Shown: in pieces, positions 1-64,000 of the stretch | How the letters are laid out: each line of letters begins with the position of its first letter | Position numbering within the stretch: the first letter of the stretch is position 1 | Source: Alteromonas naphthalenivorans | Lineage (GTDB): Bacteria > Pseudomonadota > Gammaproteobacteria > Enterobacterales > Alteromonadaceae | NCBI RefSeq assembly: GCF_000213655.1 | Contig: NC_015554.1 | Coordinates: 806,001-870,000 of the forward strand | DNA length: 64,000 nt | Direction: 5' to 3' | The notes under the pieces: model-generated | What the model saw: only the letters and a program-made list of their open reading frames with translations | What the model was told of the DNA's origin: nothing | Databases searched by the model: none | Translations under genes and position numbers: made by a program

Positions 1-109
1 TACCCTGATAAATAGAAGATTCAATCCAAACGTCACCTGCGTCTAACGCTTCCTGCTCTGTTACAGAAATTGGTGGTAACACTTTTTTTAAGCTAGTTCT
101 AATACTCAT
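1..109 (-). CDS. fadE: Acyl-CoA dehydrogenase FadE, N-terminal fragment (runs off the window)
   Basis: Reading leftwards from the ATG at 109, an open frame of 36 codons runs to the window edge. It translates to MSIRTSLKKVLPPISVTEQE followed by ALDAGDVWIESSIYQG. The KVLPPIS..E..ALDAG.VW stretch is the conserved start of the catalytic part of FadE-type acyl-CoA dehydrogenases, which catalyse the first oxidation of fatty-acid beta-oxidation. Another ATG at 120 is followed by an in-frame stop, so 109 is the likely start. Only the first part of the gene is present, so no catalytic residues can be checked. Assignment rests on recall of family sequence, not on a search. Confidence 0.7.
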   Translation of the reverse strand, partial: MSIRTSLKKVLPPISVTEQEALDAGDVWIESSIYQG

Positions 110-124
110 ATTTGACTCATCCGC

Positions 125-140
125 TCATCTGACCAGTTGT
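125..140 (-). promoter_or_regulatory. Possible FadR-type operator upstream of fadE
   Basis: On the minus strand this reads ACAACTGGTCAGATGA, close to the AACTGGTCNGAC core of FadR operators. It sits 16-31 bases upstream of the fadE start, where a repressor site would be expected. Only one half of the operator matches well. FadR control in this lineage is not certain, since PsrA is an alternative regulator. Confidence 0.35.
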
Positions 141-372
141 ATAGTGTTAATACTACATCAGTTTCAGAAAAGATCAAAAAAATCGCTCATAAATAGTTTC
201 AAAAATGTAAAATTTAATAAAATGAAGTGATTACGATAGCGCTGAAAATGATAGAGGCGAGCTTATGTAAAAAATGTGAGGCGGCAACCGAAAATATTCT
301 GGTAACTGAGTTATGTTTATTAACCATTTACAGGTAAACTTTCGATAACAGAGCGAGTTACAGGAAGTAGTA

Positions 373-2682
373 ATGCAAGATACATCATCGAACACATCAA
401 GGTGGTTTGCTTCACCAAAGCTAACTATCTGTGTGGTTATTGTTGCGATGTTAGTGGCAGTAGTCGGCGCAAAAAATTTATACTTTCGAGGCGACTACAA
501 AGTATTCTTTGAGCCTGATAATCCGCAGCGTCTTGCCTTTGAAGAAATGCAGAACATATTTAATAAGAGCGAAAATGTCGCTTTTATGGTGGTGCCAGAT
601 GACGATAATGTATTTAAACCGTCTACCTTATCTTTAGTTGTTGAGCTTACAGAAGCTGCATGGCAACTCCCTCTTTCTACCCGCGTAGAATCCATATCTA
701 ATTTCCAATACACCTACGCCGAAGATGACGATCTTATTGTAGAGGACTTAATTACCACGGGTTCGCTCTCGAATTCTGAAATAACAAATATTAAGGATGT
801 ACTAGATAGTACCCCTGAACTAACCGGAAGGTTAGTATCATACCCTGGAGATGTGTTGGTAGTGAACACTACCATTCAATTGCCCGACGGTGACCAAACG
901 AAAGAGGTGATTGAAATTGCAACTGCTGCCACTGCGCTAAAACAGCAGTTAGAGGAAAAATACCCCGGTCACGCTATCTATCTCACCGGAATGGTTGTAA
1001 TGAACGATGCTTTCGCGGTGGCTGCGCAGCAAGATGCCAGCACGCTCATTCCACTTATGTTTTTCCTTATCATTGTGATGATCGGCGTGATTGTCCGTTC
1101 GGTGTTTGCAGCTCTCGCTACATTATTAGTGGTTATTGTCTCTATTGCCACTTCCATTGGGGTATCTGGCTGGCTGGGCATGTTTCTAAGTACCGCTACG
1201 GTAAATGCACCCACTATGATAACGACACTGGCAGTGGCTGACTGTATCCACATCATCGTGGGTGTACAGTACTTTCTTGGTCGCGGCCTCAACAACGCTA
1301 ATGCGATAAGTGAAAGTTTAAGAATTAATACCAAGCCTATTATTATCACCAGTGTTACTACAGCTATCGGCTTCTTAATGCTGAACTTTTCTGCCGTCCC
1401 CGTCTTGGCTGATTTAGGTAACATGACCGCATTCGGGGTAATGCTCGCCTGTGTATTATCACTTTGGTTCCTGCCAGCTTTATTACTATTAAAGCCATTG
1501 AAAGCGAAAGCGACGAAAAGTAACAAAGTCTTCGAGCGATTGGGGAATAAAGTCACGTCGAATTACCGCGCTTTGTTACCTATCTGTGCATTAGTGATTG
1601 TGGGGATCAGTGTTTTTGCTACCAATAACGAATTAAATGATGTTGCGGTGAAGTACTTCGACGATAGAAGTACGTTTGGCCAAGCGGTGGAAATCAATGA
1701 AGAGAAGCTTGGTGGTATGTCTAACATCGACTTCGTTATTTATTCAGATACCCCTTATGGTGCCACAGAGCCTGACTTTTTGGCACGAGTAGAGTTACTC
1801 ACTAAATGGCTTCGCGATAAAGAAGAAGTTCATCATGTGCTGTCCTTTGCCGATACATTAAAACGCTTAAATAAAAATATGCATGGTGATGACGATGCCT
1901 ATTACCGGTTACCAGAAGATGGAGAGCTGGCCTCGCAGTATGTATTGTTGTACGAAATGTCGCTGCCATTTGGTCTAGACTTAAGTAATCAGTTAGATAT
2001 TGATAAATCAGCAATGAGAATTATCGCCGTTATTGATAATTTAGGCAGTAAAGATTTAACCGCATTAGAGTTTGATGCTAAAGCATATTTTAAAAGCCTT
2101 GGCAGCGACAACCGTCTGGAAGCCGCCAGTCCGCCTTTAATGTTCGCGCATATTGGCGATCGAAATATGGAAAGTATGGTAAAGGGGTCTATTTATGCCT
2201 TAGTCCTTATTTCTGTTTTGATTTTTTTCGCGTTACGTTCGTGGCGACTCGGGTTAGTAAGCTTGTTTACTAATTTGCTACCCGCCGCTATTGGCTTTGG
2301 TGTTTGGGGGTTAATCTCAGGCCAAATTAATATGGCGCTGTCGGTGGTCATCAGTATGACCATGGGCATTATCGTTGACGATACAGTGCACTTCTTGTCG
2401 AAGTATCAGTCGGCGAGGCTAACACGTAAATCGGTTAAAGAAAGTGTGCTTTATGCATTTAATACGGTTGGAATGGCACTGACGACTACCACAATAGTGC
2501 TGACAGTTGGTTTTGGTGTACTAGCGTCTTCAAGCTTCATGCTTAACGCGCACATGGGCATTTTAACCATTATTATTATCGTCGCGGCGTTGGCCGTTGA
2601 CCTTATTTTCCTACCCGCGTTATTAATGTGGTTGGACAAAGATGAAACCCCGTTACCGGAGAAGAATAGTGAGATACATTAG
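373..2682 (+). CDS. RND/MMPL-superfamily exporter
   Basis: A 769-residue inner-membrane protein with classic RND topology: one N-terminal helix (about residues 17-33), a large periplasmic domain, a helix bundle (about 228-375), then the same arrangement repeated (helix near 402, second bundle about 612-750). The polar transmembrane motifs LAVADCIHII in the first half and GIIVDDTVHF in the second are the charged proton-relay type seen in MMPL/HpnN-like RND proteins. The AGGAAG ribosome-binding site lies 7 bases before the ATG. It is translationally linked to a LolA-like protein and followed by a beta-barrel protein, which suggests the three move a lipid or other hydrophobic substrate across the envelope. 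The substrate cannot be read from sequence. Confidence 0.85.
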   Translation: MQDTSSNTSRWFASPKLTICVVIVAMLVAVVGAKNLYFRGDYKVFFEPDNPQRLAFEEMQNIFNKSENVAFMVVPDDDNVFKPSTLSLVVELTEAAWQLPLSTRVESISNFQYTYAEDDDLIVEDLITTGSLSNSEITNIKDVLDSTPELTGRLVSYPGDVLVVNTTIQLPDGDQTKEVIEIATAATALKQQLEEKYPGHAIYLTGMVVMNDAFAVAAQQDASTLIPLMFFLIIVMIGVIVRSVFAALATLLVVIVSIATSIGVSGWLGMFLSTATVNAPTMITTLAVADCIHIIVGVQYFLGRGLNNANAISESLRINTKPIIITSVTTAIGFLMLNFSAVPVLADLGNMTAFGVMLACVLSLWFLPALLLLKPLKAKATKSNKVFERLGNKVTSNYRALLPICALVIVGISVFATNNELNDVAVKYFDDRSTFGQAVEINEEKLGGMSNIDFVIYSDTPYGATEPDFLARVELLTKWLRDKEEVHHVLSFADTLKRLNKNMHGDDDAYYRLPEDGELASQYVLLYEMSLPFGLDLSNQLDIDKSAMRIIAVIDNLGSKDLTALEFDAKAYFKSLGSDNRLEAASPPLMFAHIGDRNMESMVKGSIYALVLISVLIFFALRSWRLGLVSLFTNLLPAAIGFGVWGLISGQINMALSVVISMTMGIIVDDTVHFLSKYQSARLTRKSVKESVLYAFNTVGMALTTTTIVLTVGFGVLASSSFMLNAHMGILTIIIIVAALAVDLIFLPALLMWLDKDETPLPEKNSEIH

Positions 2683-3463
2683 CCTTGTTTTACTGGCGTC
2701 GTTCATATCCATCAGCGCATTCAATAGCGTTGCCGCCGAGAGTGAGCCTAGCACAAAAGGACTAGAAATAGCGCAGGAGCGAAAAGCGAGAGATCGCGGG
2801 TGGAATAACTCAGAGGCCGAAATTTTAATGGTCCTGCGTAATGCGCAAGGCCAAGAGGCAACACGCAAACTCAACGTGAAATCGATGGAGTTGACCGATG
2901 ACGGTGATAAAGCACTAACGGTTTTCCAATCCCCTCGAGATGTAAAAGGAACCGCATTCCTGAGTTTCTCCCATGTTTTTGATGCTGATGAACAGTGGAT
3001 ATTTCTTCCTGCTTTAAAACGCGTAAAGCGTATAGCGTCAAAAAATAAAAGTGGGCCTTTTGTCGGCAGTGAATTTGCTTTTGAAGACATGACATCGTTC
3101 GAAGTAGAAAAATTTTCTTACACCTATGTAGGTGACGAGACGATCAATGGCGAAGCGTGCTTTGTATTAGAGCAAACTCCTCAGTATGACTATTCGGGTT
3201 ACACGTTACAAAAAGTATGGATTGATAAGTCTCACTATCGTGTACACAAAGTTGAATTTTACGATAAGAAAGGGGCGCTACTTAAGGTACTTGAGCTAAA
3301 AGATTACGAGCTTTATAAAGAGAAGTACTGGCGACCTATACGCAGTGAGATGACGAACGTACAAACACGTAAGTCTACGTCGCTAATTACAGAAAGCTTA
3401 ATATTTGATACCGACTTGTCAGAATCAGACTTTGATAAGAACAGTTTAAAAAGAGCCCGGTAA
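2669..3463 (+). CDS. LolA-like outer-membrane lipoprotein-sorting family protein
   Basis: A secreted protein of about 264 residues with an N-terminal signal peptide (RYISLVLLASFISIS, cleavage near AAES). It resembles the LolA-like family annotated as outer membrane lipoprotein-sorting protein, which commonly follows an RND/MMPL exporter. The body contains the family-typical VFQSPRDVKGTAFL and PALKRVKRI stretches and a late VWIDKSHYRVHKVEFYDKKG. I chose the GTG at 2669 because GGAGAAG lies just upstream at good spacing. An in-frame ATG at 2642 has no clear ribosome-binding site and would overlap the exporter by 41 bases. With the GTG start the overlap is 14 bases, implying coupled translation. 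Role in lipid or lipoprotein shuttling is inferred from fold family and neighbours. Confidence 0.75.
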   Translation: MRYISLVLLASFISISAFNSVAAESEPSTKGLEIAQERKARDRGWNNSEAEILMVLRNAQGQEATRKLNVKSMELTDDGDKALTVFQSPRDVKGTAFLSFSHVFDADEQWIFLPALKRVKRIASKNKSGPFVGSEFAFEDMTSFEVEKFSYTYVGDETINGEACFVLEQTPQYDYSGYTLQKVWIDKSHYRVHKVEFYDKKGALLKVLELKDYELYKEKYWRPIRSEMTNVQTRKSTSLITESLIFDTDLSESDFDKNSLKRAR

Positions 3464-3466
3464 TTC

Positions 3467-4654
3467 GTGATTAAATCTATTGCTTTATTGGTATCAAGTA
3501 TTACGGCTTCATTTTCTTTGTTGGCCAATACGGAAGTGACAGGCTCCGCGGGTGGAGAGTTGCGCTACTTTTTGCAAGACGCCCTGTACGAACCGCAAGA
3601 ACGAACTTACGGCTCTGTCTTTTTCAGCCCCGAAACCTATACCGAGTGGAATGATGCAGAAGACAGTTTGCTGTTTAAGCCCTTTTTCAGGGCTGACCAA
3701 CACGACGAGGAAAGAACCCATTTCGATGTTCGAGAACTGCAGTGGATGCATGTGGCAGACACATGGGAAACTAAAGTAGGAATTGGGAAAGTATTCTGGG
3801 GGCAAACCGAGTCTATTCACCTTGTCGACATCGTTAATCAAACTGATGCAATTGAAGCGGTAGATGGCGAAGATAAGCTTGGTCAGCCAATGGTTAACGC
3901 TTCTTACTTTAGTGATTTCGGCACGTTTTCAGTATTTGTGTTGCCCTATTTTAGAGAGCGTACCTTCGAAAGTACTGATGGTCGTCTGCGACCACCCCTT
4001 GCTGTAGGAGAAGCCTTGTACGAGTCAGATGGTGAGCAAAGCCATGTTGATTATGCGCTGAGGTGGCAAGCAAGTATCAGTGATTGGGAAGTGGGGCTAT
4101 CTTACTTTTCAGGTACAAGCCGAGAGCCAGAACTTGTTACCATCGTGAATGACGAAGGTCAGCCAGAAATTCTTCCCTATTACGCACAAATCAACCAAGT
4201 AGGCATTGATTTACTGAATGTTTACGGGGCATGGTTACTTAAATTTGAGTCGATATATCGAGAAGGGCAGTCGGAAGATTTTGCTGCGGTAGTTACAGGT
4301 TTCGAGTACACCACACAAGGTATCTTCGACACGCAATATGGCCTTGGCGTATTAAGTGAATATCAGTTTGATGAACGCAAAGATAACTTTTTTGCTTTAG
4401 GTCAAAACGACCTTATGGTGGGCTTTCGGTTTATATTCAACGACATTGACGGAACAGAAGTGTTAATGGGGTACGTACAAGATTTAGATGAATCGAGTAC
4501 CTCTAGTGCATTTATTGAAGCGTCCAGTCGCATTTCACCTCATTGGCGATGGAAACTGGATGGCTATTTCTTTTCAAGTGATGATACCGACGATACTTTT
4601 TATTTCCTAAGAAGAGATGATCATCTTCAATTTACCCTTGAGTACTTTTTTTAG
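3467..4654 (+). CDS. Probable outer-membrane beta-barrel protein of the RND cluster
   Basis: A 395-residue protein starting with GTG three bases after the preceding stop. It has a signal peptide (IKSIALLVSSITASFSLLA) and many alternating aromatic/polar strands. It ends in TLEYFF, whose terminal Phe is the usual signal for outer-membrane barrel assembly. The spacing makes it the third gene of the exporter operon. It resembles the uncharacterised or DUF1302-like barrels found beside such exporters. I infer that it is the outer-membrane exit or partner for the exporter; no function is known from sequence. Confidence 0.65.
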   Translation: MIKSIALLVSSITASFSLLANTEVTGSAGGELRYFLQDALYEPQERTYGSVFFSPETYTEWNDAEDSLLFKPFFRADQHDEERTHFDVRELQWMHVADTWETKVGIGKVFWGQTESIHLVDIVNQTDAIEAVDGEDKLGQPMVNASYFSDFGTFSVFVLPYFRERTFESTDGRLRPPLAVGEALYESDGEQSHVDYALRWQASISDWEVGLSYFSGTSREPELVTIVNDEGQPEILPYYAQINQVGIDLLNVYGAWLLKFESIYREGQSEDFAAVVTGFEYTTQGIFDTQYGLGVLSEYQFDERKDNFFALGQNDLMVGFRFIFNDIDGTEVLMGYVQDLDESSTSSAFIEASSRISPHWRWKLDGYFFSSDDTDDTFYFLRRDDHLQFTLEYFF

Positions 4655-4697
4655 TACAAGGCGTTATTTCTGATTTAAATTTAACACTTACACTTTT

Positions 4698-4730
4698 AAC
4701 CCTAGCTATTTAATAATAGGGTTATTCTTT
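4698..4730 (+). terminator. Weak hairpin after the exporter operon
   Basis: AACCCTA (4698-4704) pairs with TAGGGTT (4717-4723) and is followed by the T-rich ATTCTTTT. The stem is short and AT-rich, so this is only a candidate terminator between the barrel gene and the next small outer-membrane gene. Confidence 0.35.
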
Positions 4731-4753
4731 TGTGGTTCTAACTTGAGGTTTTA

Positions 4754-5281
4754 ATGAAGCAGTTTGTTGTTGGTTTTATAGCGCTTTTTTTTATATTTAA
4801 CGCACACAGTGCTTCTACCAACTACGGTATTGCGTCAGTGGGGTTTAGTGATTTTGAGTTCAAAGATGTCGAAAATAGCGGGCTAACTTATAGTGTTGCT
4901 TTCGGGCGCCAAATCCATAGGCAGTGGTATACAGAAGTGGGGTACCTTAATTTAACTAACGATAGCGACAATGGCACCGAGCTTTCGGGTGACGCGCTTT
5001 ACCTTGCAGTGCTCGGAAAAGCAAACAGTCAGTATGGGGAACTGTTTTATAAGTTAGGGGTTGCTAACGTTGATATTGCAAGTACGCGCTACTGTGGCAA
5101 TTCAGAGTTTTCTGGTGATGCATGCTCATTTGATGAGGGTGTGGTGGCAGGTATTGCTGGCCTTGGATTTGATTATTATGTTGGTCTAAAATCTATGGTG
5201 CGACTTGAATACATTTATCTAGGCGGCGAAGAAAACCTCTCAACGCATTTAGTGTCTTTGGGCTTTCGCTACAATTTTTAA
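4754..5281 (+). CDS. Small outer-membrane beta-barrel protein (OmpX/Ail-like)
   Basis: A 175-residue secreted protein: signal peptide MKQFVVGFIALFFIFNAHSA, then about eight amphipathic strands with alternating hydrophobic residues, ending HLVSLGFRYNF with the terminal Phe typical of outer-membrane barrels. Two cysteines (RYCGNSEF and DACSFD) may form a loop disulfide. It is transcribed alongside the exporter group but separated by 99 bases containing a weak hairpin. Function unknown. Confidence 0.7.
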   Translation: MKQFVVGFIALFFIFNAHSASTNYGIASVGFSDFEFKDVENSGLTYSVAFGRQIHRQWYTEVGYLNLTNDSDNGTELSGDALYLAVLGKANSQYGELFYKLGVANVDIASTRYCGNSEFSGDACSFDEGVVAGIAGLGFDYYVGLKSMVRLEYIYLGGEENLSTHLVSLGFRYNF

Positions 5282-5387
5282 TAGCCAAAAAGGTAGGGCG
5301 ACTAAATACATACAAATATAGCGGTGTAATCCAAACGCTATTATTCAGCGTAAAAAGAGTGGCTAGTCAAAAACTAAGGAGCCATTT

Positions 5388-5654
5388 ATGAAAAACGAAT
5401 TAGACAGTAAATTTCTATTACAGGTGTTTGAAAAAATCCGAACCAACGGCGATAAGAAAGAAGATCAATACCACCTAAATGGCATTGTTGCGTACACCGA
5501 CCTAGATGGCTACACGTTATTTATCGAAGATAAAAACTGCAAATTGCAATTTGGCTTCCATAATCAATATCACTTTGATTATGAAACTAACGACCACTTT
5601 CATACTTTTGAGAAAAAGCTGAAACAGATTGATAAAGAGTACGGCGCTAACTAA
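5388..5654 (+). CDS. DUF3081-family small protein
   Basis: An 88-residue soluble protein with a strong AAGGAG ribosome-binding site. The pattern FEKIRTNGDKKEDQYHLNGI followed by AYTDLDGYTLFIEDKN and FHNQYHFDYE matches the DUF3081 family of marine gammaproteobacteria as I remember it. No known function, no signal peptide and no membrane segment. It stands alone between intergenic spaces, so neighbours give no hint. Confidence 0.65.
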   Translation: MKNELDSKFLLQVFEKIRTNGDKKEDQYHLNGIVAYTDLDGYTLFIEDKNCKLQFGFHNQYHFDYETNDHFHTFEKKLKQIDKEYGAN

Positions 5655-5840
5655 ATAGGCTGATTGGGGAGGGCAACCTTCTTCAAAAATTTCACTTTAT
5701 CGAGATTGGTAAATCAATGGGCGGCGCATAGAAAACAAAATCCTACGGCAGTAGTGTCGAATTATTCCACCAACGCACTTTCGACTTTAATTTGGTCTGC
5801 TACAATAGCGCTCCTCTTAATTTGTTAGGAATAGAGTGCG

Positions 5841-6767
5841 TTGGCTGCGGCAATTAAGGCTCCTAAATTCAAACTGTCTTTTCTTACTCCGAAATTTTGG
5901 CCTGTATGGCTAGGAGTATTTCTTCTTTACATCATCACTTGGCTCCCTCTTCCTGTCATACGATTTATTGGCGGTGGTGCAGGTAAACTTATTGCGAAAA
6001 TTGTTCCTAAGCGCGTTCGCGTGGCAAAGCGAAACCTTGAACTTTGGAACCCGTCGTTGTCAGAGTCAGAAGTGCAAGCGCTATTAAAAGAGAACGTGCG
6101 AAGAACCGGAATGGCCTTATTTGAAACCGCTATGGGGTGGTGGTGGCCTGATTGGCGAGTAAAAAGAGCCATAGAAATTGAAGGTGCTGAGCATGTTGAG
6201 GCTGCCATAGCTAGCGGAAAAGGTGTGTTTGGGATGGCACTGCACAACATGAACCTTGAATTTGCATGTAGGGGAATTGGGTACTTCCACCCTAGTATCG
6301 CCTTCTATAGAAAGCATAATAATCCGCTGGTCGATTATTTACAGTACCATGGTCGTAATCGCTCAAATAAGTACATGATTGATAAGCGTAATGCAAAGGC
6401 CTTGTTAATGGCATTGGAAGACAAAGAACTGTGCCTATACCTTCCCGACCAAGACTACGGACCAAAGCAAAGCGTATTCGTCCCCTTTGGTGGAGTTGCT
6501 GAAACCGCGACCACCACAGCCACATTGATGTTTATTCGTCGTTCTACCAGTGTGCCTATGATGATTACGTCTCAGTACACTGCAAAAGGTTACAAAATCA
6601 AAATATACCCTCCATTGACCCATTTAGGGGAAATGGACGATATTGCTGCATTAACGGAATTGAACACGCATATCGACAAGGCAATTAAAGAACAGCCTGA
6701 AAGCTACTTATGGATGCACAAGCGTTTCAAAACCAGACCCAGTAAAGACACACCGTCATTGTACTAA
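5841..6767 (+). CDS. Lysophospholipid/lipid A acyltransferase (LpxL/LpxM family)
   Basis: A 308-residue protein of the lipid A lauroyl/myristoyl acyltransferase family, which adds secondary acyl chains to Kdo2-lipid IVA at the inner membrane. Visible are the N-terminal membrane anchor (about residues 20-45), the catalytic HX4E motif as HNMNLE (His135...Glu140), and the later LCLYLPDQDYGP and VFVPFGG motifs of the family. The start is TTG at 5841: an in-frame stop lies three codons upstream, and AGGA is about 10 bases before the TTG. Whether it is the LpxL-type or LpxM-type enzyme cannot be decided here. Confidence 0.85.
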   Translation: MAAAIKAPKFKLSFLTPKFWPVWLGVFLLYIITWLPLPVIRFIGGGAGKLIAKIVPKRVRVAKRNLELWNPSLSESEVQALLKENVRRTGMALFETAMGWWWPDWRVKRAIEIEGAEHVEAAIASGKGVFGMALHNMNLEFACRGIGYFHPSIAFYRKHNNPLVDYLQYHGRNRSNKYMIDKRNAKALLMALEDKELCLYLPDQDYGPKQSVFVPFGGVAETATTTATLMFIRRSTSVPMMITSQYTAKGYKIKIYPPLTHLGEMDDIAALTELNTHIDKAIKEQPESYLWMHKRFKTRPSKDTPSLY

Positions 6768-6890
6768 CGGAGCAGTTACCTATTATATTGTTAGGTGTAC
6801 AATGACTGATGTAGGGCGTTTTTTGTGCGCAAGGTAAAAGCGAGGTAAGCTGTACTTTGGGTTTAAGTTATTGGAAGCATTAATAAAGTC

Positions 6891-7505
6891 ATGGCTAAAA
6901 AGGTTTATTCAAATACATTATTTTGGGCGCGTCACGTAGCGCTGGCATTCGTATTGATAGTGATTGCGGGTGTGATGATATATTTGCAACAAAATAACAG
7001 TGATGACGTTCCTGCCGGTAAACCCGCTGAAGAAAAGTCGGTGGCTAAGGGATTGAGCGAGTTTTACCGCGAATTCAGAATGTCCTCTACCGATCCAGTT
7101 AAGGAAGAGCAGGGTAATTTTGTGATAGAAACTGGCGGCGTTGACCCCCAACTCGATAGCAAACTTGAAAGCATGTCTAGCCTGAATACGACGGTAGACA
7201 CTAGCTGGACCGGCGAGCAAAAATTCCGCACCTTCAAAGAAGGGAGTACATTGCGAGAGGCCATCTCTACTTTTGCGCAAGCGGAAGGCATGCAGCTGAT
7301 TTGGAATTTAGAGCAAGACTTCATAATCAAACATCAGTTTCAGCTGGATAACACGGTAGCTGGGTCGTTGGCAAAAATTGCTAGCGCTATCGACAGTAGT
7401 TTCGAAGGACAGGTAAATGCCTATCTTTGCCCTGAGCAACGTTCTTTGGTAGTGACCGCTGAAGAGACCGAGTTTTTATCTACCCGATGTACCCTAGTTC
7501 GCTGA
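6891..7505 (+). CDS. TcpQ-domain membrane-anchored protein
   Basis: A 204-residue protein with one N-terminal membrane helix (about residues 12-30), a low-complexity linker, and a C-terminal TcpQ-like domain: RTFKEGSTLREAISTFAQAE, then LIWNLEQDFIIKHQF and an ASAIDSSF segment. TcpQ/PilL-type domains bind outer-membrane secretin or pilus components. Two cysteines in the last 25 residues could form a disulfide. No pilus or secretin genes are adjacent, so it is an orphan. It lies convergent to glnE. Function is inferred from the domain only. Confidence 0.7.
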   Translation: MAKKVYSNTLFWARHVALAFVLIVIAGVMIYLQQNNSDDVPAGKPAEEKSVAKGLSEFYREFRMSSTDPVKEEQGNFVIETGGVDPQLDSKLESMSSLNTTVDTSWTGEQKFRTFKEGSTLREAISTFAQAEGMQLIWNLEQDFIIKHQFQLDNTVAGSLAKIASAIDSSFEGQVNAYLCPEQRSLVVTAEETEFLSTRCTLVR

Positions 7506-7583
7506 TTATTAGTTAAATCAAAGAAGAGCTACTTGCTCACCTTTATTATCATTACTGCCATCAGTGCTAGCATTTCTATTGGT

Positions 7584-10475
7584 TCAGCTGTCAGCAGCAC
7601 TGCCAAATAACGCCTGCCAATATTCACTTACTGTTTCTCTCATTTGGCTCAAATGCTCGGTTTGTTCTGCATATTTAGTGTCTGCAAGGGTCAGGTGATG
7701 ATATTGTTCTCTTAGCGCAAGGTAAGCTTGTTGTAGCGCGTGAGATTGTTTTTCATCAATAATGCCTGCGTTACGGATCGCATCTAGTAAACGCAAATTA
7801 TCTGAAAATTCAGTCAAGCTCTCAATCTTATTCGCATGTGCTAATACCCAGTATTGAGTCATAAATTCAATATCTGCTATACCTCCCACACATTGTTTCA
7901 AATCGACTTTTTGATTGCTGGTAGAGAGTAAATGTTTGCGCATTTTTGCGCGCATTTCACTCACTTCAGTAGATAGCGTAGCCTGGTCTCTTTGAATAGA
8001 CAGAATGTTGTGACGCACAGTATTAAACGCACTAAGCAGCGATATATCACCACAAATACCGCGGGCTCTCACTAGCGCTTGATGTTCCCATGTCCACGCC
8101 TCTTCTTGTTGATAGCGCTCAAATCCATCAATGTGACAACAAAGTAGACCCGCGTTACCAGATGGCCGCAACCGTAAGTCGGTTTCATACAACTGACCAA
8201 ACAAAGTTTTAGTATTCAGTAAGTGCATAATTCGCTGAGCAAGTTTGATGTAAAACTGCTGGGCTTCAATAGACTTAGCCCCATTGGTAGCGGACTGGCG
8301 AGGCGCGTTGTGCAAAAACACAAGGTCAAGATCAGAGCCATAACCAAGCTCGTAGCCACCAAGCTTGCCATAGCCAACAACCGCAAAGCCCAGCTCACCA
8401 TCGTTCAAATGACTCGGCACGCCAAAGCGCGCTGAAATTTGGTGCCACGCTGCTTCAATAACTTGCTCAAGCAAGACTTCCGCTAATACGGTAAGTTTAT
8501 CGCTTACATTCGCAATGGGTAGCGAGCCACTGATATCACTGGCTGCAATGCGCAGCTGCTGACAAAGCTTAAACTGTCGCCACGTGTCCATAGCAAGCTC
8601 CACATCATCGTGTTCAACCCGTAGCATGGTTTGCCGTAACTCTTGCGCGTATTCGTATTTGCTGGTGGTAATATCTGAATTTTGCTGCTGTAAATAGAGC
8701 GGGGTGAGCAGTTCATCTAACAGCAGCGGGAAGCGTTTGATTTCATTCGCTATCCACTCACTCCTGTCGCACAGTTTTACCAACTGTTGCAGAACATTGG
8801 GGTTTTCCAGTAATAAATCTAAATAGGTTGTCCTGCCGGTGATCGCATCTATCACGCCGAAGATTCGTTTTAGTATATTATTTGCTTTACTGGGGTCGAA
8901 TTTAATCAGCACATACAATATTTCCGGGATGAGTTTATTCAGCGTGTCTTCGCCTTTTTGACCCATTCGATATCCGCGCTGATTAGTTTTGAAATCTTGT
9001 AACTGGGTACAAATACCTTGCGCTTCGTCTACGCTAATAAAAGGGGTTAGCGTGATGCTAAATTCTTCTTTATCGAGGGAAAGTTGCCAAGCATCGCGGC
9101 AGGCATCAAATAAGGTATCTTCGCTAGTATGAGTATCTTGTGCTTCTTCAACTAATTCATTGAAGTGCCCATGTATTCTAGACATAGTGTTTTGCAGTTT
9201 TGCCATAAATTCATCATATGAACTGAAACTAAGCACGGCAATTAATGCGTTTTTCTCCCACTCACTACCAGGCAATGTTTGAGTTTGTCGGTCTTGGCAT
9301 TGCTGAAGCGTGTGCTCAATTTTACGAAGAAATAAATAGTCTGTCCGTAGTTGTTCAGTCACATCAGACTCTACAACTTCAAATTCGGCAAGCTTATCAA
9401 GGGTAGTAAGTAGCGACTTACTTTGTAACTCAGGCTCTCTGCCACCATGAATAAGCTGAAAGCTTTGTGCGAAAAATTCAACCTCGCGAATACCGCCCGC
9501 ACCAAGCTTAATGTTATTGCTCAAACGCCTACGTCTAATTTCCGTAGCAATAAGGTGCTTCATGCTTCTAAGCGCATCAATAGTGGTGAAGTCTAGGTAG
9601 CGCCTGAAGGTAAAGGGCTTAAGTATGCCGTTTAGCGAAGCTACATCAGTAGAATCATCATTATTAATCACCCGCGCTTTCACCATTGCAAAACGTTCCC
9701 AATGACGACCTTGCTCTTGATAATAATCTTCCATGGCGTCAAAGTGCATCACCAAAGGCCCCGACTCACCGAATGGCCGCAGTCTCATGTCTACACGATA
9801 GACTTGACCATCCGGAGTAACCTTGTTGAGCGCTTGTATCAATTTTTGCGCTAAGCGGGTAAAAAATTGCTGATTTTCAATAGGTTTCTTTTCACCATTT
9901 GTCATGCCTTTTTCGGGGTAGGCAAAAATCAAATCGATATCTGATGAAAAGTTAAGTTCGCGGCCGCCTAATTTCCCCATGCCCAAAATGTACATGTGAA
10001 TAGAGCCATTTTCACCACAAGGCACACCATGTTTGTCACTTAGCATAGTGTAAAGCCATTGGTAAGCGGATGTAATTAATACATCAGCTAACGCCGAAAC
10101 CTGCGTTAACGATTGTGTAATAGTCTGTTTGTTAAGTCCGTCACGCGCGGTGATAGCAGCCATATGAAAATGGCGGGATTGGCGAAGTGCGCTAAGCAGC
10201 TCGTCTTCGGATTTAACATTTTCCAGCTTTTGCGTAACAGCATGATTGTAAAAGCTTTGTGGCTCGTCAGGAATCGATTCAACCAGCATAGCGCCAACCC
10301 ACTCAGGGTGCTGAAGGCAAGTCTCTGCAAAAAATAGCGATCGGCCGAATAGGGTAGTGAGATCATTTTGATAATGGGCTAAGTCACTATTAACGTGCTC
10401 ATTATCTGAAAGCTTTTCCCAGGTTTCGTTAGCTTGTTGTGCATTGCTCATGGTAATTGTGTTGTCTGTTGGCAT
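7584..10475 (-). CDS. glnE: Bifunctional glutamine synthetase adenylyltransferase/adenylyl-removing enzyme
   Basis: A 963-residue protein, close to the usual length of about 945. It controls nitrogen assimilation by adding AMP to glutamine synthetase or removing it. Both nucleotidyltransferase domains are visible: GMGKLGGREL...SSDIDLIF at residues 165-184 (metal-binding Asp179/Asp181) and GYGKLGGYEL...GSDLDLVF near residues 700-718. The two halves match the adenylyl-removing (N) and adenylyltransferase (C) duplication, with a regulatory region between. The gene is intact and monocistronic, divergent from the DUF350 gene. Confidence 0.97.
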   Translation of the reverse strand: MPTDNTITMSNAQQANETWEKLSDNEHVNSDLAHYQNDLTTLFGRSLFFAETCLQHPEWVGAMLVESIPDEPQSFYNHAVTQKLENVKSEDELLSALRQSRHFHMAAITARDGLNKQTITQSLTQVSALADVLITSAYQWLYTMLSDKHGVPCGENGSIHMYILGMGKLGGRELNFSSDIDLIFAYPEKGMTNGEKKPIENQQFFTRLAQKLIQALNKVTPDGQVYRVDMRLRPFGESGPLVMHFDAMEDYYQEQGRHWERFAMVKARVINNDDSTDVASLNGILKPFTFRRYLDFTTIDALRSMKHLIATEIRRRRLSNNIKLGAGGIREVEFFAQSFQLIHGGREPELQSKSLLTTLDKLAEFEVVESDVTEQLRTDYLFLRKIEHTLQQCQDRQTQTLPGSEWEKNALIAVLSFSSYDEFMAKLQNTMSRIHGHFNELVEEAQDTHTSEDTLFDACRDAWQLSLDKEEFSITLTPFISVDEAQGICTQLQDFKTNQRGYRMGQKGEDTLNKLIPEILYVLIKFDPSKANNILKRIFGVIDAITGRTTYLDLLLENPNVLQQLVKLCDRSEWIANEIKRFPLLLDELLTPLYLQQQNSDITTSKYEYAQELRQTMLRVEHDDVELAMDTWRQFKLCQQLRIAASDISGSLPIANVSDKLTVLAEVLLEQVIEAAWHQISARFGVPSHLNDGELGFAVVGYGKLGGYELGYGSDLDLVFLHNAPRQSATNGAKSIEAQQFYIKLAQRIMHLLNTKTLFGQLYETDLRLRPSGNAGLLCCHIDGFERYQQEEAWTWEHQALVRARGICGDISLLSAFNTVRHNILSIQRDQATLSTEVSEMRAKMRKHLLSTSNQKVDLKQCVGGIADIEFMTQYWVLAHANKIESLTEFSDNLRLLDAIRNAGIIDEKQSHALQQAYLALREQYHHLTLADTKYAEQTEHLSQMRETVSEYWQALFGSAADS

Positions 10476-10590
10476 AATACTGGCTTCGACAATAATAAAT
10501 ATTTCAAAACATTGAGATAAAAAGAGTCTGTCACAGTTTTTGGGGCGTAACCACCCTAAGGTTGTGTTTAGGTAAAAGGAGTAATATTAC

Positions 10591-11496
10591 GTGGATGCTT
10601 TAATTAAACTCGTGCCGCTAGGTTCTGACTTATGGATTTACCTTGCCATCGATGTAAGTATCGCCCTAGCACTGTTGGTGGTTATGAAGTGGGTGACTGG
10701 GCTTATGAGAAAGAACTCAGTGACCGAAGAGCTTGGTATTAAAGATAATTTTGCTTTTGGTATTAGTATAGCCGGTGGCATGTTGTCGCTTTGTATCGTA
10801 CTTAGTTCGGTAGTAGGTCGTCATATCGGCCAGGGTTACAGTGAAGCCGCTACAGGTATGGTGACATTCGGTATTGTTGGTATTCTGCTAGTGAAGTTTG
10901 GTCGTTTTGCCCATGACAAGTTAGTACTCAATCGTGTAGATACCCACGCTATGATTTCCGAGCGCAGTGTAAGTGTTGCACTGGTAGATGCTGCAAGCTT
11001 AGTGGCCAGTGCCATCGTGCTTAAGAATATTATGGTATGGGTAGATGGTAGTGACATGAATGCCATTATTGCCATCGTGACGGGTTTCTCTGTCGTACTT
11101 ACCATGTTACTGGTGATGACCCGTATTTTAGAAGTACGCTATGCAAAAGATAATCAGAACGACTCCTTTCAAGGCGCGCTTCGAAAAGGTCAATTGGCAT
11201 TAGCCATAGAACACTCGGGCAATTTACTAGGCACCGCTATGATTGTTTCAGCAGCGAAAAACTTACTAATTTATAACCCTTCAGGTTATGTAAGTAACGT
11301 AACTGGCTGGTTAGTGGTAAGTGTAGCGTTAGCTATCGCATTGCATATATTAGTGCTTATTAATAAAAAAGTGATCATGTTTGGTATGAACTTTAGACAA
11401 GAAGTCGACCAGCAACATAATGTTGGCGTAGCTTCACTTGGCTTTACATTAAGCATTGGTACTGCCATGGTGATAAATGGTGTACTGGGCGGTTAA
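10591..11496 (+). CDS. DUF350-domain integral membrane protein
   Basis: A 301-residue protein with about eight membrane helices arranged as repeated DUF350-type pairs. The C-terminal NVGVASLGFTLSIGTAMVIN is the hallmark segment of the family, and an earlier copy reads DNFAFGISIAGGMLSLCIVL. The start is GTG at 10591, preceded by AAGGAG. Family members of unknown function often lie near glutathionylspermidine-synthase-like genes. Such a gene exists in this window at its far right end but is not linked here. Confidence 0.8.
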   Translation: MDALIKLVPLGSDLWIYLAIDVSIALALLVVMKWVTGLMRKNSVTEELGIKDNFAFGISIAGGMLSLCIVLSSVVGRHIGQGYSEAATGMVTFGIVGILLVKFGRFAHDKLVLNRVDTHAMISERSVSVALVDAASLVASAIVLKNIMVWVDGSDMNAIIAIVTGFSVVLTMLLVMTRILEVRYAKDNQNDSFQGALRKGQLALAIEHSGNLLGTAMIVSAAKNLLIYNPSGYVSNVTGWLVVSVALAIALHILVLINKKVIMFGMNFRQEVDQQHNVGVASLGFTLSIGTAMVINGVLGG

Positions 11497-11507
11497 AGCA
11501 ATTTTCA

Positions 11508-11532
11508 AGCTGTCAGCGTAACGTTGACAGCT
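11508..11532. terminator. Inverted repeat between convergent genes
   Basis: AGCTGTCA (11508-11515) and TGACAGCT (11525-11532) form a perfect 8-bp stem with a 9-base loop, just after the DUF350 stop and before the end of the convergent GIY-YIG gene. There is no good T tract on either side, so it may be a weak bidirectional terminator. Confidence 0.45.
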
Positions 11533-11548
11533 ATGACCAAACTAAATA

Positions 11549-11929
11549 CTACTGATAATTAGAAGGGCAAATGTACTGGCTGTTGTCGCATAGGGCGATA
11601 AATAGGCTTTCAGGCAAAACCTTCTGTTTGACGATAGCCCGTTTTTTCTCTTTAGAAAGTTGCTTTACCTTGTATTCAACTTTCGAGGCTGTCGACCTAT
11701 CTCCAATTAAGAAAATGGCCCTAAATTGAAGTGGGCCTTTTCCTTTCAAAGCCCGCGCGCCACCAACAATTTCACCTCGATGCTGGGATATTCTTCGTTC
11801 CGGCGAAGTCGTAATGCCCGTATACAATTGACCCAGTTTATTTTCGATAAGATAAAGGTACCAAGTTGACTGCTGCTGGTGGGTATTCACGTTGTTGGCT
11901 GTTATACTCATTGGCAATTTGAAATACAT
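11549..11929 (-). CDS. GIY-YIG nuclease-superfamily protein (UPF0213/YhbQ-like)
   Basis: A 126-residue protein with the single-domain GIY-YIG fold: [18 protein letters not shown], then the RRISQH motif with its conserved Arg, and [13 protein letters not shown], as in the YhbQ/UPF0213 group. The start is unclear (11929, or the in-frame ATG at 11911); neither has a clear ribosome-binding site. Its start is only about 20 bases from the divergent hldE start. A role in DNA repair or structure handling is suspected for the family but not established. Confidence 0.8.
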
Positions 11930-11948
11930 CGATAAAGTTGTCTCATCA

Positions 11949-13379
11949 ATGATTTTACCAGATTTTAGTAAAGCGAAAGTGCTTATTGTAGGTGACCTAA
12001 TGTTAGACCGCTATTGGAGCGGTGGCACAGGTCGTATTTCCCCTGAAGCGCCTGTTCCTGTAGTGAATGTGCAGTCTTCTGAAGACCGCCCAGGCGGCGC
12101 GGCAAACGTGGCTGTGAACGTGGCTACCCTTGGCGCTAAAGTCACCTTACTTGGTATGTGCGGTAACGATGAAAATGCCAAACTTCTACGTGAGCGCTTA
12201 GAGTCCTTTGATATCGACTGCCAGTTTTTCGCGGTTGAAGGCCAAGACACAATAACCAAACTTCGGGTGATGAGCCGTAATCAGCAATTGCTTCGGTTAG
12301 ATTTTGAAAAGAGCTTTGCTGATTCAGATAAATCTGAACTAGAAAGCGCTTTCGATGGCGCCCTTGATGATGTTGATATTGTAATATTATCTGACTACGC
12401 CAAAGGGTGCTTAAGCAACCCCCAAGCGCTAATCCAAGCAGCTAAAGCAAAAGGTAAGCGCGTTATTGTCGACCCTAAAGGCAGTGACTTTAAAAAGTAC
12501 GCTAACGCTACGCTTATCACACCGAACATGGAAGAACTAAACCATGTGGTAGGTGAGTCTACTTCCGAGAAATCATTAGTATCAAATGCACAGCAGGTTA
12601 AAACTGAGCTTAATTTGGATGCGCTACTGCTAACCCGTTCTGAGCAAGGAATGACCTTGTTTGAGGGAGACAACGCAGAGTTTCACTTACCTGCAAAAGC
12701 GAAAGAAGTGTACGATGTGACTGGCGCTGGCGATACAGTGGTATCGACATTAGCGGTAGCGTTAGCAAGCAAGTTGCCTCTACAGGCCGCCTGCGTGTTA
12801 GCTAATTTAGCCGCCAGTGTGGTGGTTGGGAAATTAGGTACGTCTACCGTTACCAATACCGAGTTAGCGCTAGCCCTAGGTGAACAATCTGTACATCTCG
12901 ATGGCGGTGTGATGACCGAAGGTCAGCTTGAGATGGCGATGGCTGCAGCAAAAGCCCGCGGCGAACGTATTGTAATGACTAACGGCTGTTTCGATATTCT
13001 TCATTCTGGCCATGTGGCTTATTTAGAAGAAGCCGCGCAGTTAGGTGACCGGCTTATTGTGGCAGTAAACACCGATGCATCGGTGACGAAACTTAAAGGC
13101 CCTGGAAGGCCTGTGAACAACACTAATCGCCGTATGGCAGTACTAGCTGGCTTAAGTGCGGTTGATTGGGTAGTGCCCTTCACTGAAGATACGCCACAGC
13201 GATTAATTGCCTCGTTATTGCCAGATATATTGGTGAAAGGTGGTGATTATCAAATTGATGAAATCGCTGGCGGCAAAGAAGTGATTGCCAACGGCGGCGA
13301 GGTTCAAGTGTTAACGTTTGAAGATGGCGTTTCTACCACCGGGATCATTGAGCGTATAACACGAAACAAGTTAACCTAG
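11949..13379 (+). CDS. hldE: Bifunctional heptose 7-phosphate kinase / heptose 1-phosphate adenylyltransferase
   Basis: A 476-residue enzyme making ADP-heptose for the lipopolysaccharide inner core. The N-terminal ribokinase-like domain contains [20 protein letters not shown] and the catalytic [10 protein letters not shown]. The C-terminal nucleotidyltransferase domain starts with [15 protein letters not shown] (about residues 340-355). The ATG at 11949 fits the family N-terminus ([20 protein letters not shown]). An earlier in-frame TTG would add 19 unrelated residues overlapping the GIY-YIG gene. It lies directly upstream of the XrtA locus in the same direction. Confidence 0.97.
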
Positions 13380-13495
13380 CATTTTCGTCGTTACCTCAAT
13401 TTTTGTTTCAGTAAATGTAAAATGTAGTCGTTCGCTAGCCGCACCCGTTAATCGGTGAGCTAGCAAAGTGAGCAGTTTTTCAAACGGATATCAGC

Positions 13496-14563
13496 ATGTA
13501 CGAAAGTTACTATGGACTTAACGCTAAACCTTTTCAGTTAACACCAGACCCAGGCTTCTTTTTTGCCAGTAAGTGGCACAAACGCGCCATGTCATACCTT
13601 CAGTATGGGTTGTCGCAGGCGGAAGGGTTTATTGTTATCACAGGTGATATTGGTACGGGGAAAACCACCGTCGCGAATAGTTTGCTGGCTGAAATTCAAG
13701 ACGATATTTTTGCTGCCCAAATAGTCACCCCTAAACTGTCTCCTGATGAGCTGGTTAAAATGGTGGCGTCAAAGTTTGATATCAACACTGACGGAAGAAG
13801 CAAAGCTGAAATTCTCAAGATGCTTGAGGTGTTCTTATACGACCTAAGCACCCAAGGCCGCCGCGCATTACTACTTGTTGATGAAGCGCAGAACTTACCT
13901 TTGGAGTCTATTGAAGAGCTGCGCATGCTGTCTAACTTTCAGCTTAATGGTAAGCCGTTAATACAAAGCTTTTTATTAGGGCAAGAAGAGCTGCAGCCAA
14001 TTTTACGAGCACCCAATATGGAGCAGTTCAGGCAGCGTATAGTGGCTTCATGCCATTTAGCGCCGCTCACGTTAGATGAGTGCAAAGAGTATATTGAATA
14101 TCGCTTACATCATGCTGGCTGGAACGGCGAAGATTTGTTTTCAGAAGGGGCGTATGAGCGCATTTATAAGTTTACCCGCGGTGTGCCTCGTAAAATAAAT
14201 ACGCTGATGGATCGTATCATGCTTTTTGGCTTTTTAGAGGAGCTTAAAAGCTTTGATGAAGAGGCGGTAAGTGAGGTAATAGATGAAGTTAAAGCGGAAA
14301 TGTTTGAGCCTGAGAGTGGGGGGGGGCATTCAACATCCCAACCCCATGACTTTGCAGAGCACCCTGAAAACAAAACGATTATGACTCCCGGTGGGAATAT
14401 CATACGAGATACTAAATACTATCTTGATATGTTGGCCGAGTTGGTAGATGCGTTAGACGATGCAATATCGCATAAGGTTAAAATGACGCAGTATGTAGAT
14501 AAACTGATGAAGAAAAAGTTTAAAACGTACGTAAGGCTGAAGAGTACTGATAAGAGTGAGTAG
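13496..14563 (+). CDS. XrtA/PEP-CTERM-associated ExeA-like ATPase
   Basis: A 355-residue AAA ATPase of the ExeA/GspA-like group regularly found in exosortase A polysaccharide loci. It begins MYESYYGLNAKPFQLTPDPG, the standard family N-terminus, with Walker A GDIGTGKTT at residues 50-58 and Walker B LLLVDEAQNL near 124-133. A G9 homopolymer (14318-14326) encodes Gly-Gly-Gly near residue 275, after the ATPase core. A one-base slip in either direction would cut off the last part of the protein. It is convergent with the outer-membrane protein gene of the same system. Confidence 0.9.
   Translation: MYESYYGLNAKPFQLTPDPGFFFASKWHKRAMSYLQYGLSQAEGFIVITGDIGTGKTTVANSLLAEIQDDIFAAQIVTPKLSPDELVKMVASKFDINTDGRSKAEILKMLEVFLYDLSTQGRRALLLVDEAQNLPLESIEELRMLSNFQLNGKPLIQSFLLGQEELQPILRAPNMEQFRQRIVASCHLAPLTLDECKEYIEYRLHHAGWNGEDLFSEGAYERIYKFTRGVPRKINTLMDRIMLFGFLEELKSFDEEAVSEVIDEVKAEMFEPESGGGHSTSQPHDFAEHPENKTIMTPGGNIIRDTKYYLDMLAELVDALDDAISHKVKMTQYVDKLMKKKFKTYVRLKSTDKSE
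14318..14326 (+). repeat. G9 homopolymer inside the XrtA-associated ATPase gene
   Basis: Nine consecutive G within AGT-GGG-GGG-GGG-CAT. Loss of one G leads to a stop about 22 codons later; gain of one leads to a stop about 10 codons later. Both outcomes would remove the C-terminal region of about 80 residues but keep the Walker motifs. Confidence 0.9.
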
Positions 14564-14595
14564 GAGAGAGGTCGCTATGCCTCACTCAGAATAAG

Positions 14596-16266
14596 TTACA
14601 TATAATTGTAAATAATCGAAAGGGTAATTCGTTGATCTGTGTAATTAGCGCCGAATTGCCCGCCAAGGTTGAGATCACCACTCTTTTCGATATAGTTATA
14701 ATCGATACTCGTCGTAAGTGAACGGCCAATTTTACGTTCCAAGCCTAACGACGCATTCCAGTTATCGGATTCACCAGTGGCGATATTCTCGCTATTAGAA
14801 CGTTCTTCGATATTTGCGTAAGTTATGTTGGAATTAAGATACATATAACTACCAAGTTTATAGGCTAGTGTAGTACCGAAACTATAGGTTCTCCGTAATC
14901 TATCTTCATCTAAATAATTACTCTCATCGTAACGCCAAGAGAAAGCTAGTGTTAACCTTGAAAAGTCGTACCCCGCTTGGAAGTTGGTACTCTTTAAAAG
15001 AATAATGTTGTCATCAAACGATACGTTTTGTGTAGTAAGTTGAATGAATTGCTCATCTGCACTTGGAGTGTAACTCAAACTGTTAGGTTGGAAGCAATCG
15101 GAAATTGAAGAAGAATTCGTAGGGCATATAAATACCCCCAAGTTATCGAAATCGGTCAACAATTGAGATGTATTAGTTACGTCTTCAGAGTACGATAAAG
15201 ACGTACGGAAATACTTTGAGTTATACTTGATATCGGCAGAGGCTGAATCTCCGTAAAAGCGTTTACCGTAGCTTCCTGCCACAGAAGTTCGGCTACTCAG
15301 TGCCCATTGTAGATCAAAGCCTATAAAATTATCGCTACCTTCGTCTGATATCTCTGAATCACTCGAATTAGCTGTAACCGAAATATATCTATCAGCATTT
15401 TGTCGGTACGTTAAACCTGCGCCGTACGAATTAAATTTTCTAGTGCTACTTGAGGTATCTATTCTGTTGGAGATCTGATTCGCTTCGTGGCTTGCAGTAA
15501 TCCTGAAAGCCCAATTTTCAATAAACACCGTATCCACGTATCCATCAGCAGTACGTGATATATAATCATTAGATGAGGTTTGGTTTCTTTCTGTATCTTG
15601 GTATGTACCTGAAAATTCCCAGATAAAACGCTGTGCATGCTCAGAGTTTTGTAAGGATCCAGAAAACTGCATGGTGCTGTTATCTAATCCATTCTCGGTA
15701 TTAGTTGTTGAGCTTTCGCTCTCCAAAGCAGAATAAGAGGCAGTGCCATAGGCACGTACCCAATCGCCTCTATCAATAATTGCTTGGGCAGCGACTCTGT
15801 TAGTTCTTGTTTTAGATAATGAATCAGCATTACTCAGAAAGTCAGAGACTAGGTAGTTACTAGAATCGGTATTCTGATAGGTTAGGCCACCAGATGCTTC
15901 AAAAAAAATAAATCTATCAAAAGGTGCCCAGTTTGCAGAGTAACTATATTCACCATAAGTATCCTTTCTGCTATTTATTTCCTTATCTCTCTCAAGGTGA
16001 GTTACTGAGCTGGTCCATGTCCCCGAAAACGTTCGAGACTCATAAATCGCATTTACTTTAGGGAGCAATGATACAGTCGTCAGTGATAACTCACCCTGTT
16101 CTTCTGAATTGACATCTTGAAAAGTCATTTCAGCTTCCGCGGAAGCTTTTATATCGAGATCAGCATACACACAAGCAGGAAAAAGCGAGGTTATGGAGAA
16201 CACAAACACGCTCGTTCCATATAGACTCAGTATATTTTGATTTCCCTTAAACTTTACGCTCGGCAT
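14596..16266 (-). CDS. XrtA/PEP-CTERM-associated outer-membrane protein (TIGR03016-like)
   Basis: A 556-residue predicted outer-membrane barrel: N-terminal signal region (SLYGTSVFVFSITSLFPACVYA) followed by very many Ser/Thr/Tyr-rich amphipathic strands. This matches the large outer-membrane component of exosortase A loci in position and composition. The chosen ATG at 16266 overlaps the end of the kinase frame by 20 bases. An upstream ATG at 16302 would begin inside the kinase tail. It probably acts in polysaccharide secretion with the export lipoprotein. It ends in IIYNYM rather than the usual terminal Phe. Confidence 0.8.
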   Translation of the reverse strand: MPSVKFKGNQNILSLYGTSVFVFSITSLFPACVYADLDIKASAEAEMTFQDVNSEEQGELSLTTVSLLPKVNAIYESRTFSGTWTSSVTHLERDKEINSRKDTYGEYSYSANWAPFDRFIFFEASGGLTYQNTDSSNYLVSDFLSNADSLSKTRTNRVAAQAIIDRGDWVRAYGTASYSALESESSTTNTENGLDNSTMQFSGSLQNSEHAQRFIWEFSGTYQDTERNQTSSNDYISRTADGYVDTVFIENWAFRITASHEANQISNRIDTSSSTRKFNSYGAGLTYRQNADRYISVTANSSDSEISDEGSDNFIGFDLQWALSSRTSVAGSYGKRFYGDSASADIKYNSKYFRTSLSYSEDVTNTSQLLTDFDNLGVFICPTNSSSISDCFQPNSLSYTPSADEQFIQLTTQNVSFDDNIILLKSTNFQAGYDFSRLTLAFSWRYDESNYLDEDRLRRTYSFGTTLAYKLGSYMYLNSNITYANIEERSNSENIATGESDNWNASLGLERKIGRSLTTSIDYNYIEKSGDLNLGGQFGANYTDQRITLSIIYNYM

Positions 16267-17133
16267 AGTAATATCCATAATATCCGCTTCCATCGGTATC
16301 ATGATGGACTGATTTGTTCACCACATATCCGATTGCCATATCGGGGTTGAGTCGCTCCACCGAAATTTTTATATCGCTAATTTTAGCTTTTCCTTCTTCG
16401 ACGACGACTACCGCCTGGCCTGCAAAGTTCGCTAAAATAGCGCTCTCATTAATACCGATTAGTGGGGGGTATCGAAGATGACTACACGATCAGGGTACCG
16501 GTTAGCAAATTCATCTACAGTTTCATGCATTTTTTGGCTAGCAAGCATCTCTGTCGAAAGGTGATGAGATTTACCCGCGGGGATTATCTTTAATTTATCT
16601 ATATTGGTGGAATATAGCACTTCAGATATGTCACTTACATCGCCAGCTAAGTATTCCATCAAACCTTTTCGCCGTTCAAGACCGAGCGTGTTCAGTACGT
16701 TGGGTTTCAGAACATCTGCGTCTACAAGCAATACTGTTTTATCTTGTTCAGATGCAATGCTTAAGGCTAAATTTGTAGCCGTAAAAGTCTTTCCTTCCGA
16801 TGGGCGACTACTGGTTACCATTATGATGTTTGGATTATTAAGCGTTTTAGAAAGTCCACCAAATGCGTTCGCTAAAAGTTTACGCTTAATTTCACGGTAC
16901 TCTTCATTAATCTGTTTTCGCTCACCCAATAGTGCGATATGACCACTTTCACTCAGACGCTCTAAATCTATATTAAACGGCTCTAACTGAGGAACTTGTG
17001 AAGTACTACCATGTAGGCTGTTTTCTAGCTTAGGAGACGATGTGGAGGCTTTTGATGAATTAGCATCATATTCATTATTGGTTTGCTTTGCTTCTTTTTG
17101 TTTTTGAAGCGCTTTTTCAATGGTATTGCGCAT
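16247..17133 (-). pseudogene. XrtA-associated tyrosine autokinase, frameshifted
   Basis: BY-kinase regulating polysaccharide chain length together with the adjacent Wzz-like protein. The uninterrupted frame covers 224 residues: Walker A as SRPSEGKT, Walker A' as VLLVDADVLKPN, and Walker B VVIFDTP, where it shifts and stops at 16459. Adding one C to the C6 run (16464-16469) restores DTPPLIGINES and a continuous frame to the TAA at 16247-16249. The total is then about 295 residues, the normal family length, ending in the tyrosine cluster YYGYYYAERKV that is autophosphorylated. The break therefore removes the end of the nucleotide site and all the tyrosines. It could be a phase-off state, a true mutation or a sequencing error. 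Confidence 0.85.
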
Positions 17134-18701
17134 TAGAAGAACCTCTCGACAATATTTATATTCATTATTTCCGCTGCGACTAAAGCACTATAAATAAAAA
17201 TAATAGCAAGGGACGAGAGTGCAAATATAAGTAATCTAACCCTATTTCGTTTTTTAATATTCTCAAAATCCAAATGAGTCACTGTGCCCCATATGGGGTA
17301 ATCAGACACGCGAACGAGTTGGTTAGGTCGTGTCAGTATAGGACTAAGTTGGCTTACCACAAACGCTAAACCAATACCGGCACCAAAACCAACGAATAAA
17401 ACTGCCGTGTATAAAATCAGACGATTGGGGCCAGAAGGCGTATTGGCAACAAGGGGAGGTTCTATTATTCTAAATTGCATTTCCTCAGAAGAAACTTCGG
17501 CACGGCGAGACAGGTCTGCCGACTCTCTTCTAGCTAATAGCTCTTCATATTTATCTTTTGTAATTCCATAGTCCCGATTTAATGCCGTAGATTCAGCCTC
17601 TATCTGAGGAATTAAATCGACTTTAGATTCAAGCTCTGCCACTTTATTTTCTAAATCGGTTTCTTTAACTTCTAGTGACGCAATTTCGCTCTGCAATCTG
17701 CTCATTTCTAGTTTTATTTGCTGAGTAAGCTCGTTTAGCGGTGCGCTGTCGTCATTACCCATATTCGCTAAAAATGATTCAATTTCTTTGTTTCTAGAAT
17801 TCTCTAAGCTAGATAAAAGCTGCTGGGTCTCAATTACATCAGGATGAAGATCCGTAAATCTTAGTTTTAACGTATCGAGGTCTTCCTCCAGCTTTTTTAT
17901 CCTATCGTCATATCGTGTCTTTAAAGTTAGTTCTTCTTGGCTTGTTACTCCGAAACTATCAGTGGCTGGGTCTCTCTTAATTTGAGATCTCAGAGATTCA
18001 ACTTGCTGTTTGGTTTGTTTAATTGATAATTGTGTTAAACCAAGTTCTGAGTTCAGGTCTTGCAGACGGGAGTAATAAGTACCAGACATTGGAAGTATAT
18101 CATTATACTGTCGTTTGAACTGGGCAAGTCGTTGCTCAGATTCACTTAACCGAGCTTCATACTCAGCAATTTGCTCTTGAAGAAATCTACCCGCAGTGTC
18201 GGTATCGCGCCGATTATTCCCTAACGAACCTTCGACAAATAAATCTAATGTTTCTTGAACTACCCTCTGCGCGGTTGCGGCATTAGGATGATTGTAAGAG
18301 ATATTATAAATGTTGTCTCTACCTGCCGAGCTTAGTTGTATCTCGATTGCTAAACGCGTTACAAGGTCTTCAAAGTCCCTTTCTGTTTCGGTAGTAATAT
18401 CCAAATCGCTTTCACGAGCAATAATTTCTACATTTGAACGGCTGAGGAGAGTTCTTGCCATCATTCTTACTTCTTGATCAGGATCGGATTGAATGGCTAA
18501 ACCTTGGAGTAACGGTTGTAAAACTGAGCGAGTATCTACGTAGACTTGAGCTTTAGAAGTGTACTCGTCTGGTAAAGTTGCCACCATGACAAAACCAGTT
18601 GGGCAGATAAGCCAAGACATAATAATGACATGGCGCTTTTTAATCCAAATCCCTTTTACTAAGTCAAGGAATTGGATTAACGTTTGTTGTAAGTCCTGCA
18701 T
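17133..18701 (-). CDS. XrtA-associated chain-length determinant (Wzz/GNVR) protein
   Basis: A 522-residue polysaccharide co-polymerase with an N-terminal membrane helix (about residues 24-43) inside a Wzz domain (DEYTSKAQVYVDTRSVLQPL), a long periplasmic coiled coil (about 170-370), a Pro-rich RIIEPPLVANTPSGPNR segment and C-terminal helices (about 427-447 and 490-515). This matches the exosortase-locus chain-length family. The kinase ATG overlaps its stop by one base, so the two are co-translated. It sets polymer length in the inner membrane with the kinase. Confidence 0.93.
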   Translation of the reverse strand: MQDLQQTLIQFLDLVKGIWIKKRHVIIMSWLICPTGFVMVATLPDEYTSKAQVYVDTRSVLQPLLQGLAIQSDPDQEVRMMARTLLSRSNVEIIARESDLDITTETERDFEDLVTRLAIEIQLSSAGRDNIYNISYNHPNAATAQRVVQETLDLFVEGSLGNNRRDTDTAGRFLQEQIAEYEARLSESEQRLAQFKRQYNDILPMSGTYYSRLQDLNSELGLTQLSIKQTKQQVESLRSQIKRDPATDSFGVTSQEELTLKTRYDDRIKKLEEDLDTLKLRFTDLHPDVIETQQLLSSLENSRNKEIESFLANMGNDDSAPLNELTQQIKLEMSRLQSEIASLEVKETDLENKVAELESKVDLIPQIEAESTALNRDYGITKDKYEELLARRESADLSRRAEVSSEEMQFRIIEPPLVANTPSGPNRLILYTAVLFVGFGAGIGLAFVVSQLSPILTRPNQLVRVSDYPIWGTVTHLDFENIKKRNRVRLLIFALSSLAIIFIYSALVAAEIMNINIVERFF

Positions 18702-18729
18702 TTCAAGATGTTCCGTATACTACTAAGAA

Positions 18730-19365
18730 CTAAAACCAAGCTTCTGGAATTATAATTATATCGCCTGGGAGTATGTCTACGTTCTGTTGAATATCGCCGG
18801 TTCTGATTAGATCGTCGATACTTAGCGCAAAAGTTGACTGTTGTCCGTTAACAACTCTGACTAGCTTTGCGTTATTTCCATCAGCAAATTCGGTTAAACC
18901 ACCTACCGCTATCATAAGATCCAAAAGTGTCATATGTTCGGTGTAGCTAACAGCACTAGGGTTAGTAGCTTCTCCAATAACCCTCACTTGTTCGCTCAAT
19001 GGACCTGAAAAGTTGTTAACGCTTACGGTTACTCGTGGGCTATTAATGAAAACAGAAAGTTGCTCCTCAATTTGACGAGCAAGCATAGAAGGCGTGCGTC
19101 CAGCCACATCTATGTCTTCGACAAGTGATGTTGTTACTTTTCCATCTGGCCTAACTATAAATTGACCAGAGACTTCAGGGTTTCGCCAAACAAATATCGT
19201 CAACGAATCTCCAGGACCTATCAAATATTGATAATCATTAACATCTGTTGTTAACGACGCTCTCGTTGTGGCCTGAGGAAGGGTTGCGGTGTTTGAGCAT
19301 CCCGCTAGTGTTGTTATGGCAAATAAAAGAGCATACCTTTTAGGTGTGCGTTTAAACAAAAACAT
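18730..19365 (-). CDS. XrtA-associated polysaccharide export lipoprotein (Wza-like)
   Basis: A 211-residue outer-membrane lipoprotein with lipobox LAGC (Cys23). It contains a polysaccharide export domain (YLIGPGDSLTIFVWRNPEVS, FIVRPDGKVT) and an SLBB-type domain (VRVIGEATNPSAVSYTEHMT). It ends GDIIIIPEAWF, the usual C-terminus of the exosortase-associated export protein. First gene of the leftward unit export - chain length - kinase - outer-membrane protein. A TATAAT lies about 30 bases upstream. Confidence 0.93.
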   Translation of the reverse strand: MFLFKRTPKRYALLFAITTLAGCSNTATLPQATTRASLTTDVNDYQYLIGPGDSLTIFVWRNPEVSGQFIVRPDGKVTTSLVEDIDVAGRTPSMLARQIEEQLSVFINSPRVTVSVNNFSGPLSEQVRVIGEATNPSAVSYTEHMTLLDLMIAVGGLTEFADGNNAKLVRVVNGQQSTFALSIDDLIRTGDIQQNVDILPGDIIIIPEAWF

Positions 19366-19394
19366 AAGAGATCATCCTACACTCATTATGGTTG

Positions 19395-19400
19395 ATTATA
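19395..19400 (-). promoter_or_regulatory. -10 element for the export/chain-length/kinase operon
   Basis: On the minus strand this is a perfect TATAAT preceded by TGC, placing transcription start about 23 bases before the export gene ATG. The -35 region is weak, so the exact promoter is uncertain. Confidence 0.5.
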
Positions 19401-19410
19401 GCATTCGTTG

Positions 19411-19438
19411 TTTACCCTACGGGAAATCTCACTATAAT
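19411..19438 (+). promoter_or_regulatory. Sigma-70-type promoter of the priming transferase/xrtA operon
   Basis: TTTACC (19411-19416) and a perfect TATAAT (19433-19438) are separated by 16 bases. They lie back to back with the leftward promoter in the 130-base divergent space, so both halves of the XrtA core probably share regulation. Confidence 0.55.
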
Positions 19439-19513
19439 GCCAACAAGAATTCTAGTCTATTAGAATAAATCCCTTTATGATGGGTTTACTTTGAAGTGTT
19501 AAGGGGCCAAGGG

Positions 19514-20926
19514 GTGGCAGTAAATAAGCGGAATCAAAATAAACGCTCTAATATTCTTGTATTAACAGAGGCGTTGCTCATAGCTTATATGGGATATATT
19601 ACGTACTTTATCCTTACGCAAGTTGGGCTTATATCAAAAGTTCCTCCAGAAAAGTTAATTATCAATGTAGGGCTACTTACCGTATCGGTATTGTTGTGCT
19701 CATTGTCAGTAGGTCTTTACGAAGCCAAACTCAGAGAAACCTTTCGCGGAATTATTAGACGGATATTTGTCAGTGTTGGGTTGAGTTACTTTCTTGTCGA
19801 GATAGTAAGTAGAGCATTATTCGATAAACTGGTTATGGACGCTTACTTTTTACCTGCTGCCGTATTCTCCATTATCATTACGCTTGTCATTTTCCGCTAT
19901 TTTACCAATCGTTTAGGGCTATTAGGGCTTGGGAAGGTTCGTATTGTGGTGCTAGGAGCGGGTGAAAGAGCGTCGATAATTGAAAAGCGCATGCGAAGAG
20001 ACGTCGATAGGATTGGTTTTGAAATGGTTGGGTTCGTGCCAATTCCTGGCGATAACCGAGAAGATGGCATTCGCAGAGAAAAAATTGTTCACATCAAAGT
20101 AGACGAAAATTTCCAGCAATTTATCAACGATAACGATATTGAAGAAATCGTCATCGCTTGTGACCAGCGTCGCGGCACACTGCCTGTTGAAGTCCTTTTT
20201 GAATGTCGCCTCCGTGGTATAGAGGTTACAGAATTACTTGATTTCATGGAAAGAGAAACTGGCCAAATTGTCGTTAACCTGATGTACCCAAGTTGGGTTA
20301 TCTACTCCAACGGTTTCCAAAGCCAAAACTACTTGAGAGATGCGCTTGATTATAGTCTCAATGTATTAGTGGCGGCATGTGTATTGGCTTTTGTTTGGCC
20401 TATCATGTTAACAACGGCACTAATTATATATTTAGATGATGGCCGTCGAACTGGTGTGTCGGTTTTTTACGCCCAGGAAAGGGTTGGCCTCAATGGTCAA
20501 TTATTTAAAATTCTCAAATTTCGTAGTATGCGCCCTGATGCCGAAAAAGATGGTGCTAAGTGGGCGAGTAAAAACGATGATCGCGTGACTCGTATTGGGC
20601 ATTTTATAAGAAAGTATAGAATAGATGAATTACCTCAGTTGCTAAATGTATTCAAGGGTGAAATGTCTTTCATTGGCCCCCGCCCCGAAAGGCCTCAATT
20701 TGTTGAGCAGCTAGTTAAAGAAGTTCCTTATTATAATCAGCGTCACAATGTAAAGCCTGGGTTGGCTGGGTGGGCACAGCTAAATTATCCTTACGGCGCG
20801 AGTGTAGAAGACTCTATGGAAAAACTAAAATTTGATCTTTACTATGTTAAACATCAGAGTTTATTGCTGGATATTTTAATATTAATAAGAACTGTAGAGG
20901 TGGTTTTATTTGGTAAAGGCCGATAG
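19514..20926 (+). CDS. XrtA-type priming sugar transferase (polyprenyl-phosphate glycosyl-1-phosphate transferase)
   Basis: A 470-residue inner-membrane enzyme that starts the repeat unit by putting a sugar phosphate on the lipid carrier. About four N-terminal helices, a CoA-binding-like domain (VRIVVLGAGERASIIEKR), another helix near residue 285, then the bacterial sugar transferase domain with FKILKFRSMRPDAE, RKYRIDELPQLLNV and SFIGPRPERP. This is the exosortase-associated family. GTG at 19514 has AAGGGG upstream at good spacing. An alternative GTG at 19496 would add six residues. First gene of the operon with xrtA. Confidence 0.93.
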   Translation: MAVNKRNQNKRSNILVLTEALLIAYMGYITYFILTQVGLISKVPPEKLIINVGLLTVSVLLCSLSVGLYEAKLRETFRGIIRRIFVSVGLSYFLVEIVSRALFDKLVMDAYFLPAAVFSIIITLVIFRYFTNRLGLLGLGKVRIVVLGAGERASIIEKRMRRDVDRIGFEMVGFVPIPGDNREDGIRREKIVHIKVDENFQQFINDNDIEEIVIACDQRRGTLPVEVLFECRLRGIEVTELLDFMERETGQIVVNLMYPSWVIYSNGFQSQNYLRDALDYSLNVLVAACVLAFVWPIMLTTALIIYLDDGRRTGVSVFYAQERVGLNGQLFKILKFRSMRPDAEKDGAKWASKNDDRVTRIGHFIRKYRIDELPQLLNVFKGEMSFIGPRPERPQFVEQLVKEVPYYNQRHNVKPGLAGWAQLNYPYGASVEDSMEKLKFDLYYVKHQSLLLDILILIRTVEVVLFGKGR

Positions 20927-20964
20927 AACCACTAACAAAACAGCAGTAAAGGGAATGTTGCGGC

Positions 20965-22338
20965 ATGAGGAACGTCTTTAGTAAATTGAAACATTTCTGG
21001 GTACTTTTATTACTTGTGGTAACCTGGTTATTGTTCAATTATCCTATAATGGAGACAATTTGGGATCATGGATTCGATGACGGTACCTACTCTCATTCTT
21101 TTCTTGTTCCATTTATAGTTATCTATTTAATGTATATTCTGGAAGTTGAACAGCGGGTTTCTTTTCGTAGTTCGGTAAGTTGGTACTGGAGTGGTGTTCT
21201 TTTAAGTTCTGGTATTGCCCTGTGGATTGCAACTTGGTCCCAAATTAGCCTTTTATATTGGCTCATGTCTCTCATAGTCCTTATTACTCTAATTTTTCAA
21301 GTTTTTAAATTTAATATATCTACTCTATTTCCTGTAGCCTATCTTATTTTTATTTTCCCTTTCTGGGGTTCGCTAGCGATAGTTTTCCAAAATATATCGG
21401 TATTCATGGTAACGCTGCTAATGTCTTTTACAGATATACCAGTGTATGTTGAAAACGAGTTTGTAAATATTCCATCAGGAATTTTTGAGATAGCAGAAGG
21501 TTGTAGTGGTCTACGCTATATAATTGTAGCACTCGCAATCAGTAGCCTTTATGTATTTTTATATTTGCGAACCGCAAAGTCAGCAATCATCTTTACCGGC
21601 TTTGCTCTGTTAGGGGCCTTAGTAACCAATTGGGTCCGTATCCTACTCCTCATTATTATTGGGCATGTGACGGAGATGGAAAGCTCACTGATGACAGATC
21701 ATAATAACTTTGGTTGGTACATATATATTCCGGTAGCACTCGCTCAATTCTATTTGGGCAGTAAATTAGAGTCTTTAGAAGCTAAATCTGCTATTAAATC
21801 GAATTCCACTGATAAAGAAATCAAGCCCAGTCGGTACTCTAAATCGGCTCTGTATTCAGGGCTAATAATTGTAGGTGTATTTTCTTCAGCAACTGCGATT
21901 AGTCTAATACATGAGGAAAAAACAGATAAGTGTGATAACGAGTCCACGGAATTGAGGCCCGAAATAGCTGAATACTTAACAGTTTGCAATAGTTCCAATG
22001 AAGATGTCGTAAGATTAATCTACTTTTTTAACGGAAAGGATTTGGATAGTAAAGCAAGCTATTTTTTAAATGATATGCACCCAAGCGACTTTCACCTAAT
22101 CGAGCAACATAGTAATGACGCCTGGAACGTTGAGGAATTGGCGGGGCGAAGGGGCGCTTTGTATCTATTGGCCTACAGATACAAATTCAAATCTAACTAC
22201 TATTTGAATTTTACCGAGTTGAAGAAAGCTAGATTAATGGGGGCGTTATTAGGAGAAACTAATGTTGAAATTCAGTGGCGCTTTACTAAGTGTGAACAGA
22301 GTTGTGAACTCGAAGATATAGAGCGAGTGACAATGTGA
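20965..22338 (+). CDS. xrtA: Exosortase A with C-terminal EpsI-like extension
   Basis: A 457-residue multi-pass membrane transpeptidase that cleaves PEP-CTERM proteins and probably joins them to the envelope or matrix. The catalytic triad is visible: Cys180 in EIAEGCSGLRY, Arg225 in TNWVRI, His246 in DHNNFGW. About eight helices span residues 10-270. After another helix near 292-312, a soluble tail of about 145 residues follows, with four cysteines, resembling the EpsI-type domain often fused to or encoded beside exosortases. The next gene overlaps by 4 bases (GTGA). The PEP-CTERM candidate substrate lies about 24 kb away at 45967-46866. Confidence 0.95.
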   Translation: MRNVFSKLKHFWVLLLLVVTWLLFNYPIMETIWDHGFDDGTYSHSFLVPFIVIYLMYILEVEQRVSFRSSVSWYWSGVLLSSGIALWIATWSQISLLYWLMSLIVLITLIFQVFKFNISTLFPVAYLIFIFPFWGSLAIVFQNISVFMVTLLMSFTDIPVYVENEFVNIPSGIFEIAEGCSGLRYIIVALAISSLYVFLYLRTAKSAIIFTGFALLGALVTNWVRILLLIIIGHVTEMESSLMTDHNNFGWYIYIPVALAQFYLGSKLESLEAKSAIKSNSTDKEIKPSRYSKSALYSGLIIVGVFSSATAISLIHEEKTDKCDNESTELRPEIAEYLTVCNSSNEDVVRLIYFFNGKDLDSKASYFLNDMHPSDFHLIEQHSNDAWNVEELAGRRGALYLLAYRYKFKSNYYLNFTELKKARLMGALLGETNVEIQWRFTKCEQSCELEDIERVTM

Positions 22339-23411
22339 ATCATTCACAGAGTATGTATGTAATAGAAAATCTAGAAGAATTAAAAAAATTTAAAAAAAAT
22401 TGGTTGTCTCTTTATTCAAAAGCTCATGTGAAGAATATTTTTAATAGCTATGAGTGGGTATCTATCTGGGCTGAAAACTATAAGAGACACATCGAGCAGC
22501 TTTTTATTATAACATTTGAGATACGCTCGGAGTTAGTCGCCATTATTCCCTTGTATATTAGGAAAGGTGATAAAAGTAAGCTGTGGTACGTGGGTAGCGG
22601 TGAACCCCTGGATGCTGAAAGTTGCAGTGAAGGGCACGATATTTTGTGCTTAACCGATGAAATTCGCCCAAATATTAGTCTACTCCGTGCGGTGTTTAGT
22701 GAATATAAAATAAAAAATATTATGCTGACTAATATTCGTCAACATAGCCTGCTATTAAAATGGATAGAATTGGAAAGGTTCAAATTTATCAAGAATAAAA
22801 TTGGTTTTCGATTCTATAGTCCAACGCTTCCACACGATGATAAGCTAGCGAAAAAAACAGTAAGAGGAAGAAGAAACGCAGATAAGCTTAATTTGGTAAT
22901 TAGACGTGTTGAAACTGTTGGCGATTTAGAAAAAGTTTTTCCCAGTTTAGTTAGGTTAAACAGTGAGCGTTGGAAAGAAAAGGGCGATAAAGCTATCTTT
23001 GAAAACCACACGTTTCGCCATTTTCACTACTCGCTCACTCGTGCACTGTTAATATCTGATAAATTATCAATGGTATTGATCGAAGATAAAGATGAAATTA
23101 TAGCGGTTAATTATTCTATAATATCCGGTGAGGATCTTATTTTCTATCAAAATGGTGTCAATATAAAATACAAACCAAATATTTCGCCAGGGTTAATATT
23201 GCACCATTACCAATATTGTATTGCCCAGTCAATGAAGCTAGATTCGTACGACTTTATGACATCTGCTGACCCGAATAACTATAAGAAAAATATAACTAGC
23301 CATTCAGAGATTATTTACGAATTGGATGTTTTTCTCAATATTAATAGCTATGCGTTGTCTAAAGCAAAAAGTTTGAGTAAACACTTTTTTAAAAGAATTA
23401 TAAGTGCATGA
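22335..23411 (+). CDS. CelD/BcsL-type GNAT acyltransferase (FemAB-like)
   Basis: A 358-residue cytoplasmic protein with the double-GNAT pattern of the CelD/BcsL or FemAB-like group: an N-terminal NSYEWVSIWAENYKRHIEQL, and near the C-terminus an NGVNIKYKPNISPGLILHHY segment followed by DSYDFMTSADPNNYKKN. Such proteins often accompany exosortase A polysaccharide genes and probably transfer an acyl or aminoacyl group to a sugar or lipid-linked intermediate. Both ends overlap neighbours by 4 bases, so it is firmly in the xrtA operon. The substrate is unknown. Confidence 0.75.
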   Translation: MNHSQSMYVIENLEELKKFKKNWLSLYSKAHVKNIFNSYEWVSIWAENYKRHIEQLFIITFEIRSELVAIIPLYIRKGDKSKLWYVGSGEPLDAESCSEGHDILCLTDEIRPNISLLRAVFSEYKIKNIMLTNIRQHSLLLKWIELERFKFIKNKIGFRFYSPTLPHDDKLAKKTVRGRRNADKLNLVIRRVETVGDLEKVFPSLVRLNSERWKEKGDKAIFENHTFRHFHYSLTRALLISDKLSMVLIEDKDEIIAVNYSIISGEDLIFYQNGVNIKYKPNISPGLILHHYQYCIAQSMKLDSYDFMTSADPNNYKKNITSHSEIIYELDVFLNINSYALSKAKSLSKHFFKRIISA

Positions 23412-24757
23412 TGTCAGAATTAAAAAATAACAAGAATTCTAGCAGCCAACCAAACATGTCCTCAGCTCCCTTTGGCTTTTTCTTATTGTGTATTTATACC
23501 GCACTGGTGTTAATTAGACCTCATGAGTGGCCTATTTTTGATATACAGTTCCCCATTTTACGAATTATATTAGTATTAACATTCTTTACTTATTTAATCA
23601 CTCTAAGGCCTAAAGCTTGGAACACACAGTGTACCCTATTGATACTGTTGTTTCTTTCGATGTTGCTTTCAGAGGCAAGAGCTTTTAGGTTTTTCTCAGA
23701 TTTAGGCCCAGTTATCGATTGGATAAATTCTAATATTATCCCGTTTATAGTTTACTTGGGTTTTCTAACTACTTTAAAACGGCAAAAGACAATATTGATT
23801 ATTTCTATACTTTCTTGCGTTGTGTTTACACTGCATTCCTACGTACAGGTAACTAGTCTTCTAGGTGAGGGGTGGGCGGAGACAGTTATTACTCGATATG
23901 ACGGTCCAGAGCCAATAATTCAGGCACGGTACATTGGTATATTTAACGACCCAAACGATATGGGTATGTTTCTAGTAATGAATATTCCCATTGTTTTGTT
24001 TTTCATGTTTTCTACGACAAGTTCTATGAAGAAATTATTTTGGGGGGGGATAATTGTTTGGATGCTGCTCGGAATATATTGGACGGGGAGCCGTGGTTCT
24101 TTAGTAGGATTATTGGCGGTTATGGCTGCCATTTTTTATTTCAAATACGGAAAAGTAAAGTCTATTATAGTCGGATTAATTTCACTACCTATGATCACAA
24201 TAGGACTCAGCTCATTTAGGACTATCGGTAAGGATGACCAAAGTTCACTAGACCGTTTAACAGCGTGGTATCAAGGGATACAAATGTTTAAACATCGCCC
24301 TCTGTTTGGTTTTGGAAAAGAAAGGTTTCTTGAATACCACTCAAAAGTTGCGCACAATAGTTATGTAACTGTAATGGCCGAACTGGGCGTGTTTGGTTAC
24401 CTTTTGTGGATGTCATTCTTACTAATTACCTTTCTTCTGCTAGTTAAGATTGTGAGGCTCAAAAAGCCTAATGATTTGACTAACAGTGTGATCTGTAATG
24501 AAGAAATTGTTTTAGCAAAATACTTATTTATATCACTAATTGGATATTGCTCAACAGCATTTTTTATTAGTCGAAGCTATATTATGTTCTTTTATATGTT
24601 CGCCGCCATGGCAGCTGCAAGCTATATTCGTATTGGACAATATGAGCCAGAAAAAATTAAAGCTTTATCAGGTAGCGATATTGGAAAAGTTTTCATATTG
24701 AGCGCAATAAGTCTAATTTTACTATACGTATTGATAACTGTTTTGCTCAACTTGTAA
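23408..24757 (+). CDS. O-antigen ligase/polymerase-family protein, exosortase A-associated
   Basis: A 449-residue protein with about eleven membrane helices and the conserved periplasmic motifs of the O-antigen ligase/Wzy_C family: FNDPNDMGMF, WTGSRGSLVG and HNSYVTVMAELG. The N-terminus (YTALVLIRPHEWPIF) is typical of the exosortase A-associated subgroup. It probably polymerises or ligates the exopolysaccharide or a protein-linked glycan in the periplasm. ATGA overlap with the upstream gene. A G8 tract at 24042-24049 encodes Trp-Gly-Gly; loss of one G gives an immediate stop about halfway through the protein. Confidence 0.88.
   Translation: MMSELKNNKNSSSQPNMSSAPFGFFLLCIYTALVLIRPHEWPIFDIQFPILRIILVLTFFTYLITLRPKAWNTQCTLLILLFLSMLLSEARAFRFFSDLGPVIDWINSNIIPFIVYLGFLTTLKRQKTILIISILSCVVFTLHSYVQVTSLLGEGWAETVITRYDGPEPIIQARYIGIFNDPNDMGMFLVMNIPIVLFFMFSTTSSMKKLFWGGIIVWMLLGIYWTGSRGSLVGLLAVMAAIFYFKYGKVKSIIVGLISLPMITIGLSSFRTIGKDDQSSLDRLTAWYQGIQMFKHRPLFGFGKERFLEYHSKVAHNSYVTVMAELGVFGYLLWMSFLLITFLLLVKIVRLKKPNDLTNSVICNEEIVLAKYLFISLIGYCSTAFFISRSYIMFFYMFAAMAAASYIRIGQYEPEKIKALSGSDIGKVFILSAISLILLYVLITVLLNL
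24042..24049 (+). repeat. G8 homopolymer in the ligase/polymerase gene
   Basis: Eight G within TTT-TGG-GGG-GGG-ATA. With seven G the frame reads TGG-GGG-GGA-TAA and stops at once. With nine it runs out of frame for several dozen codons. Either would destroy the conserved C-terminal motifs. Confidence 0.9.
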
Positions 24758-24775
24758 TATATTGCTAATATTAAT

Positions 24776-24794
24776 CATGTTCAAAGAGAACATG
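24776..24794. repeat. Short inverted repeat between convergent genes
   Basis: CATGTTC (24776-24782) and GAACATG (24788-24794) form a 7-bp stem with a 5-base loop between the ligase gene and the convergent sulfotransferase gene. No T tract follows, so terminator function is doubtful. Confidence 0.4.
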
Positions 24795-24825
24795 CTTAAA
24801 TAAGGTGTAATATAAGGGTTTGATT

Positions 24826-25611
24826 TTAAAAGTTCGCAATAAGCTTGTTTTCGATAGCAGCTGCCTTCAATACATGATAATTTAAAACATAATCTTCTGG
24901 CTGTTCGTTAGATAGCTTCTTAAAATTGCTCGAATAGTGATGAAATGGAACTTCTAAAAAGTTGTATAACTTCTTTAGTGTAATATCTAAATTTTCTATA
25001 AGATCTTCGTAATAAATAGTTATTACTCTTTCAGGAGGTAATGCTGTTATTTTTTTGCTGAAGCTACTTGATTCTGAAATGTCTTTTTTTAATTCATCCA
25101 GTACCTTTTCAATATCTAGTGAACCCTTGGGTTTACTCGTGTCGCCACTAGCCACTTCATTTGCATGTGCTATACCTGTTGATTCCATATACACTTTTGA
25201 AATAGCTCTATTTAAAAGATTCTTTCTTTTCAAGTGAATAATTTTGTCGGTGTTCTGACTTAAATATCCCCACAGTCCCCTATTTCTTTTTTCTTGAGAA
25301 TACATTAGCTTAAACCCTGCCGAGCGACACTTGGGAGAACTTCGGGCCATTGAAAAAAGCTCGGTAAAGTATTCTTTATACAAATGCTCTTTTAGAAAGG
25401 TACGTTTAAGGAAAGAAGACGATTTTGCAAAGTGTTCAAAAAGCTTCATATCTGTACTTGCATATCTCGGGAAATCAGCATCTGGATTAATTCGAAATAA
25501 CTCAGTATATGATTTTATGCTTTTGTGGCTATGGAGGATGTCGCATAGCCAAGTTGAACCCGTTCTCTGAGTGGTAAAAATGACATAACTTTGTATCTTG
25601 TTGTCAGACAT
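24826..25611 (-). CDS. Sulfotransferase-family protein
   Basis: A 261-residue protein with the 5'-phosphosulfate-binding loop TTQRTGSTWLCDIL near residues 13-26 and the later conserved TIYYEDLIENLDITLKKLYNFL segment of Stf0-like/PAPS-dependent sulfotransferases. It probably sulfates the exopolysaccharide or a glycolipid, using PAPS in the cytoplasm. It lies alone on the minus strand, between two rightward genes, and is AT-rich like the rest of the variable cassette. Confidence 0.8.
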   Translation of the reverse strand: MSDNKIQSYVIFTTQRTGSTWLCDILHSHKSIKSYTELFRINPDADFPRYASTDMKLFEHFAKSSSFLKRTFLKEHLYKEYFTELFSMARSSPKCRSAGFKLMYSQEKRNRGLWGYLSQNTDKIIHLKRKNLLNRAISKVYMESTGIAHANEVASGDTSKPKGSLDIEKVLDELKKDISESSSFSKKITALPPERVITIYYEDLIENLDITLKKLYNFLEVPFHHYSSNFKKLSNEQPEDYVLNYHVLKAAAIENKLIANF

Positions 25612-25824
25612 AAATCTCCAAAGAATAACTCGGAATTTGAAAAACTTATATTAACATATTTGTGTGTACCAATGATTTGAATTCGTCGTCTTGCGGTGTA
25701 TAAAATAAACAATAACAATAGTAATGCAGTTCTACTCTAGCTATACTCAACTTATCAGATGTATTTATTATCACCTTTGGGGCTTGCTCCGAAAGGGCGG
25801 GTTTAAAAATAGGACAATCATTGG

Positions 25825-27078
25825 ATGACAGACCTAAACAAAACCAAAGCACTTTTCATTATTCCCGATGCTCCTTTCGATAACCTAAATTTAGGAGACA
25901 TAGAATGTGGATATGTTCCTCTCTCTGGTACCCATTCAAGTTTTTTCTTGGTGGCGCATCGTCTTTCGTTTCTAGATAGCCTGAGTATTGGTCTCTTCAT
26001 ATTGTCAGGAAAAGAGATTAAATCCGACTCTATAACCTCCTTTAACTCACTCGAAGACGCCATTAGATGGAAAGGGACTGGTAAACTGATTCTTTGCACG
26101 TCAGATGATGAAAGCGCGTTAGAGAGAGTCAGCGCTTTTGATACTGACTTTTTTCTTTGGCTTCATGTTCATCTAAATCACAGGCTTATTGAGCAACTAG
26201 AGCGTTTTGTATTTCAAAAGCTTATATGTGTTTCAGATACAGTAAGACTAACTGGGTTACATAGCTTCAGAAGTAACGAACTTATTCGAATTTACAATCC
26301 TCTTAGTCCTCACTTTATAGCATCCCATAAAAATACTGTATCGAGTCGCGAAAGAAAGTCGATAGTTTTCTCAGGGTTTATAGGTGAAAACAAAGGAATA
26401 CAACATCTTTTGTTACTTTGGCCCAAAATTAAGGAGTACAATAAAGAGTTTAAATTATACGTCGCAGGCTCTGGTAAGTTATACGACACAAACGCCAAGT
26501 TGGGTGAATTTGGCGTAGCAAGCGCTAAATTTGAAACTCTTTATTTGGTGCCGTTGATTGAAAAATTTGGCTCATTCGATAATGCTGATATTTATTTTCT
26601 CGGGTCGTTGAAGCCGCATGATTTAAGAGCACTTTACCAAAAATGCGCGATAGGCGTCGTGAATTTAAACCAGTGGGAGAGTACTGAAACTTTCTGTTGC
26701 ACAGGTGTAGAGATGGTTGCCTCTGGTCTGCAGGTACTTTGTTTGAAACGTGGTGCGCTGCAAGAGACATTGGGTGTTTTTTCTTTAGTTAATTTAATTT
26801 GCGTAAATGATTTAGTTAATTTGCCAGAAATACTTGAGTCTATGAGTAATCAAGAAGTATCAGAAGCTACTAGGGCCAGAGATTTGCACTTGATTAAGAA
26901 GCGTTATGCTTTAAATACTATTTGTGAAGAATGGAGGCGTTTACTTCGAGGAGATGAGGTATTTGCACTTCAGGAGTGGAATTCATCGAAAGGTAAGCGA
27001 TACTATACCGAAAGATTGTTTGGCCTCCTAAAGCTTTCTAGGCTGTACAGGTCAGTAATAAGGCTTTTGAAGCATTAA
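25825..27078 (+). CDS. Glycosyltransferase, GT4-like
   Basis: A 417-residue cytoplasmic protein with a GT-B pattern: a divergent N-terminal half, a mid-region KSIVFSGFIGENKGIQHLLL typical of family 4 (conserved Gly and Lys of the donor site), DIYFLGSLKPHDLRALYQKC, and an acidic ESTETFCCTGVEMVASGLQV in place of the usual EX7E motif. It has its own upstream space of 213 bases shared with the divergent sulfotransferase gene. Acceptor and sugar are unknown. Confidence 0.75.
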   Translation: MTDLNKTKALFIIPDAPFDNLNLGDIECGYVPLSGTHSSFFLVAHRLSFLDSLSIGLFILSGKEIKSDSITSFNSLEDAIRWKGTGKLILCTSDDESALERVSAFDTDFFLWLHVHLNHRLIEQLERFVFQKLICVSDTVRLTGLHSFRSNELIRIYNPLSPHFIASHKNTVSSRERKSIVFSGFIGENKGIQHLLLLWPKIKEYNKEFKLYVAGSGKLYDTNAKLGEFGVASAKFETLYLVPLIEKFGSFDNADIYFLGSLKPHDLRALYQKCAIGVVNLNQWESTETFCCTGVEMVASGLQVLCLKRGALQETLGVFSLVNLICVNDLVNLPEILESMSNQEVSEATRARDLHLIKKRYALNTICEEWRRLLRGDEVFALQEWNSSKGKRYYTERLFGLLKLSRLYRSVIRLLKH

Positions 27079-27160
27079 CTTCTACTTGTTTTTTTCAAGC
27101 TATTTGTAACTAATTAGAGCTTATTCTGTACGTTATTTGGGAGAGGCTCCATATAATTTT

Positions 27161-28189
27161 CTACCTCTTAAGCATATTGATACAGGTTCTCTTCACGGCA
27201 TGAGGAATAATTTGTAGAAAAGTTCTCTTTGAATAATAGCTTGGCTTTCTTTTATAAACAATGAAGAGACCAGTGATACCCATAGCGTGTTTTATTTTGA
27301 AATTCGTTAACGAAGTGAGTACCTCTTTCATCCCATCTTTTCGTTTAGTATCATCAGAATACACATCATACACTTTTGTATAGACCGCTAGTACCTTATG
27401 AAAAATGTCGCCACTCAATTCTTTAAGATAGCTCTTATCGGCATAATGTAAGTGGTTTAAAACTGGGACCGAAACGTTTACCGATAATTCTGCGAGTTGC
27501 TGTTGAATAAGGCCATAATGGTTTTGAGTTGATTCTCTTGAGTTAGTTACACTTACTTGGTTTTCATGATTATGATAGTTGTGAAGTACACAAGCAAGGT
27601 TTGTAATTTTTCCGCCGTGGCGAATAATATCTACCCAAAGAGCGTAATCTTCACAATGTTTATGTTTTTCAGAATAGGTTAGTGTGTATTTGGTTAAAAA
27701 TGATTTTCGGATTATCGTCGAAGGGTGTGAGACTGGGGGGAAAAAGTATACCTCCGCCCTACAAATTTCGGGTGAGTGAGACATTGTTATTTGGTTGTGG
27801 GTGCTACCAAACGTTTTATAATCGCTTCCACAAACCACTACATCTGGATTAGCAACCATGTAATTTACTTGTTTTTCGATTCGGTTTAAGTTTGAAAAAT
27901 CATCCGCGTCTTCCCTTACTAATAGCGAACCGGAAGCTTTACTAATAGCAAAATTTAGTGTGTCGATGAGCCCATGGTTCTTTCGCGTGAAAAGTTTGAC
28001 CCTACTATCGGTTATCTTATACTCTTTAATCACACTCTCGGTTGAGTCTGTAGAACCATCGTTAATAATAATAATTTCAATATGTTGGTAAGTCTGATTT
28101 AGTAGGTTGTATAAGGTTCTACCCACCGTTTTCTCTGCGTTATATGCAGGAAGGAGCACACTAACTAACACAGTTTGATCTTTTCTCAT
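27161..28189 (-). CDS. Glycosyltransferase family 2
   Basis: A 342-residue GT-A enzyme. It has the canonical start VSVLLPAYNAEKTVGRTL, then IIIINDGSTDSTE and a metal-binding acidic motif VREDADDF, followed by a PPVSHPSTIIRKSF acceptor-region motif and EDYALWVDI. Its ATG overlaps the upstream GT4 stop by 4 bases, so the two leftward genes are one unit. It transfers one sugar of the repeat unit; specificity unknown. Confidence 0.9.
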   Translation of the reverse strand: MRKDQTVLVSVLLPAYNAEKTVGRTLYNLLNQTYQHIEIIIINDGSTDSTESVIKEYKITDSRVKLFTRKNHGLIDTLNFAISKASGSLLVREDADDFSNLNRIEKQVNYMVANPDVVVCGSDYKTFGSTHNQITMSHSPEICRAEVYFFPPVSHPSTIIRKSFLTKYTLTYSEKHKHCEDYALWVDIIRHGGKITNLACVLHNYHNHENQVSVTNSRESTQNHYGLIQQQLAELSVNVSVPVLNHLHYADKSYLKELSGDIFHKVLAVYTKVYDVYSDDTKRKDGMKEVLTSLTNFKIKHAMGITGLFIVYKRKPSYYSKRTFLQIIPHAVKRTCINMLKR

Positions 28190-29349
28190 AACTTCGCAAC
28201 CGATCTATAATTTTCTAGAGTGCGTGAGGCCATTACTTCCGAAGTAAATTTCTGATGAAATATTCGCTTGCTATTATTACTAAGTTGCTCCCTAAAACTT
28301 GGGTTATCTAAGATTTCTTTCACTTTCTGAACAAGGGCTTCGTCGTCGTCGGGATTAATTAAAAGTCCTGTTTCTCTATCTGTCACTACTTCAGGAATAC
28401 CACCTCCATACGTAGCGATACAGGGTAATCCATGCTGCATAGCTTCAATATAGATTAGTCCAAAAGACTCATATATTGAAGGGACTACAAAGGCAGTAGC
28501 TTCATTGTAATATAATAGTAGCTCGCGATCGCCCACGAACCCCAGAAAATTAACATTGGATTTAAAAGCGCCAAAGTTCTCTAAGAAATAATCTGTAAAG
28601 AGCATATCATTAGGTGCATGCGGTCTGTCTTTCCCTATTATATTAACGGTTAAGCGGGGGTAATACTCAACTAATTTGGGGATAGCTTTTAATAAAGTCA
28701 AAGTGCCTTTTCGATTTTCAAGTCGGCTCACGTAAAGTAAATTATGGCTGTTTTTGCCATCAGACTGTTTGGCGTTTTTATGGACATCGATCCCTAAAGG
28801 GATTATTTTAAACGCACTTAAATTGTAGTCATATTCCTTGGCTATAGTATTTGCATGAGCTTTCGTTGAGGAGACGAGAGAGTGCGAAAGCTTGCATGAA
28901 TAGTTTTCCATCTTGCAAATCATTTTCTGTGGCAAAGATGCACTACTGAAATCCATTTTCAATGTTTCAAAAAACGGTGTATGTACTCTAACGACACACG
29001 GAAAACTTTTGTTGAATACCTGAAAAATAAAGCCAGGAGCTTCCCAATTGGGAAACTCAATGATGTCGAGTTGCTTAGCTTTAATAAGTGTATCGCAGAT
29101 TTTCTTTACTTGAAGACTCCATCCTATACCAGGCAATAACCTTTCAAGTACAGGAAAGTAACTCGGCTTTTTTCTAATTATAGTGAGACCATTAGTGAGT
29201 TCTTCTTCTGTCTCATTTTCCATGGTTTTACAAACTACATAGACGTTATTACCTTTTAAGACTAGGGCTCTAGCTAAATTGCTAATGTAAGTGCCTATGC
29301 CACCGCCATCTTCAGGCGGAAAAGAGTCGCAAACTAAACAGATATTCAT
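28186..29349 (-). CDS. Glycosyltransferase family 4
   Basis: A 387-residue GT-B enzyme. The N-terminal CDSFPPEDGGGIGTYISNLA is the usual acceptor-side loop, LLYVSRLENRKGTLTLLKAI is the donor-site Arg/Lys motif, and ESFGLIYIEAMQHGLPCIAT holds the EX7E nucleotide-sugar motif. First gene of a two-gene leftward unit. The divergent 268-base space to the next rightward gene is AT-rich and must hold both promoters, but no site was convincing. Confidence 0.92.
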   Translation of the reverse strand: MNICLVCDSFPPEDGGGIGTYISNLARALVLKGNNVYVVCKTMENETEEELTNGLTIIRKKPSYFPVLERLLPGIGWSLQVKKICDTLIKAKQLDIIEFPNWEAPGFIFQVFNKSFPCVVRVHTPFFETLKMDFSSASLPQKMICKMENYSCKLSHSLVSSTKAHANTIAKEYDYNLSAFKIIPLGIDVHKNAKQSDGKNSHNLLYVSRLENRKGTLTLLKAIPKLVEYYPRLTVNIIGKDRPHAPNDMLFTDYFLENFGAFKSNVNFLGFVGDRELLLYYNEATAFVVPSIYESFGLIYIEAMQHGLPCIATYGGGIPEVVTDRETGLLINPDDDEALVQKVKEILDNPSFREQLSNNSKRIFHQKFTSEVMASRTLENYRSVAKL

Positions 29350-29617
29350 TTAAATCACTTATGTAACAAAATCGTTGAAAATTGGAGATTAAACTCGGCC
29401 TATATAAGACAGGTTCGCAGTTCCGGTGTCAATTGAAATAGGAATTTAAGAGCAAAAAGTGTATAGCTCAGTTCAACATTTATGATAAAGGCTATAAAGC
29501 ATTGGCGTATTAATAAAAATAATATTTAGCTGAATTTTAACGTTAGACGAGTTATGTGCTGATTGTTAGTATATAAGGTGTTAAATATAGGTCGTTCAGC
29601 ATGTAAACGGAGTTCTT

Positions 29618-30544
29618 TTGAAACAAGTTGTAGTTGGAATAATTACTTATAGGCGGCCGAGTTGGTTAGAAAGGCTTATAACCGAGCTTTTGAGGCAGCG
29701 AACAGATGGTTTCGTATATAGTATCCTTGTAGTAGATAACGCTGATGACCCCGAGACTCAATCTGTTATAGACTCCTTTCGTGCTGCAGACAATACCTCA
29801 CCTATAATTTATAAAGTTGAACCCGAAAGAGGGATTGTCGCAGCTCGCAATCGTGTGGTTTCTGAGTTTCTAATGCTAAACGCGGACTTTCTCGTTTTCA
29901 TCGACGATGATGAGTGGCCGGAACGTGACAACTGGCTGATAAGGCTCGTGAACAAAGCCTTAAGCTCCGAAGCTGATGTAGTAACAAGTCACGTTATCTC
30001 TGTAGATGAGAGTATGGGGAAAAACTGGGCAACAGAAATTCTGTACACATCCAACACTATTCAAGAAGGGCAAATTCTATCAACGTTTTACACTAATAAC
30101 CTATTACTTTCAGGTACTTTGTTGAAAGATATGCATCCTTGTTTTGATGAAAGATTTGCTTTGACTGGCGCGAGTGATTATCACTTTTCTTTGAAGTGCC
30201 ATAAACGTGGCTATAGTTGTATTTATACAGATGCGCCCGTCATCGAAGAGTTTCCAGACTCGAGAGCTAACCTAAAATGGTTTTGTCGTCGAGGTTTTCG
30301 TTCGGGGGTAGGCTATACACGCTCTCATTTGTTCGAGGAACCTTTAGCTATAGTGGTATTCAAATGCACCGCGCTATCCTTTATTCGTTTTATTAGGGGG
30401 GGGGGGTTGATCCTAAAATCTCTTTTTAATTTGGATAAAGCTACTTTTGTTGATGGCTTGTTTAGGATGTGCTCTAGCGTCGGAACTATTGCTGGCTTTT
30501 TGGGTATCAAACACAATGAATACCAACATACTCACGGAAAGTAA
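29618..30544 (+). CDS. Glycosyltransferase family 2 carrying a G11 tract
   Basis: A 308-residue GT-A enzyme beginning VVVGIITYRRPSWLERLI, with VEPERGIVAARNRVV and an acidic VFIDDDEWPE metal site. The start is TTG at 29618 with ACGGAG upstream at good spacing. From residue about 260 the frame passes through eleven consecutive G (30396-30406) encoding Arg-Gly-Gly-Gly, then about 45 residues follow. With ten G the next codon after the tract is a TGA stop. With twelve a TAA stop comes about eight codons later. The gene is in frame in this sequence. The tract makes it a strong candidate for on/off switching by slipped-strand mispairing. Confidence 0.9.
   Translation: MKQVVVGIITYRRPSWLERLITELLRQRTDGFVYSILVVDNADDPETQSVIDSFRAADNTSPIIYKVEPERGIVAARNRVVSEFLMLNADFLVFIDDDEWPERDNWLIRLVNKALSSEADVVTSHVISVDESMGKNWATEILYTSNTIQEGQILSTFYTNNLLLSGTLLKDMHPCFDERFALTGASDYHFSLKCHKRGYSCIYTDAPVIEEFPDSRANLKWFCRRGFRSGVGYTRSHLFEEPLAIVVFKCTALSFIRFIRGGGLILKSLFNLDKATFVDGLFRMCSSVGTIAGFLGIKHNEYQHTHGK
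30396..30406 (+). repeat. G11 homopolymer inside a glycosyltransferase gene
   Basis: Eleven consecutive G following ATTA and preceding TTGATC. It is the longest G run noticed in the window and lies wholly within coding sequence. Both one-base slips lead to prompt stops, as expected of a contingency switch. Confidence 0.95.
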
Positions 30545-30568
30545 CATTTTCGGGTTTTCGGTAGTAAC

Positions 30569-32542
30569 ATGGAACGAAAGACAGAGATGAAAGCTATGCA
30601 GCACTGTTATCGTGAGGATGTAGATGGTTTACGGGCGATTGCCGTAATATTGGTGATTCTGGCGCATTTTAAAGCACCTTTCTTTGAGGGAGGTTTTATT
30701 GGTGTTGACGTATTTTTTGTTATATCAGGTTTTGTTATTAGCAAACTTATTCTGACTCAGCGTTCAAACGAAACCTTCTCACTTACTAGTTTTTATATAA
30801 AACGCGTTAAACGATTAGCTCCTGCTCTTCTCGTAATGGTGTACCTAACGCTAATAGTGTTTGGGTTTATTTTATCTCCCTTGGATTTAATAAAATCGAT
30901 TGAGGGAAGCTTATGGATAAGTGCTTATTTGGCTAACTTTTTTCATTGGCTAAATTATGGTGGTTACTTCTCAGAAAGTGCATCAAGTGCCCCCTTTCTT
31001 CACACATGGTCTCTAGCCATAGAAGAACAGTTTTATCTTCTTTGGCCTCTTTTGTTTCTCGCTCTACATAGAGAAGGCTCGCATAAACTACTTTTAGTCG
31101 TCGTTTCGCTATTCGTGGCGATTAGCGCCTTTGTTTCAGAGCTTTCGTTAAATTTTACCTTCGGAGCATCCTATTACTTACTCCCTACAAGAGCGTTTGA
31201 ATTGGGAATAGGCTGCATAGTTGGCATTGTAGGTCCGAGAGTACTCCGTAACCGATTGTTAGCTGACTTTGTCTCTCTCGGTTCATTAACTGGTTTATTT
31301 GTATTTGCCGTTGTTTATGACGAAACAACGCGTTTTCCGGGGTTGAACGCACTGTACGTTTGCATCCTTACGGCAATATTTATCTCTCAGTATAACAATA
31401 AATCACTTGGTTATAGATTGTTGTGTTTACCTATATTTCAAAGTATCGGTAAAATGTCGTACTCCATTTACCTTTGGCACTGGCCTGTAATAACATGGGT
31501 CAATTATCGTTATGAGAACGTGGGGTTGTATTTAGTTTCCACTGCCACAGTATTAACTCTTCTATTGGGGTATCTATCTTGGAGATTTGTCGAGAATTCG
31601 GTTAGGCATAATAAGAAAATCTCTAACACGTTATCGATTTCCCTCTTTATTATTGCTCCACTGATATTTTCTATCGCTTTGTACCAATTATCTATAATCT
31701 CCAATGGTTTTCCACAGAGGTTTAGTGAAAGAGTAGAAATCCTTGAAAGCTCAAGAGTTATAAAATCAAATGAACTTAGAGGAAAGTGTCACTCAGCATT
31801 GAAATCGTATAATAGCCTACCCCGCGAGGACTGCCTAATCGGTGATAAAGACGGAGAGAAGCGTGGGTTGTTAATAGGCGATTCACATGCAAACCACTTA
31901 GTTGGTTTTATCGATGTGCTCGGAAAAAAAGCCAATATCTCCACCACTGATTATACGCTTGACCAATGCGTGCCTTTGTTTGGTCTTCAGTGGGGGACAT
32001 CCTACTCACGCGCTCAAGCGTGTAAGATGAGAAATGAGTTAGCTGAAGAGTACATAATTGAGCATAAACCCGACGTTGTTTATATGGGAGGTAGTTGGCC
32101 AAACTTTGGATCAGAGTCAATTTTAATCGACGGGGTGATAATAGATGATGTTGACACTAAATATCAATATTTCAAGCAAAAGCTGCACGATACATTAAAT
32201 AGTATTTTACAACATAGTTCGAAAGTTGTTTTATTCAAAGATACAGCGTTCTATTCACAAATAAAGCCGTCATGTCCGATAAAGAAAGCAATGTATTCAT
32301 TATCCACGACGTGCGAAATACCATATTTAGAAAATGAAATGATGGCTGATATATTTAATGAAATAAGCGCAAAATTTAGTACACAGGAGCTGGAAATAAT
32401 TGATACGAAAGAATTTTACTGTAATGGCGAGTTTTGTAATCTCGCTATTGAGAACACCCTAGTGTATATTGATGAGGATCACATAACATACGAAGCATCT
32501 AAGTTGTTTGGAACACTATATTTAAAGTCAAACTCACGATAG
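30569..32542 (+). CDS. O-acyltransferase of the OafA/YrhL type (acyltransferase-3 plus SGNH domain)
   Basis: A 657-residue membrane protein. The N-terminal acyltransferase-3 domain has DGLRAIAVILVILAHF with its catalytic His, FEGGFIGVDVFFVISGF and HTWSLAIEEQFYLLWPLLF over about ten helices to residue 375. The C-terminal periplasmic SGNH hydrolase-like domain has LLIGDSHANHL and DEDHITYEAS (DxxH). Such proteins O-acetylate polysaccharides. In-frame ATGs at 30569, 30587 and 30596 are all possible starts; the family usually starts close to the YREDVDGLRA motif, favouring the later ones. Confidence 0.92.
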   Translation: MERKTEMKAMQHCYREDVDGLRAIAVILVILAHFKAPFFEGGFIGVDVFFVISGFVISKLILTQRSNETFSLTSFYIKRVKRLAPALLVMVYLTLIVFGFILSPLDLIKSIEGSLWISAYLANFFHWLNYGGYFSESASSAPFLHTWSLAIEEQFYLLWPLLFLALHREGSHKLLLVVVSLFVAISAFVSELSLNFTFGASYYLLPTRAFELGIGCIVGIVGPRVLRNRLLADFVSLGSLTGLFVFAVVYDETTRFPGLNALYVCILTAIFISQYNNKSLGYRLLCLPIFQSIGKMSYSIYLWHWPVITWVNYRYENVGLYLVSTATVLTLLLGYLSWRFVENSVRHNKKISNTLSISLFIIAPLIFSIALYQLSIISNGFPQRFSERVEILESSRVIKSNELRGKCHSALKSYNSLPREDCLIGDKDGEKRGLLIGDSHANHLVGFIDVLGKKANISTTDYTLDQCVPLFGLQWGTSYSRAQACKMRNELAEEYIIEHKPDVVYMGGSWPNFGSESILIDGVIIDDVDTKYQYFKQKLHDTLNSILQHSSKVVLFKDTAFYSQIKPSCPIKKAMYSLSTTCEIPYLENEMMADIFNEISAKFSTQELEIIDTKEFYCNGEFCNLAIENTLVYIDEDHITYEASKLFGTLYLKSNSR

Positions 32543-32554
32543 GCTTAATATGAA

Positions 32555-33526
32555 ATGATAACTAGCATGATGTCTATAATTACGTTTTTTAGTAGCTTAC
32601 TGGTGCTTTTATATCTAGTGGGTATGCACTTTCAACCAATTTCTGACCATCCTATAAGCTACTTTCTGGAGTACGTTCCAGATTATATTTTAGTAATATT
32701 AGCTGCTCCCATACTTTTTACAAAAATGCGCTTTAAATATTGGGTATTCTGTTTTTTTTTACTAATGATACTTATATCATCTCCTTTTCAGTTGAACTTA
32801 TTAAAGGGTAGTGAAGAAAGCCTAAAATACGACACATTGAATATTGCCTCGTTTAACGTTGCTCAACGAGTCGATGAGGCCGTGTTATACGCTTGGTTCA
32901 GGCATCACGACATAGATATCTTATTCATTCAGGAAGCAAGGGATAAGCAATTAGATGCTGCGGAAGAAAACGACTTATACTCGTCTTGTAAGCCACGCTT
33001 ATGTGTTTTGTCTAAATATCCGATAGAAGATTACGAAACGATAGATAGACGAGCACTAGAGGAGTGGGGGCTTTTTGCTTCACTGCACTCAATCTTGGTT
33101 GGGAAGAAAAAGGTATTTCTTATGAATACTCATTTTGCTTCAATATCTAATTTTGGTTTTGAATTCTCTTCTTTGAATGGTTTCTTATCTAAAATGATAC
33201 TATTCAAGGAGTCGAAAGCAATTGAATTTGGGTTGGTAAAATCAATGCTTTCCAGCTTCGTTTATGATGAGCACTTCATTATCGCCGGTGACTTTAATAT
33301 TACAGATAGAAATCCTCAATATAAAAAGTATTGGGGAAATTTTGAGAATCTATTTCGTGAAGTAGGCTTTGGATACGGCTCAACTCGAATCCACCCTTGG
33401 CTTTCCCCTAGAATAGACCATGTGCTCATTAGCAATAAGCTAAAGGCTAACAAGGCCTTAGTTGGTAACGATTTAGGAAGCGATCACCTTCCTATCTTAG
33501 GAAATATTAGCTTGTTGGATGAATAA
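32555..33526 (+). CDS. Membrane-anchored endonuclease/exonuclease/phosphatase (EEP)-fold protein
   Basis: A 323-residue protein with two or three N-terminal membrane helices (about residues 5-23, 39-60 and 66-76) and a C-terminal EEP domain. The domain shows the usual catalytic blocks: LNIASFNV, DILFIQEAR with its metal-binding Glu, IIAGDFNIT, RIDHVLIS and LGSDHLPI. It resembles YafD-type proteins. Topology could put the domain in the periplasm. In the middle of a polysaccharide operon it may act on a phosphodiester in a lipid-linked intermediate or glycan rather than on DNA; this is inference only. It overlaps the next gene by 8 bases. Confidence 0.8.
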   Translation: MITSMMSIITFFSSLLVLLYLVGMHFQPISDHPISYFLEYVPDYILVILAAPILFTKMRFKYWVFCFFLLMILISSPFQLNLLKGSEESLKYDTLNIASFNVAQRVDEAVLYAWFRHHDIDILFIQEARDKQLDAAEENDLYSSCKPRLCVLSKYPIEDYETIDRRALEEWGLFASLHSILVGKKKVFLMNTHFASISNFGFEFSSLNGFLSKMILFKESKAIEFGLVKSMLSSFVYDEHFIIAGDFNITDRNPQYKKYWGNFENLFREVGFGYGSTRIHPWLSPRIDHVLISNKLKANKALVGNDLGSDHLPILGNISLLDE

Positions 33527-34589
33527 CTATATGACTAAACTTAATTGTAAAGTGTACGTCGATACCAACTCTAACCACCTACAGCAAGTTTATACTGGGC
33601 TTGCGATGCTTCACCGGCAAGAAAAAATTAATCTCAAACTAGTATTTGATAAAAGTGTCAGCACATGTACAGTTCCGTTTAGTGTTCAAAGTAACATTTT
33701 AAATATAAATATTGAGGGAAAAAGAATCTGTTTTGATATGTCTGACGGGACTGAGTTGAGTGATAGTGCTTTGAAAAGAAGTGATGTTTACTTCAAGCGA
33801 AGTTTTAACTCTAGTTTTGTAGACCCTGCAATCGCGTCTAAGGTGATGCCATATGGTCTAAATTATCTCGTTTATCCAAACGGATTCGATATTTTTGGAT
33901 TTAGACGATGTGTTAAATTCTATAAAACGCCTAACTGGTTTAAAGAAGTCATCAAACAAGCGGATTTTATAGGAAAAATGCACTATAAAGTTTCATGTTC
34001 AGCTCTTAGCGCTTCCCCAGTATTAAGAACAGATCCCAAGACACTTTTTTTAGCCAGGTTATGGGATATAAATGCAGACAGTTATTTCGCCGTCGATGAA
34101 CAGCATAGCCAACAAAGGAGAGGAATCAATGAGCAGCGGGCTAAATGTATATCCCTGCTCAAAAAAGAGCTGGGAAATCGTTTTACTGGGGGGCTGCTAG
34201 CCACTGAATTTGCTTTATCCCAACATCCTGAGTTAGTGGTGAAAGACGCTAGGTTAACTTCTAAACACAACTATATCACAACCCTAAAGGCACACGATAT
34301 ATGTGTAGCCTCAACGGGCTTACATGATTCAATAGGTTGGAAGTTTGGAGAATATATTGCAACATCAAAGGCTATAGTTGCCGAACGAAATGATAATGTT
34401 ATCCCCCAACTAGAAACGAATAAGCACTTTTTGGAATTTAGCTCCGCGGAACAGTGCGTTGAACAAGTTTTATTCTTGTACCAGAATGAAGATTATAGAT
34501 TTCAAATGATGCGTGATAATCAACGCTACTATGAGTCGTCATTAAGGCCAGATCGTTTGCTTTTAAACTGCTTCGAGAGGGCGCTTTGA
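33519..34589 (+). CDS. Unrecognised protein, possibly a glycosyltransferase
   Basis: A 356-residue soluble protein I do not recognise. It overlaps the EEP gene, or begins just after it if the ATG at 33531 is used. The second half contains DPKTLFLARLWD, SAKH-like KHNYITTLKAHDICVASTG, then GWKFGEYIATSKAIVAERND and a helical end with DNQRYYESSLRPDRLL. This order, a mid-protein donor-site-like segment followed by a GEYIA...KAIVAE stretch and a C-terminal helix, resembles GT-B enzymes of exopolysaccharide clusters. No diagnostic EX7E motif is present. Confidence 0.6.
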   Translation: MNNYMTKLNCKVYVDTNSNHLQQVYTGLAMLHRQEKINLKLVFDKSVSTCTVPFSVQSNILNINIEGKRICFDMSDGTELSDSALKRSDVYFKRSFNSSFVDPAIASKVMPYGLNYLVYPNGFDIFGFRRCVKFYKTPNWFKEVIKQADFIGKMHYKVSCSALSASPVLRTDPKTLFLARLWDINADSYFAVDEQHSQQRRGINEQRAKCISLLKKELGNRFTGGLLATEFALSQHPELVVKDARLTSKHNYITTLKAHDICVASTGLHDSIGWKFGEYIATSKAIVAERNDNVIPQLETNKHFLEFSSAEQCVEQVLFLYQNEDYRFQMMRDNQRYYESSLRPDRLLLNCFERAL

Positions 34590-34683
34590 TCAATTCAAGT
34601 TCAGTAAGAGCTACTGGCGTTAACGCGGTAGCATTAGGTTTTAAAAGCTTTAAAGTAAATTTTTTGACAACGAGGTAACAAGA

Positions 34684-36108
34684 TTGAGTCTAGGAAATAC
34701 AGCTAAAAAGGGCCTGAAAGTCGGTTTAAGTTTGGGCGTTTTTGGCCAATTATTATCATGGATTTCAACGTTATTCGTCGTAAGAATTTTGTACCCCGAA
34801 GATTTTGCTTTTTTGGCAATTAGTGAGATGGTCGTTGGGTTTGCTTTAATGTTATCTAAGCTTGGCTTTTTTGGGGCATTAATTCGCAAGAAAGAATTGT
34901 CAGATGGAGATCTGAACGCCATTTTCTCTTTGCTAATGCTCATCAGTTGCTCTCTCTATCTTTTATTGTTTATTTTCTCTGATACATTGGAAGCGCTACT
35001 CGATAAACCTGGAGTGGGGGAGCTTATACTGGTTAACGGAATTCTAATTCTTATATCTCCATTTCAATTAATATATTTGGTGTTGCTAAATAGAGAGATG
35101 AATTTTACGCTAATCGCTAAAATACAAGTTTTTATTACTATTATTCAGTCCTTAGTAAATTTAGTATTAGCGTACTATGGCTTCGGATATTGGTCGATTA
35201 TATATTCTTTATTGTTCTCGCAAATATTGACACTACTATTATTTCGCCAAGTATGTCGGAAATACTTGAGACTCAGTTTAGACTTTAAGAAAACTAAAGA
35301 TATTTGGGAGGATGTAAATAGCAGCTTTTTTACTGCCGTTATTTGGGACGTTAATTCTAGATTAGACGTTTTCTTTATCCAATCTTTTTATGCTTCTAGT
35401 ATTTTAGGTTTTTATAGAATGTCTAAAACGATCTCTGAAAAGCCTGTAAGTCTTGTTTCAAAAGTTGTTCAAAGCATAACGCTAGCTACATTTTCGAAAG
35501 TGGCGTCTGATAAATTATTATTAGCAAAATACATCAAAGACTCTGTGTTTTTTGCGGTTTTTATATCAGCGCCTCTTTTTGTTGGATTGTCGATGACGGC
35601 AGAAAATTTTGTTCCTCTCATATTGGGGGCGAAATGGATTCCAGCTATTGATATTGTAAAAGTTCTCTGTCTAATGCAGGTAGTGAACTCATTAAAAGAA
35701 ATTAGCGGGATAGGTTTGTTTGCTGCCGGAAATGGTAAGAGAAAAGTTGTTCAAGCGGCTTTAGCGTTAGGTATCACCGCCACCGCTTGGTTGATTGGCG
35801 GCCAGTTCTCAATCACAATTGCGCTTCTCTTGGTATTCATAGGAGAATCAATTTGGTACGTCTTACACGTGCAAGACTCAAAACGATACCTTGAACTAGG
35901 AGGCTTTTTTCGAGAGTTTAAAGCACCAGCAGTATCAACTGGCGTGATGGCCATTGCAATATTTTCTGTTGATAAACTTCTAGGTTTGGAATCAAACATA
36001 ATAGAGTTAATTTGTAAAATTATTACAGGCGTTCTTACTTATTTCGTTACTTTAAAGCTATTTGAAAATAGTGCTTTTATGAAGTTCAAAAAACAACTGT
36101 TAAAATAA
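34684..36108 (+). CDS. Wzx-type oligosaccharide flippase
   Basis: A 474-residue protein with about 12-14 membrane helices of the polysaccharide transporter (MOP) superfamily. The N-terminal AKKGLKVGLSLGVFGQLLSW and LGFFGALIRKKEL, and central WDVNSRLDVFFIQSFYASSI and FYRMSKTISEKPVSLVSKVV, are typical of the Wzx/AmsL-like group. It moves the lipid-linked repeat unit to the periplasmic face for the Wzy-like protein. The start is TTG at 34684; GAGGTAAC lies upstream. Last gene of the rightward run, meeting the leftward cluster tail to tail. Confidence 0.9.
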   Translation: MSLGNTAKKGLKVGLSLGVFGQLLSWISTLFVVRILYPEDFAFLAISEMVVGFALMLSKLGFFGALIRKKELSDGDLNAIFSLLMLISCSLYLLLFIFSDTLEALLDKPGVGELILVNGILILISPFQLIYLVLLNREMNFTLIAKIQVFITIIQSLVNLVLAYYGFGYWSIIYSLLFSQILTLLLFRQVCRKYLRLSLDFKKTKDIWEDVNSSFFTAVIWDVNSRLDVFFIQSFYASSILGFYRMSKTISEKPVSLVSKVVQSITLATFSKVASDKLLLAKYIKDSVFFAVFISAPLFVGLSMTAENFVPLILGAKWIPAIDIVKVLCLMQVVNSLKEISGIGLFAAGNGKRKVVQAALALGITATAWLIGGQFSITIALLLVFIGESIWYVLHVQDSKRYLELGGFFREFKAPAVSTGVMAIAIFSVDKLLGLESNIIELICKIITGVLTYFVTLKLFENSAFMKFKKQLLK

Positions 36109-36110
36109 GG

Positions 36111-36902
36111 CTAAATAATATCCATAACTTTTGAATAAAACGTGTTATTCAAGTTTCTACAATAGTCTATCGCATTTTCGTGAACCTTAGCGCTTTGTAA
36201 GAGACTGTCTATCTCGCTTTCTTTACCCATGGGTGTTTCAAAAGGAAACAGTTCAAATTTAGATGAAAAAGGGATGCACACAACTTTTTTACCCATTAGT
36301 ATGGACCAGTACATACCGTGATAACTATTAGTAATAACGTAATTAGCACTTCCCAAGAATTCAATGATTTTTGAAAAATCTTTCTGGTCATTCCTCATTC
36401 TTGGAATGTCAGATTCAATTTTCACAGGGATGTGCTCATGTTCGAATATTACGACATCATTAACAATATTATGCTTTCTTTCTAATTCTGGATGCATACA
36501 GCTTACACACGGCAAAAAATCATAATTATCTAGTTTGTCTCTGACACCATAAAGTGAAGATTTATCTAGAAAGCTTTTTGTAGAAGTGTATATTCTTTTT
36601 ACATTATCGTCGTCGTGCTTATTGTGACCCACCCCCCAATAGATGATGCTATTTACTTTTAATTTGTTTAGCTTTTGGATGCTCTCTTCAAAGAATTCAT
36701 TATCAAGAAGTCCGCCTCCACCAATAATAATATTTGTAGTGAGTGGGAGAAGTCTCATACCTTTTGAGATTAACTCGATTTTGTTAATGTGATCATGTAT
36801 ATCTAATACTAACGTCTTTTGATTAAAGTTATAGTAGTGAAGAGGAGAAGAAAGGAGATCCCCGATGTTTTTAACATTGCTTCTATGAGCATTAATAATC
36901 AT
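36111..36902 (-). CDS. Polysaccharide pyruvyl transferase-family protein
   Basis: A 263-residue protein starting MIINAHRSNVKNIGDLLSSP, the N-terminal NxGD motif of the family. It has NIIIGGGGLLDNEFFEES and the C-terminal VITNSYHGMYWSILMGKKVV holding the conserved Ser-x-His-Gly. Members put pyruvate ketals (from phosphoenolpyruvate) on sugars, adding negative charge to the polymer. It is shorter than many relatives (about 300-380 residues). Last gene of the long leftward operon. Confidence 0.87.
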   Translation of the reverse strand: MIINAHRSNVKNIGDLLSSPLHYYNFNQKTLVLDIHDHINKIELISKGMRLLPLTTNIIIGGGGLLDNEFFEESIQKLNKLKVNSIIYWGVGHNKHDDDNVKRIYTSTKSFLDKSSLYGVRDKLDNYDFLPCVSCMHPELERKHNIVNDVVIFEHEHIPVKIESDIPRMRNDQKDFSKIIEFLGSANYVITNSYHGMYWSILMGKKVVCIPFSSKFELFPFETPMGKESEIDSLLQSAKVHENAIDYCRNLNNTFYSKVMDII

Positions 36903-36951
36903 AATTTTTCTCTCTAAAGGTTTTAGTTTGCAAAATCCGGAAAGTCAGAAA

Positions 36952-38073
36952 TTATTTATCTAGCAAATCGATTAATTGCAAAGCAGTATTTTCCCAAGTG
37001 TATTTTTGAATTGACTGTCTTATTTGCGCTGGTTGCCAATCTTTTTTTATCAACGTATCTATAGCCGTCGCTACCCCTTCAGCTGAAAGTTCTTCAATGA
37101 AAACTCCGTTAAGGGTGGATGATACCACCTCAGGTATTCCACCCACTCTTGTGGCGACTACAGGCGTACCTGTGGCTAACGATTCCATAATTACATTAGG
37201 CACGCCTTCTCGATAACTAGGAAGCAAAAGTGCATCGACATTTTGAAGATGTTGAGGTAATTCATTGTGGGGGACTGCACCCGTCAGTGAGATTGACGCT
37301 TGCATATCAAGTTGCATTATCTTATCTCTTAGAAGCGCAGTACTGTGGCCGCTCCCTATAATTGATAGGGAAATGGAGTGTTTGTCTTTTAGTGCGGCTA
37401 TCCCCTCTACAAGCTCGAAAACGCCTTTAGTTGGGATGATGGAACCTATGAAAAGTAGGTTTAAAGAGTGACCGCGAAATAGAGGAATACTTCGTAATGA
37501 AAAAGTATCAAAATCTACCCCGTTATAAACCACTTCAAGTTTGGCCAACGGAGCGTGTTTATTGACCTCTTTAGCGAGCGCATAACTTTTAGTTGTAACT
37601 GTATCGGAGATTCCAAATGCCCATCGCATCTGGGTCTTATGTATTGGTTTATTTATCAGCACATTCACGTCGCTTCCAAGGCATTCAATAATGAGCTTGA
37701 AGCGAAATATGCGTTTAAGTACCGCTGCACATACGCCTTCTGCATAAGCCCAGCTTGCTATTACATTCTTGGCTCTAAAAAATAAGTATAAGGGCTTTAT
37801 AGACAAGGCAACGGATAACAGCATAAAAAACGGGTGAAGAAAGCTAAGTACTTTGGGAATATAAAAGAACGGGAAGAGGCACATGTTAGGCTCTCCTCGG
37901 TGTCCGTTAATTAGCACCTCTTTAATCCAGGTAAACCAAGGAACGGGAATTAATAGAGTAATATTGGCATGTTCAGCTAAATGGCGCGTTTCTTCACGAT
38001 TATACGTAGCGCGGGTAGATTGCCATGGTAAAGGGTGTAAGTTAGTAAAAAAAAGAATTTCTCTTTTCATCAT
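36952..38073 (-). CDS. Glycosyltransferase family 4
   Basis: A 373-residue GT-B enzyme. LLFIGSIIPTKGVFELVEGI is the donor-site block and REGVPNVIMESLATGTPVVA carries the EX7E motif, followed by RVGGIPEVV. Its ATG overlaps the upstream glycosyltransferase stop by 4 bases. Sugar specificity unknown. Confidence 0.92.
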   Translation of the reverse strand: MMKREILFFTNLHPLPWQSTRATYNREETRHLAEHANITLLIPVPWFTWIKEVLINGHRGEPNMCLFPFFYIPKVLSFLHPFFMLLSVALSIKPLYLFFRAKNVIASWAYAEGVCAAVLKRIFRFKLIIECLGSDVNVLINKPIHKTQMRWAFGISDTVTTKSYALAKEVNKHAPLAKLEVVYNGVDFDTFSLRSIPLFRGHSLNLLFIGSIIPTKGVFELVEGIAALKDKHSISLSIIGSGHSTALLRDKIMQLDMQASISLTGAVPHNELPQHLQNVDALLLPSYREGVPNVIMESLATGTPVVATRVGGIPEVVSSTLNGVFIEELSAEGVATAIDTLIKKDWQPAQIRQSIQKYTWENTALQLIDLLDK

Positions 38074-39113
38074 TGATAGCTTTTTTTGTAAAGCGCTGAA
38101 ATGTGGTCAATAGCAAAGTGATCTTTTACAAATTGCCGAGCGGCGACCCCCATCGCTTTTAACCTCTGCCTATTTTCTTGTATCACAATAATTTGCGAAT
38201 GCCAGTATTCTAAGTCATTTACACTATAAACCACCCCGTTATCGAGATTTGATATAACGTTTGGGATTTCACCAACACTGGTCGAAAAGCTGGGTATTCC
38301 TCTTGCCATAGCCTCCAGTAGCGCCATAGGGAGGCCTTCTGTCGTCGAGTTAATTAAAAGTAAATCTTTCTCTCGATAAATTTCATCTTCGTTTAGTACT
38401 GCTCCATGGAAAACAATAGATTCCTTAATAGTTGAAGCCATAGCCAGGGAATTAAGTGCTAACATTTCTGGCCCATCGCCATAAATATGGAGGTCGGCGT
38501 ACTTATTACATTGAAAGCGTTCAAAAGCGTTTATAAGCTGAGATATATTTTTAAGGGGGACTAATCTAGAAACCGTGCATAATTGGAGCTTAGGGTTATC
38601 GCCGATAAGCTCAAAAGCCTCGGGGATGGCCACACCATTTTTAATCACTTCAACAGAAGTCGAAGACCAACCGTAGCGTTTATTTATTCCAGCTTTTATG
38701 TTTTCTGACACGCCGAATACTTTGTCGACGTAGTATTTGGCTAGCCAGTGGGATTGTTTAATAAAACCAATGGGGGGCTCTATTTCTCCGTGAATGGTGT
38801 ACACAATATTTTTATTTAACAAGAAGGGAAAGATTAGAGAGAATGCGCGTATTACAGCAGGTGAATGAACATGTAGTGTTGAATAACCCTTAATTAGGCT
38901 TATCAGTTTTAAAGTGCGAGTTAATAGGTTCCCGTTTATATTGATAACGGGCACCCCTAGTACTTCAATTTCACGCTGAAATGCATCGTCTTTTGTACCA
39001 AAAGTCATGACAGCAATGTCCAATGCTTGCTGCTTTTGCGCTGACACGAGATTTTTGACACATTTCTCGGCCCCACCTACTTGTAAACTGCTCACGCAAT
39101 GTAAAATTCGCAT
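38070..39113 (-). CDS. Glycosyltransferase family 4
   Basis: A 347-residue GT-B enzyme beginning MRILHCVSSLQVGGAEKCVK, the standard GGAE loop. It has LCTVSRLVPLKNISQLINAF and STTEGLPMALLEAMARGIPS with the EX7E motif. It lies 5 bases after the deacetylase stop in the leftward operon. Confidence 0.93.
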   Translation of the reverse strand: MRILHCVSSLQVGGAEKCVKNLVSAQKQQALDIAVMTFGTKDDAFQREIEVLGVPVININGNLLTRTLKLISLIKGYSTLHVHSPAVIRAFSLIFPFLLNKNIVYTIHGEIEPPIGFIKQSHWLAKYYVDKVFGVSENIKAGINKRYGWSSTSVEVIKNGVAIPEAFELIGDNPKLQLCTVSRLVPLKNISQLINAFERFQCNKYADLHIYGDGPEMLALNSLAMASTIKESIVFHGAVLNEDEIYREKDLLLINSTTEGLPMALLEAMARGIPSFSTSVGEIPNVISNLDNGVVYSVNDLEYWHSQIIVIQENRQRLKAMGVAARQFVKDHFAIDHISALYKKSYQ

Positions 39114-39118
39114 TGGGT

Positions 39119-40102
39119 TCAGAACCTACTCGTATAACTAAACATCTTTTTTAATGCTTCCTGGTTCATGTTTGGAGCAATAGGAAAGCGATGTAGGTCG
39201 TAGGGGGTGGATGCAGGAGAGACGTTTACTCCTGGTAGAAAGTTAAATGCTATCTGATAACCTGTGTTTCTTAATCCATCTATTACCTTCTCATTGTAGG
39301 TAGACTTATTACCTACAGGGTAAGAAAATGCAGTAACGCAACACGCTAACTTTTCCTCTAACAGGGCTTTTGAATGACTTAATTCATAAAATAGTTCTTC
39401 GTCGGAGAGTTTCGTTAAAATATCATGGTTGTGGGAGTGGGCACCTACTTCCATACCCTCATCTAGTAACGATGAAAGATGTTCCCAGTTCATAAACTCA
39501 GCGTCTGGATAACCGGATGAGTGTGAAAATTTAAATTCAAGTTCTTCTATTTGACTAGCTGCGGAGTATTTGCAACTCTTTACTGCCGAAAGTATTTCTC
39601 TTATGAAGTTTTCTTCTCCATCTTTGTTTAAAACCTCGAATTCCCAGTCTGATAGCTTTAAATTTTGAGGGTTATAATGTTTAATTAAATAAGCTATTTT
39701 GTCCCACCAAGGAACAGTGTTATTGCCAACTAGCCCTGTGGCAATAAAAAAACTCGCTTTTAAGTTATGTTTTTTTAGAACAGGCAACGCGTTGGTATAG
39801 TTGTCTATATAACCATCGTCAAACGTAAGGCACATATAGCGCCTATCTGGTACTACATTACGTTTAACTAGAGACTCTAGTTCCGCCAAGGTAATAACTG
39901 TGAAGTGACGTTTTATAAATGCAAGATGTTCGTCAAGCTCCTGGGTACTGCATGAAAAAACACAAGGATCAAAAGGCGTGTCTTTCCCCAAACCTATTCG
40001 ATGAAAGTTGAGACTGTAAAGCCCATTAGAGCGCTTTTCCCAGTAATGGCGATCAAGTCCAAGCCATCCACCTAACTTCCTTTGTAAACGGGAAAACTTC
40101 AA
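39119..40102 (-). CDS. Polysaccharide deacetylase (NodB-type)
   Basis: A 327-residue protein with NodB homology motifs: YMCLTFDDGYIDNY (catalytic and metal-binding Asp pair) and EVGAHSHNHDILTKL (HSxxH metal site), then CVTAFSYPVGNKSTYNEKV. It probably removes N-acetyl groups from the polymer or a lipid-linked intermediate, as is common in exosortase A loci. No signal peptide is evident. One base separates it from the upstream deacetylase-fold gene. Confidence 0.9.
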   Translation of the reverse strand: MKFSRLQRKLGGWLGLDRHYWEKRSNGLYSLNFHRIGLGKDTPFDPCVFSCSTQELDEHLAFIKRHFTVITLAELESLVKRNVVPDRRYMCLTFDDGYIDNYTNALPVLKKHNLKASFFIATGLVGNNTVPWWDKIAYLIKHYNPQNLKLSDWEFEVLNKDGEENFIREILSAVKSCKYSAASQIEELEFKFSHSSGYPDAEFMNWEHLSSLLDEGMEVGAHSHNHDILTKLSDEELFYELSHSKALLEEKLACCVTAFSYPVGNKSTYNEKVIDGLRNTGYQIAFNFLPGVNVSPASTPYDLHRFPIAPNMNQEALKKMFSYTSRF

Positions 40103-40103
40103 G

Positions 40104-41285
40104 TTATAACCTCTTAAACATCGGTGCAGGCAAGACGTAATTTCTAAAATTGTTAGGATCTCCCTTAAGATCCGCTTCCGCAGCCTTTATAATATTGTAC
40201 ATTTCTCGAGCGGAGACATAATGTAGAACAAAATTTTCCCCATCATTGTATTTTTCATTAAGGTGACGATGCATTGCTTCAATCGGTTCACCTAATAACG
40301 TGTTCATATCGTTATCTTGAGCCCCATGAGTATGGATTTTGATAAAAATCCATTCGGGCTTTCCTTTAACGTGAATTCCTTGCTCTACCCAAAGATCGAC
40401 TCTATTGGGTGTAGGTGGAAAAGTACTTCTTACATCTGAATTCTCTATCTGGGGAAATATCCCTTTCTTTTTGACCTTCCAATTTAAACCCAAAATGCCT
40501 TGAACAAGGAGGATGTCTCCCCACGCTCGTCCCCCTTTTTCTACGGGCTTACCAGTTTCATAAGACTTAGGTTTCACGGGATCATCTTTGGCGTAATATA
40601 TAGTGTTTAGCATGGCGGGCTGCGATTCATCAGGAGAGGGGAAAGTAAAGTCTGCATAACACCCGGTCTCCCGTAGCACTATAAGCTCATCATTTACGCC
40701 ACACCAATGACCTTTAGGATGAGAGTTATCTAAAACCCAGTTGCCATGAATAAAGGCGTATGTAGGCTTGCCTGTCGAAGGATCTAAACTTAGCGCGTTA
40801 TGCTCGTTATGCAGGGTGTTTGCAAAACCGGAAAGCGTCTTTCGTAAATTGTCACTAGTATCATTTTCGTGGTGTAAGTGAATCTCTATTTCACCAAACC
40901 CTTTTGCACAGAGATCGGAAATTTTGTCAAGATGCTCTTTCCTATATTCTTCTTCTGGGTAGAAAAAACTGTGTTTGGGATGGCATCCATCAGCATCAGT
41001 AAACTTCTGAGCCATTTTGGGGTAATCGACCATCCAGCGATCTACACGCTTTCTTTCTAGCTCTATATTATCTTTATTTAGCCATTGGGGCTCATAATGG
41101 TCGACGAAGCAAAACATCACATGTTTTACTCCTGAAACTTTAGGAGATGAAGAAAATTGGCTCTTGGTATAATTCCACAGCCAACTTTGCATTTTTTTCT
41201 TACGGACGATGAAAATAAAAGCCGCTATAAAGAGTGCGAATAAAATTATTGCAACAACTGCAATCATCGAGATGTCCTTTGCCAA
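40104..41285 (-). CDS. Membrane-anchored deacetylase-fold protein of unknown function
   Basis: A 393-residue protein with an N-terminal membrane anchor (about residues 7-28). The rest shows motifs resembling a NodB barrel: CFVDHYEPQW near the start of the domain, EIEIHLHHENDT with clustered metal-type histidines, AFIHGNWVLD, and a late IKIHTHGAQD. It is not a canonical deacetylase and I do not know its substrate. The 22-base overlap with the upstream glycosyltransferase and 1-base gap to the NodB gene indicate a joint role. It could be a carbohydrate esterase or lyase-like enzyme. Confidence 0.65.
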   Translation of the reverse strand: MAKDISMIAVVAIILFALFIAAFIFIVRKKKMQSWLWNYTKSQFSSSPKVSGVKHVMFCFVDHYEPQWLNKDNIELERKRVDRWMVDYPKMAQKFTDADGCHPKHSFFYPEEEYRKEHLDKISDLCAKGFGEIEIHLHHENDTSDNLRKTLSGFANTLHNEHNALSLDPSTGKPTYAFIHGNWVLDNSHPKGHWCGVNDELIVLRETGCYADFTFPSPDESQPAMLNTIYYAKDDPVKPKSYETGKPVEKGGRAWGDILLVQGILGLNWKVKKKGIFPQIENSDVRSTFPPTPNRVDLWVEQGIHVKGKPEWIFIKIHTHGAQDNDMNTLLGEPIEAMHRHLNEKYNDGENFVLHYVSAREMYNIIKAAEADLKGDPNNFRNYVLPAPMFKRL

Positions 41286-42451
41286 GTAGCAGATAAATTG
41301 CTTGTTAAATATCTAATGTAGCCACGAAAGAGTGAAATGTTCATTGATACAAAAAAAGTTATTAGTGACACGATGCCACTTAAAATCGGTATGTTTCTTA
41401 AAAGTTTTAAACTTCCAAGTAGCCACAGACAGTAAAATGCGGCCTGTGCGCTGAATAGGTAAGTGTAAATCGAATGGCTGTGCCATAGCAAAGCGAAATT
41501 CGTCGACAAAGAAATAATCATAAAGTGGGGGACAAACCAACGTATAACTTTATGGCTTATAAATGAGAAACAGCGCCATTTATATTTAGGGCTGAGTAGC
41601 CAAGTCAGTCTTGCAAGGGCCTGATAATTTCCGGCCCCAATACGTATTCGCCGGTTAGCTTCTTCTTGCATACTCGGCGCAATTTCTTCTATTGCTTTAG
41701 CCTCGGGGGTGTAAACCACGGATTGCTTTTGGCGTGCTACATTCATCACTATACAAAAATCATCGATGATAGTGTTGCTTGGTAATGGAATGTAAAAATC
41801 TGTTTTTATAGCATAGATGCCGCCGTTTGCACCTAATAACGCATTCAAGCGTGACTCGTGGAACTTCAGAACTTGCTCGTACTTCCAATAAAGGTTGTCT
41901 TTATTGTCACCAGAATGAGCGTCAATAAGCACTAATTCTCCACAAACTGCACCTACCCCCTTCTGGTTAATAGACATAACAAGTTGGGTTACCGCGTCCT
42001 TTTCAAAAGTGGTATTCGCGTCTGAGAAAACAGTGATGTCTGAGGTCACTCGCTCCATCAAATCATTCAACACATTTATCTTGCCTCTGTTCTCTTCAAA
42101 GCAGAATGTTTGTAAGCGGGGATCACTGAATGACGACAATATTGTGTTGGTATTATCGGTACTTCCATCGGATGCGACAAAGATGTTTAGTTTTTCTATG
42201 GGATAATTTAAAGAAAGTAGATTTTCGATTCTTTCTTTAATGCAGGATTCTTCATTAAAGGCTGATATCACAATGGTGACAGATGAGGCTTCTGATATTT
42301 CTGTGCGGCGTTCTTTTTTTATCAACGCGTAGCGTGTGTCTCGTACGCATTGAACCAGTGCGCTGACAAAGATTAATATGAAGGGATAGATAACATAGCT
42401 ATAAACAATAGCTAAGGAGACAACCCAAAATAATACTTCGATATACTTCAT
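41264..42451 (-). CDS. Membrane-bound glycosyltransferase family 2
   Basis: A 395-residue processive-type GT2: an N-terminal helix (about residues 5-33), VTIVISAFNEESCIKERIEN, NIFVASDGSTDNTN, VFSDANTTFEKDA (DxD-like), IRIGAGNYQALARL in the acceptor region (in place of the QxxRW motif), then three C-terminal helices. This is the class found in exosortase A loci. It starts 6 bases after the acetyltransferase stop. Confidence 0.9.
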   Translation of the reverse strand: MKYIEVLFWVVSLAIVYSYVIYPFILIFVSALVQCVRDTRYALIKKERRTEISEASSVTIVISAFNEESCIKERIENLLSLNYPIEKLNIFVASDGSTDNTNTILSSFSDPRLQTFCFEENRGKINVLNDLMERVTSDITVFSDANTTFEKDAVTQLVMSINQKGVGAVCGELVLIDAHSGDNKDNLYWKYEQVLKFHESRLNALLGANGGIYAIKTDFYIPLPSNTIIDDFCIVMNVARQKQSVVYTPEAKAIEEIAPSMQEEANRRIRIGAGNYQALARLTWLLSPKYKWRCFSFISHKVIRWFVPHFMIISLSTNFALLWHSHSIYTYLFSAQAAFYCLWLLGSLKLLRNIPILSGIVSLITFFVSMNISLFRGYIRYLTSNLSATWQRTSR

Positions 42452-42457
42452 TTAAAC

Positions 42458-42970
42458 TTACTTTGTTTTAGCGGGAATGCCAAGTGCAGTCTTGTTAGAC
42501 TCTACGTCTTTTACTACTACTGCATTAGCGCCTACTTTTACATTATTACCCACAGTGATTGGGCCAAAAACTTTAGCGCCAGCACCAATAAATATATGAC
42601 TACCAAGGGTGGGGGACTTACCTTTTTCATCACCCATCACTACACCACTCTCTAGAGTGATATTCTTACCACCTTTTACCTTCGAATTTATGACGACGCC
42701 AATAGGATGCATAATCACAAAACCTTCGGCGAAGTCGGCTTTAACGCCGATTACACAACCATTATAGACTCTATTTACATGTTGGAGTAATAACGCGAAG
42801 GGAGCTAAAATCCGTGTTTTAGCGCACCTAGCAGCCAATCGGTATAAAATATTAGCACTCGTTCCATCAGTAAGACATGTCCTAAGTAATGAAATTTCAG
42901 CGCCGTCTTGGTGAAAGATGGCCTGCTTTCTTTTCAGATCAGATTTTATTAGCTGCAGTGTTGTTGGCAT
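42458..42970 (-). CDS. Serine acetyltransferase-like hexapeptide-repeat acyltransferase
   Basis: A 170-residue left-handed beta-helix protein. The N-terminal TLQLIKSDLKRK resembles the short CysE-like lead-in, then hexapeptide repeats follow: IMHPIGVVINSKVKGGKNIT, GDEKGKSPTLGSHIFIGAGA and VGNNVKVGANAVVVKDV. In polysaccharide loci such proteins acetylate sugars rather than serine. It lies upstream of the membrane GT2 in the same leftward operon, 138 bases after PrsT. Confidence 0.85.
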   Translation of the reverse strand: MPTTLQLIKSDLKRKQAIFHQDGAEISLLRTCLTDGTSANILYRLAARCAKTRILAPFALLLQHVNRVYNGCVIGVKADFAEGFVIMHPIGVVINSKVKGGKNITLESGVVMGDEKGKSPTLGSHIFIGAGAKVFGPITVGNNVKVGANAVVVKDVESNKTALGIPAKTK

Positions 42971-43108
42971 AGTAACGTGTCTTAACTTTTCCTATAACTC
43001 ATAATGTTAATGAACTAACAAATAAACTACTTTTATTAGTGAATTTAGAGCCGGTAAAGTTGCTAATCTTAGCCTTATATTAAGAATCTTACTAGCGATT
43101 ATAACTTG

Positions 43109-45829
43109 TTAAATCTCAGACAGCATTTCTTTCATTCTATTGTAATCCGCACGCTGCTGGTTGCCTTTGGGAATGATTAGTCTTAATACGCCTTTAGCAG
43201 TATTCTTGTCATTTGAATCAAGGAGGGTTTTAGTGTAAATCATTGCAATTTCAAAACTATCACGCTGCTTGGAGTAAAGAGACTCTGCTAACGCTAATGC
43301 TTCATTAGTTTTATTGCTAGCAACAAGACTTTTTATATATGTATCTATGACTGCTATTTCATCCGGCGCTTTATTATAGGCTTTTTGAGCTAGTTCTAGA
43401 GCCGATTTATTTTCCCCAATTTTGAGCAATAGCCATGCATGGTTATTAAGAGAACTTGTAGATGATAATCCATTATTATTTAAAAATTCATAGTGCTTTA
43501 TAGCTTTGCTAGGAGAGCTGTTGAAAAGAAATTCTGCTAAACGCATTCTCACAACAATATCTTTTGGATAAACGTCTAAATGTTTAAGTGCAAACTTTTC
43601 TGCTTGAGCCAGCTGCTGGTTAGCGTAGTAACTTTGCATTAAATATATAGCTGACTCCGTGGAATTGCTCATTCTGTAAGCATCAGAAAAAAAGGCTATA
43701 GCTTGCGAGTATTGTTTGTCTATCGCGAGAGTTTGCCCTTTAAACTTCTTCCAAACAGGCATAGCTTTAGTTTTAACAGAACACGACTCTAAGGATTTTA
43801 TAGCTTCGGAATTTTGATTGTTTTTTAGAAGGTATCTAACTTTTAATAACTTAAGTGTTTCAGAGTCTTCTTCATCTAGTTGATTCTGTGCTTCATTTAT
43901 GGATGAGATTGCAAATCTCCAGTCTTTATCAAGATCTGCTAAAGACAGAGCCCTTAAAAGGTACTTTTTCGAAATACCTGTAGATTCTTTCCACTCCGCC
44001 AAGGTTTCTTTTGCATTTTTTAGTTCTTTAACAGATAAGTACAAGACTGTTTTTAATTCAAAAATTTCATCGCTTTCAGAGGTTGTATCACTCTTCGCTT
44101 GTTCCCACTTATCAATTGTTGCTATCGCCCTTTCGAATTGGCTAGCCGATGCTTGAGTGAATGCTAAATCTAACGTTGGAGTAAGGTATTTTTGCCCATC
44201 ATTATCGTTGTAAACCGAAGTCAAAAACTTGAGGGTGCTTTCCTTTTCGCTGTCATTAGCAGAGCTATTAACCAATAGTTTTACTGCCCACGGAGAGTAA
44301 AAGTTATTGGATATAGTTTCTTTCAAAAGCTGATGAGCTTTAGGCTTGTTTCCATCCTGAAGTAAAGCAAGGGCTCTATATGAATTCAAAAGAGGATGGT
44401 TGGGCGATATTTCTTCAATAGTATCGATGGCTTCATCTATTTTTTCTGAGTCACCAATTTTGACCAAGGCTGCGAGCTTCAATATCAGTAATTTTTCGTC
44501 ATTAGGCGCTTCAGTTAACCACTCATCTAAATAATCAATAGCGGTTTGTTCTTCATTACTCGAAATCAAACTAACGATCAGTACGGCTCTTTGTTGCGTA
44601 TTTTGAGAAGAGTTCTCAAAGCTTGATGTTAAGGACGATGAGTCAATTTGTCCTACTGATTTGAGGTAAGTATCTAAGGTATAGTTAATATCTTTATCTG
44701 AAAATTTTTCTTTTTTAAGCACGCTCAGTAATGAATCTGACTCTGCTGTCTCCCCAGTTGCTCTCAAGGATCTCGCTAAGTTAAGTAACAACGGTAGTGT
44801 AGAGTCATTAACTTCTAAGCCTTTAGATGAGTTATATGCTTCTAAAGGATCGCCTAGCATTAGCTTAGTGGCTGTTATATAGCGGTATATTGGGTGCGTA
44901 TCAGGAATTTTATCTTCGATTTTCTCGAAGTGATTATATGCTTTTTCAAAATTGCCGAGTTGATAGCTAGTTAATGCACTTGTCAGCCTTGCCTCAAATG
45001 AGTCCAACCCCCTAGATGTTGCCAACTCTAATTCCTGTTCGGCAGCAGCGAAGTTGCCCGCCTCAAAATTGATACTCCCCTTTATTAGCATTGCGATAGG
45101 GTTATCTTTGTTTGCCTTTGACAGTAAGTCAGCGTAGTAGTCGGCTTTCTCTAATGAATGCGCTTTATAAAAGGAAATAGCCGCTAACACTATAACCTGG
45201 GTATCGAACGGTCTCAGGGTGTGTAAATGGTCAAAAATTATCGATGAAGACTTGAAGTCACCGGTAGAATAATAAAATCTAGCAGCTAGTAATTGTTGAA
45301 TAAAGGTGTGTTGGCCTATCGTACTTTCATCGATAAAAGCGTCGAGTTCGTTTAGTCTATTTTGATTAAGGAGAGGGTAAAGGTTTTTAAATAGCGCTGA
45401 TTTCACTTCGCTGTTTTGGCGCTGACCTGAAAATGATAAAAGATCTTGGGCTAAATGATGAGCCTCTGAACCTGGGGTTAGTTTATTTGCCAACGAGTAT
45501 AAAGATGTATAGCTTTCTGACAGAAATAGAATTTCCATTACTATTCGATCTACAGATTTGCTATTTTCTTCCGCTGTGTTCTCTAAATACTTGTTTACTT
45601 CTTTCTCAGCAAAATCGTATTTTCCTTGATACAAATATGCCTTGGCAAGTAAATATCTTTGATTCGCATCTTGTGGAGAGGATTTGACGGCTCCTCTGAG
45701 TTTCACAACTGAAGAGGCTAATTCTGTAGACGATAATTCAGGGGAGATAGACGTTACAGGTTCTTTATTGCTACTCGGTGTACAAGCAAAAAGACAACAA
45801 GAAATCAGTATAGGTGATAAATATTTCAT
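43109..45829 (-). CDS. prsT: PEP-CTERM system TPR-repeat lipoprotein PrsT
   Basis: A 906-residue lipoprotein with lipobox LFAC (Cys16), followed almost entirely by tetratricopeptide-like helical repeats (for example DANQRYLLAKAYLYQGKYDF and SLNNHAWLLLKIGENKSALE). Length, lipobox and position match the PrsT family that accompanies exosortase A. It probably acts as a periplasmic scaffold for polymer or PEP-CTERM protein secretion. It is separated from the PEP-CTERM gene upstream by a strong terminator, so it needs its own promoter. Confidence 0.92.
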   Translation of the reverse strand: MKYLSPILISCCLFACTPSSNKEPVTSISPELSSTELASSVVKLRGAVKSSPQDANQRYLLAKAYLYQGKYDFAEKEVNKYLENTAEENSKSVDRIVMEILFLSESYTSLYSLANKLTPGSEAHHLAQDLLSFSGQRQNSEVKSALFKNLYPLLNQNRLNELDAFIDESTIGQHTFIQQLLAARFYYSTGDFKSSSIIFDHLHTLRPFDTQVIVLAAISFYKAHSLEKADYYADLLSKANKDNPIAMLIKGSINFEAGNFAAAEQELELATSRGLDSFEARLTSALTSYQLGNFEKAYNHFEKIEDKIPDTHPIYRYITATKLMLGDPLEAYNSSKGLEVNDSTLPLLLNLARSLRATGETAESDSLLSVLKKEKFSDKDINYTLDTYLKSVGQIDSSSLTSSFENSSQNTQQRAVLIVSLISSNEEQTAIDYLDEWLTEAPNDEKLLILKLAALVKIGDSEKIDEAIDTIEEISPNHPLLNSYRALALLQDGNKPKAHQLLKETISNNFYSPWAVKLLVNSSANDSEKESTLKFLTSVYNDNDGQKYLTPTLDLAFTQASASQFERAIATIDKWEQAKSDTTSESDEIFELKTVLYLSVKELKNAKETLAEWKESTGISKKYLLRALSLADLDKDWRFAISSINEAQNQLDEEDSETLKLLKVRYLLKNNQNSEAIKSLESCSVKTKAMPVWKKFKGQTLAIDKQYSQAIAFFSDAYRMSNSTESAIYLMQSYYANQQLAQAEKFALKHLDVYPKDIVVRMRLAEFLFNSSPSKAIKHYEFLNNNGLSSTSSLNNHAWLLLKIGENKSALELAQKAYNKAPDEIAVIDTYIKSLVASNKTNEALALAESLYSKQRDSFEIAMIYTKTLLDSNDKNTAKGVLRLIIPKGNQQRADYNRMKEMLSEI

Positions 45830-45912
45830 TTTCTTCCCTGAATAATTTTTTTCAATGTTGGTTTAAAACATTGCATATTGCAATAGATAGTTAGTTCTAT
45901 TTGCAAATAGGA

Positions 45913-45945
45913 CAAAAAAAAAGCGACCTTCCGGTCGCTTTTACA
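45913..45945 (-). terminator. Strong intrinsic terminator after the PEP-CTERM gene
   Basis: AAGCGACC (45921-45928), loop TTCC, GGTCGCTT (45933-45940). On the minus strand the stem is followed by a run of T (complement of A at 45914-45922). It ends the PEP-CTERM transcript and isolates it from prsT. Confidence 0.9.
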
Positions 45946-45966
45946 AAAATACATTAAGCTCTATAA

Positions 45967-46866
45967 TTAAGCTTTTTTAACTCTACGCAATCCAGCAAGA
46001 CCAATTAAACCTAGGCCCATCATTGCTATTGAAGCAGGAGATGAAACTTGGATTTCAAGGTTAGCACTTGGAAGAGTAGTTGTACGCGTTAAGAAAACTT
46101 CGTTATCGTAGTCATCTAAATCGATGCCTAAAGAAGTCAAAACATCAGTTTCAAAACTAGTTACAGCGAAACCTTGATCAGTAGGAGCTTGAGTCGCATC
46201 AGTGATCTCTGCAGTAATGGTTGCACCATACTGGCTCGGGTCATTATTAGCTACAACTGCTGCTAAATCAGAATCACCATTGAAAGATGGATCCAAGAAG
46301 AACAAGTTAGCTAAAACTGTTTCTATTTCAGCAAAAAGAGAAAGGTTAACACCACCGCCAGCATTAAATGTAGAACCCGTCAATGAAAGTGTCATTGCAC
46401 TTACTGGGTCCACGCCATCTGTAACGTCGTCGTCAAAATACATGTTGAAGAAACCACCAACGAATTGAGCAGCTAAAACTTCACCATCATCAAACACACC
46501 GTTTGCAACTACGTCGTCACTGATACCAGCATAACCCCAAAGTTTATAATCAAACGTTAGACTCCATGCATCTGTAAAGAATTCATCTGAACCTGTATCA
46601 GGGTTTAAAAGACCTACTTCACCTACAGCGCTATCAAAAACTAGTGTGCCATTTTGGATACCGTCGCCTTCTAGATCTAAATAAGTAGAAACAGGCTGAA
46701 GATCGTTGAATGTGAATGCGTCAAAGGTGTATGTGAAACCATCAGCATCACCAAAAGGTACGCCGCTATCGTTGTCACCCGAGTTTACATACAATGGTGC
46801 TGCAGAAGCCATTGCTGTGCTTCCTGCTAAAACCACACCTGCAAAAATTTTAGTTAGCTTGTTCAT
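45967..46866 (-). CDS. PEP-CTERM-type exported protein, candidate exosortase A substrate
   Basis: A 299-residue secreted protein with signal peptide MNKLTKIFAGVVLAGSTAMA (cleavage after ASA), an acidic Asp/Asn-rich body, and a C-terminal sorting signal: short motif VSSPAS, hydrophobic helix IAMMGLGLIGLAGL and basic tail RRVKKA. The tripartite layout is that of PEP-CTERM, but Ser-Ser-Pro replaces Pro-Glu-Pro, a variant seen in marine gammaproteobacteria as far as I recall. Exosortase A (20965-22338) would recognise it. Transcription is from a sigma-54 promoter about 50-67 bases upstream and ends at a strong terminator, so it is a single-gene unit. Confidence 0.88.
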   Translation of the reverse strand: MNKLTKIFAGVVLAGSTAMASAAPLYVNSGDNDSGVPFGDADGFTYTFDAFTFNDLQPVSTYLDLEGDGIQNGTLVFDSAVGEVGLLNPDTGSDEFFTDAWSLTFDYKLWGYAGISDDVVANGVFDDGEVLAAQFVGGFFNMYFDDDVTDGVDPVSAMTLSLTGSTFNAGGGVNLSLFAEIETVLANLFFLDPSFNGDSDLAAVVANNDPSQYGATITAEITDATQAPTDQGFAVTSFETDVLTSLGIDLDDYDNEVFLTRTTTLPSANLEIQVSSPASIAMMGLGLIGLAGLRRVKKA

Positions 46867-46915
46867 GTCGCCTCCGTTTGAACAAAACGATTTATAGGAT
46901 ATTACGGATACAATT

Positions 46916-46933
46916 AAGCTTAAAACGTGCCAA
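46916..46933 (-). promoter_or_regulatory. Sigma-54 promoter of the PEP-CTERM gene
   Basis: On the minus strand this reads TTGGCACGTTTTAAGCTT: a perfect TTGGCACG -24 block and a GC at -12 with the obligatory 10-base spacing (GG-N10-GC). Transcription would start near 46906, giving a 5' leader of about 40 bases. In exosortase A species PEP-CTERM genes are known to depend on RpoN with the PrsK/PrsR pair; those regulators are not in this window. Confidence 0.85.
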
Positions 46934-47031
46934 CTGTTTAAGGGTTTGAAAATTATGGTTTTTTTATTTTTCTAAAGTTTAGGTATTTATGTTTTGTAAA
47001 AAACATCGACACCGTTAGCCCTGCACTATCT

Positions 47032-47886
47032 TTAGCTCAGTACTATCTTTCTGGCAATCTTCAGTTTTAATTTTTGTAATAGGCTCTTATTACCGTATCT
47101 TAAATTTGTCACTTTGAATTTATTGCGGTAAGCGTCAAAATGTATACCTTTTGGGGCGCTCAACACTTCTCCACGATTCAAAAGAATCTTAAGTGCGTTT
47201 GTAGCGGCAACGCCTGCACAAAGTTTCACTGCCATAGGCGTTGACGGGCCACGTTTTTCTTTAAAGTTAGCTGCATCAGGCACTACTAAGTAGTCCCTTT
47301 GGAGCATTTTGGGTGAAAGCCCTACCAAAAATTTTAAACATTTCTCATTTTCTTCATCGCTATCAATTATGTCGAAGTAGTTATCAAATGACATACTTTC
47401 CGCAGTAAAACATATTACAGAAGTACCCATACCAAGAGGTGCTGCAGTGATTGCAGGAATTCGATTTTTTTGACAGTAGCTAAATACTTGTCTTCTTATA
47501 TCAATTACAAAGAAATCTAAGCTATCTATATATATGTCGACGTCTGATAGGAATTCGGCAACATTATCCGGATGTACTCCATCTGGAAAAACGTCAATAG
47601 CGCAGTTAGGATTTATATCTTTAAGTACACGTTCAAGAACCTGTACTTTGGGTTCATCTAGCGTAGATGCGAACGCGCCCGCCTGACGGTTCATATTGTG
47701 AATTTCAAAAGTATCAAAATCTGAAACAGAGAATCTCTCAATTCCGAGTCGTGCCAATGTAACCGCGTGCTCAAAACCTACACCACCAGCGCCAGCGATA
47801 GCCACTTTTTTTGTTTTTATAACATGCTGTTCGCTTTCAGTTAGCCACCCAATGTTTCTAGAAAAAGCTTTTGAATAATCGAACAT
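47032..47886 (-). CDS. ThiF/MoeB/HesA-like E1-type adenylyltransferase
   Basis: A 284-residue protein of the ThiF superfamily, which activates carboxylates by adenylation. It shows the nucleotide-binding GAGGVG (residues 32-37), SDFDTFEIHNMNRQ (Asp and Arg of the ATP site), a conserved Lys80, and DIYIDSLDFFVIDIRRQVF followed by IPAITAAPLGMG. The paired CxxC zinc ligands of MoeB/ThiF are absent, and no obvious catalytic Cys follows, so it may stop at adenylation or act on an unusual partner. It begins 9 bases after the acyltransferase stop; the two form one unit. Confidence 0.85.
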   Translation of the reverse strand: MFDYSKAFSRNIGWLTESEQHVIKTKKVAIAGAGGVGFEHAVTLARLGIERFSVSDFDTFEIHNMNRQAGAFASTLDEPKVQVLERVLKDINPNCAIDVFPDGVHPDNVAEFLSDVDIYIDSLDFFVIDIRRQVFSYCQKNRIPAITAAPLGMGTSVICFTAESMSFDNYFDIIDSDEENEKCLKFLVGLSPKMLQRDYLVVPDAANFKEKRGPSTPMAVKLCAGVAATNALKILLNRGEVLSAPKGIHFDAYRNKFKVTNLRYGNKSLLQKLKLKIARKIVLS

Positions 47887-47895
47887 AATCGTATG

Positions 47896-48720
47896 TCATC
47901 CTTTAGGGTATTTATTAACTGACTCTTGAATGTCATCAAGCATTATTCTGAAATTAGGTCTTAGATTTTGATAAAGCAATGTGGGATTAATATAAAAAGG
48001 TGCACGTTTGCCATGATATTCAACTACAGGACCGATTTGCTCAAATTGAATACCAATAAAGCGCATGCTGCGAGCGAGCCTAGGTTCCATCATTACATAG
48101 GTGTGTTTGATATCGTTGTGCATGACAAGAGCCGCAGCAGAGAAATATAAGCCAATTGCAATAAACGGAAAACAGCGAAGTTCGTCTTCTGAATACGTAT
48201 ATTGGTTGATAACACCGGTTGCAGCACCTTGATATTGGTCCATTACACGTTTTCGAAACTCTTTTGGAACGGCAAGTCGCGATATTTCGCATACCTGGCG
48301 CCGTTCAAAGTTTGTTGGATTTAGTGTTTCGTGGGTTATTGAATTAAGGCAATATTTTTCAATTGGCAACTGCTGATGACTTTCTTGGGGCATAACTAAG
48401 CGCACAGTACCAGCATAGTGTTCTGAACCTTTGTGCTTAACTAAACAAGGTGTAGAAAAAACATCAAACTCATCTTTTTCTTGAAAATCTTCTTTCAGAG
48501 GCTCAAAACCAAGTTCTTCACAGTAAACATTATGTCGAATTTTATAGCTTTCAGCCTTTAAACCTTCTTGTTGTGCCACTATAGGATCGAGATAAGTTGA
48601 AAAGTGCTTTGAGATGAAGTTAGCTTCACGCAATTTTTCATAGCCACCCAAAAGCTTGCCTACTTTTGATGTTGGGCCAACTATTTTTTTCACCTTTGCA
48701 AGGAATGATTTTGAAGCCAC
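47896..48720 (-). CDS. PEP-CTERM/exosortase-associated acyltransferase (AHL-synthase-like)
   Basis: A 274-residue protein with LuxI/autoinducer-synthase fold features: YKIRHNVYCEELGFE near residue 60, DEFDVFSTPCLVKH, GTVRLVMP, and CEISRLAVPKEFRKR. These correspond to the conserved Arg, Asp-x-x-Asp, Arg and Glu/Arg positions of acyl-homoserine-lactone synthases. The family is recurrently linked to exosortase loci and of unknown product. The adjacent ThiF-like gene suggests the acyl product or acceptor is further activated. Confidence 0.85.
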   Translation of the reverse strand: MASKSFLAKVKKIVGPTSKVGKLLGGYEKLREANFISKHFSTYLDPIVAQQEGLKAESYKIRHNVYCEELGFEPLKEDFQEKDEFDVFSTPCLVKHKGSEHYAGTVRLVMPQESHQQLPIEKYCLNSITHETLNPTNFERRQVCEISRLAVPKEFRKRVMDQYQGAATGVINQYTYSEDELRCFPFIAIGLYFSAAALVMHNDIKHTYVMMEPRLARSMRFIGIQFEQIGPVVEYHGKRAPFYINPTLLYQNLRPNFRIMLDDIQESVNKYPKG

Positions 48721-48803
48721 TTTAACTGCTCTTCCGTTATAAAATTGTTAATAACATACCTGATTTTAGCAGATGCTAGCACTCTTTTAATTTAATCTTT
48801 GTG

Positions 48804-49556
48804 CTAATTACCAAATATAAGATACTTCAATAAAGCCATATATTCATAAAAAGCTTTTCTAATATTGTCTAGTGAAGAAGCCGATGGCATGGTAACAAAA
48901 GGCTTTAGCTCCCCAGAGCTTTTGAAGTCGACCCCTTTAACTTTAGCCTGAATATTTGCATCGGCTAACATTATCGCTACGCGTTTTTGATGAGTGGCAC
49001 TTGTAACGGCTAAAATTTTCACATCCGCAAAGCTTCTCTTTAAAGCATTAATCTCTGTGAATGTACTTGTCCCTTCATTTAATATAACGATGCCGTCTGC
49101 TGACATACCTAGTGATATCAATAATTCTTGGGCTTTAATGGCATAGTTTACCGTTTCATCTAACAGAAAATTTCCACCCGTTAATATGATAGGGATTTGA
49201 TGCTGCTCAGACAAAATTTTAGCTTGAAGCAAACGTTGTAAAGAGCATTCATTCCAGCGTGAAATTTCAGGAACCGAACCGTTTGTAGCGTAGTAGCACG
49301 CTGGAGTCCAGATAAATTCTGGAGTCTCAAGTTGCTCACTTTCGTCGGTAAACCCGAACTCAAGGGGGTATAAAATAATACTAGAAACCCAGCTCTGTGA
49401 GAAAATCACCAGAGACAGAAAAGTAATTGATATCATTAATTTTGCAGAATTTAACTTTGAAGAATAAAGTAGCCAAAGTCCTGCAGCAGAAAACGCTGTA
49501 ATTAAACAGAGCGGCGAGATGATAAAGAAGGTAATCTCACGAAAGAAGTTTATCAT
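48804..49556 (-). CDS. YdcF/ElyC/SanA-family (DUF218) membrane protein
   Basis: A 250-residue protein with two N-terminal helices (about residues 8-31 and 40-58) and a DUF218 domain: IPIILTGGNFLLDETVNYAI, AQELLISLGMSADGIVILNE, and ILAVTSATHQKRVAIMLADA. The family is linked to envelope polysaccharide and lipid-carrier homeostasis. It is divergent from the secreted protease gene and lies 83 bases upstream of the acyltransferase gene on the same strand. Confidence 0.82.
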   Translation of the reverse strand: MINFFREITFFIISPLCLITAFSAAGLWLLYSSKLNSAKLMISITFLSLVIFSQSWVSSIILYPLEFGFTDESEQLETPEFIWTPACYYATNGSVPEISRWNECSLQRLLQAKILSEQHQIPIILTGGNFLLDETVNYAIKAQELLISLGMSADGIVILNEGTSTFTEINALKRSFADVKILAVTSATHQKRVAIMLADANIQAKVKGVDFKSSGELKPFVTMPSASSLDNIRKAFYEYMALLKYLIFGN

Positions 49557-49607
49557 TTGCGTTGTTTGTAATAGACAAATTATGAAACGTGTTTTAAGGA
49601 AAGTAAC

Positions 49608-50390
49608 ATGAAAAATATTGTAAGACTTCTTCTTTTTTCTTTCGCTGTTCTAACCACCTCTGGCTTTTATTGCAATGCCAATGATAATTCCTTTTTTCCT
49701 GATGTCGTTAAAGAAGTCACGAAAGGTACGGTAGCAATTGCGATCAATGCCCCGATAAAACATACTGCGCCGCGAATATTAGGTACTGGCTTTGTAGTCG
49801 GGGAGGGAAAATATGTGGTAACTAATTACCATGTAGTTTCAGAGCCTCTAGACCCAACCATTGTTGAAGATTATGTTGTTTTGAGTGGTGAGGGCAAGAA
49901 AGTTAAGATGCTAAAAGGGACTGTTGAATATATCGATCCTCAACACGACATCGCCCTAATCGTTCTTTCTGAACCTTTAACGCCCTTAGTATTAGCGGAT
50001 GAAAGCTTATTGCCAGCAGGCACTGAAATAGCGTTCACTGGTTTTCCAATTGGTGCAATACTTGGGCTCTTCCCAGCCACACATAGAGGCTATATTTCGG
50101 CTTTAACACCAGATGCTATCCCTGCAAAAAATTCAGACCAACTAACGCTGGAAATGATGAAAAGACTGCTGGATACTAGTAAAATTTATCAACTAGATGC
50201 TACCGCTTACCCAGGCAACAGTGGAAGCCCCGTTTATGATATCCATTCTGGAAAAGTCGTGGGAATTATTAACAAAGTCATCGTAAAGGACACCAAAGAG
50301 AGCGCTCTTTCTACTCCTTCTGGTATTTCTTATGCTATTCCAGTGATGTTTATTCAACAATTGATATCTAGGGCAGAGGGAAAACAATAA
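49608..50390 (+). CDS. Secreted trypsin-like serine protease
   Basis: A 260-residue exported protease: signal peptide (IVRLLLFSFAVLTTSGFYCN), then a chymotrypsin-like domain with His75 (VTNYHVV), Asp114 (PQHDIAL) and Ser205 (YPGNSGSP). No PDZ domain, so it is DegP-like only in the catalytic domain. AAGGAA sits 6 bases before the ATG. It lies inside the exosortase region and could process PEP-CTERM or matrix proteins; the target is not known. Confidence 0.88.
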   Translation: MKNIVRLLLFSFAVLTTSGFYCNANDNSFFPDVVKEVTKGTVAIAINAPIKHTAPRILGTGFVVGEGKYVVTNYHVVSEPLDPTIVEDYVVLSGEGKKVKMLKGTVEYIDPQHDIALIVLSEPLTPLVLADESLLPAGTEIAFTGFPIGAILGLFPATHRGYISALTPDAIPAKNSDQLTLEMMKRLLDTSKIYQLDATAYPGNSGSPVYDIHSGKVVGIINKVIVKDTKESALSTPSGISYAIPVMFIQQLISRAEGKQ

Positions 50391-50416
50391 GCCCTTATTT
50401 GGCTCACGTTTCTATT

Positions 50417-50479
50417 ACACTGTGATTCAAAATTATGGTATTGAGACTAAAATTTTCGGTTTCAAATCACAGTGTTTTT
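50417..50479 (+). terminator. Long hairpin after the protease gene
   Basis: ACACTGTGATT (50417-50427) pairs with AATCACAGTGT (50465-50475), followed by TTTTT. The loop is 37 bases and may contain a second AT-rich stem. It looks like a terminator for the protease gene, and could also attenuate the next two genes because its right arm reaches into their leader. Confidence 0.55.
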
Positions 50480-50486
50480 GGTCCAT

Positions 50487-50804
50487 ATGAAACGGCTAAA
50501 CGTAAACATTGAACTTGACTTAAAAGCACTTCTGCCGCAAGTTAAACTATCTAAACTTCAATTGGTTTATTGTGATTTCGTTTTTACTCGAGTGCTAGCA
50601 TTAAATCACAAACTTATACCGTCTAATTTTCGCAATTTTGCCACTAATTTAGCCTTCATAAGAGGTCACTTGCTCAAGATGCCACTTCGTATTTTGCTAA
50701 AGCATAGTGCGAAAAAAATGAGTCGCTATATGACAGAGTTGCTTGTTGGAAATATAGACAAAAAAACAGATCAAAAGACGATTTATCTTAAAGGACTTTT
50801 ATGA
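50487..50804 (+). CDS. Small protein translationally coupled to the epimerase
   Basis: A 105-residue protein, [20 protein letters not shown]..., basic, with no recognised domain, signal or membrane helix. The stop overlaps the epimerase start as ATGA (50801-50804), which supports it being a real translated gene. A GTG at 50472 in the same frame is an alternative start but lies inside the hairpin arm. Function unknown. Confidence 0.55.
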
Positions 50805-51817
50805 AAATTCTGGTTACCGGCGCTGCAGGCTTCATTGGTGCAGCCGTTTCTCAATATTTAATTAATCGCGGTGACGATGTTGTTGGAATTGACAACATTA
50901 ACGATTATTACGATATCGCGCTTAAACATGCCAGGCTTGAGCAAGTTCAAAATTCAGCGGCAGGTGAACGCTTTACATTTATTAAGATGGGTGTTGAAGA
51001 TCGCCCTGAAATGGCAGCCTTATTCGAAGACCAAAAGTTCGATAAAGTGGTGCACTTAGCGGCGCAGGCAGGGGTACGGTATTCAATTGAAAACCCTAAT
51101 GCTTATGTAGATGCCAACTTAGTTGGCTTTATGAACATCCTTGAGGGATGTCGCCATAATAAAGTAGGTCATTTGGTTTATGCATCATCAAGTTCTGTTT
51201 ATGGTGCTAATGAAACAATGCCGTTCTCAGAGCAGCATAATGTCGATCACCAAGTAAGCTTATACGCAGCGTCGAAAAAAGCGAACGAGCTAATGGCGCA
51301 TACGTACAGCCATTTATACAACTTACCTACTACTGGATTACGTTTCTTTACGGTTTATGGCCCTTGGGGTCGCCCTGATATGGCGCTGTTTAAATTTACT
51401 AAAGCCATACTGGAAGGCAAAACCATTCAGGTATACAACTTCGGTAACCACAGACGAGATTTCACCTACATTGATGATATCGTTGAAGGGGTTATTCGCT
51501 CATTAGATAACGTGGCTAAGCCAAACGAAAGTTGGGATGCAAGCGCGCCAGATCCTAGCTCTAGTAAAGCGCCTTACAAGGTTTATAACATTGGTGCACA
51601 AACACCAGTGCATTTGCTTAAATTTATCGAAACCTTAGAAGCGTCACTGGGTGTTGAGGCGAAAAAAGAGCTTTTACCATTACAACCTGGTGATGTTCCA
51701 GATACCTATGCAGATGTATCATCATTGGTTAATGACACAGGCTATAAACCGTCTACGTCTATCGATGTTGGTGTTAAGAATTTTGTAGATTGGTACAAAG
51801 ACTTTTACAACATCTAG
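50801..51817 (+). CDS. NAD-dependent nucleotide-sugar epimerase (UDP-glucuronate 4-epimerase-like)
   Basis: A 338-residue short-chain dehydrogenase/reductase-type enzyme: nucleotide-binding TGAAGFIG (6-13), [39 protein letters not shown] and the catalytic Tyr155/Lys159 (YAASK). This pattern is that of the UDP-glucuronate/UDP-galacturonate 4-epimerase group. It would supply an acidic sugar nucleotide for the polymer. The right-hand boundary of the polysaccharide locus is about here. Confidence 0.92.
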
Positions 51818-51838
51818 AAATCCAGACTAAAAGAACTC

Positions 51839-52720
51839 CTAGCCAGTAGAAGCCACTTTGATAGATTGAAAAGCGGCGCACTTTTTAGGAAGAAATTCTT
51901 TCGTGGTTTCGTAACCAAGTTCAAATAAATGGTTCTTCATTTCAGCGGTTAACGCAAAGTCTACCGCTGAAATTTCCCCCGTATTAATGACCACAGTGTT
52001 ATGCCAGTACTTCGCGTTAATATATTCTCTTGATATGGCTGTCATAAAGGTGCGTATCAACATCGATAGATACTGCGGTAGCAATAGCACGCCTTTCTTT
52101 ATTATCTTACGTTTTTGAATGGCACTTTGAAGTCGAAAGCATACCGTCGGCGTGCCATCATGTTGCCAATCTTCAAACAAGGCATCTTCAGATAAGATTG
52201 CGCCGTCTACCAACAAGTGTTCTTTGAAAGGTTTAAAGGAAAAGAGTAGAGGGATAGACATAGAATAACGCACGGCTTGTGAAACCTTCATGTCCGGCGT
52301 ATTGTCTTTTCCAAACAGTACGGGGCCGCCACCGTTTACATCTGTGGCTAATATAGTGAGTGCGATGGGAAGCTCTGCAAAAGTGATGCCTTCAAGCTTA
52401 TCATCAATCCAGCGTTCGAAATGATCTCCCGACGACAACCCGCCTTCTCGCAATAATCGCCACACGGAAAAAGCGGTAAATTGTTTAAAGTCGGTGGCAA
52501 TGACTAACTCTCGCATATCTTCAATACTATGGCCTTTGGCGTACATCGCCGCAATGATTGAACCTCCAGATACCCCCACAAGTGTTTTAATTTCCACATT
52601 TAAATCTTTAAGTGCTTTTAAAATACCAATATGCGCACTAAGTCGAGTGCCCCCGCCCGACAAAATAGGCACGATAGTAGCGGGTACCTTAGCAACGGGT
52701 ACCGATGAAGTTACCTGCAT
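51839..52720 (-). CDS. Patatin-like phospholipase
   Basis: A 293-residue protein with the oxyanion loop SGGGTRLSAHIG, nucleophile Ser51 in GVSGG, and the catalytic-dyad Asp172 in LLVDGAI. Patatin-family enzymes cleave acyl chains from phospholipids. No signal peptide is clear, although residues 1-20 are hydrophobic-rich. Monocistronic, convergent with the epimerase. Confidence 0.9.
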   Translation of the reverse strand: MQVTSSVPVAKVPATIVPILSGGGTRLSAHIGILKALKDLNVEIKTLVGVSGGSIIAAMYAKGHSIEDMRELVIATDFKQFTAFSVWRLLREGGLSSGDHFERWIDDKLEGITFAELPIALTILATDVNGGGPVLFGKDNTPDMKVSQAVRYSMSIPLLFSFKPFKEHLLVDGAILSEDALFEDWQHDGTPTVCFRLQSAIQKRKIIKKGVLLLPQYLSMLIRTFMTAISREYINAKYWHNTVVINTGEISAVDFALTAEMKNHLFELGYETTKEFLPKKCAAFQSIKVASTG

Positions 52721-52842
52721 GTTTTTAACTCCAGTGATTATAGTAAAAGCGTAGTAGAGTTAGCCGAGCCTGCCACTTTATTGGCGTGCTGGTAGGTGAC
52801 TTATTAATTAACTATGTACGAGTGTTGGCAGTGCTAAAGAAG

Positions 52843-52895
52843 CAAAAATGCCGAACTTATCTAATTAGTAATACTAGGTGAGATAAGCTCGGCAT
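52843..52895 (-). terminator. Intrinsic terminator of glcB
   Basis: ATGCCGAACTTATCT (52848-52862) and AGATAAGCTCGGCAT (52881-52895) form a 15-base stem with one mismatch and an 18-base loop. On the minus strand a T run (complement of AAAAA at 52844-52848) follows. It lies downstream of malate synthase. Confidence 0.75.
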
Positions 52896-52973
52896 GGCGT
52901 TTATTGACTGGCGTAGCCATAGAAATAGCAACAACGAATACGCGGTTGATTTAGCCAGGTTAATCTCGTTGGG

Positions 52974-55160
52974 CTATTTTACAGAGACTAACTTCGCTTT
53001 CATTTCGCGGCGTCTTGCGTGCAATAAAGGCTCGGTATAACCACTTGGCTGTTCTTTCCCTTTAAAGATAAGATCGCTAGCGGCTAAGAAACCAATTGAG
53101 CTATCTAAATCAGGCATCATAGGGATATATTCTGCGTCGCCAGCATTTTGCTCATCAACTAACTTTGCCATTCTGCGAAGGGATTCATCAACTTGCGCGG
53201 CACTTACAATGCCGTGCTCAAGCCAGTTAGCGATGTGCTGCGATGAAATACGGAGTGTAGCTCTGTCTTCCATCAGCCCAACATTATTAATATCAGGTAC
53301 TTTAGAGCAGCCTACTCCCTGATGTACCCAACGAACCACGTAACCTAAGATACCTTGCACATTATTATCTATTTCCCGCTGTATCGTGTCGGCTGATAGT
53401 GAATCTCTACTTTCTAGCAGTGGAATAGTCAAAATATCGTTAAGGCCTGAGAAATCTTGATCTAATCCCTTCTGAATGTCGAAGACATTAACATCATGAT
53501 AATGCAGCGCATGCAAAGTGGCAGCGGTAGGTGAGGGTACCCATGCGGTATTTGCACCAGACTTTGGATGTCCAATTTTGGCATCCATCATATTTTGCAT
53601 TTCATCGGGAATTGGCCACATGCCCTTGCCAATTTGCGCCTTACCTGACAGGCCACATCGAAGGCCGACGGCTACATTTGCGGTTTCATAGGCTTTAATC
53701 CACAGCATCGTCTTAAGGGTCGCTTTTTCGGCGAAAGGGCCTGCAAGCATAGACGTATGAATTTCATCGCCTGTTCTGTCTAAAAAGCCTGTATTAATAA
53801 ATACAACGCGAGACTTCGCAGCATTGATGCAGGCGTCTAAATTCACGCTGGTGCGGCGTTCTTCATCCATAATACCCATTTTCAACGTGTTTTTAGGCAC
53901 ATTGATGACGGTTTCTATTTTGGCGAATAGCGCATCAGAAAAAGCCACTTCTTCAGGGCCATGCATTTTGGGTTTAACAATATAAATGCTGCCATGACGA
54001 GAGTTTTGGAATGGACTGTTATTCAGTAAGTCATGCTTGGCGATAAGCGAAGTCACTAAACCGTCCATAATACCTTCTGGTACTGGCTCACCATCGAATA
54101 GCATCGCGTCGTTTGTCATTAAATGACCTACGTTACGTACAAACATAAGGCTGCGCGCAGATAAAGATAGTTGCTCTTGATTCGTTACATGTTTGGAAGG
54201 CGAATACACTCTATCTTCATGCATAGCCCGAACGATAGTTTTGCCACCTTTACTCATTTCAATGCTTAGCGAGCCTTTCATTAGCCCTAACCAGTTGCTA
54301 TAAACCAAGGTTTTATCTTCGGCATCAACAGCGGCGACTGAGTCTTCGCAATCCATGATGGTAGTCAATGCAGCCTCAATCAGCACATCTTTAACGCCAG
54401 CGGCGTCAGTTTTACCGATAGGGCTGGTGGCATCTATCTGAATTTCAAAATGCAGGCCGTTGTGAACGAATAACAGCGCAGTAGGAGCTGTTATATCACC
54501 TTGGTAACCTTGCCATTGCTCGGTGTTCGCAAGTGTAGTGATGTCGCCATCAGTTAAGGAAATCGCCAATTTGCCTGTTTCTATTTTATAACCGACAACA
54601 TCTGCGTGGCTTCCTTTTGCAAGTGGAAGCATACTATCTAAATAGCTTTTCGCTTTCGCTACCACTTTCTCGCCACGGATAGGGTTATAGCTTTTGCCGG
54701 GTTCTGCTCCGTTCTCGTTGCTAATAACATCAGTGCCGTATAAAGCATCATACAAACTCCCCCAGCGAGCATTAACAGCATTCAGTGCATAACGGGCGTT
54801 GTTAATTGGTACAACTAATTGAGGGCCAGCCATAGTAGCAATTTCTGCATCCACGTTTGTGGTATCGGCTTGTACCTTTTCAGGCTGCTCTACTAAGTAA
54901 CCAATTTCTTTTAAGAAAGTTATATATTGCTCACCGAAAGCGGGGTTTCCCGCTTTGTGATAGTCATCGATAGCGCGTTGGAGTTGTTCTCTTTTTTCTA
55001 GCAGGGCACGATTTTGAGGAACGAATTCTGAAAAGAGGGCTTCTGCACCTTGCCAAAAAGCGTCTGATTGAACACCAGTGCCTGGCATTGCCTTTTGGTT
55101 GATGAAATCATCGAGTTGCTCAGCAACCTGTAAACGGCCTCGTGTAATATAATTTTGCAT
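52974..55160 (-). CDS. glcB: Malate synthase G
   Basis: A 728-residue enzyme (usual length about 725) condensing glyoxylate and acetyl-CoA to malate in the glyoxylate shunt. Family landmarks: [18 protein letters not shown], the active-site Arg region [16 protein letters not shown], and [20 protein letters not shown] with the characteristic modified-Cys region, then APTAA-like [16 protein letters not shown]. It lies downstream of its likely regulator and near aceA, all on the minus strand. Confidence 0.97.
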
Positions 55161-55314
55161 AACTACCTCTATACATTTTCTGTAGCTCTAGTGTAGAGAG
55201 TATAGAGGCAGTTTTTTAATTTATGGTTCCTATCTTTGCCATTTTTACAGTGAATGTTTGTGTGCATTTAGTATTCATATGTAAAATCTTAATGGCGAGA
55301 CACTACAGGATGCT

Positions 55315-56259
55315 TTAGCTGTCACTCATTTCGTTCGCTACATCGCTAATCAAGCGACGTAACCAGATATGCCCCGCATCATGGTGCAATAGTGCACTCC
55401 ATGCCATTTTTAACGCAATTGGGGGAATATCGAACGGTGGTTCTTTCACTACAACGCTTGGGTCGTCTTTAAATAACTTTGCCGCTTTGCTTGGCAAGGT
55501 GGCGATAAGCTTTTGCGTTTTAGCTATCTGTAATGCCGCGTGGTAATGTCGTGTAAATACGCGAATAGCCCGTTGCTTGCCTATTTTAGTTAGCTCTGCG
55601 TCTACCCAACCAAGTTTCTGTACTTCTGTTGGGTCGATACCCACGCCAACACCAAAGCCAGTTTTACTCACCCAAATATGTTGAGCGCTTAAGTAGCTGT
55701 CTAAGTCACACTTAGCAACAAGCGGGTGATCTGAACTCATTACACAACTAAAGGTATCGTACCAAATCACTTTTTGATGAAAAGACAGCGGCAGTTCTTC
55801 AAAGCGGTTAATGGCCATGTCGACCTTGCCTTGCTCTACATCGTGGAAGGTAACGTCACTAGGGGTAATTAAATCTAGCGTAATGTTTGGTGCTAGATCA
55901 GTTAGCCTGCCTACTAGTTCAAGTAATAGCGTGCTTTCTGCATAGTCACTTGTCATGATGCGAAAAGTGCGTTCGCTGGTTAGCGGATCAAAATCGGTCT
56001 CTGGTTGAATTGAACTTTCAAGTCGGCTGAGCACATCACGAATAGTGGGTTGAAGTTCAAGTGCCCGTTTTGTAGGCGTCATTCCGTCGCTGGTGCGCAC
56101 CAATAAAGGATCTTTAAATAAGTCACGCAGGCGTTTTAACCCATTGCTCATCGCAGGTTGCGTGATGCTAAGCTGATTGGCCGCTTTTGTTACACTGCCT
56201 TCTCGCAGTAAAACATCTAAATATACCAGTAAATTTAAGTCGACCTTCGCTATATTCAT
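55315..56259 (-). CDS. LysR-family transcriptional regulator
   Basis: A 314-residue regulator with an N-terminal winged helix-turn-helix (LREGSVTKAANQLSITQPAM, SNGLKRLRDLFKDPLLVR) and a periplasmic-binding-like effector domain (RTFRIMTSDYAESTLLLELV). It sits between aceA and glcB and so probably controls the glyoxylate shunt, which is inference. The ligand is unknown. Confidence 0.92.
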   Translation of the reverse strand: MNIAKVDLNLLVYLDVLLREGSVTKAANQLSITQPAMSNGLKRLRDLFKDPLLVRTSDGMTPTKRALELQPTIRDVLSRLESSIQPETDFDPLTSERTFRIMTSDYAESTLLLELVGRLTDLAPNITLDLITPSDVTFHDVEQGKVDMAINRFEELPLSFHQKVIWYDTFSCVMSSDHPLVAKCDLDSYLSAQHIWVSKTGFGVGVGIDPTEVQKLGWVDAELTKIGKQRAIRVFTRHYHAALQIAKTQKLIATLPSKAAKLFKDDPSVVVKEPPFDIPPIALKMAWSALLHHDAGHIWLRRLISDVANEMSDS

Positions 56260-56466
56260 TATTGTAATGCTCTTAATAAACTCAATTAGACAGGGCTATT
56301 ATAAAGCCTTTTTTATCCGCTGTCAGATACGCTTTTGGTCTTACTCTTAAAAAGAATGAAAATTTCAAGTATCTGAAAAATATGAATATTTGTTTTCTAT
56401 TGCTGATAATTACATTGATTTGTTAATTTGGATATGGAGCAAATTCAGATAAATTCCCTGAATAAT

Positions 56467-56492
56467 AAAAAAAGGCACCCTAAGGTGCCTTT
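56467..56492 (-). terminator. Intrinsic terminator of aceA
   Basis: AAAGGCACC (56471-56479), loop CTAA, GGTGCCTTT (56484-56492). On the minus strand the stem runs into T residues (complement of A at 56467-56473). It lies 25 bases after the isocitrate lyase stop. Confidence 0.9.
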
Positions 56493-56516
56493 GAACAAAG
56501 TTGGGATACTTTGTGT

Positions 56517-58112
56517 TTAAACGTCGAACTGGTTCATGGTGTTATCATCACCAGAAGCTTTAAGTGCACCTTCACCAGAGAAGTACTCTTTGTGGGTATC
56601 ACCTAAATCTGAACCTGCCATAGCTTGGTGTTTAACACATGCTAGGCCTTGGCGAATTTCTTGGCGCTGAACACCGCGAACATAAGCCAGCATACCTTCT
56701 TCACCAAAGTACCCTTTGGCCAAGTTGTCAGTAGACAACGCCGTAGTATGGTAAGTGGGTAGTGTAATAAGGTGATGGAAAATACCCGCTTCGCGAGCAG
56801 CGTCTGCTTGGAAACTCTTAATTTTTTCATCAGCAGTGGTCGCTAATTCAGTCGCATCGTACTCTTCGCTCATTAACTTAGCGCGGTCGTATGCAGAAAC
56901 ATCTTTGCCTTCTTCAGTCCAAGTATCAAATACTTGCTGGCGGAAGTTCAGTGTCCAGTTGAAAGATGGAGAGTTGTTATAAACTAACTTCGCGTTTGGT
57001 ACTTCTTTACGAATGGCGTTAACCATTTCAGCAATCTGACCAACGTGAGGTTTTTCAGTTTCAATCCACAACAAGTCTGCGCCGTGTTTAAGTGATGTTA
57101 TACAATCTAGTACTACGCGGTCGAAACCAGAATTGTCCTTAAAGCGGAATAAGCCATTTGGTAAGCGCTCAGGCTTCACTAGTTGTCCACCTTGCTTCAA
57201 TACAAGGTCGCCTTCAGATAAATCGTCAGCACCGTTAACAGGTGTTGTTTTTAAGAATGCATTGTACTGAGCAGCCAGGTCGCTTTCAGAGGTTGATACA
57301 GGGATTTTCTGCGTTAGGCCGGCACCTAGTGAATCGGTACGAGCAACAATAACGCCGTCATCTACGCCAAGCTCTAAGAATGCATAACGAACCGCATTAA
57401 TTTTAGCTAGGAAATCTTCATGTGGAACCGTTACCTTTCCATCTTGGTGACCACATTGCTTTGCATCAGAAACTTGGTTTTCAATCTGGATACAACATGC
57501 ACCGGCTTCAATCATTTGCTTAGCTAATAAGTAGGTCGCTTCTTCGTTACCGAAACCAGCGTCGATATCTGCAATGATAGGTACTACGTGGGTTTCGTAG
57601 TTATCAATTTGACTTTGAATAGCTGCAGTGTCGCCGCCTTTAGCTTTCGCGTCGTCTAGCTGATGGAACAAATCGCCTAATTCACGAGCGTCCGCTTGGC
57701 GCAAGAAAGTGTATAGTTCTTCAATGAGTGAAGAAACGGTTGTCTTTTCATGCATTGATTGGTCTGGAAGTGGCCCGAATTCAGAGCGAAGCGCGGCTAC
57801 CATCCAGCCTGAAAGGTATAAGTAGCTTTTATCGGTAGTACCTTGGTGTTTCTTCACTGCCAACATTTTTTGCTGACCGACAAATCCGTGCCAGCAACCT
57901 AAAGACTGAGTGTATTGCGCTGTGTCAGCATCATAATCTGCCATGTCTTTTCGCATGATTGCAGCAGTGTAGCGCGCAATGTCTAAACCAGTCTTGAACC
58001 GGTTTTGGATTTTCATTCTAGCAGCGTACTCAGGGCTAATGCCTTCCCAAGCACCTTTTTGTGCTGCTTTTAACGTGGCGAAGTTATCAATATCTTGTTG
58101 ATACTGCGACAT
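56517..58112 (-). CDS. aceA: Isocitrate lyase (long form)
   Basis: A 531-residue enzyme splitting isocitrate into succinate and glyoxylate. The catalytic loop KQCGH (Cys220) followed by QDGKVTVP, the Mg-site region ADIDAGFGNEEATYLL, and the later LVYNNSPSFNWTLNFRQQ are clear. The length of 531 and the KQCGH form place it in the long Pseudomonas-type class rather than the 430-residue enteric form. It ends at its own terminator. Confidence 0.97.
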   Translation of the reverse strand: MSQYQQDIDNFATLKAAQKGAWEGISPEYAARMKIQNRFKTGLDIARYTAAIMRKDMADYDADTAQYTQSLGCWHGFVGQQKMLAVKKHQGTTDKSYLYLSGWMVAALRSEFGPLPDQSMHEKTTVSSLIEELYTFLRQADARELGDLFHQLDDAKAKGGDTAAIQSQIDNYETHVVPIIADIDAGFGNEEATYLLAKQMIEAGACCIQIENQVSDAKQCGHQDGKVTVPHEDFLAKINAVRYAFLELGVDDGVIVARTDSLGAGLTQKIPVSTSESDLAAQYNAFLKTTPVNGADDLSEGDLVLKQGGQLVKPERLPNGLFRFKDNSGFDRVVLDCITSLKHGADLLWIETEKPHVGQIAEMVNAIRKEVPNAKLVYNNSPSFNWTLNFRQQVFDTWTEEGKDVSAYDRAKLMSEEYDATELATTADEKIKSFQADAAREAGIFHHLITLPTYHTTALSTDNLAKGYFGEEGMLAYVRGVQRQEIRQGLACVKHQAMAGSDLGDTHKEYFSGEGALKASGDDNTMNQFDV

Positions 58113-58483
58113 GAGCGTTTCTCCCTACTATAATTAGTTTCAATGTTGTTTTGAGATTTCGCATTGGTGCGTTCTCTTAAGCTTCCATTTCATCCTAGTG
58201 TGGCAGTCGTAATAATAAAAGCGTATATTTTTGATTGCCATCATTCATGATGTGAATAAATAAGGGGGGGATTAAACTGGTAGTAGTTTCCATCAATATT
58301 CGTAAGAAAGTGATTTGTAGGCTAGCTTTTACCTAAGAGAGTAAAAATTAGGCGGGTTATTAGCATAATTGCTAATGGGTTTCTGATTGCATGACGTGTA
58401 AATTCTTTTGACACTTCGCTGCAATTCAGTAATTGGCAGTAGGTTTTCCGAGTAATTGATTTTGAGAATTAAAGTGAGTAACG
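58113..58483. other. 371-base divergent space between aceA and cheV
   Basis: No coding sequence recognised. It must hold the aceA promoter (leftward; AGGGAG lies just before its ATG) and the cheV promoter (rightward). A TTGACA at 58408-58413 is a possible -35 for cheV but no good -10 follows. A perfect 7-bp inverted repeat, ATTAGCA-TAAT-TGCTAAT (58359-58376), may be a regulator site. A G7 run lies at 58264-58270. Confidence 0.5.
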
Positions 58484-59437
58484 ATGAGTAACGGCGTCCT
58501 TTCCTCAGTTGATCAGCGCACTAAGCTAGTGGGTGAAAACAGGCTTGAATTGCTGATGTTTCAGTTGGGTTCTCGTCATATCTTTGCCATGAATGTCTTC
58601 AAAATTAAAGAAGTTATCAACATTCCTAAATTCAATAGCATGCCTGGTTCTCACCAGAACCTTAAAGGCGTAATGAATTATCGAGGCAGCGCTATTCCTA
58701 TCATTGATATACGCCAAGCGATTAAAATGCGAGGCGGCTCAATAGGTAGCGATGCGCATAACGTTATCATTACGGAATATAACCGAAGCGTCCAAGGGTT
58801 CATTATTGGTAAAGTAATGAATATCGTGAACACATCGTGGGATACCATTCAACCGCCACCTAGTGGAATGGGGAAGACAAATTACCTTACTGCCATTACG
58901 CAAGTTGATGTGCAAGGTAAAAGCGAAATTGTTGAAATTATCGATGTGGAAAAAGTACTTGCCGAAATCATAGACTACGACATCTCTATATCTGAGGAAG
59001 TACTTGATGCAGATATCGTTAATCACTTCAAAGATAAAAAAGTATTAATTGTCGATGATTCAAGCACTGCAAGAAAACAAGTCAGAGACACGCTAGAGCA
59101 ATTAGGAATAACCATCATTGAGAGAAAAAATGGGGCTGAGGCATTAGCGTTACTCAAGGAGTGGGCGGATGCTGGAAAGCGAGCCAGCGATGAGATATTG
59201 ATGATGTTTACCGATGCTGAAATGCCGGAAATGGACGGTTATATGCTGACTTCAGAAGTACGAAATGACCCTAGAATGCACGATCTCTTCATTACATTAA
59301 ACACGTCTCTAAGTGGTAGTTTCAATGATGCTATGGTCGAAAAAGTGGGATGCGACCGTTTTATTTCCAAATTCCAACCCGACATGCTTGTAGAGGTTGC
59401 TCAACAGCGACTTCGACAGTACCTCTCAGAAAGTTAG
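58484..59437 (+). CDS. cheV: Chemotaxis protein CheV (CheW-REC fusion)
   Basis: A 317-residue coupling protein: an N-terminal CheW domain (LLMFQLGSRHIFAMNVFKIK, NLKGVMNYRGSAIPIIDIRQ) and a C-terminal receiver domain (VLIVDDSSTARKQV with the acidic pocket, and phospho-acceptor Asp near residue 243 in TDAEMPEMDGY). It links chemoreceptors to CheA and allows adaptation. It stands alone, away from other chemotaxis genes. Confidence 0.96.
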   Translation: MSNGVLSSVDQRTKLVGENRLELLMFQLGSRHIFAMNVFKIKEVINIPKFNSMPGSHQNLKGVMNYRGSAIPIIDIRQAIKMRGGSIGSDAHNVIITEYNRSVQGFIIGKVMNIVNTSWDTIQPPPSGMGKTNYLTAITQVDVQGKSEIVEIIDVEKVLAEIIDYDISISEEVLDADIVNHFKDKKVLIVDDSSTARKQVRDTLEQLGITIIERKNGAEALALLKEWADAGKRASDEILMMFTDAEMPEMDGYMLTSEVRNDPRMHDLFITLNTSLSGSFNDAMVEKVGCDRFISKFQPDMLVEVAQQRLRQYLSES

Positions 59438-59682
59438 CAATTTTCCTTGTCACTAACCCTTCTGACGATGCTATTTACCCTTAATGCTTTGAGAAATGGG
59501 TAGGTCTGCCTTACACTAACGCCTTCAATAATAAGCATGTTCAACATTCTCGCCGTCATCTGGTGAATATTTTGTGCAATGTGTGAAATGACACAATTCT
59601 TAAATGCGACCCATTTAGGATGAGGGTCGTCCGCGCCCACGTTTTTTTGATATGGCGCTTTTTCAGTTCTCAGGGAAGTTTC

Positions 59683-61143
59683 ATGATTTATAGTAAACGC
59701 AAACTATTAACCACCTTTACGCTATGCGGCTCGCTTTTAGCACTGTCTGGGTGTGGCTCTACCTCAAATGAAAGTGCGCAAAAGACTGTTGCGCAAAACT
59801 CAGCACCTAACAATATTATCATGGTAGTAGCTGATGGAATGGGGCCTGCTTTCTCTACGGCGTACCGTAATTATGTTGATGATAAAAACACCCCTGAAGT
59901 TGATGCGGTCGTATTCGATGATATTTTGATGGGGAATGCATCTACTTATCCAGCACCCGTTTCTGGTTATGTAACTGATTCAGCTGCCGCAGCTACTGCA
60001 CTGGCGTCTGGTGTGAAATCTTATAACGGTGCTATTGGTGTTGATGTAGATAAGCAGCCTGTTAAATCTGTCATGCATTACGCGAAATTGAAAGGCATGC
60101 GAACAGGCCTAGCGGTCACCTCACAAATTGTTCACGCTACGCCAGCGGCTTATATTGCTCACAACGAAAGTCGCCAGAACTACAATGCTATCGCCGACGA
60201 TTTTTTCGATGTTCGCGTAAATGGTGAGCTTGTCGCCGATGTGATGTTAGGTGGTGGTACTGATTTTTTTGAGCGGGAAGATCGTAATATCATTGGTGAA
60301 TTTATTGATGCCGGTTATGAATATACCGACACTTACAACCGTTTAGCGACAGTGCCTAAAGGCAGCAACGTACTGGGTTTATTTGCACCTGTAGCCTTAC
60401 CTGCCATGCTAGACGACAGCCGTGATAATCGCCTTAAATACCTAACAGAACATGCTATTAAGCACTTAGAAAACGACAACGGGTATTTCTTACTGGTTGA
60501 AGCCAGCCAAGTAGACTGGGCGGGGCATGCCAATGATATCGCGTCGGCGATGGCTGAAATGCAAGACCTTGCCTACACCATAGAATTCTTAAAGACCTAC
60601 GTGCAAGCGCACCCAGATACCTTGGTTATTCTAACGGCCGATCACAGCACTGGCGGTTTAACCATAGGTGCTCGAGGTGACTATAGCTGGAGCCCAGAGT
60701 ATTTACATAACCTGAAAGCGTCACTGGGTACCATAGCGAAGAATATGGTTGAACACGATAATCCTGGTGACTATGTTGCAACGACTTTTGGTTTTGATGT
60801 TACCGATGAAGAAATCGCCACGCTCGATAGTATTGCACAGCAAGATGTTAAAGCGCGCTTTAATGCCCTGAAGGTATTTTTAGACAACAAAACCAACACA
60901 GGCTGGACAACATCGGGCCATACCGGTGTAGACGTAGAAGTATTCGCATTTGGCGCTGGCCATGACGATTTTATGGGCCAAATTGATAATACGGATATCG
61001 CTAAGAAGATTTTTAACTTCATTGATAACCGCAATACCACTGCTCAAGGTATTTCAACAAACGTTGAATTGATAAAAGCAACGGATAAAAAAGACGGCAC
61101 AAACGCAAGCTGCGACTTTAAAGAAAATTGGCGTTGTAACTAA
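59683..61143 (+). CDS. Alkaline phosphatase, lipoprotein form
   Basis: A 486-residue periplasmic or surface enzyme of the alkaline phosphatase family. Lipobox LSGC (Cys24), metal-binding Asp51 in VVADGMGP, catalytic Ser100 in VTDSAAAATALASG, then EASQVDWAGHANDI, LTADHSTGGL and TSGHTGVDVEVFAFG with metal histidines. The ATG at 59683 gives a proper lipoprotein signal and has GGGAAG upstream. An in-frame ATG at 59620 would add 21 residues without this. I found no convincing Pho box. Confidence 0.93.
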   Translation: MIYSKRKLLTTFTLCGSLLALSGCGSTSNESAQKTVAQNSAPNNIIMVVADGMGPAFSTAYRNYVDDKNTPEVDAVVFDDILMGNASTYPAPVSGYVTDSAAAATALASGVKSYNGAIGVDVDKQPVKSVMHYAKLKGMRTGLAVTSQIVHATPAAYIAHNESRQNYNAIADDFFDVRVNGELVADVMLGGGTDFFEREDRNIIGEFIDAGYEYTDTYNRLATVPKGSNVLGLFAPVALPAMLDDSRDNRLKYLTEHAIKHLENDNGYFLLVEASQVDWAGHANDIASAMAEMQDLAYTIEFLKTYVQAHPDTLVILTADHSTGGLTIGARGDYSWSPEYLHNLKASLGTIAKNMVEHDNPGDYVATTFGFDVTDEEIATLDSIAQQDVKARFNALKVFLDNKTNTGWTTSGHTGVDVEVFAFGAGHDDFMGQIDNTDIAKKIFNFIDNRNTTAQGISTNVELIKATDKKDGTNASCDFKENWRCN

Positions 61144-61164
61144 ACGTATAGGAATACTGCGCTA

Positions 61165-62073
61165 ATGCTGGAATTGTTAGAAGCCATTTTTGATGAAGTA
61201 AAACCTATGCTAGGGGAGGGTAAAGTCGCAGACTATATTCCTGCGCTTGCCAGTGTCGATCCTCATCAATTTGGCATCGCTATCTGTGATATTGAAGGGC
61301 ACATTACGTCAATTGGTGATGCTGATGTGCCTTTTTCTATTCAAAGTATATCTAAAGTCTTCAACTTAGTGCTTGCCATGAATCACTATGGCGAGGGCAT
61401 GTGGGAACGGGTAGGTTGCGAACCGTCGGGTCTGCCATTTAACTCGCTAGTACAGTTGGAATACGAAGACGGTATACCACGGAACCCGTTTATTAATGCG
61501 GGGGCATTAGTGGTGAGTGACATGACACAGTCTCGTTTCGCCTCGCCTCATATTGGTATGCGAGACTTTGTTAGGCGCTTGTCCTGCAACGATAATATTT
61601 TCGCCAATAAAGTGGTTGCTGACTCTGAATTTGAGCATCGTGCTAGAAATGCTGCAATGGCGTATTTAATGAAAGCCTATAACAACTTTGAAAATGAAGT
61701 TGAGGATGTATTGCATAGCTATTTTAACAACTGTGCCTTGGAAATGAGTTGTGTTGATTTAGCGCGAGCCACGAACTTCTTAGCAAATAGAGGTTATTCT
61801 AAATGTGCCGACGAACAGGTACTAAGCCCAGACCAAAATCGTCAAGTGAATGCGTTGTTAGCCACTAGTGGTATGTACGACGAAGCGGGTAGCTTTGCTT
61901 TTAAGGTTGGTTTACCGGGAAAAAGCGGTGTTGGCGGTGGAGTCATTGCCGTGGTACCGGGTCGCTTTTCTATATGTGTTTTTTCTCCCGCGCTAAACGC
62001 AGTGGGGAACTCTCATTTAGGGGTAGCTGCGCTTACGTCATTGAGCAAGCGCATTAATTGGTCGGTCTACTGA
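61165..62073 (+). CDS. glsA: Glutaminase
   Basis: A 302-residue enzyme of the serine-dependent glutaminase family, converting glutamine to glutamate and ammonia. The active-site S-x-x-K is visible as SISK (Ser61/Lys64) in [10 protein letters not shown], with [34 protein letters not shown] and the C-terminal [18 protein letters not shown]. It starts 21 bases after the phosphatase stop, so may be co-transcribed. The end overlaps the convergent neighbour by 7 bases. Confidence 0.95.
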
Positions 62074-62765
62074 TTAATAAAATCATCTAACTCTTCGCCA
62101 GTTATCTTCTTAATCTGGCTGAATAAATACCATAGTGCGGTAATAAGCAATATCATGCTGGGTATGACAATGACGGGGTAGCTTAAGGCTGTCATTCGGC
62201 CTAGTTCTTCGGTATAAGCCGTAGTGCCAGGCTCGCTTACCAAAATCACCTTGGCTAAAATGTAGTTTAAGGCTGAAGATAAAAAGAACGAGCTTGCCAC
62301 AATATAAGAACTGACTGCGACTTTGCGTTTAAACAAAGCTTGCTTGTTCTGTGCATCGAGCACGCTATTTAAGTGTGGCCAATTTATAATTTGGTCGTTT
62401 AATATCAGCATTTTTACCAGTGGCTTTTCAGTATATTGGGTTATCAATACTGCCAAACCAATAGCCGCAGGAATAGCTGCCTCTTTAATGGCGATATACT
62501 CGGCAGGCAGTTTTAACAAACTAAAACCACCCGTTAGCAATACGCTGATAATACCTAAAACAGAAAATCCGTTCACTTTGCCTGATGCTTTCAAATCCCA
62601 TAATCCATAACCTATGGGGAAAGCGAGTGCGGCGACAATACTCCATTCGGGGCCTAAATAATCTTCAGAGCTTGCATAGCTCATTAGCACCACGGGTATA
62701 ATAATATTGAAAGCAAGGTTGCCGAAAAAGCCCTGATTCTTTTGCTGCGATTGTACTTCTGCCAT
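62067..62765 (-). CDS. VC0807-family membrane protein
   Basis: A 232-residue protein with about six membrane helices: [13 protein letters not shown] near the start, then [20 protein letters not shown] and a central [20 protein letters not shown], ending in an acidic tail. It matches the VC0807 group of marine gammaproteobacteria, of unknown function, from memory of the family. Confidence 0.65.
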
Positions 62766-62828
62766 AACGCCTTTATCTTTCTCTTATTTGCCGCACTGTT
62801 TAATTGAGCACAATTATACGGCATCCAT

Positions 62829-63368
62829 TCATCGTGCCCAGTGCCAAGCGGCAAATAACCCACCTAAAAAGCCAAATAGATGATATTCAAATGAAATAAA
62901 TCTAGAGGTTGGCAATATACCTACCAGCATTCCGCCGTAAAGGACAGCAACAACGATAGAAATAAGCAGGTATTTCACTTTCTTACTCTTAAAGCCAGCT
63001 AATACTACGAAGCCGAAGTAGCCGTAAACCATACCACTTGCGCCAATATGCATAGCACTACGACCAAAAATCCACACCCCCAGTCCGCCAATAATCAACG
63101 CACTTGCGGTGGCGATGAGAAAGGTGCGCTTTCCCCACTGCATAGTAAGCCACATAAACAGCAATAAGGGGATAAAGTTAGCCATTAAGTGGGACGGCGT
63201 ACCGTGTAAAAATGGGGCTGTGAAGATATAGGGCAAATGAGACAAGGAGCGTGGATATACGCCAAACTGATTCAAGCTATTTCCCGTTACCAGGTTCACT
63301 ATCTCAATGACGATAAGAAATGCGCCCAAGGTAAGTAACACGCGAAGTTGAAAAGACAATGGCTTCAT
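62829..63368 (-). CDS. Rhomboid-family intramembrane serine protease
   Basis: A 179-residue, six-helix protein with the catalytic Ser111 in HIGASGMVYGYFG and His163 in EYHLFGFLGG. The HGTPSHLMANFIPLL segment is the usual helix 2 His/Asn oxyanion region. Short bacterial form with no extra domains. Substrate unknown. Confidence 0.92.
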   Translation of the reverse strand: MKPLSFQLRVLLTLGAFLIVIEIVNLVTGNSLNQFGVYPRSLSHLPYIFTAPFLHGTPSHLMANFIPLLLFMWLTMQWGKRTFLIATASALIIGGLGVWIFGRSAMHIGASGMVYGYFGFVVLAGFKSKKVKYLLISIVVAVLYGGMLVGILPTSRFISFEYHLFGFLGGLFAAWHWAR

Positions 63369-63462
63369 AAACAGTTTTATATTCCTTCGTTATAACACTT
63401 GCCTAGTATGGAAGTATTGTTGGGCGGCTATGCTTATTAAACAACAGCGTTTTGGTGTTCAA

Positions 63463-64000
63463 CTACAAGATGATGTGGGGTAAATATCGAGACAAGTCTT
63501 GCGTAATCGCATTGCTGTCTTCACGCACCGAAATGCCTGCTGGCATGTCATCTACCAACCAGCTACCAATGAGTGTATGGTTTCCATCAAACACAGGAAG
63601 GGGGTGAAAAGCTTGTACAATAAACCCTTCTTCTCCATACGGACCAGGGCTTAATTCCGATTCCTTTCCATTTTCAATTAATGAAATATTCGCGCCTTCT
63701 CTTGAAAATAATGGCTTTTTGACCCACTTGCCGCCGTGCATGGCATTATGAGGGGTTTTATGATGGATATTATGAGGAATATCGTCGGCGAAATAGGCAG
63801 GGAGTAAATTAGGGTGGCCTTTAAATTTCTGCCATAACAAAGGCAGTAGTGCTTTGTTTGAAATAATAGACTTCCACGCAGGTTCTAACCAATTTACCTT
63901 TGCATCAGCGAGTGAGTCACCAAACTCTTCGCGCAGGATAAACTCCCAAGGATATAACTTGAAACAATCGGTAATGGGGGCATCAGCCAGGTCGGTAAAT
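63463..64000 (-). CDS. Glutathionylspermidine synthase-like ATP-grasp protein, C-terminal part
   Basis: An open frame runs leftwards from the window edge to the TAG at 63463 (about 178 codons). It includes [20 protein letters not shown], then [38 protein letters not shown] and [20 protein letters not shown]. These are conserved C-terminal blocks of the glutathionylspermidine synthase/YgiC/YjfC family, whose members join peptides and amines using ATP. The N-terminus lies beyond the window. Whether it is a true synthase or the shorter YgiC/YjfC type cannot be told. Confidence 0.88.

What the first reader, a model, noticed from the sequence alone, without database searches (positions are those of the whole stretch)
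30396..30406. G11 tract in a glycosyltransferase: a likely on/off switch for the polysaccharide
Eleven G lie inside the coding region near residue 260 of 308. With ten G the frame reads ...GGT-TGA and stops at once; with twelve it stops about eight codons later. Runs of this length are rare unless maintained, and slipped-strand mispairing at such tracts is the classic mechanism of surface-glycan phase variation in Campylobacter and similar genera. It has not, to my knowledge, been described for exosortase A loci.
Basis: partly seen in the sequence, partly recalled or inferred. Interest (0 to 1): 0.8.

Follow-up and report, generated by a model that had tools for sequence, protein, structure and literature searches.

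The report
Slippery G-runs in an Alteromonas slime locus
A run of eleven Gs really does sit inside a sugar-adding enzyme gene of a marine bacterium's polysaccharide locus, and public protein records suggest that it and a similar run in a neighbouring gene change length, so the locus may well make on/off variants by copying slips, though reversible switching itself has not been shown.

Summary
Confirmed: G11 at 30396-30406 lies in an intact 308-aa GT2 glycosyltransferase (29618-30544, +); 10 or 12 G would end the protein at 263 or 270 aa, removing a confidently predicted, conserved C-terminal helix.
(1) Public protein P0001 equals this enzyme with one Gly fewer: a length change at the tract, frame kept.
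(2) The PF04932 ligase/polymerase 6 kb upstream has G8; public protein P0272 is letter for letter its +1 frameshift product, an OFF allele.
(3) In this genome the locus's tyrosine autokinase is cut short at a C6 run; 58 of 58 other genomes of the genus keep it open.
(4) Three of the genome's 11 G/C runs of 8 or more lie within 16 kb here.
Against a maintained switch: 0 of 11 genus relatives with the enzyme carries the tract; runs of 10 or more occur in 31 of 59 genus genomes, also in housekeeping genes; no OFF allele of this enzyme was seen; only proteins, not DNA, of the variants were seen; reversibility is untested. Best reading: a slippage-prone, phase-variation-like polysaccharide locus, recent and lineage-specific; unselected hotspots remain a serious rival.

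The parts
30396..30406 (+). G11 homopolymer, codons R260-G263 of the glycosyltransferase
   Evidence: Public protein with one Gly fewer: P0001.
29618..30544 (+). GT2 family glycosyltransferase, 308 aa, TTG start
   Evidence: PF00535 E 8.7e-19, 68.5 bits, cut-off 23.3; model with mean pLDDT 92.7; the 50 PDB rows shown, recognised by eye as glycosyltransferases, are 10-19% identical.
24042..24049 (+). G8 homopolymer in the ligase/polymerase gene; a +1 frameshift product of it (OFF) is public protein P0272
23408..24757 (+). O-antigen ligase/polymerase family protein (PF04932), 449 aa
   Evidence: PF04932 precomputed on P0241, which differs by one residue; TIGR03097 72.3 bits, below its cut-off of 188.1.
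16464..16469 (-). C6 run (G6 on the + strand) at which the autokinase reading frame ends early in this genome
   Evidence: no run of six in 29 relatives inspected, the closest having C5 (L132).
16459..17133 (-). XrtA-associated tyrosine autokinase, cut short at 224 aa; the conserved remainder is open in another frame to about 16250
   Evidence: TIGR03018 211.1 bits (cut-off 230.65), model positions 7-157 of 207; open frames of 287-355 aa in 58 of 58 other genus genomes, 242 here.
14318..14326 (+). G9 homopolymer in the part after the ATPase domain of the XrtA/PEP-CTERM-associated ATPase
   Evidence: this part differs in P0121 and P0122.
13496..14563 (+). XrtA/PEP-CTERM-associated ATPase
   Evidence: TIGR03015 361.5 bits, cut-off 324.5, residues 1-268.
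19496..20926 (+). TIGR03013 family XrtA/PEP-CTERM system glycosyltransferase
   Evidence: 531.9 bits, cut-off 393.35.
20965..22338 (+). Exosortase (EpsH family)
   Evidence: TIGR02602 184 bits, cut-off 105.55; TIGR03109 (exosortase A) 163.9 bits, below its cut-off of 208.

Best explanation
The G11 is a slippage-prone homopolymer in the coding region of a GT2 glycosyltransferase in an exosortase-type exopolysaccharide locus of an Alteromonas. Gain or loss of G by slipped-strand mispairing changes the frame. Any net change that is not a multiple of three removes the C-terminal helix 274-295 and the conserved tail and should inactivate the enzyme; multiples of three leave it ON. The same happens at the G8 of the ligase/polymerase, where an OFF product is on record, and the autokinase is cut short at its C6 in this genome. 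The locus thus throws off polysaccharide variants in the way homopolymer phase variation does. Shown: the tracts, the frames, an in-frame length form of the glycosyltransferase and a frameshift form of the ligase (both as public proteins), and a frame-broken autokinase in this assembly. Inferred: slippage as the cause, loss of enzyme function, polysaccharide change, reversibility, and selection (for example by phages or grazers) for keeping the tracts.
For: P0001 equals the window enzyme minus one Gly of RGGGL, all else identical. P0272 equals the predicted G9 product of the ligase from Met17 on, out-of-frame tail included, so the DNA behind it must be nearly identical. Autokinase open frame 242 aa here vs 287-355 aa in 58 of 58 other genus genomes. 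Three of 11 genome-wide G/C runs of 8 or more lie within 16.1 kb (p 0.005 for any such trio; 0.002 for two or more of the other ten in the 33.5-kb locus), in a genome whose sampled coding DNA has fewer long runs than the synonymous null. Tail conserved and mostly well folded. Proven analogue in an aquatic gammaproteobacterium: poly-A tracts A8 in wbeL and A9 in manA of Vibrio cholerae O1 (PMC3441752, abstract and passages).
Against: No OFF allele of the glycosyltransferase itself was seen among the 120 cluster representatives listed (of 223). 0 of 11 genus relatives with the enzyme has the tract (the nearest, 75% identical, reads AGG GGA GGG GGC TTG), and 0 of 13 has the ligase tract. Regions around the same enzyme in 10 relatives hold no coding runs of 8 or more (0 vs 1.23 expected; one C9 lies outside the ORFs counted). 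Runs of 10 or more occur in 31 of 59 genus genomes, own included, also in genes that look like housekeeping genes. The DNA, source and sequencing method behind P0001 and P0272 were not available. Three tracts in one locus is a small number, and the window was chosen because of one of them. mutS and mutL are present without inner stops (mutH not checked), so no mutator background was found.
Confidence: 0.45

Rival explanations
1. Chance homopolymers acting as plain mutational hotspots. Synonymous drift in Gly-rich stretches of an accessory locus with weaker codon bias made the runs; indels there are just the commonest way in which dispensable polysaccharide genes are lost, with no selection for switching.
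For: Tracts absent from relatives; G/C runs of 10 or more in 31 of 59 genus genomes, many outside long ORFs or in genes unrelated to glycans; the locus uses GGG and AGG more than the genome sample (0.188 vs 0.137 of Gly codons; 0.153 vs 0.073 of Arg codons); the only other glycosyltransferase form seen keeps the frame, as purifying selection for ON would. In the related genus Pseudoalteromonas a one-G duplication in a capsule-operon gene arose in a mutS-deficient population (PMC10634453, passages), a hotspot without a shown switch.
Against: The excess of runs persists when the locus's own codon use is the null, and regions around the same enzyme in 10 relatives show none.
Confidence: 0.36
2. 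Artefact: the length differences are homopolymer errors in assemblies, including the C6 in this genome's autokinase.
Against: In a 400-kb sample of this genome, of 32 G/C runs of 6 or more 16 lie inside frames of 150 aa or more, 16 are unclassified and 0 were flagged as splitting a gene; in the window 1 of 9. The test needs frames of 80 aa or more on both sides, so small splits would be missed. G8 vs G11 is a clean 3-base difference that keeps the frame; P0001 is listed on 2 contigs.
Confidence: 0.14
3. RNA-level slippage: RNA polymerase or the ribosome slips on the G11, so that a fraction of the product is always full length or always truncated and DNA length matters less.
For: Long homopolymers are known slip sites (recalled). 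[quoted passage not shown]
Against: Does not explain differences in the encoded sequences themselves; no direct evidence here.
Confidence: 0.05

Closest known systems
Phase-variable O1-antigen genes wbeL and manA of Vibrio cholerae O1 (PMC3441752; abstract and passages read)
   Same: Coding homopolymers of 8-9 bases in surface-polysaccharide genes of an aquatic gammaproteobacterium; one-base changes truncate the enzyme; more than one gene of the pathway is affected.
   Different: Poly-A, not poly-G; the wbeL tract is said to be conserved in all 37 strains examined there; variants were isolated under phage selection, and reversibility was confirmed for manA but not wbeL. None of that is shown here.
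Poly-G/poly-C phase-variable loci of Campylobacter jejuni (PMC4965091; abstract read)
   Same: G/C tracts; the paper counts 29 loci with tracts of seven or more in NCTC11168 and compares slippage from G8 to G11.
   Different: There the tracts are numerous and switching is established; here they are few, clustered in one locus and lineage-specific.
Capsule genes with (G)8 and (C)10 repeats in Akkermansia muciniphila, which also has an exosortase (PMC3048395; passages read)
   Same: Long G/C runs in capsular polysaccharide genes of an exosortase-bearing bacterium, proposed as phase-variable.
   Different: The passages do not place these genes in the exosortase locus and report no length variants.
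Capsule-operon frameshift in a Pseudoalteromonas lipolytica mutator (PMC10634453; passages read)
   Same: A one-G duplication in a polysaccharide-operon gene of a related marine genus, linked to translucent variants.
   Different: Arose in a mutS-deficient strain; the passages do not call it a homopolymer switch; mutS is intact here.
Exopolysaccharide/PEP-CTERM/EpsH loci (PMC1569441; abstract read)
   Same: Gene content: exosortase, ATPase, initiating transferase, autokinase, PrsT-like protein.
   Different: No tract-based variation is mentioned in the abstract.

Membership tests
Homopolymer (SSR) phase-variable contingency locus | G/C run of 7 or more inside a coding region | tested here: met
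   G11, G9 and G8 in three genes of the locus.
Homopolymer (SSR) phase-variable contingency locus | One-base length change truncates the product and removes needed parts | tested here: met
   Frames; conserved tail and helix. Loss of activity itself is inferred.
Homopolymer (SSR) phase-variable contingency locus | Tract length differs between very close relatives | tested here: met
   At protein level only: P0001 (in frame) and P0272 (ligase, OFF). DNA not seen.
Homopolymer (SSR) phase-variable contingency locus | ON and OFF alleles of this very gene (the glycosyltransferase) | tested here: inconclusive
   Only ON lengths seen; the other members of the 90% cluster of P0001 (5 members) cannot be read.
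Homopolymer (SSR) phase-variable contingency locus | Tract kept across strains or species | tested here: not met
   Across species: 0 of 11 other genus genomes with the gene; ligase 0 of 13. Within the species untested. This weakens long-term maintenance; it is not needed for a young tract to switch.
Homopolymer (SSR) phase-variable contingency locus | Reversible, high-frequency switching in a clonal population | not testable with these tools
   Needs reads or cultures.
Exosortase A (XrtA) exopolysaccharide locus | Exosortase A itself over its model's cut-off | tested here: inconclusive
   TIGR02602 184 bits (cut-off 105.55, met); TIGR03109 163.9 bits (cut-off 208, not met).
Exosortase A (XrtA) exopolysaccharide locus | XrtA-associated ATPase and TIGR03013 transferase | tested here: met
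   361.5 bits (cut-off 324.5) and 531.9 bits (cut-off 393.35).
Exosortase A (XrtA) exopolysaccharide locus | PrsT-type TPR protein and a PEP-CTERM target protein nearby | tested here: inconclusive
   TIGR02917 287.1 bits, below 312.2; candidate 45967-46866 has no NCBIfam match at 1e-5; its tail only looks PEP-CTERM-like by eye.
GT2 glycosyltransferase | PF00535 over its gathering score, glycosyltransferase fold | tested here: met
   68.5 bits vs 23.3; glycosyltransferases among the best PDB fold matches.

The most novel reading that the evidence does not exclude
The locus is a multi-gene combinatorial switch: independent G/C tracts in the glycosyltransferase (G11), ligase/polymerase (G8), autokinase (C6) and ATPase (G9) let one Alteromonas lineage generate several polysaccharide states, and with them perhaps states of exosortase-sorted surface proteins. 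Among the papers these searches could reach I saw no earlier case for an exosortase locus.
Probability: 0.22. Interest if true: 0.7.

Novelty: new member of a known kind. Interest (0 to 1): 0.5.

Why it matters
Homopolymer phase variation is known mainly from host-associated bacteria (recalled). A marine genus that slips polysaccharide genes on and off would bear on phage resistance, particle attachment and aggregate formation in the sea, and would tie the poorly tested exosortase system to a switchable polysaccharide. The claim can be tested with one culture and PCR-free reads.

Tried and rejected
Rejected: 'G11 alone proves a switch'. The genus census shows runs of 10 or more in 31 of 59 genomes, own included, in many kinds of genes and outside long ORFs. 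Rejected: a mutator background; mutS and mutL are present without inner stops (mutH not checked). Rejected: a general property of this gene neighbourhood in Alteromonas; regions from 10 relatives show no excess. Rejected: an assembly full of homopolymer errors; 0 of 32 runs flagged as splitting a gene in the sample.

Led nowhere: the tract pattern in viral contigs, 0 hits; strain-level DNA of the same species, since the genome collection holds one genome per species and metagenome scans were capped at 0; the ATPase protein search, whose best entry is 92% identical and shows no length form of the window's own G9. One search failed on a script error and was rerun. One search gave wrong codons for minus-strand rows and no autokinase rows and was replaced.

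Limits: genome statistics rest on 20 stretches, 400 kb of 4.97 Mb, with ORFs of 120 aa or more as stand-ins for genes. Tract contexts were read for 50 loci (30, the window's own among them, and 20), not for every tract; the run of more than 70 G in G030 was left out as a likely assembly fault. One search used 40 kb around the enzyme in 10 of the 11 relatives (G012 left out); the ligase is nearby in all 10, but in G036 and G009 the autokinase lies elsewhere; a C9 in G058 lies outside the ORFs counted. Autokinase codons were read in 30 of the 60 matches (own plus 29). In some searches only about 8000 candidates sharing most words were scored. The alignment holds the window protein and 45 chosen of the 120 listed hits. 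Gene names given to relatives' ORFs are by eye (recalled).

Full report
WHAT IS THERE. The window is bases 806001-870000 of a single-contig 4.97-Mb genome. G11 stands at 30396-30406 in an intact 308-aa glycosyltransferase gene. Its codons are AGG GGG GGG GGG, Arg260-Gly263. The enzyme matches PF00535 (68.5 bits, gathering score 23.3); its model has mean pLDDT 92.7, and the 50 PDB matches shown, among them SpsA, TarP, TarS and hyaluronan synthases, are 10-19% identical.

WHAT A SLIP WOULD DO. With 10 G the protein ends at 263 aa, with 12 G at 270 aa; 8, 11 and 14 G keep the frame. The tract lies in the long helix 243-271, and both truncations lose helix 274-295 (mean pLDDT 95 and 97 for residues 271-280 and 281-290, 76 for 291-300; the last eight residues are at 45). 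In 46 aligned sequences six columns after the tract are invariant (F282, R283, G289, G296, E301, Y302) and six more nearly so (K274, G280, S286, G293, H306, G307). Inactivation is therefore likely, but it is inference.

LENGTH ALLELES. The best database match to the enzyme, P0001 (5 member sequences, 2 contigs), has 307 aa and is identical to the window protein except that RGGGL is RGGL. The simplest reading is G8 against G11; the frame is kept. The genus relatives align without a gap at this site, so the shorter form is probably the derived one. I could not see the DNA, the source or the other cluster members.

THE LIGASE NEXT DOOR. The PF04932 gene 23408-24757 has G8 at 24042. Database protein P0272 (254 aa; 4 member sequences, 1 contig of 2918 bases) equals the +1 product of that tract from Met17 on, out-of-frame tail included, letter for letter. 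The tract is the longest homopolymer of the gene. P0241, with one change (M2I), is the full-length form, listed on 16 contigs. So an OFF form of a neighbouring gene is on record, beside a commoner ON form.

THE AUTOKINASE. ORF 17133-16459 (-) matches the XrtA-associated tyrosine autokinase model only to position 157 of 207 and ends at a C6 run; the conserved remainder is open in another frame. All 59 genus genomes have the gene; the 58 others have open frames of 287-355 aa against 242 here. Of 29 relatives inspected none has a run of six; the closest (L132) has C5. So intact copies exist in the relatives, and this genome's copy is frame-broken at a homopolymer.

CHANCE AND CLUSTERING. The genome has 11 G/C runs of 8 or more; three lie within 16.1 kb of this locus. 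Random placement gives such a trio in 0.5% of trials. In sampled coding DNA such runs are rarer than a synonymous shuffle predicts (19 vs 40 at 6 or more; 0 vs 2.0 at 8 or more), while in the locus they are commoner (8 vs 3.3; 3 vs 0.29), also without the glycosyltransferase gene (7 vs 3.1 at 6 or more, p 0.03; 2 vs 0.6 at 7 or more, p 0.11; 2 vs 0.22 at 8 or more, p 0.017). Regions around the same enzyme in 10 relatives (362 kb coding) show no excess (28 vs 31.7 at 6 or more; 0 vs 1.2 at 8 or more), and their background sample shows 24 vs 38.4 and 1 vs 2.4. The excess belongs to this lineage. The window was selected for its G11, which inflates any test that includes it.

EVIDENCE AGAINST A MAINTAINED SWITCH. 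Of 59 genus genomes 12 have the enzyme; none of the 11 others has the tract, the nearest being interrupted. Likewise 0 of 13 for the ligase. Runs of 10 or more occur in 31 of 59 genomes, own included. Of 30 loci read, 16 overlap an open frame of 80 aa or more (the window's own included), and of 20, 10 overlap one of 100 aa or more; those I recognise by eye include a tRNA cytidine acetyltransferase, thymidylate kinase, a MATE transporter, a Rieske oxygenase and an NtrC-type regulator, besides one OafA-like acyltransferase. A long G run is thus not by itself a sign of contingency in this genus.

IS IT AN EXOSORTASE A LOCUS? Nearly: the exosortase passes the general model (184 vs 105.55 bits) but not the XrtA-specific one (163.9 vs 208); the ATPase and the TIGR03013 transferase pass; the PrsT-like protein, the ligase and the cut-short autokinase fall below their models' cut-offs.

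VERDICT. Observation confirmed; interpretation partly supported. As far as sequence can show, the locus works like a homopolymer phase-variable polysaccharide locus: tracts, frames, one in-frame and one OFF form in public data, and a frame-broken autokinase. It is not shown to be one: reversibility, frequency and phenotype are untested. The nearest proven case is V. cholerae O1 wbeL/manA (PMC3441752, abstract and passages). In the listings for phase variation with exosortase, PEP-CTERM or Alteromonas and the passages read of PMC3048395 and PMC2627896 I saw no such report; Akkermansia comes closest.

Noticed in passing
window 16250-17133 (-): XrtA-associated tyrosine autokinase is frame-broken at a C6 run in this genome, while 58 of 58 other genus genomes keep it open.
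   Followed up: yes
window 24042-24049: G8 in the ligase/polymerase gene, with a +1 frameshift product (P0272) in public data.
   Followed up: yes
window 14318-14326: G9 in the variable part after the ATPase domain of the XrtA-associated ATPase; length variation could not be checked.
   Followed up: partly
P0277: Another ligase of this family (59% identical) ends early at 260 aa, on a contig of 4487859 bases, the same length as that of P0004; possibly another broken ligase.
   Followed up: no
window 45914-45922 and 32752-32760: A9 about 85 bases upstream of the PrsT-like gene start, and T9 inside ORF 32555-33526: other homopolymers of the locus.
   Followed up: no
L044 (genome 4768867-4772867): C9 in the 3' end of an MsbA-like ABC transporter gene, just beside a transposase-like ORF (names by eye).
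   Followed up: no
genome G030 C7:189966 onward: A run of more than 70 G in a relative's assembly, probably an assembly fault.
   Followed up: no
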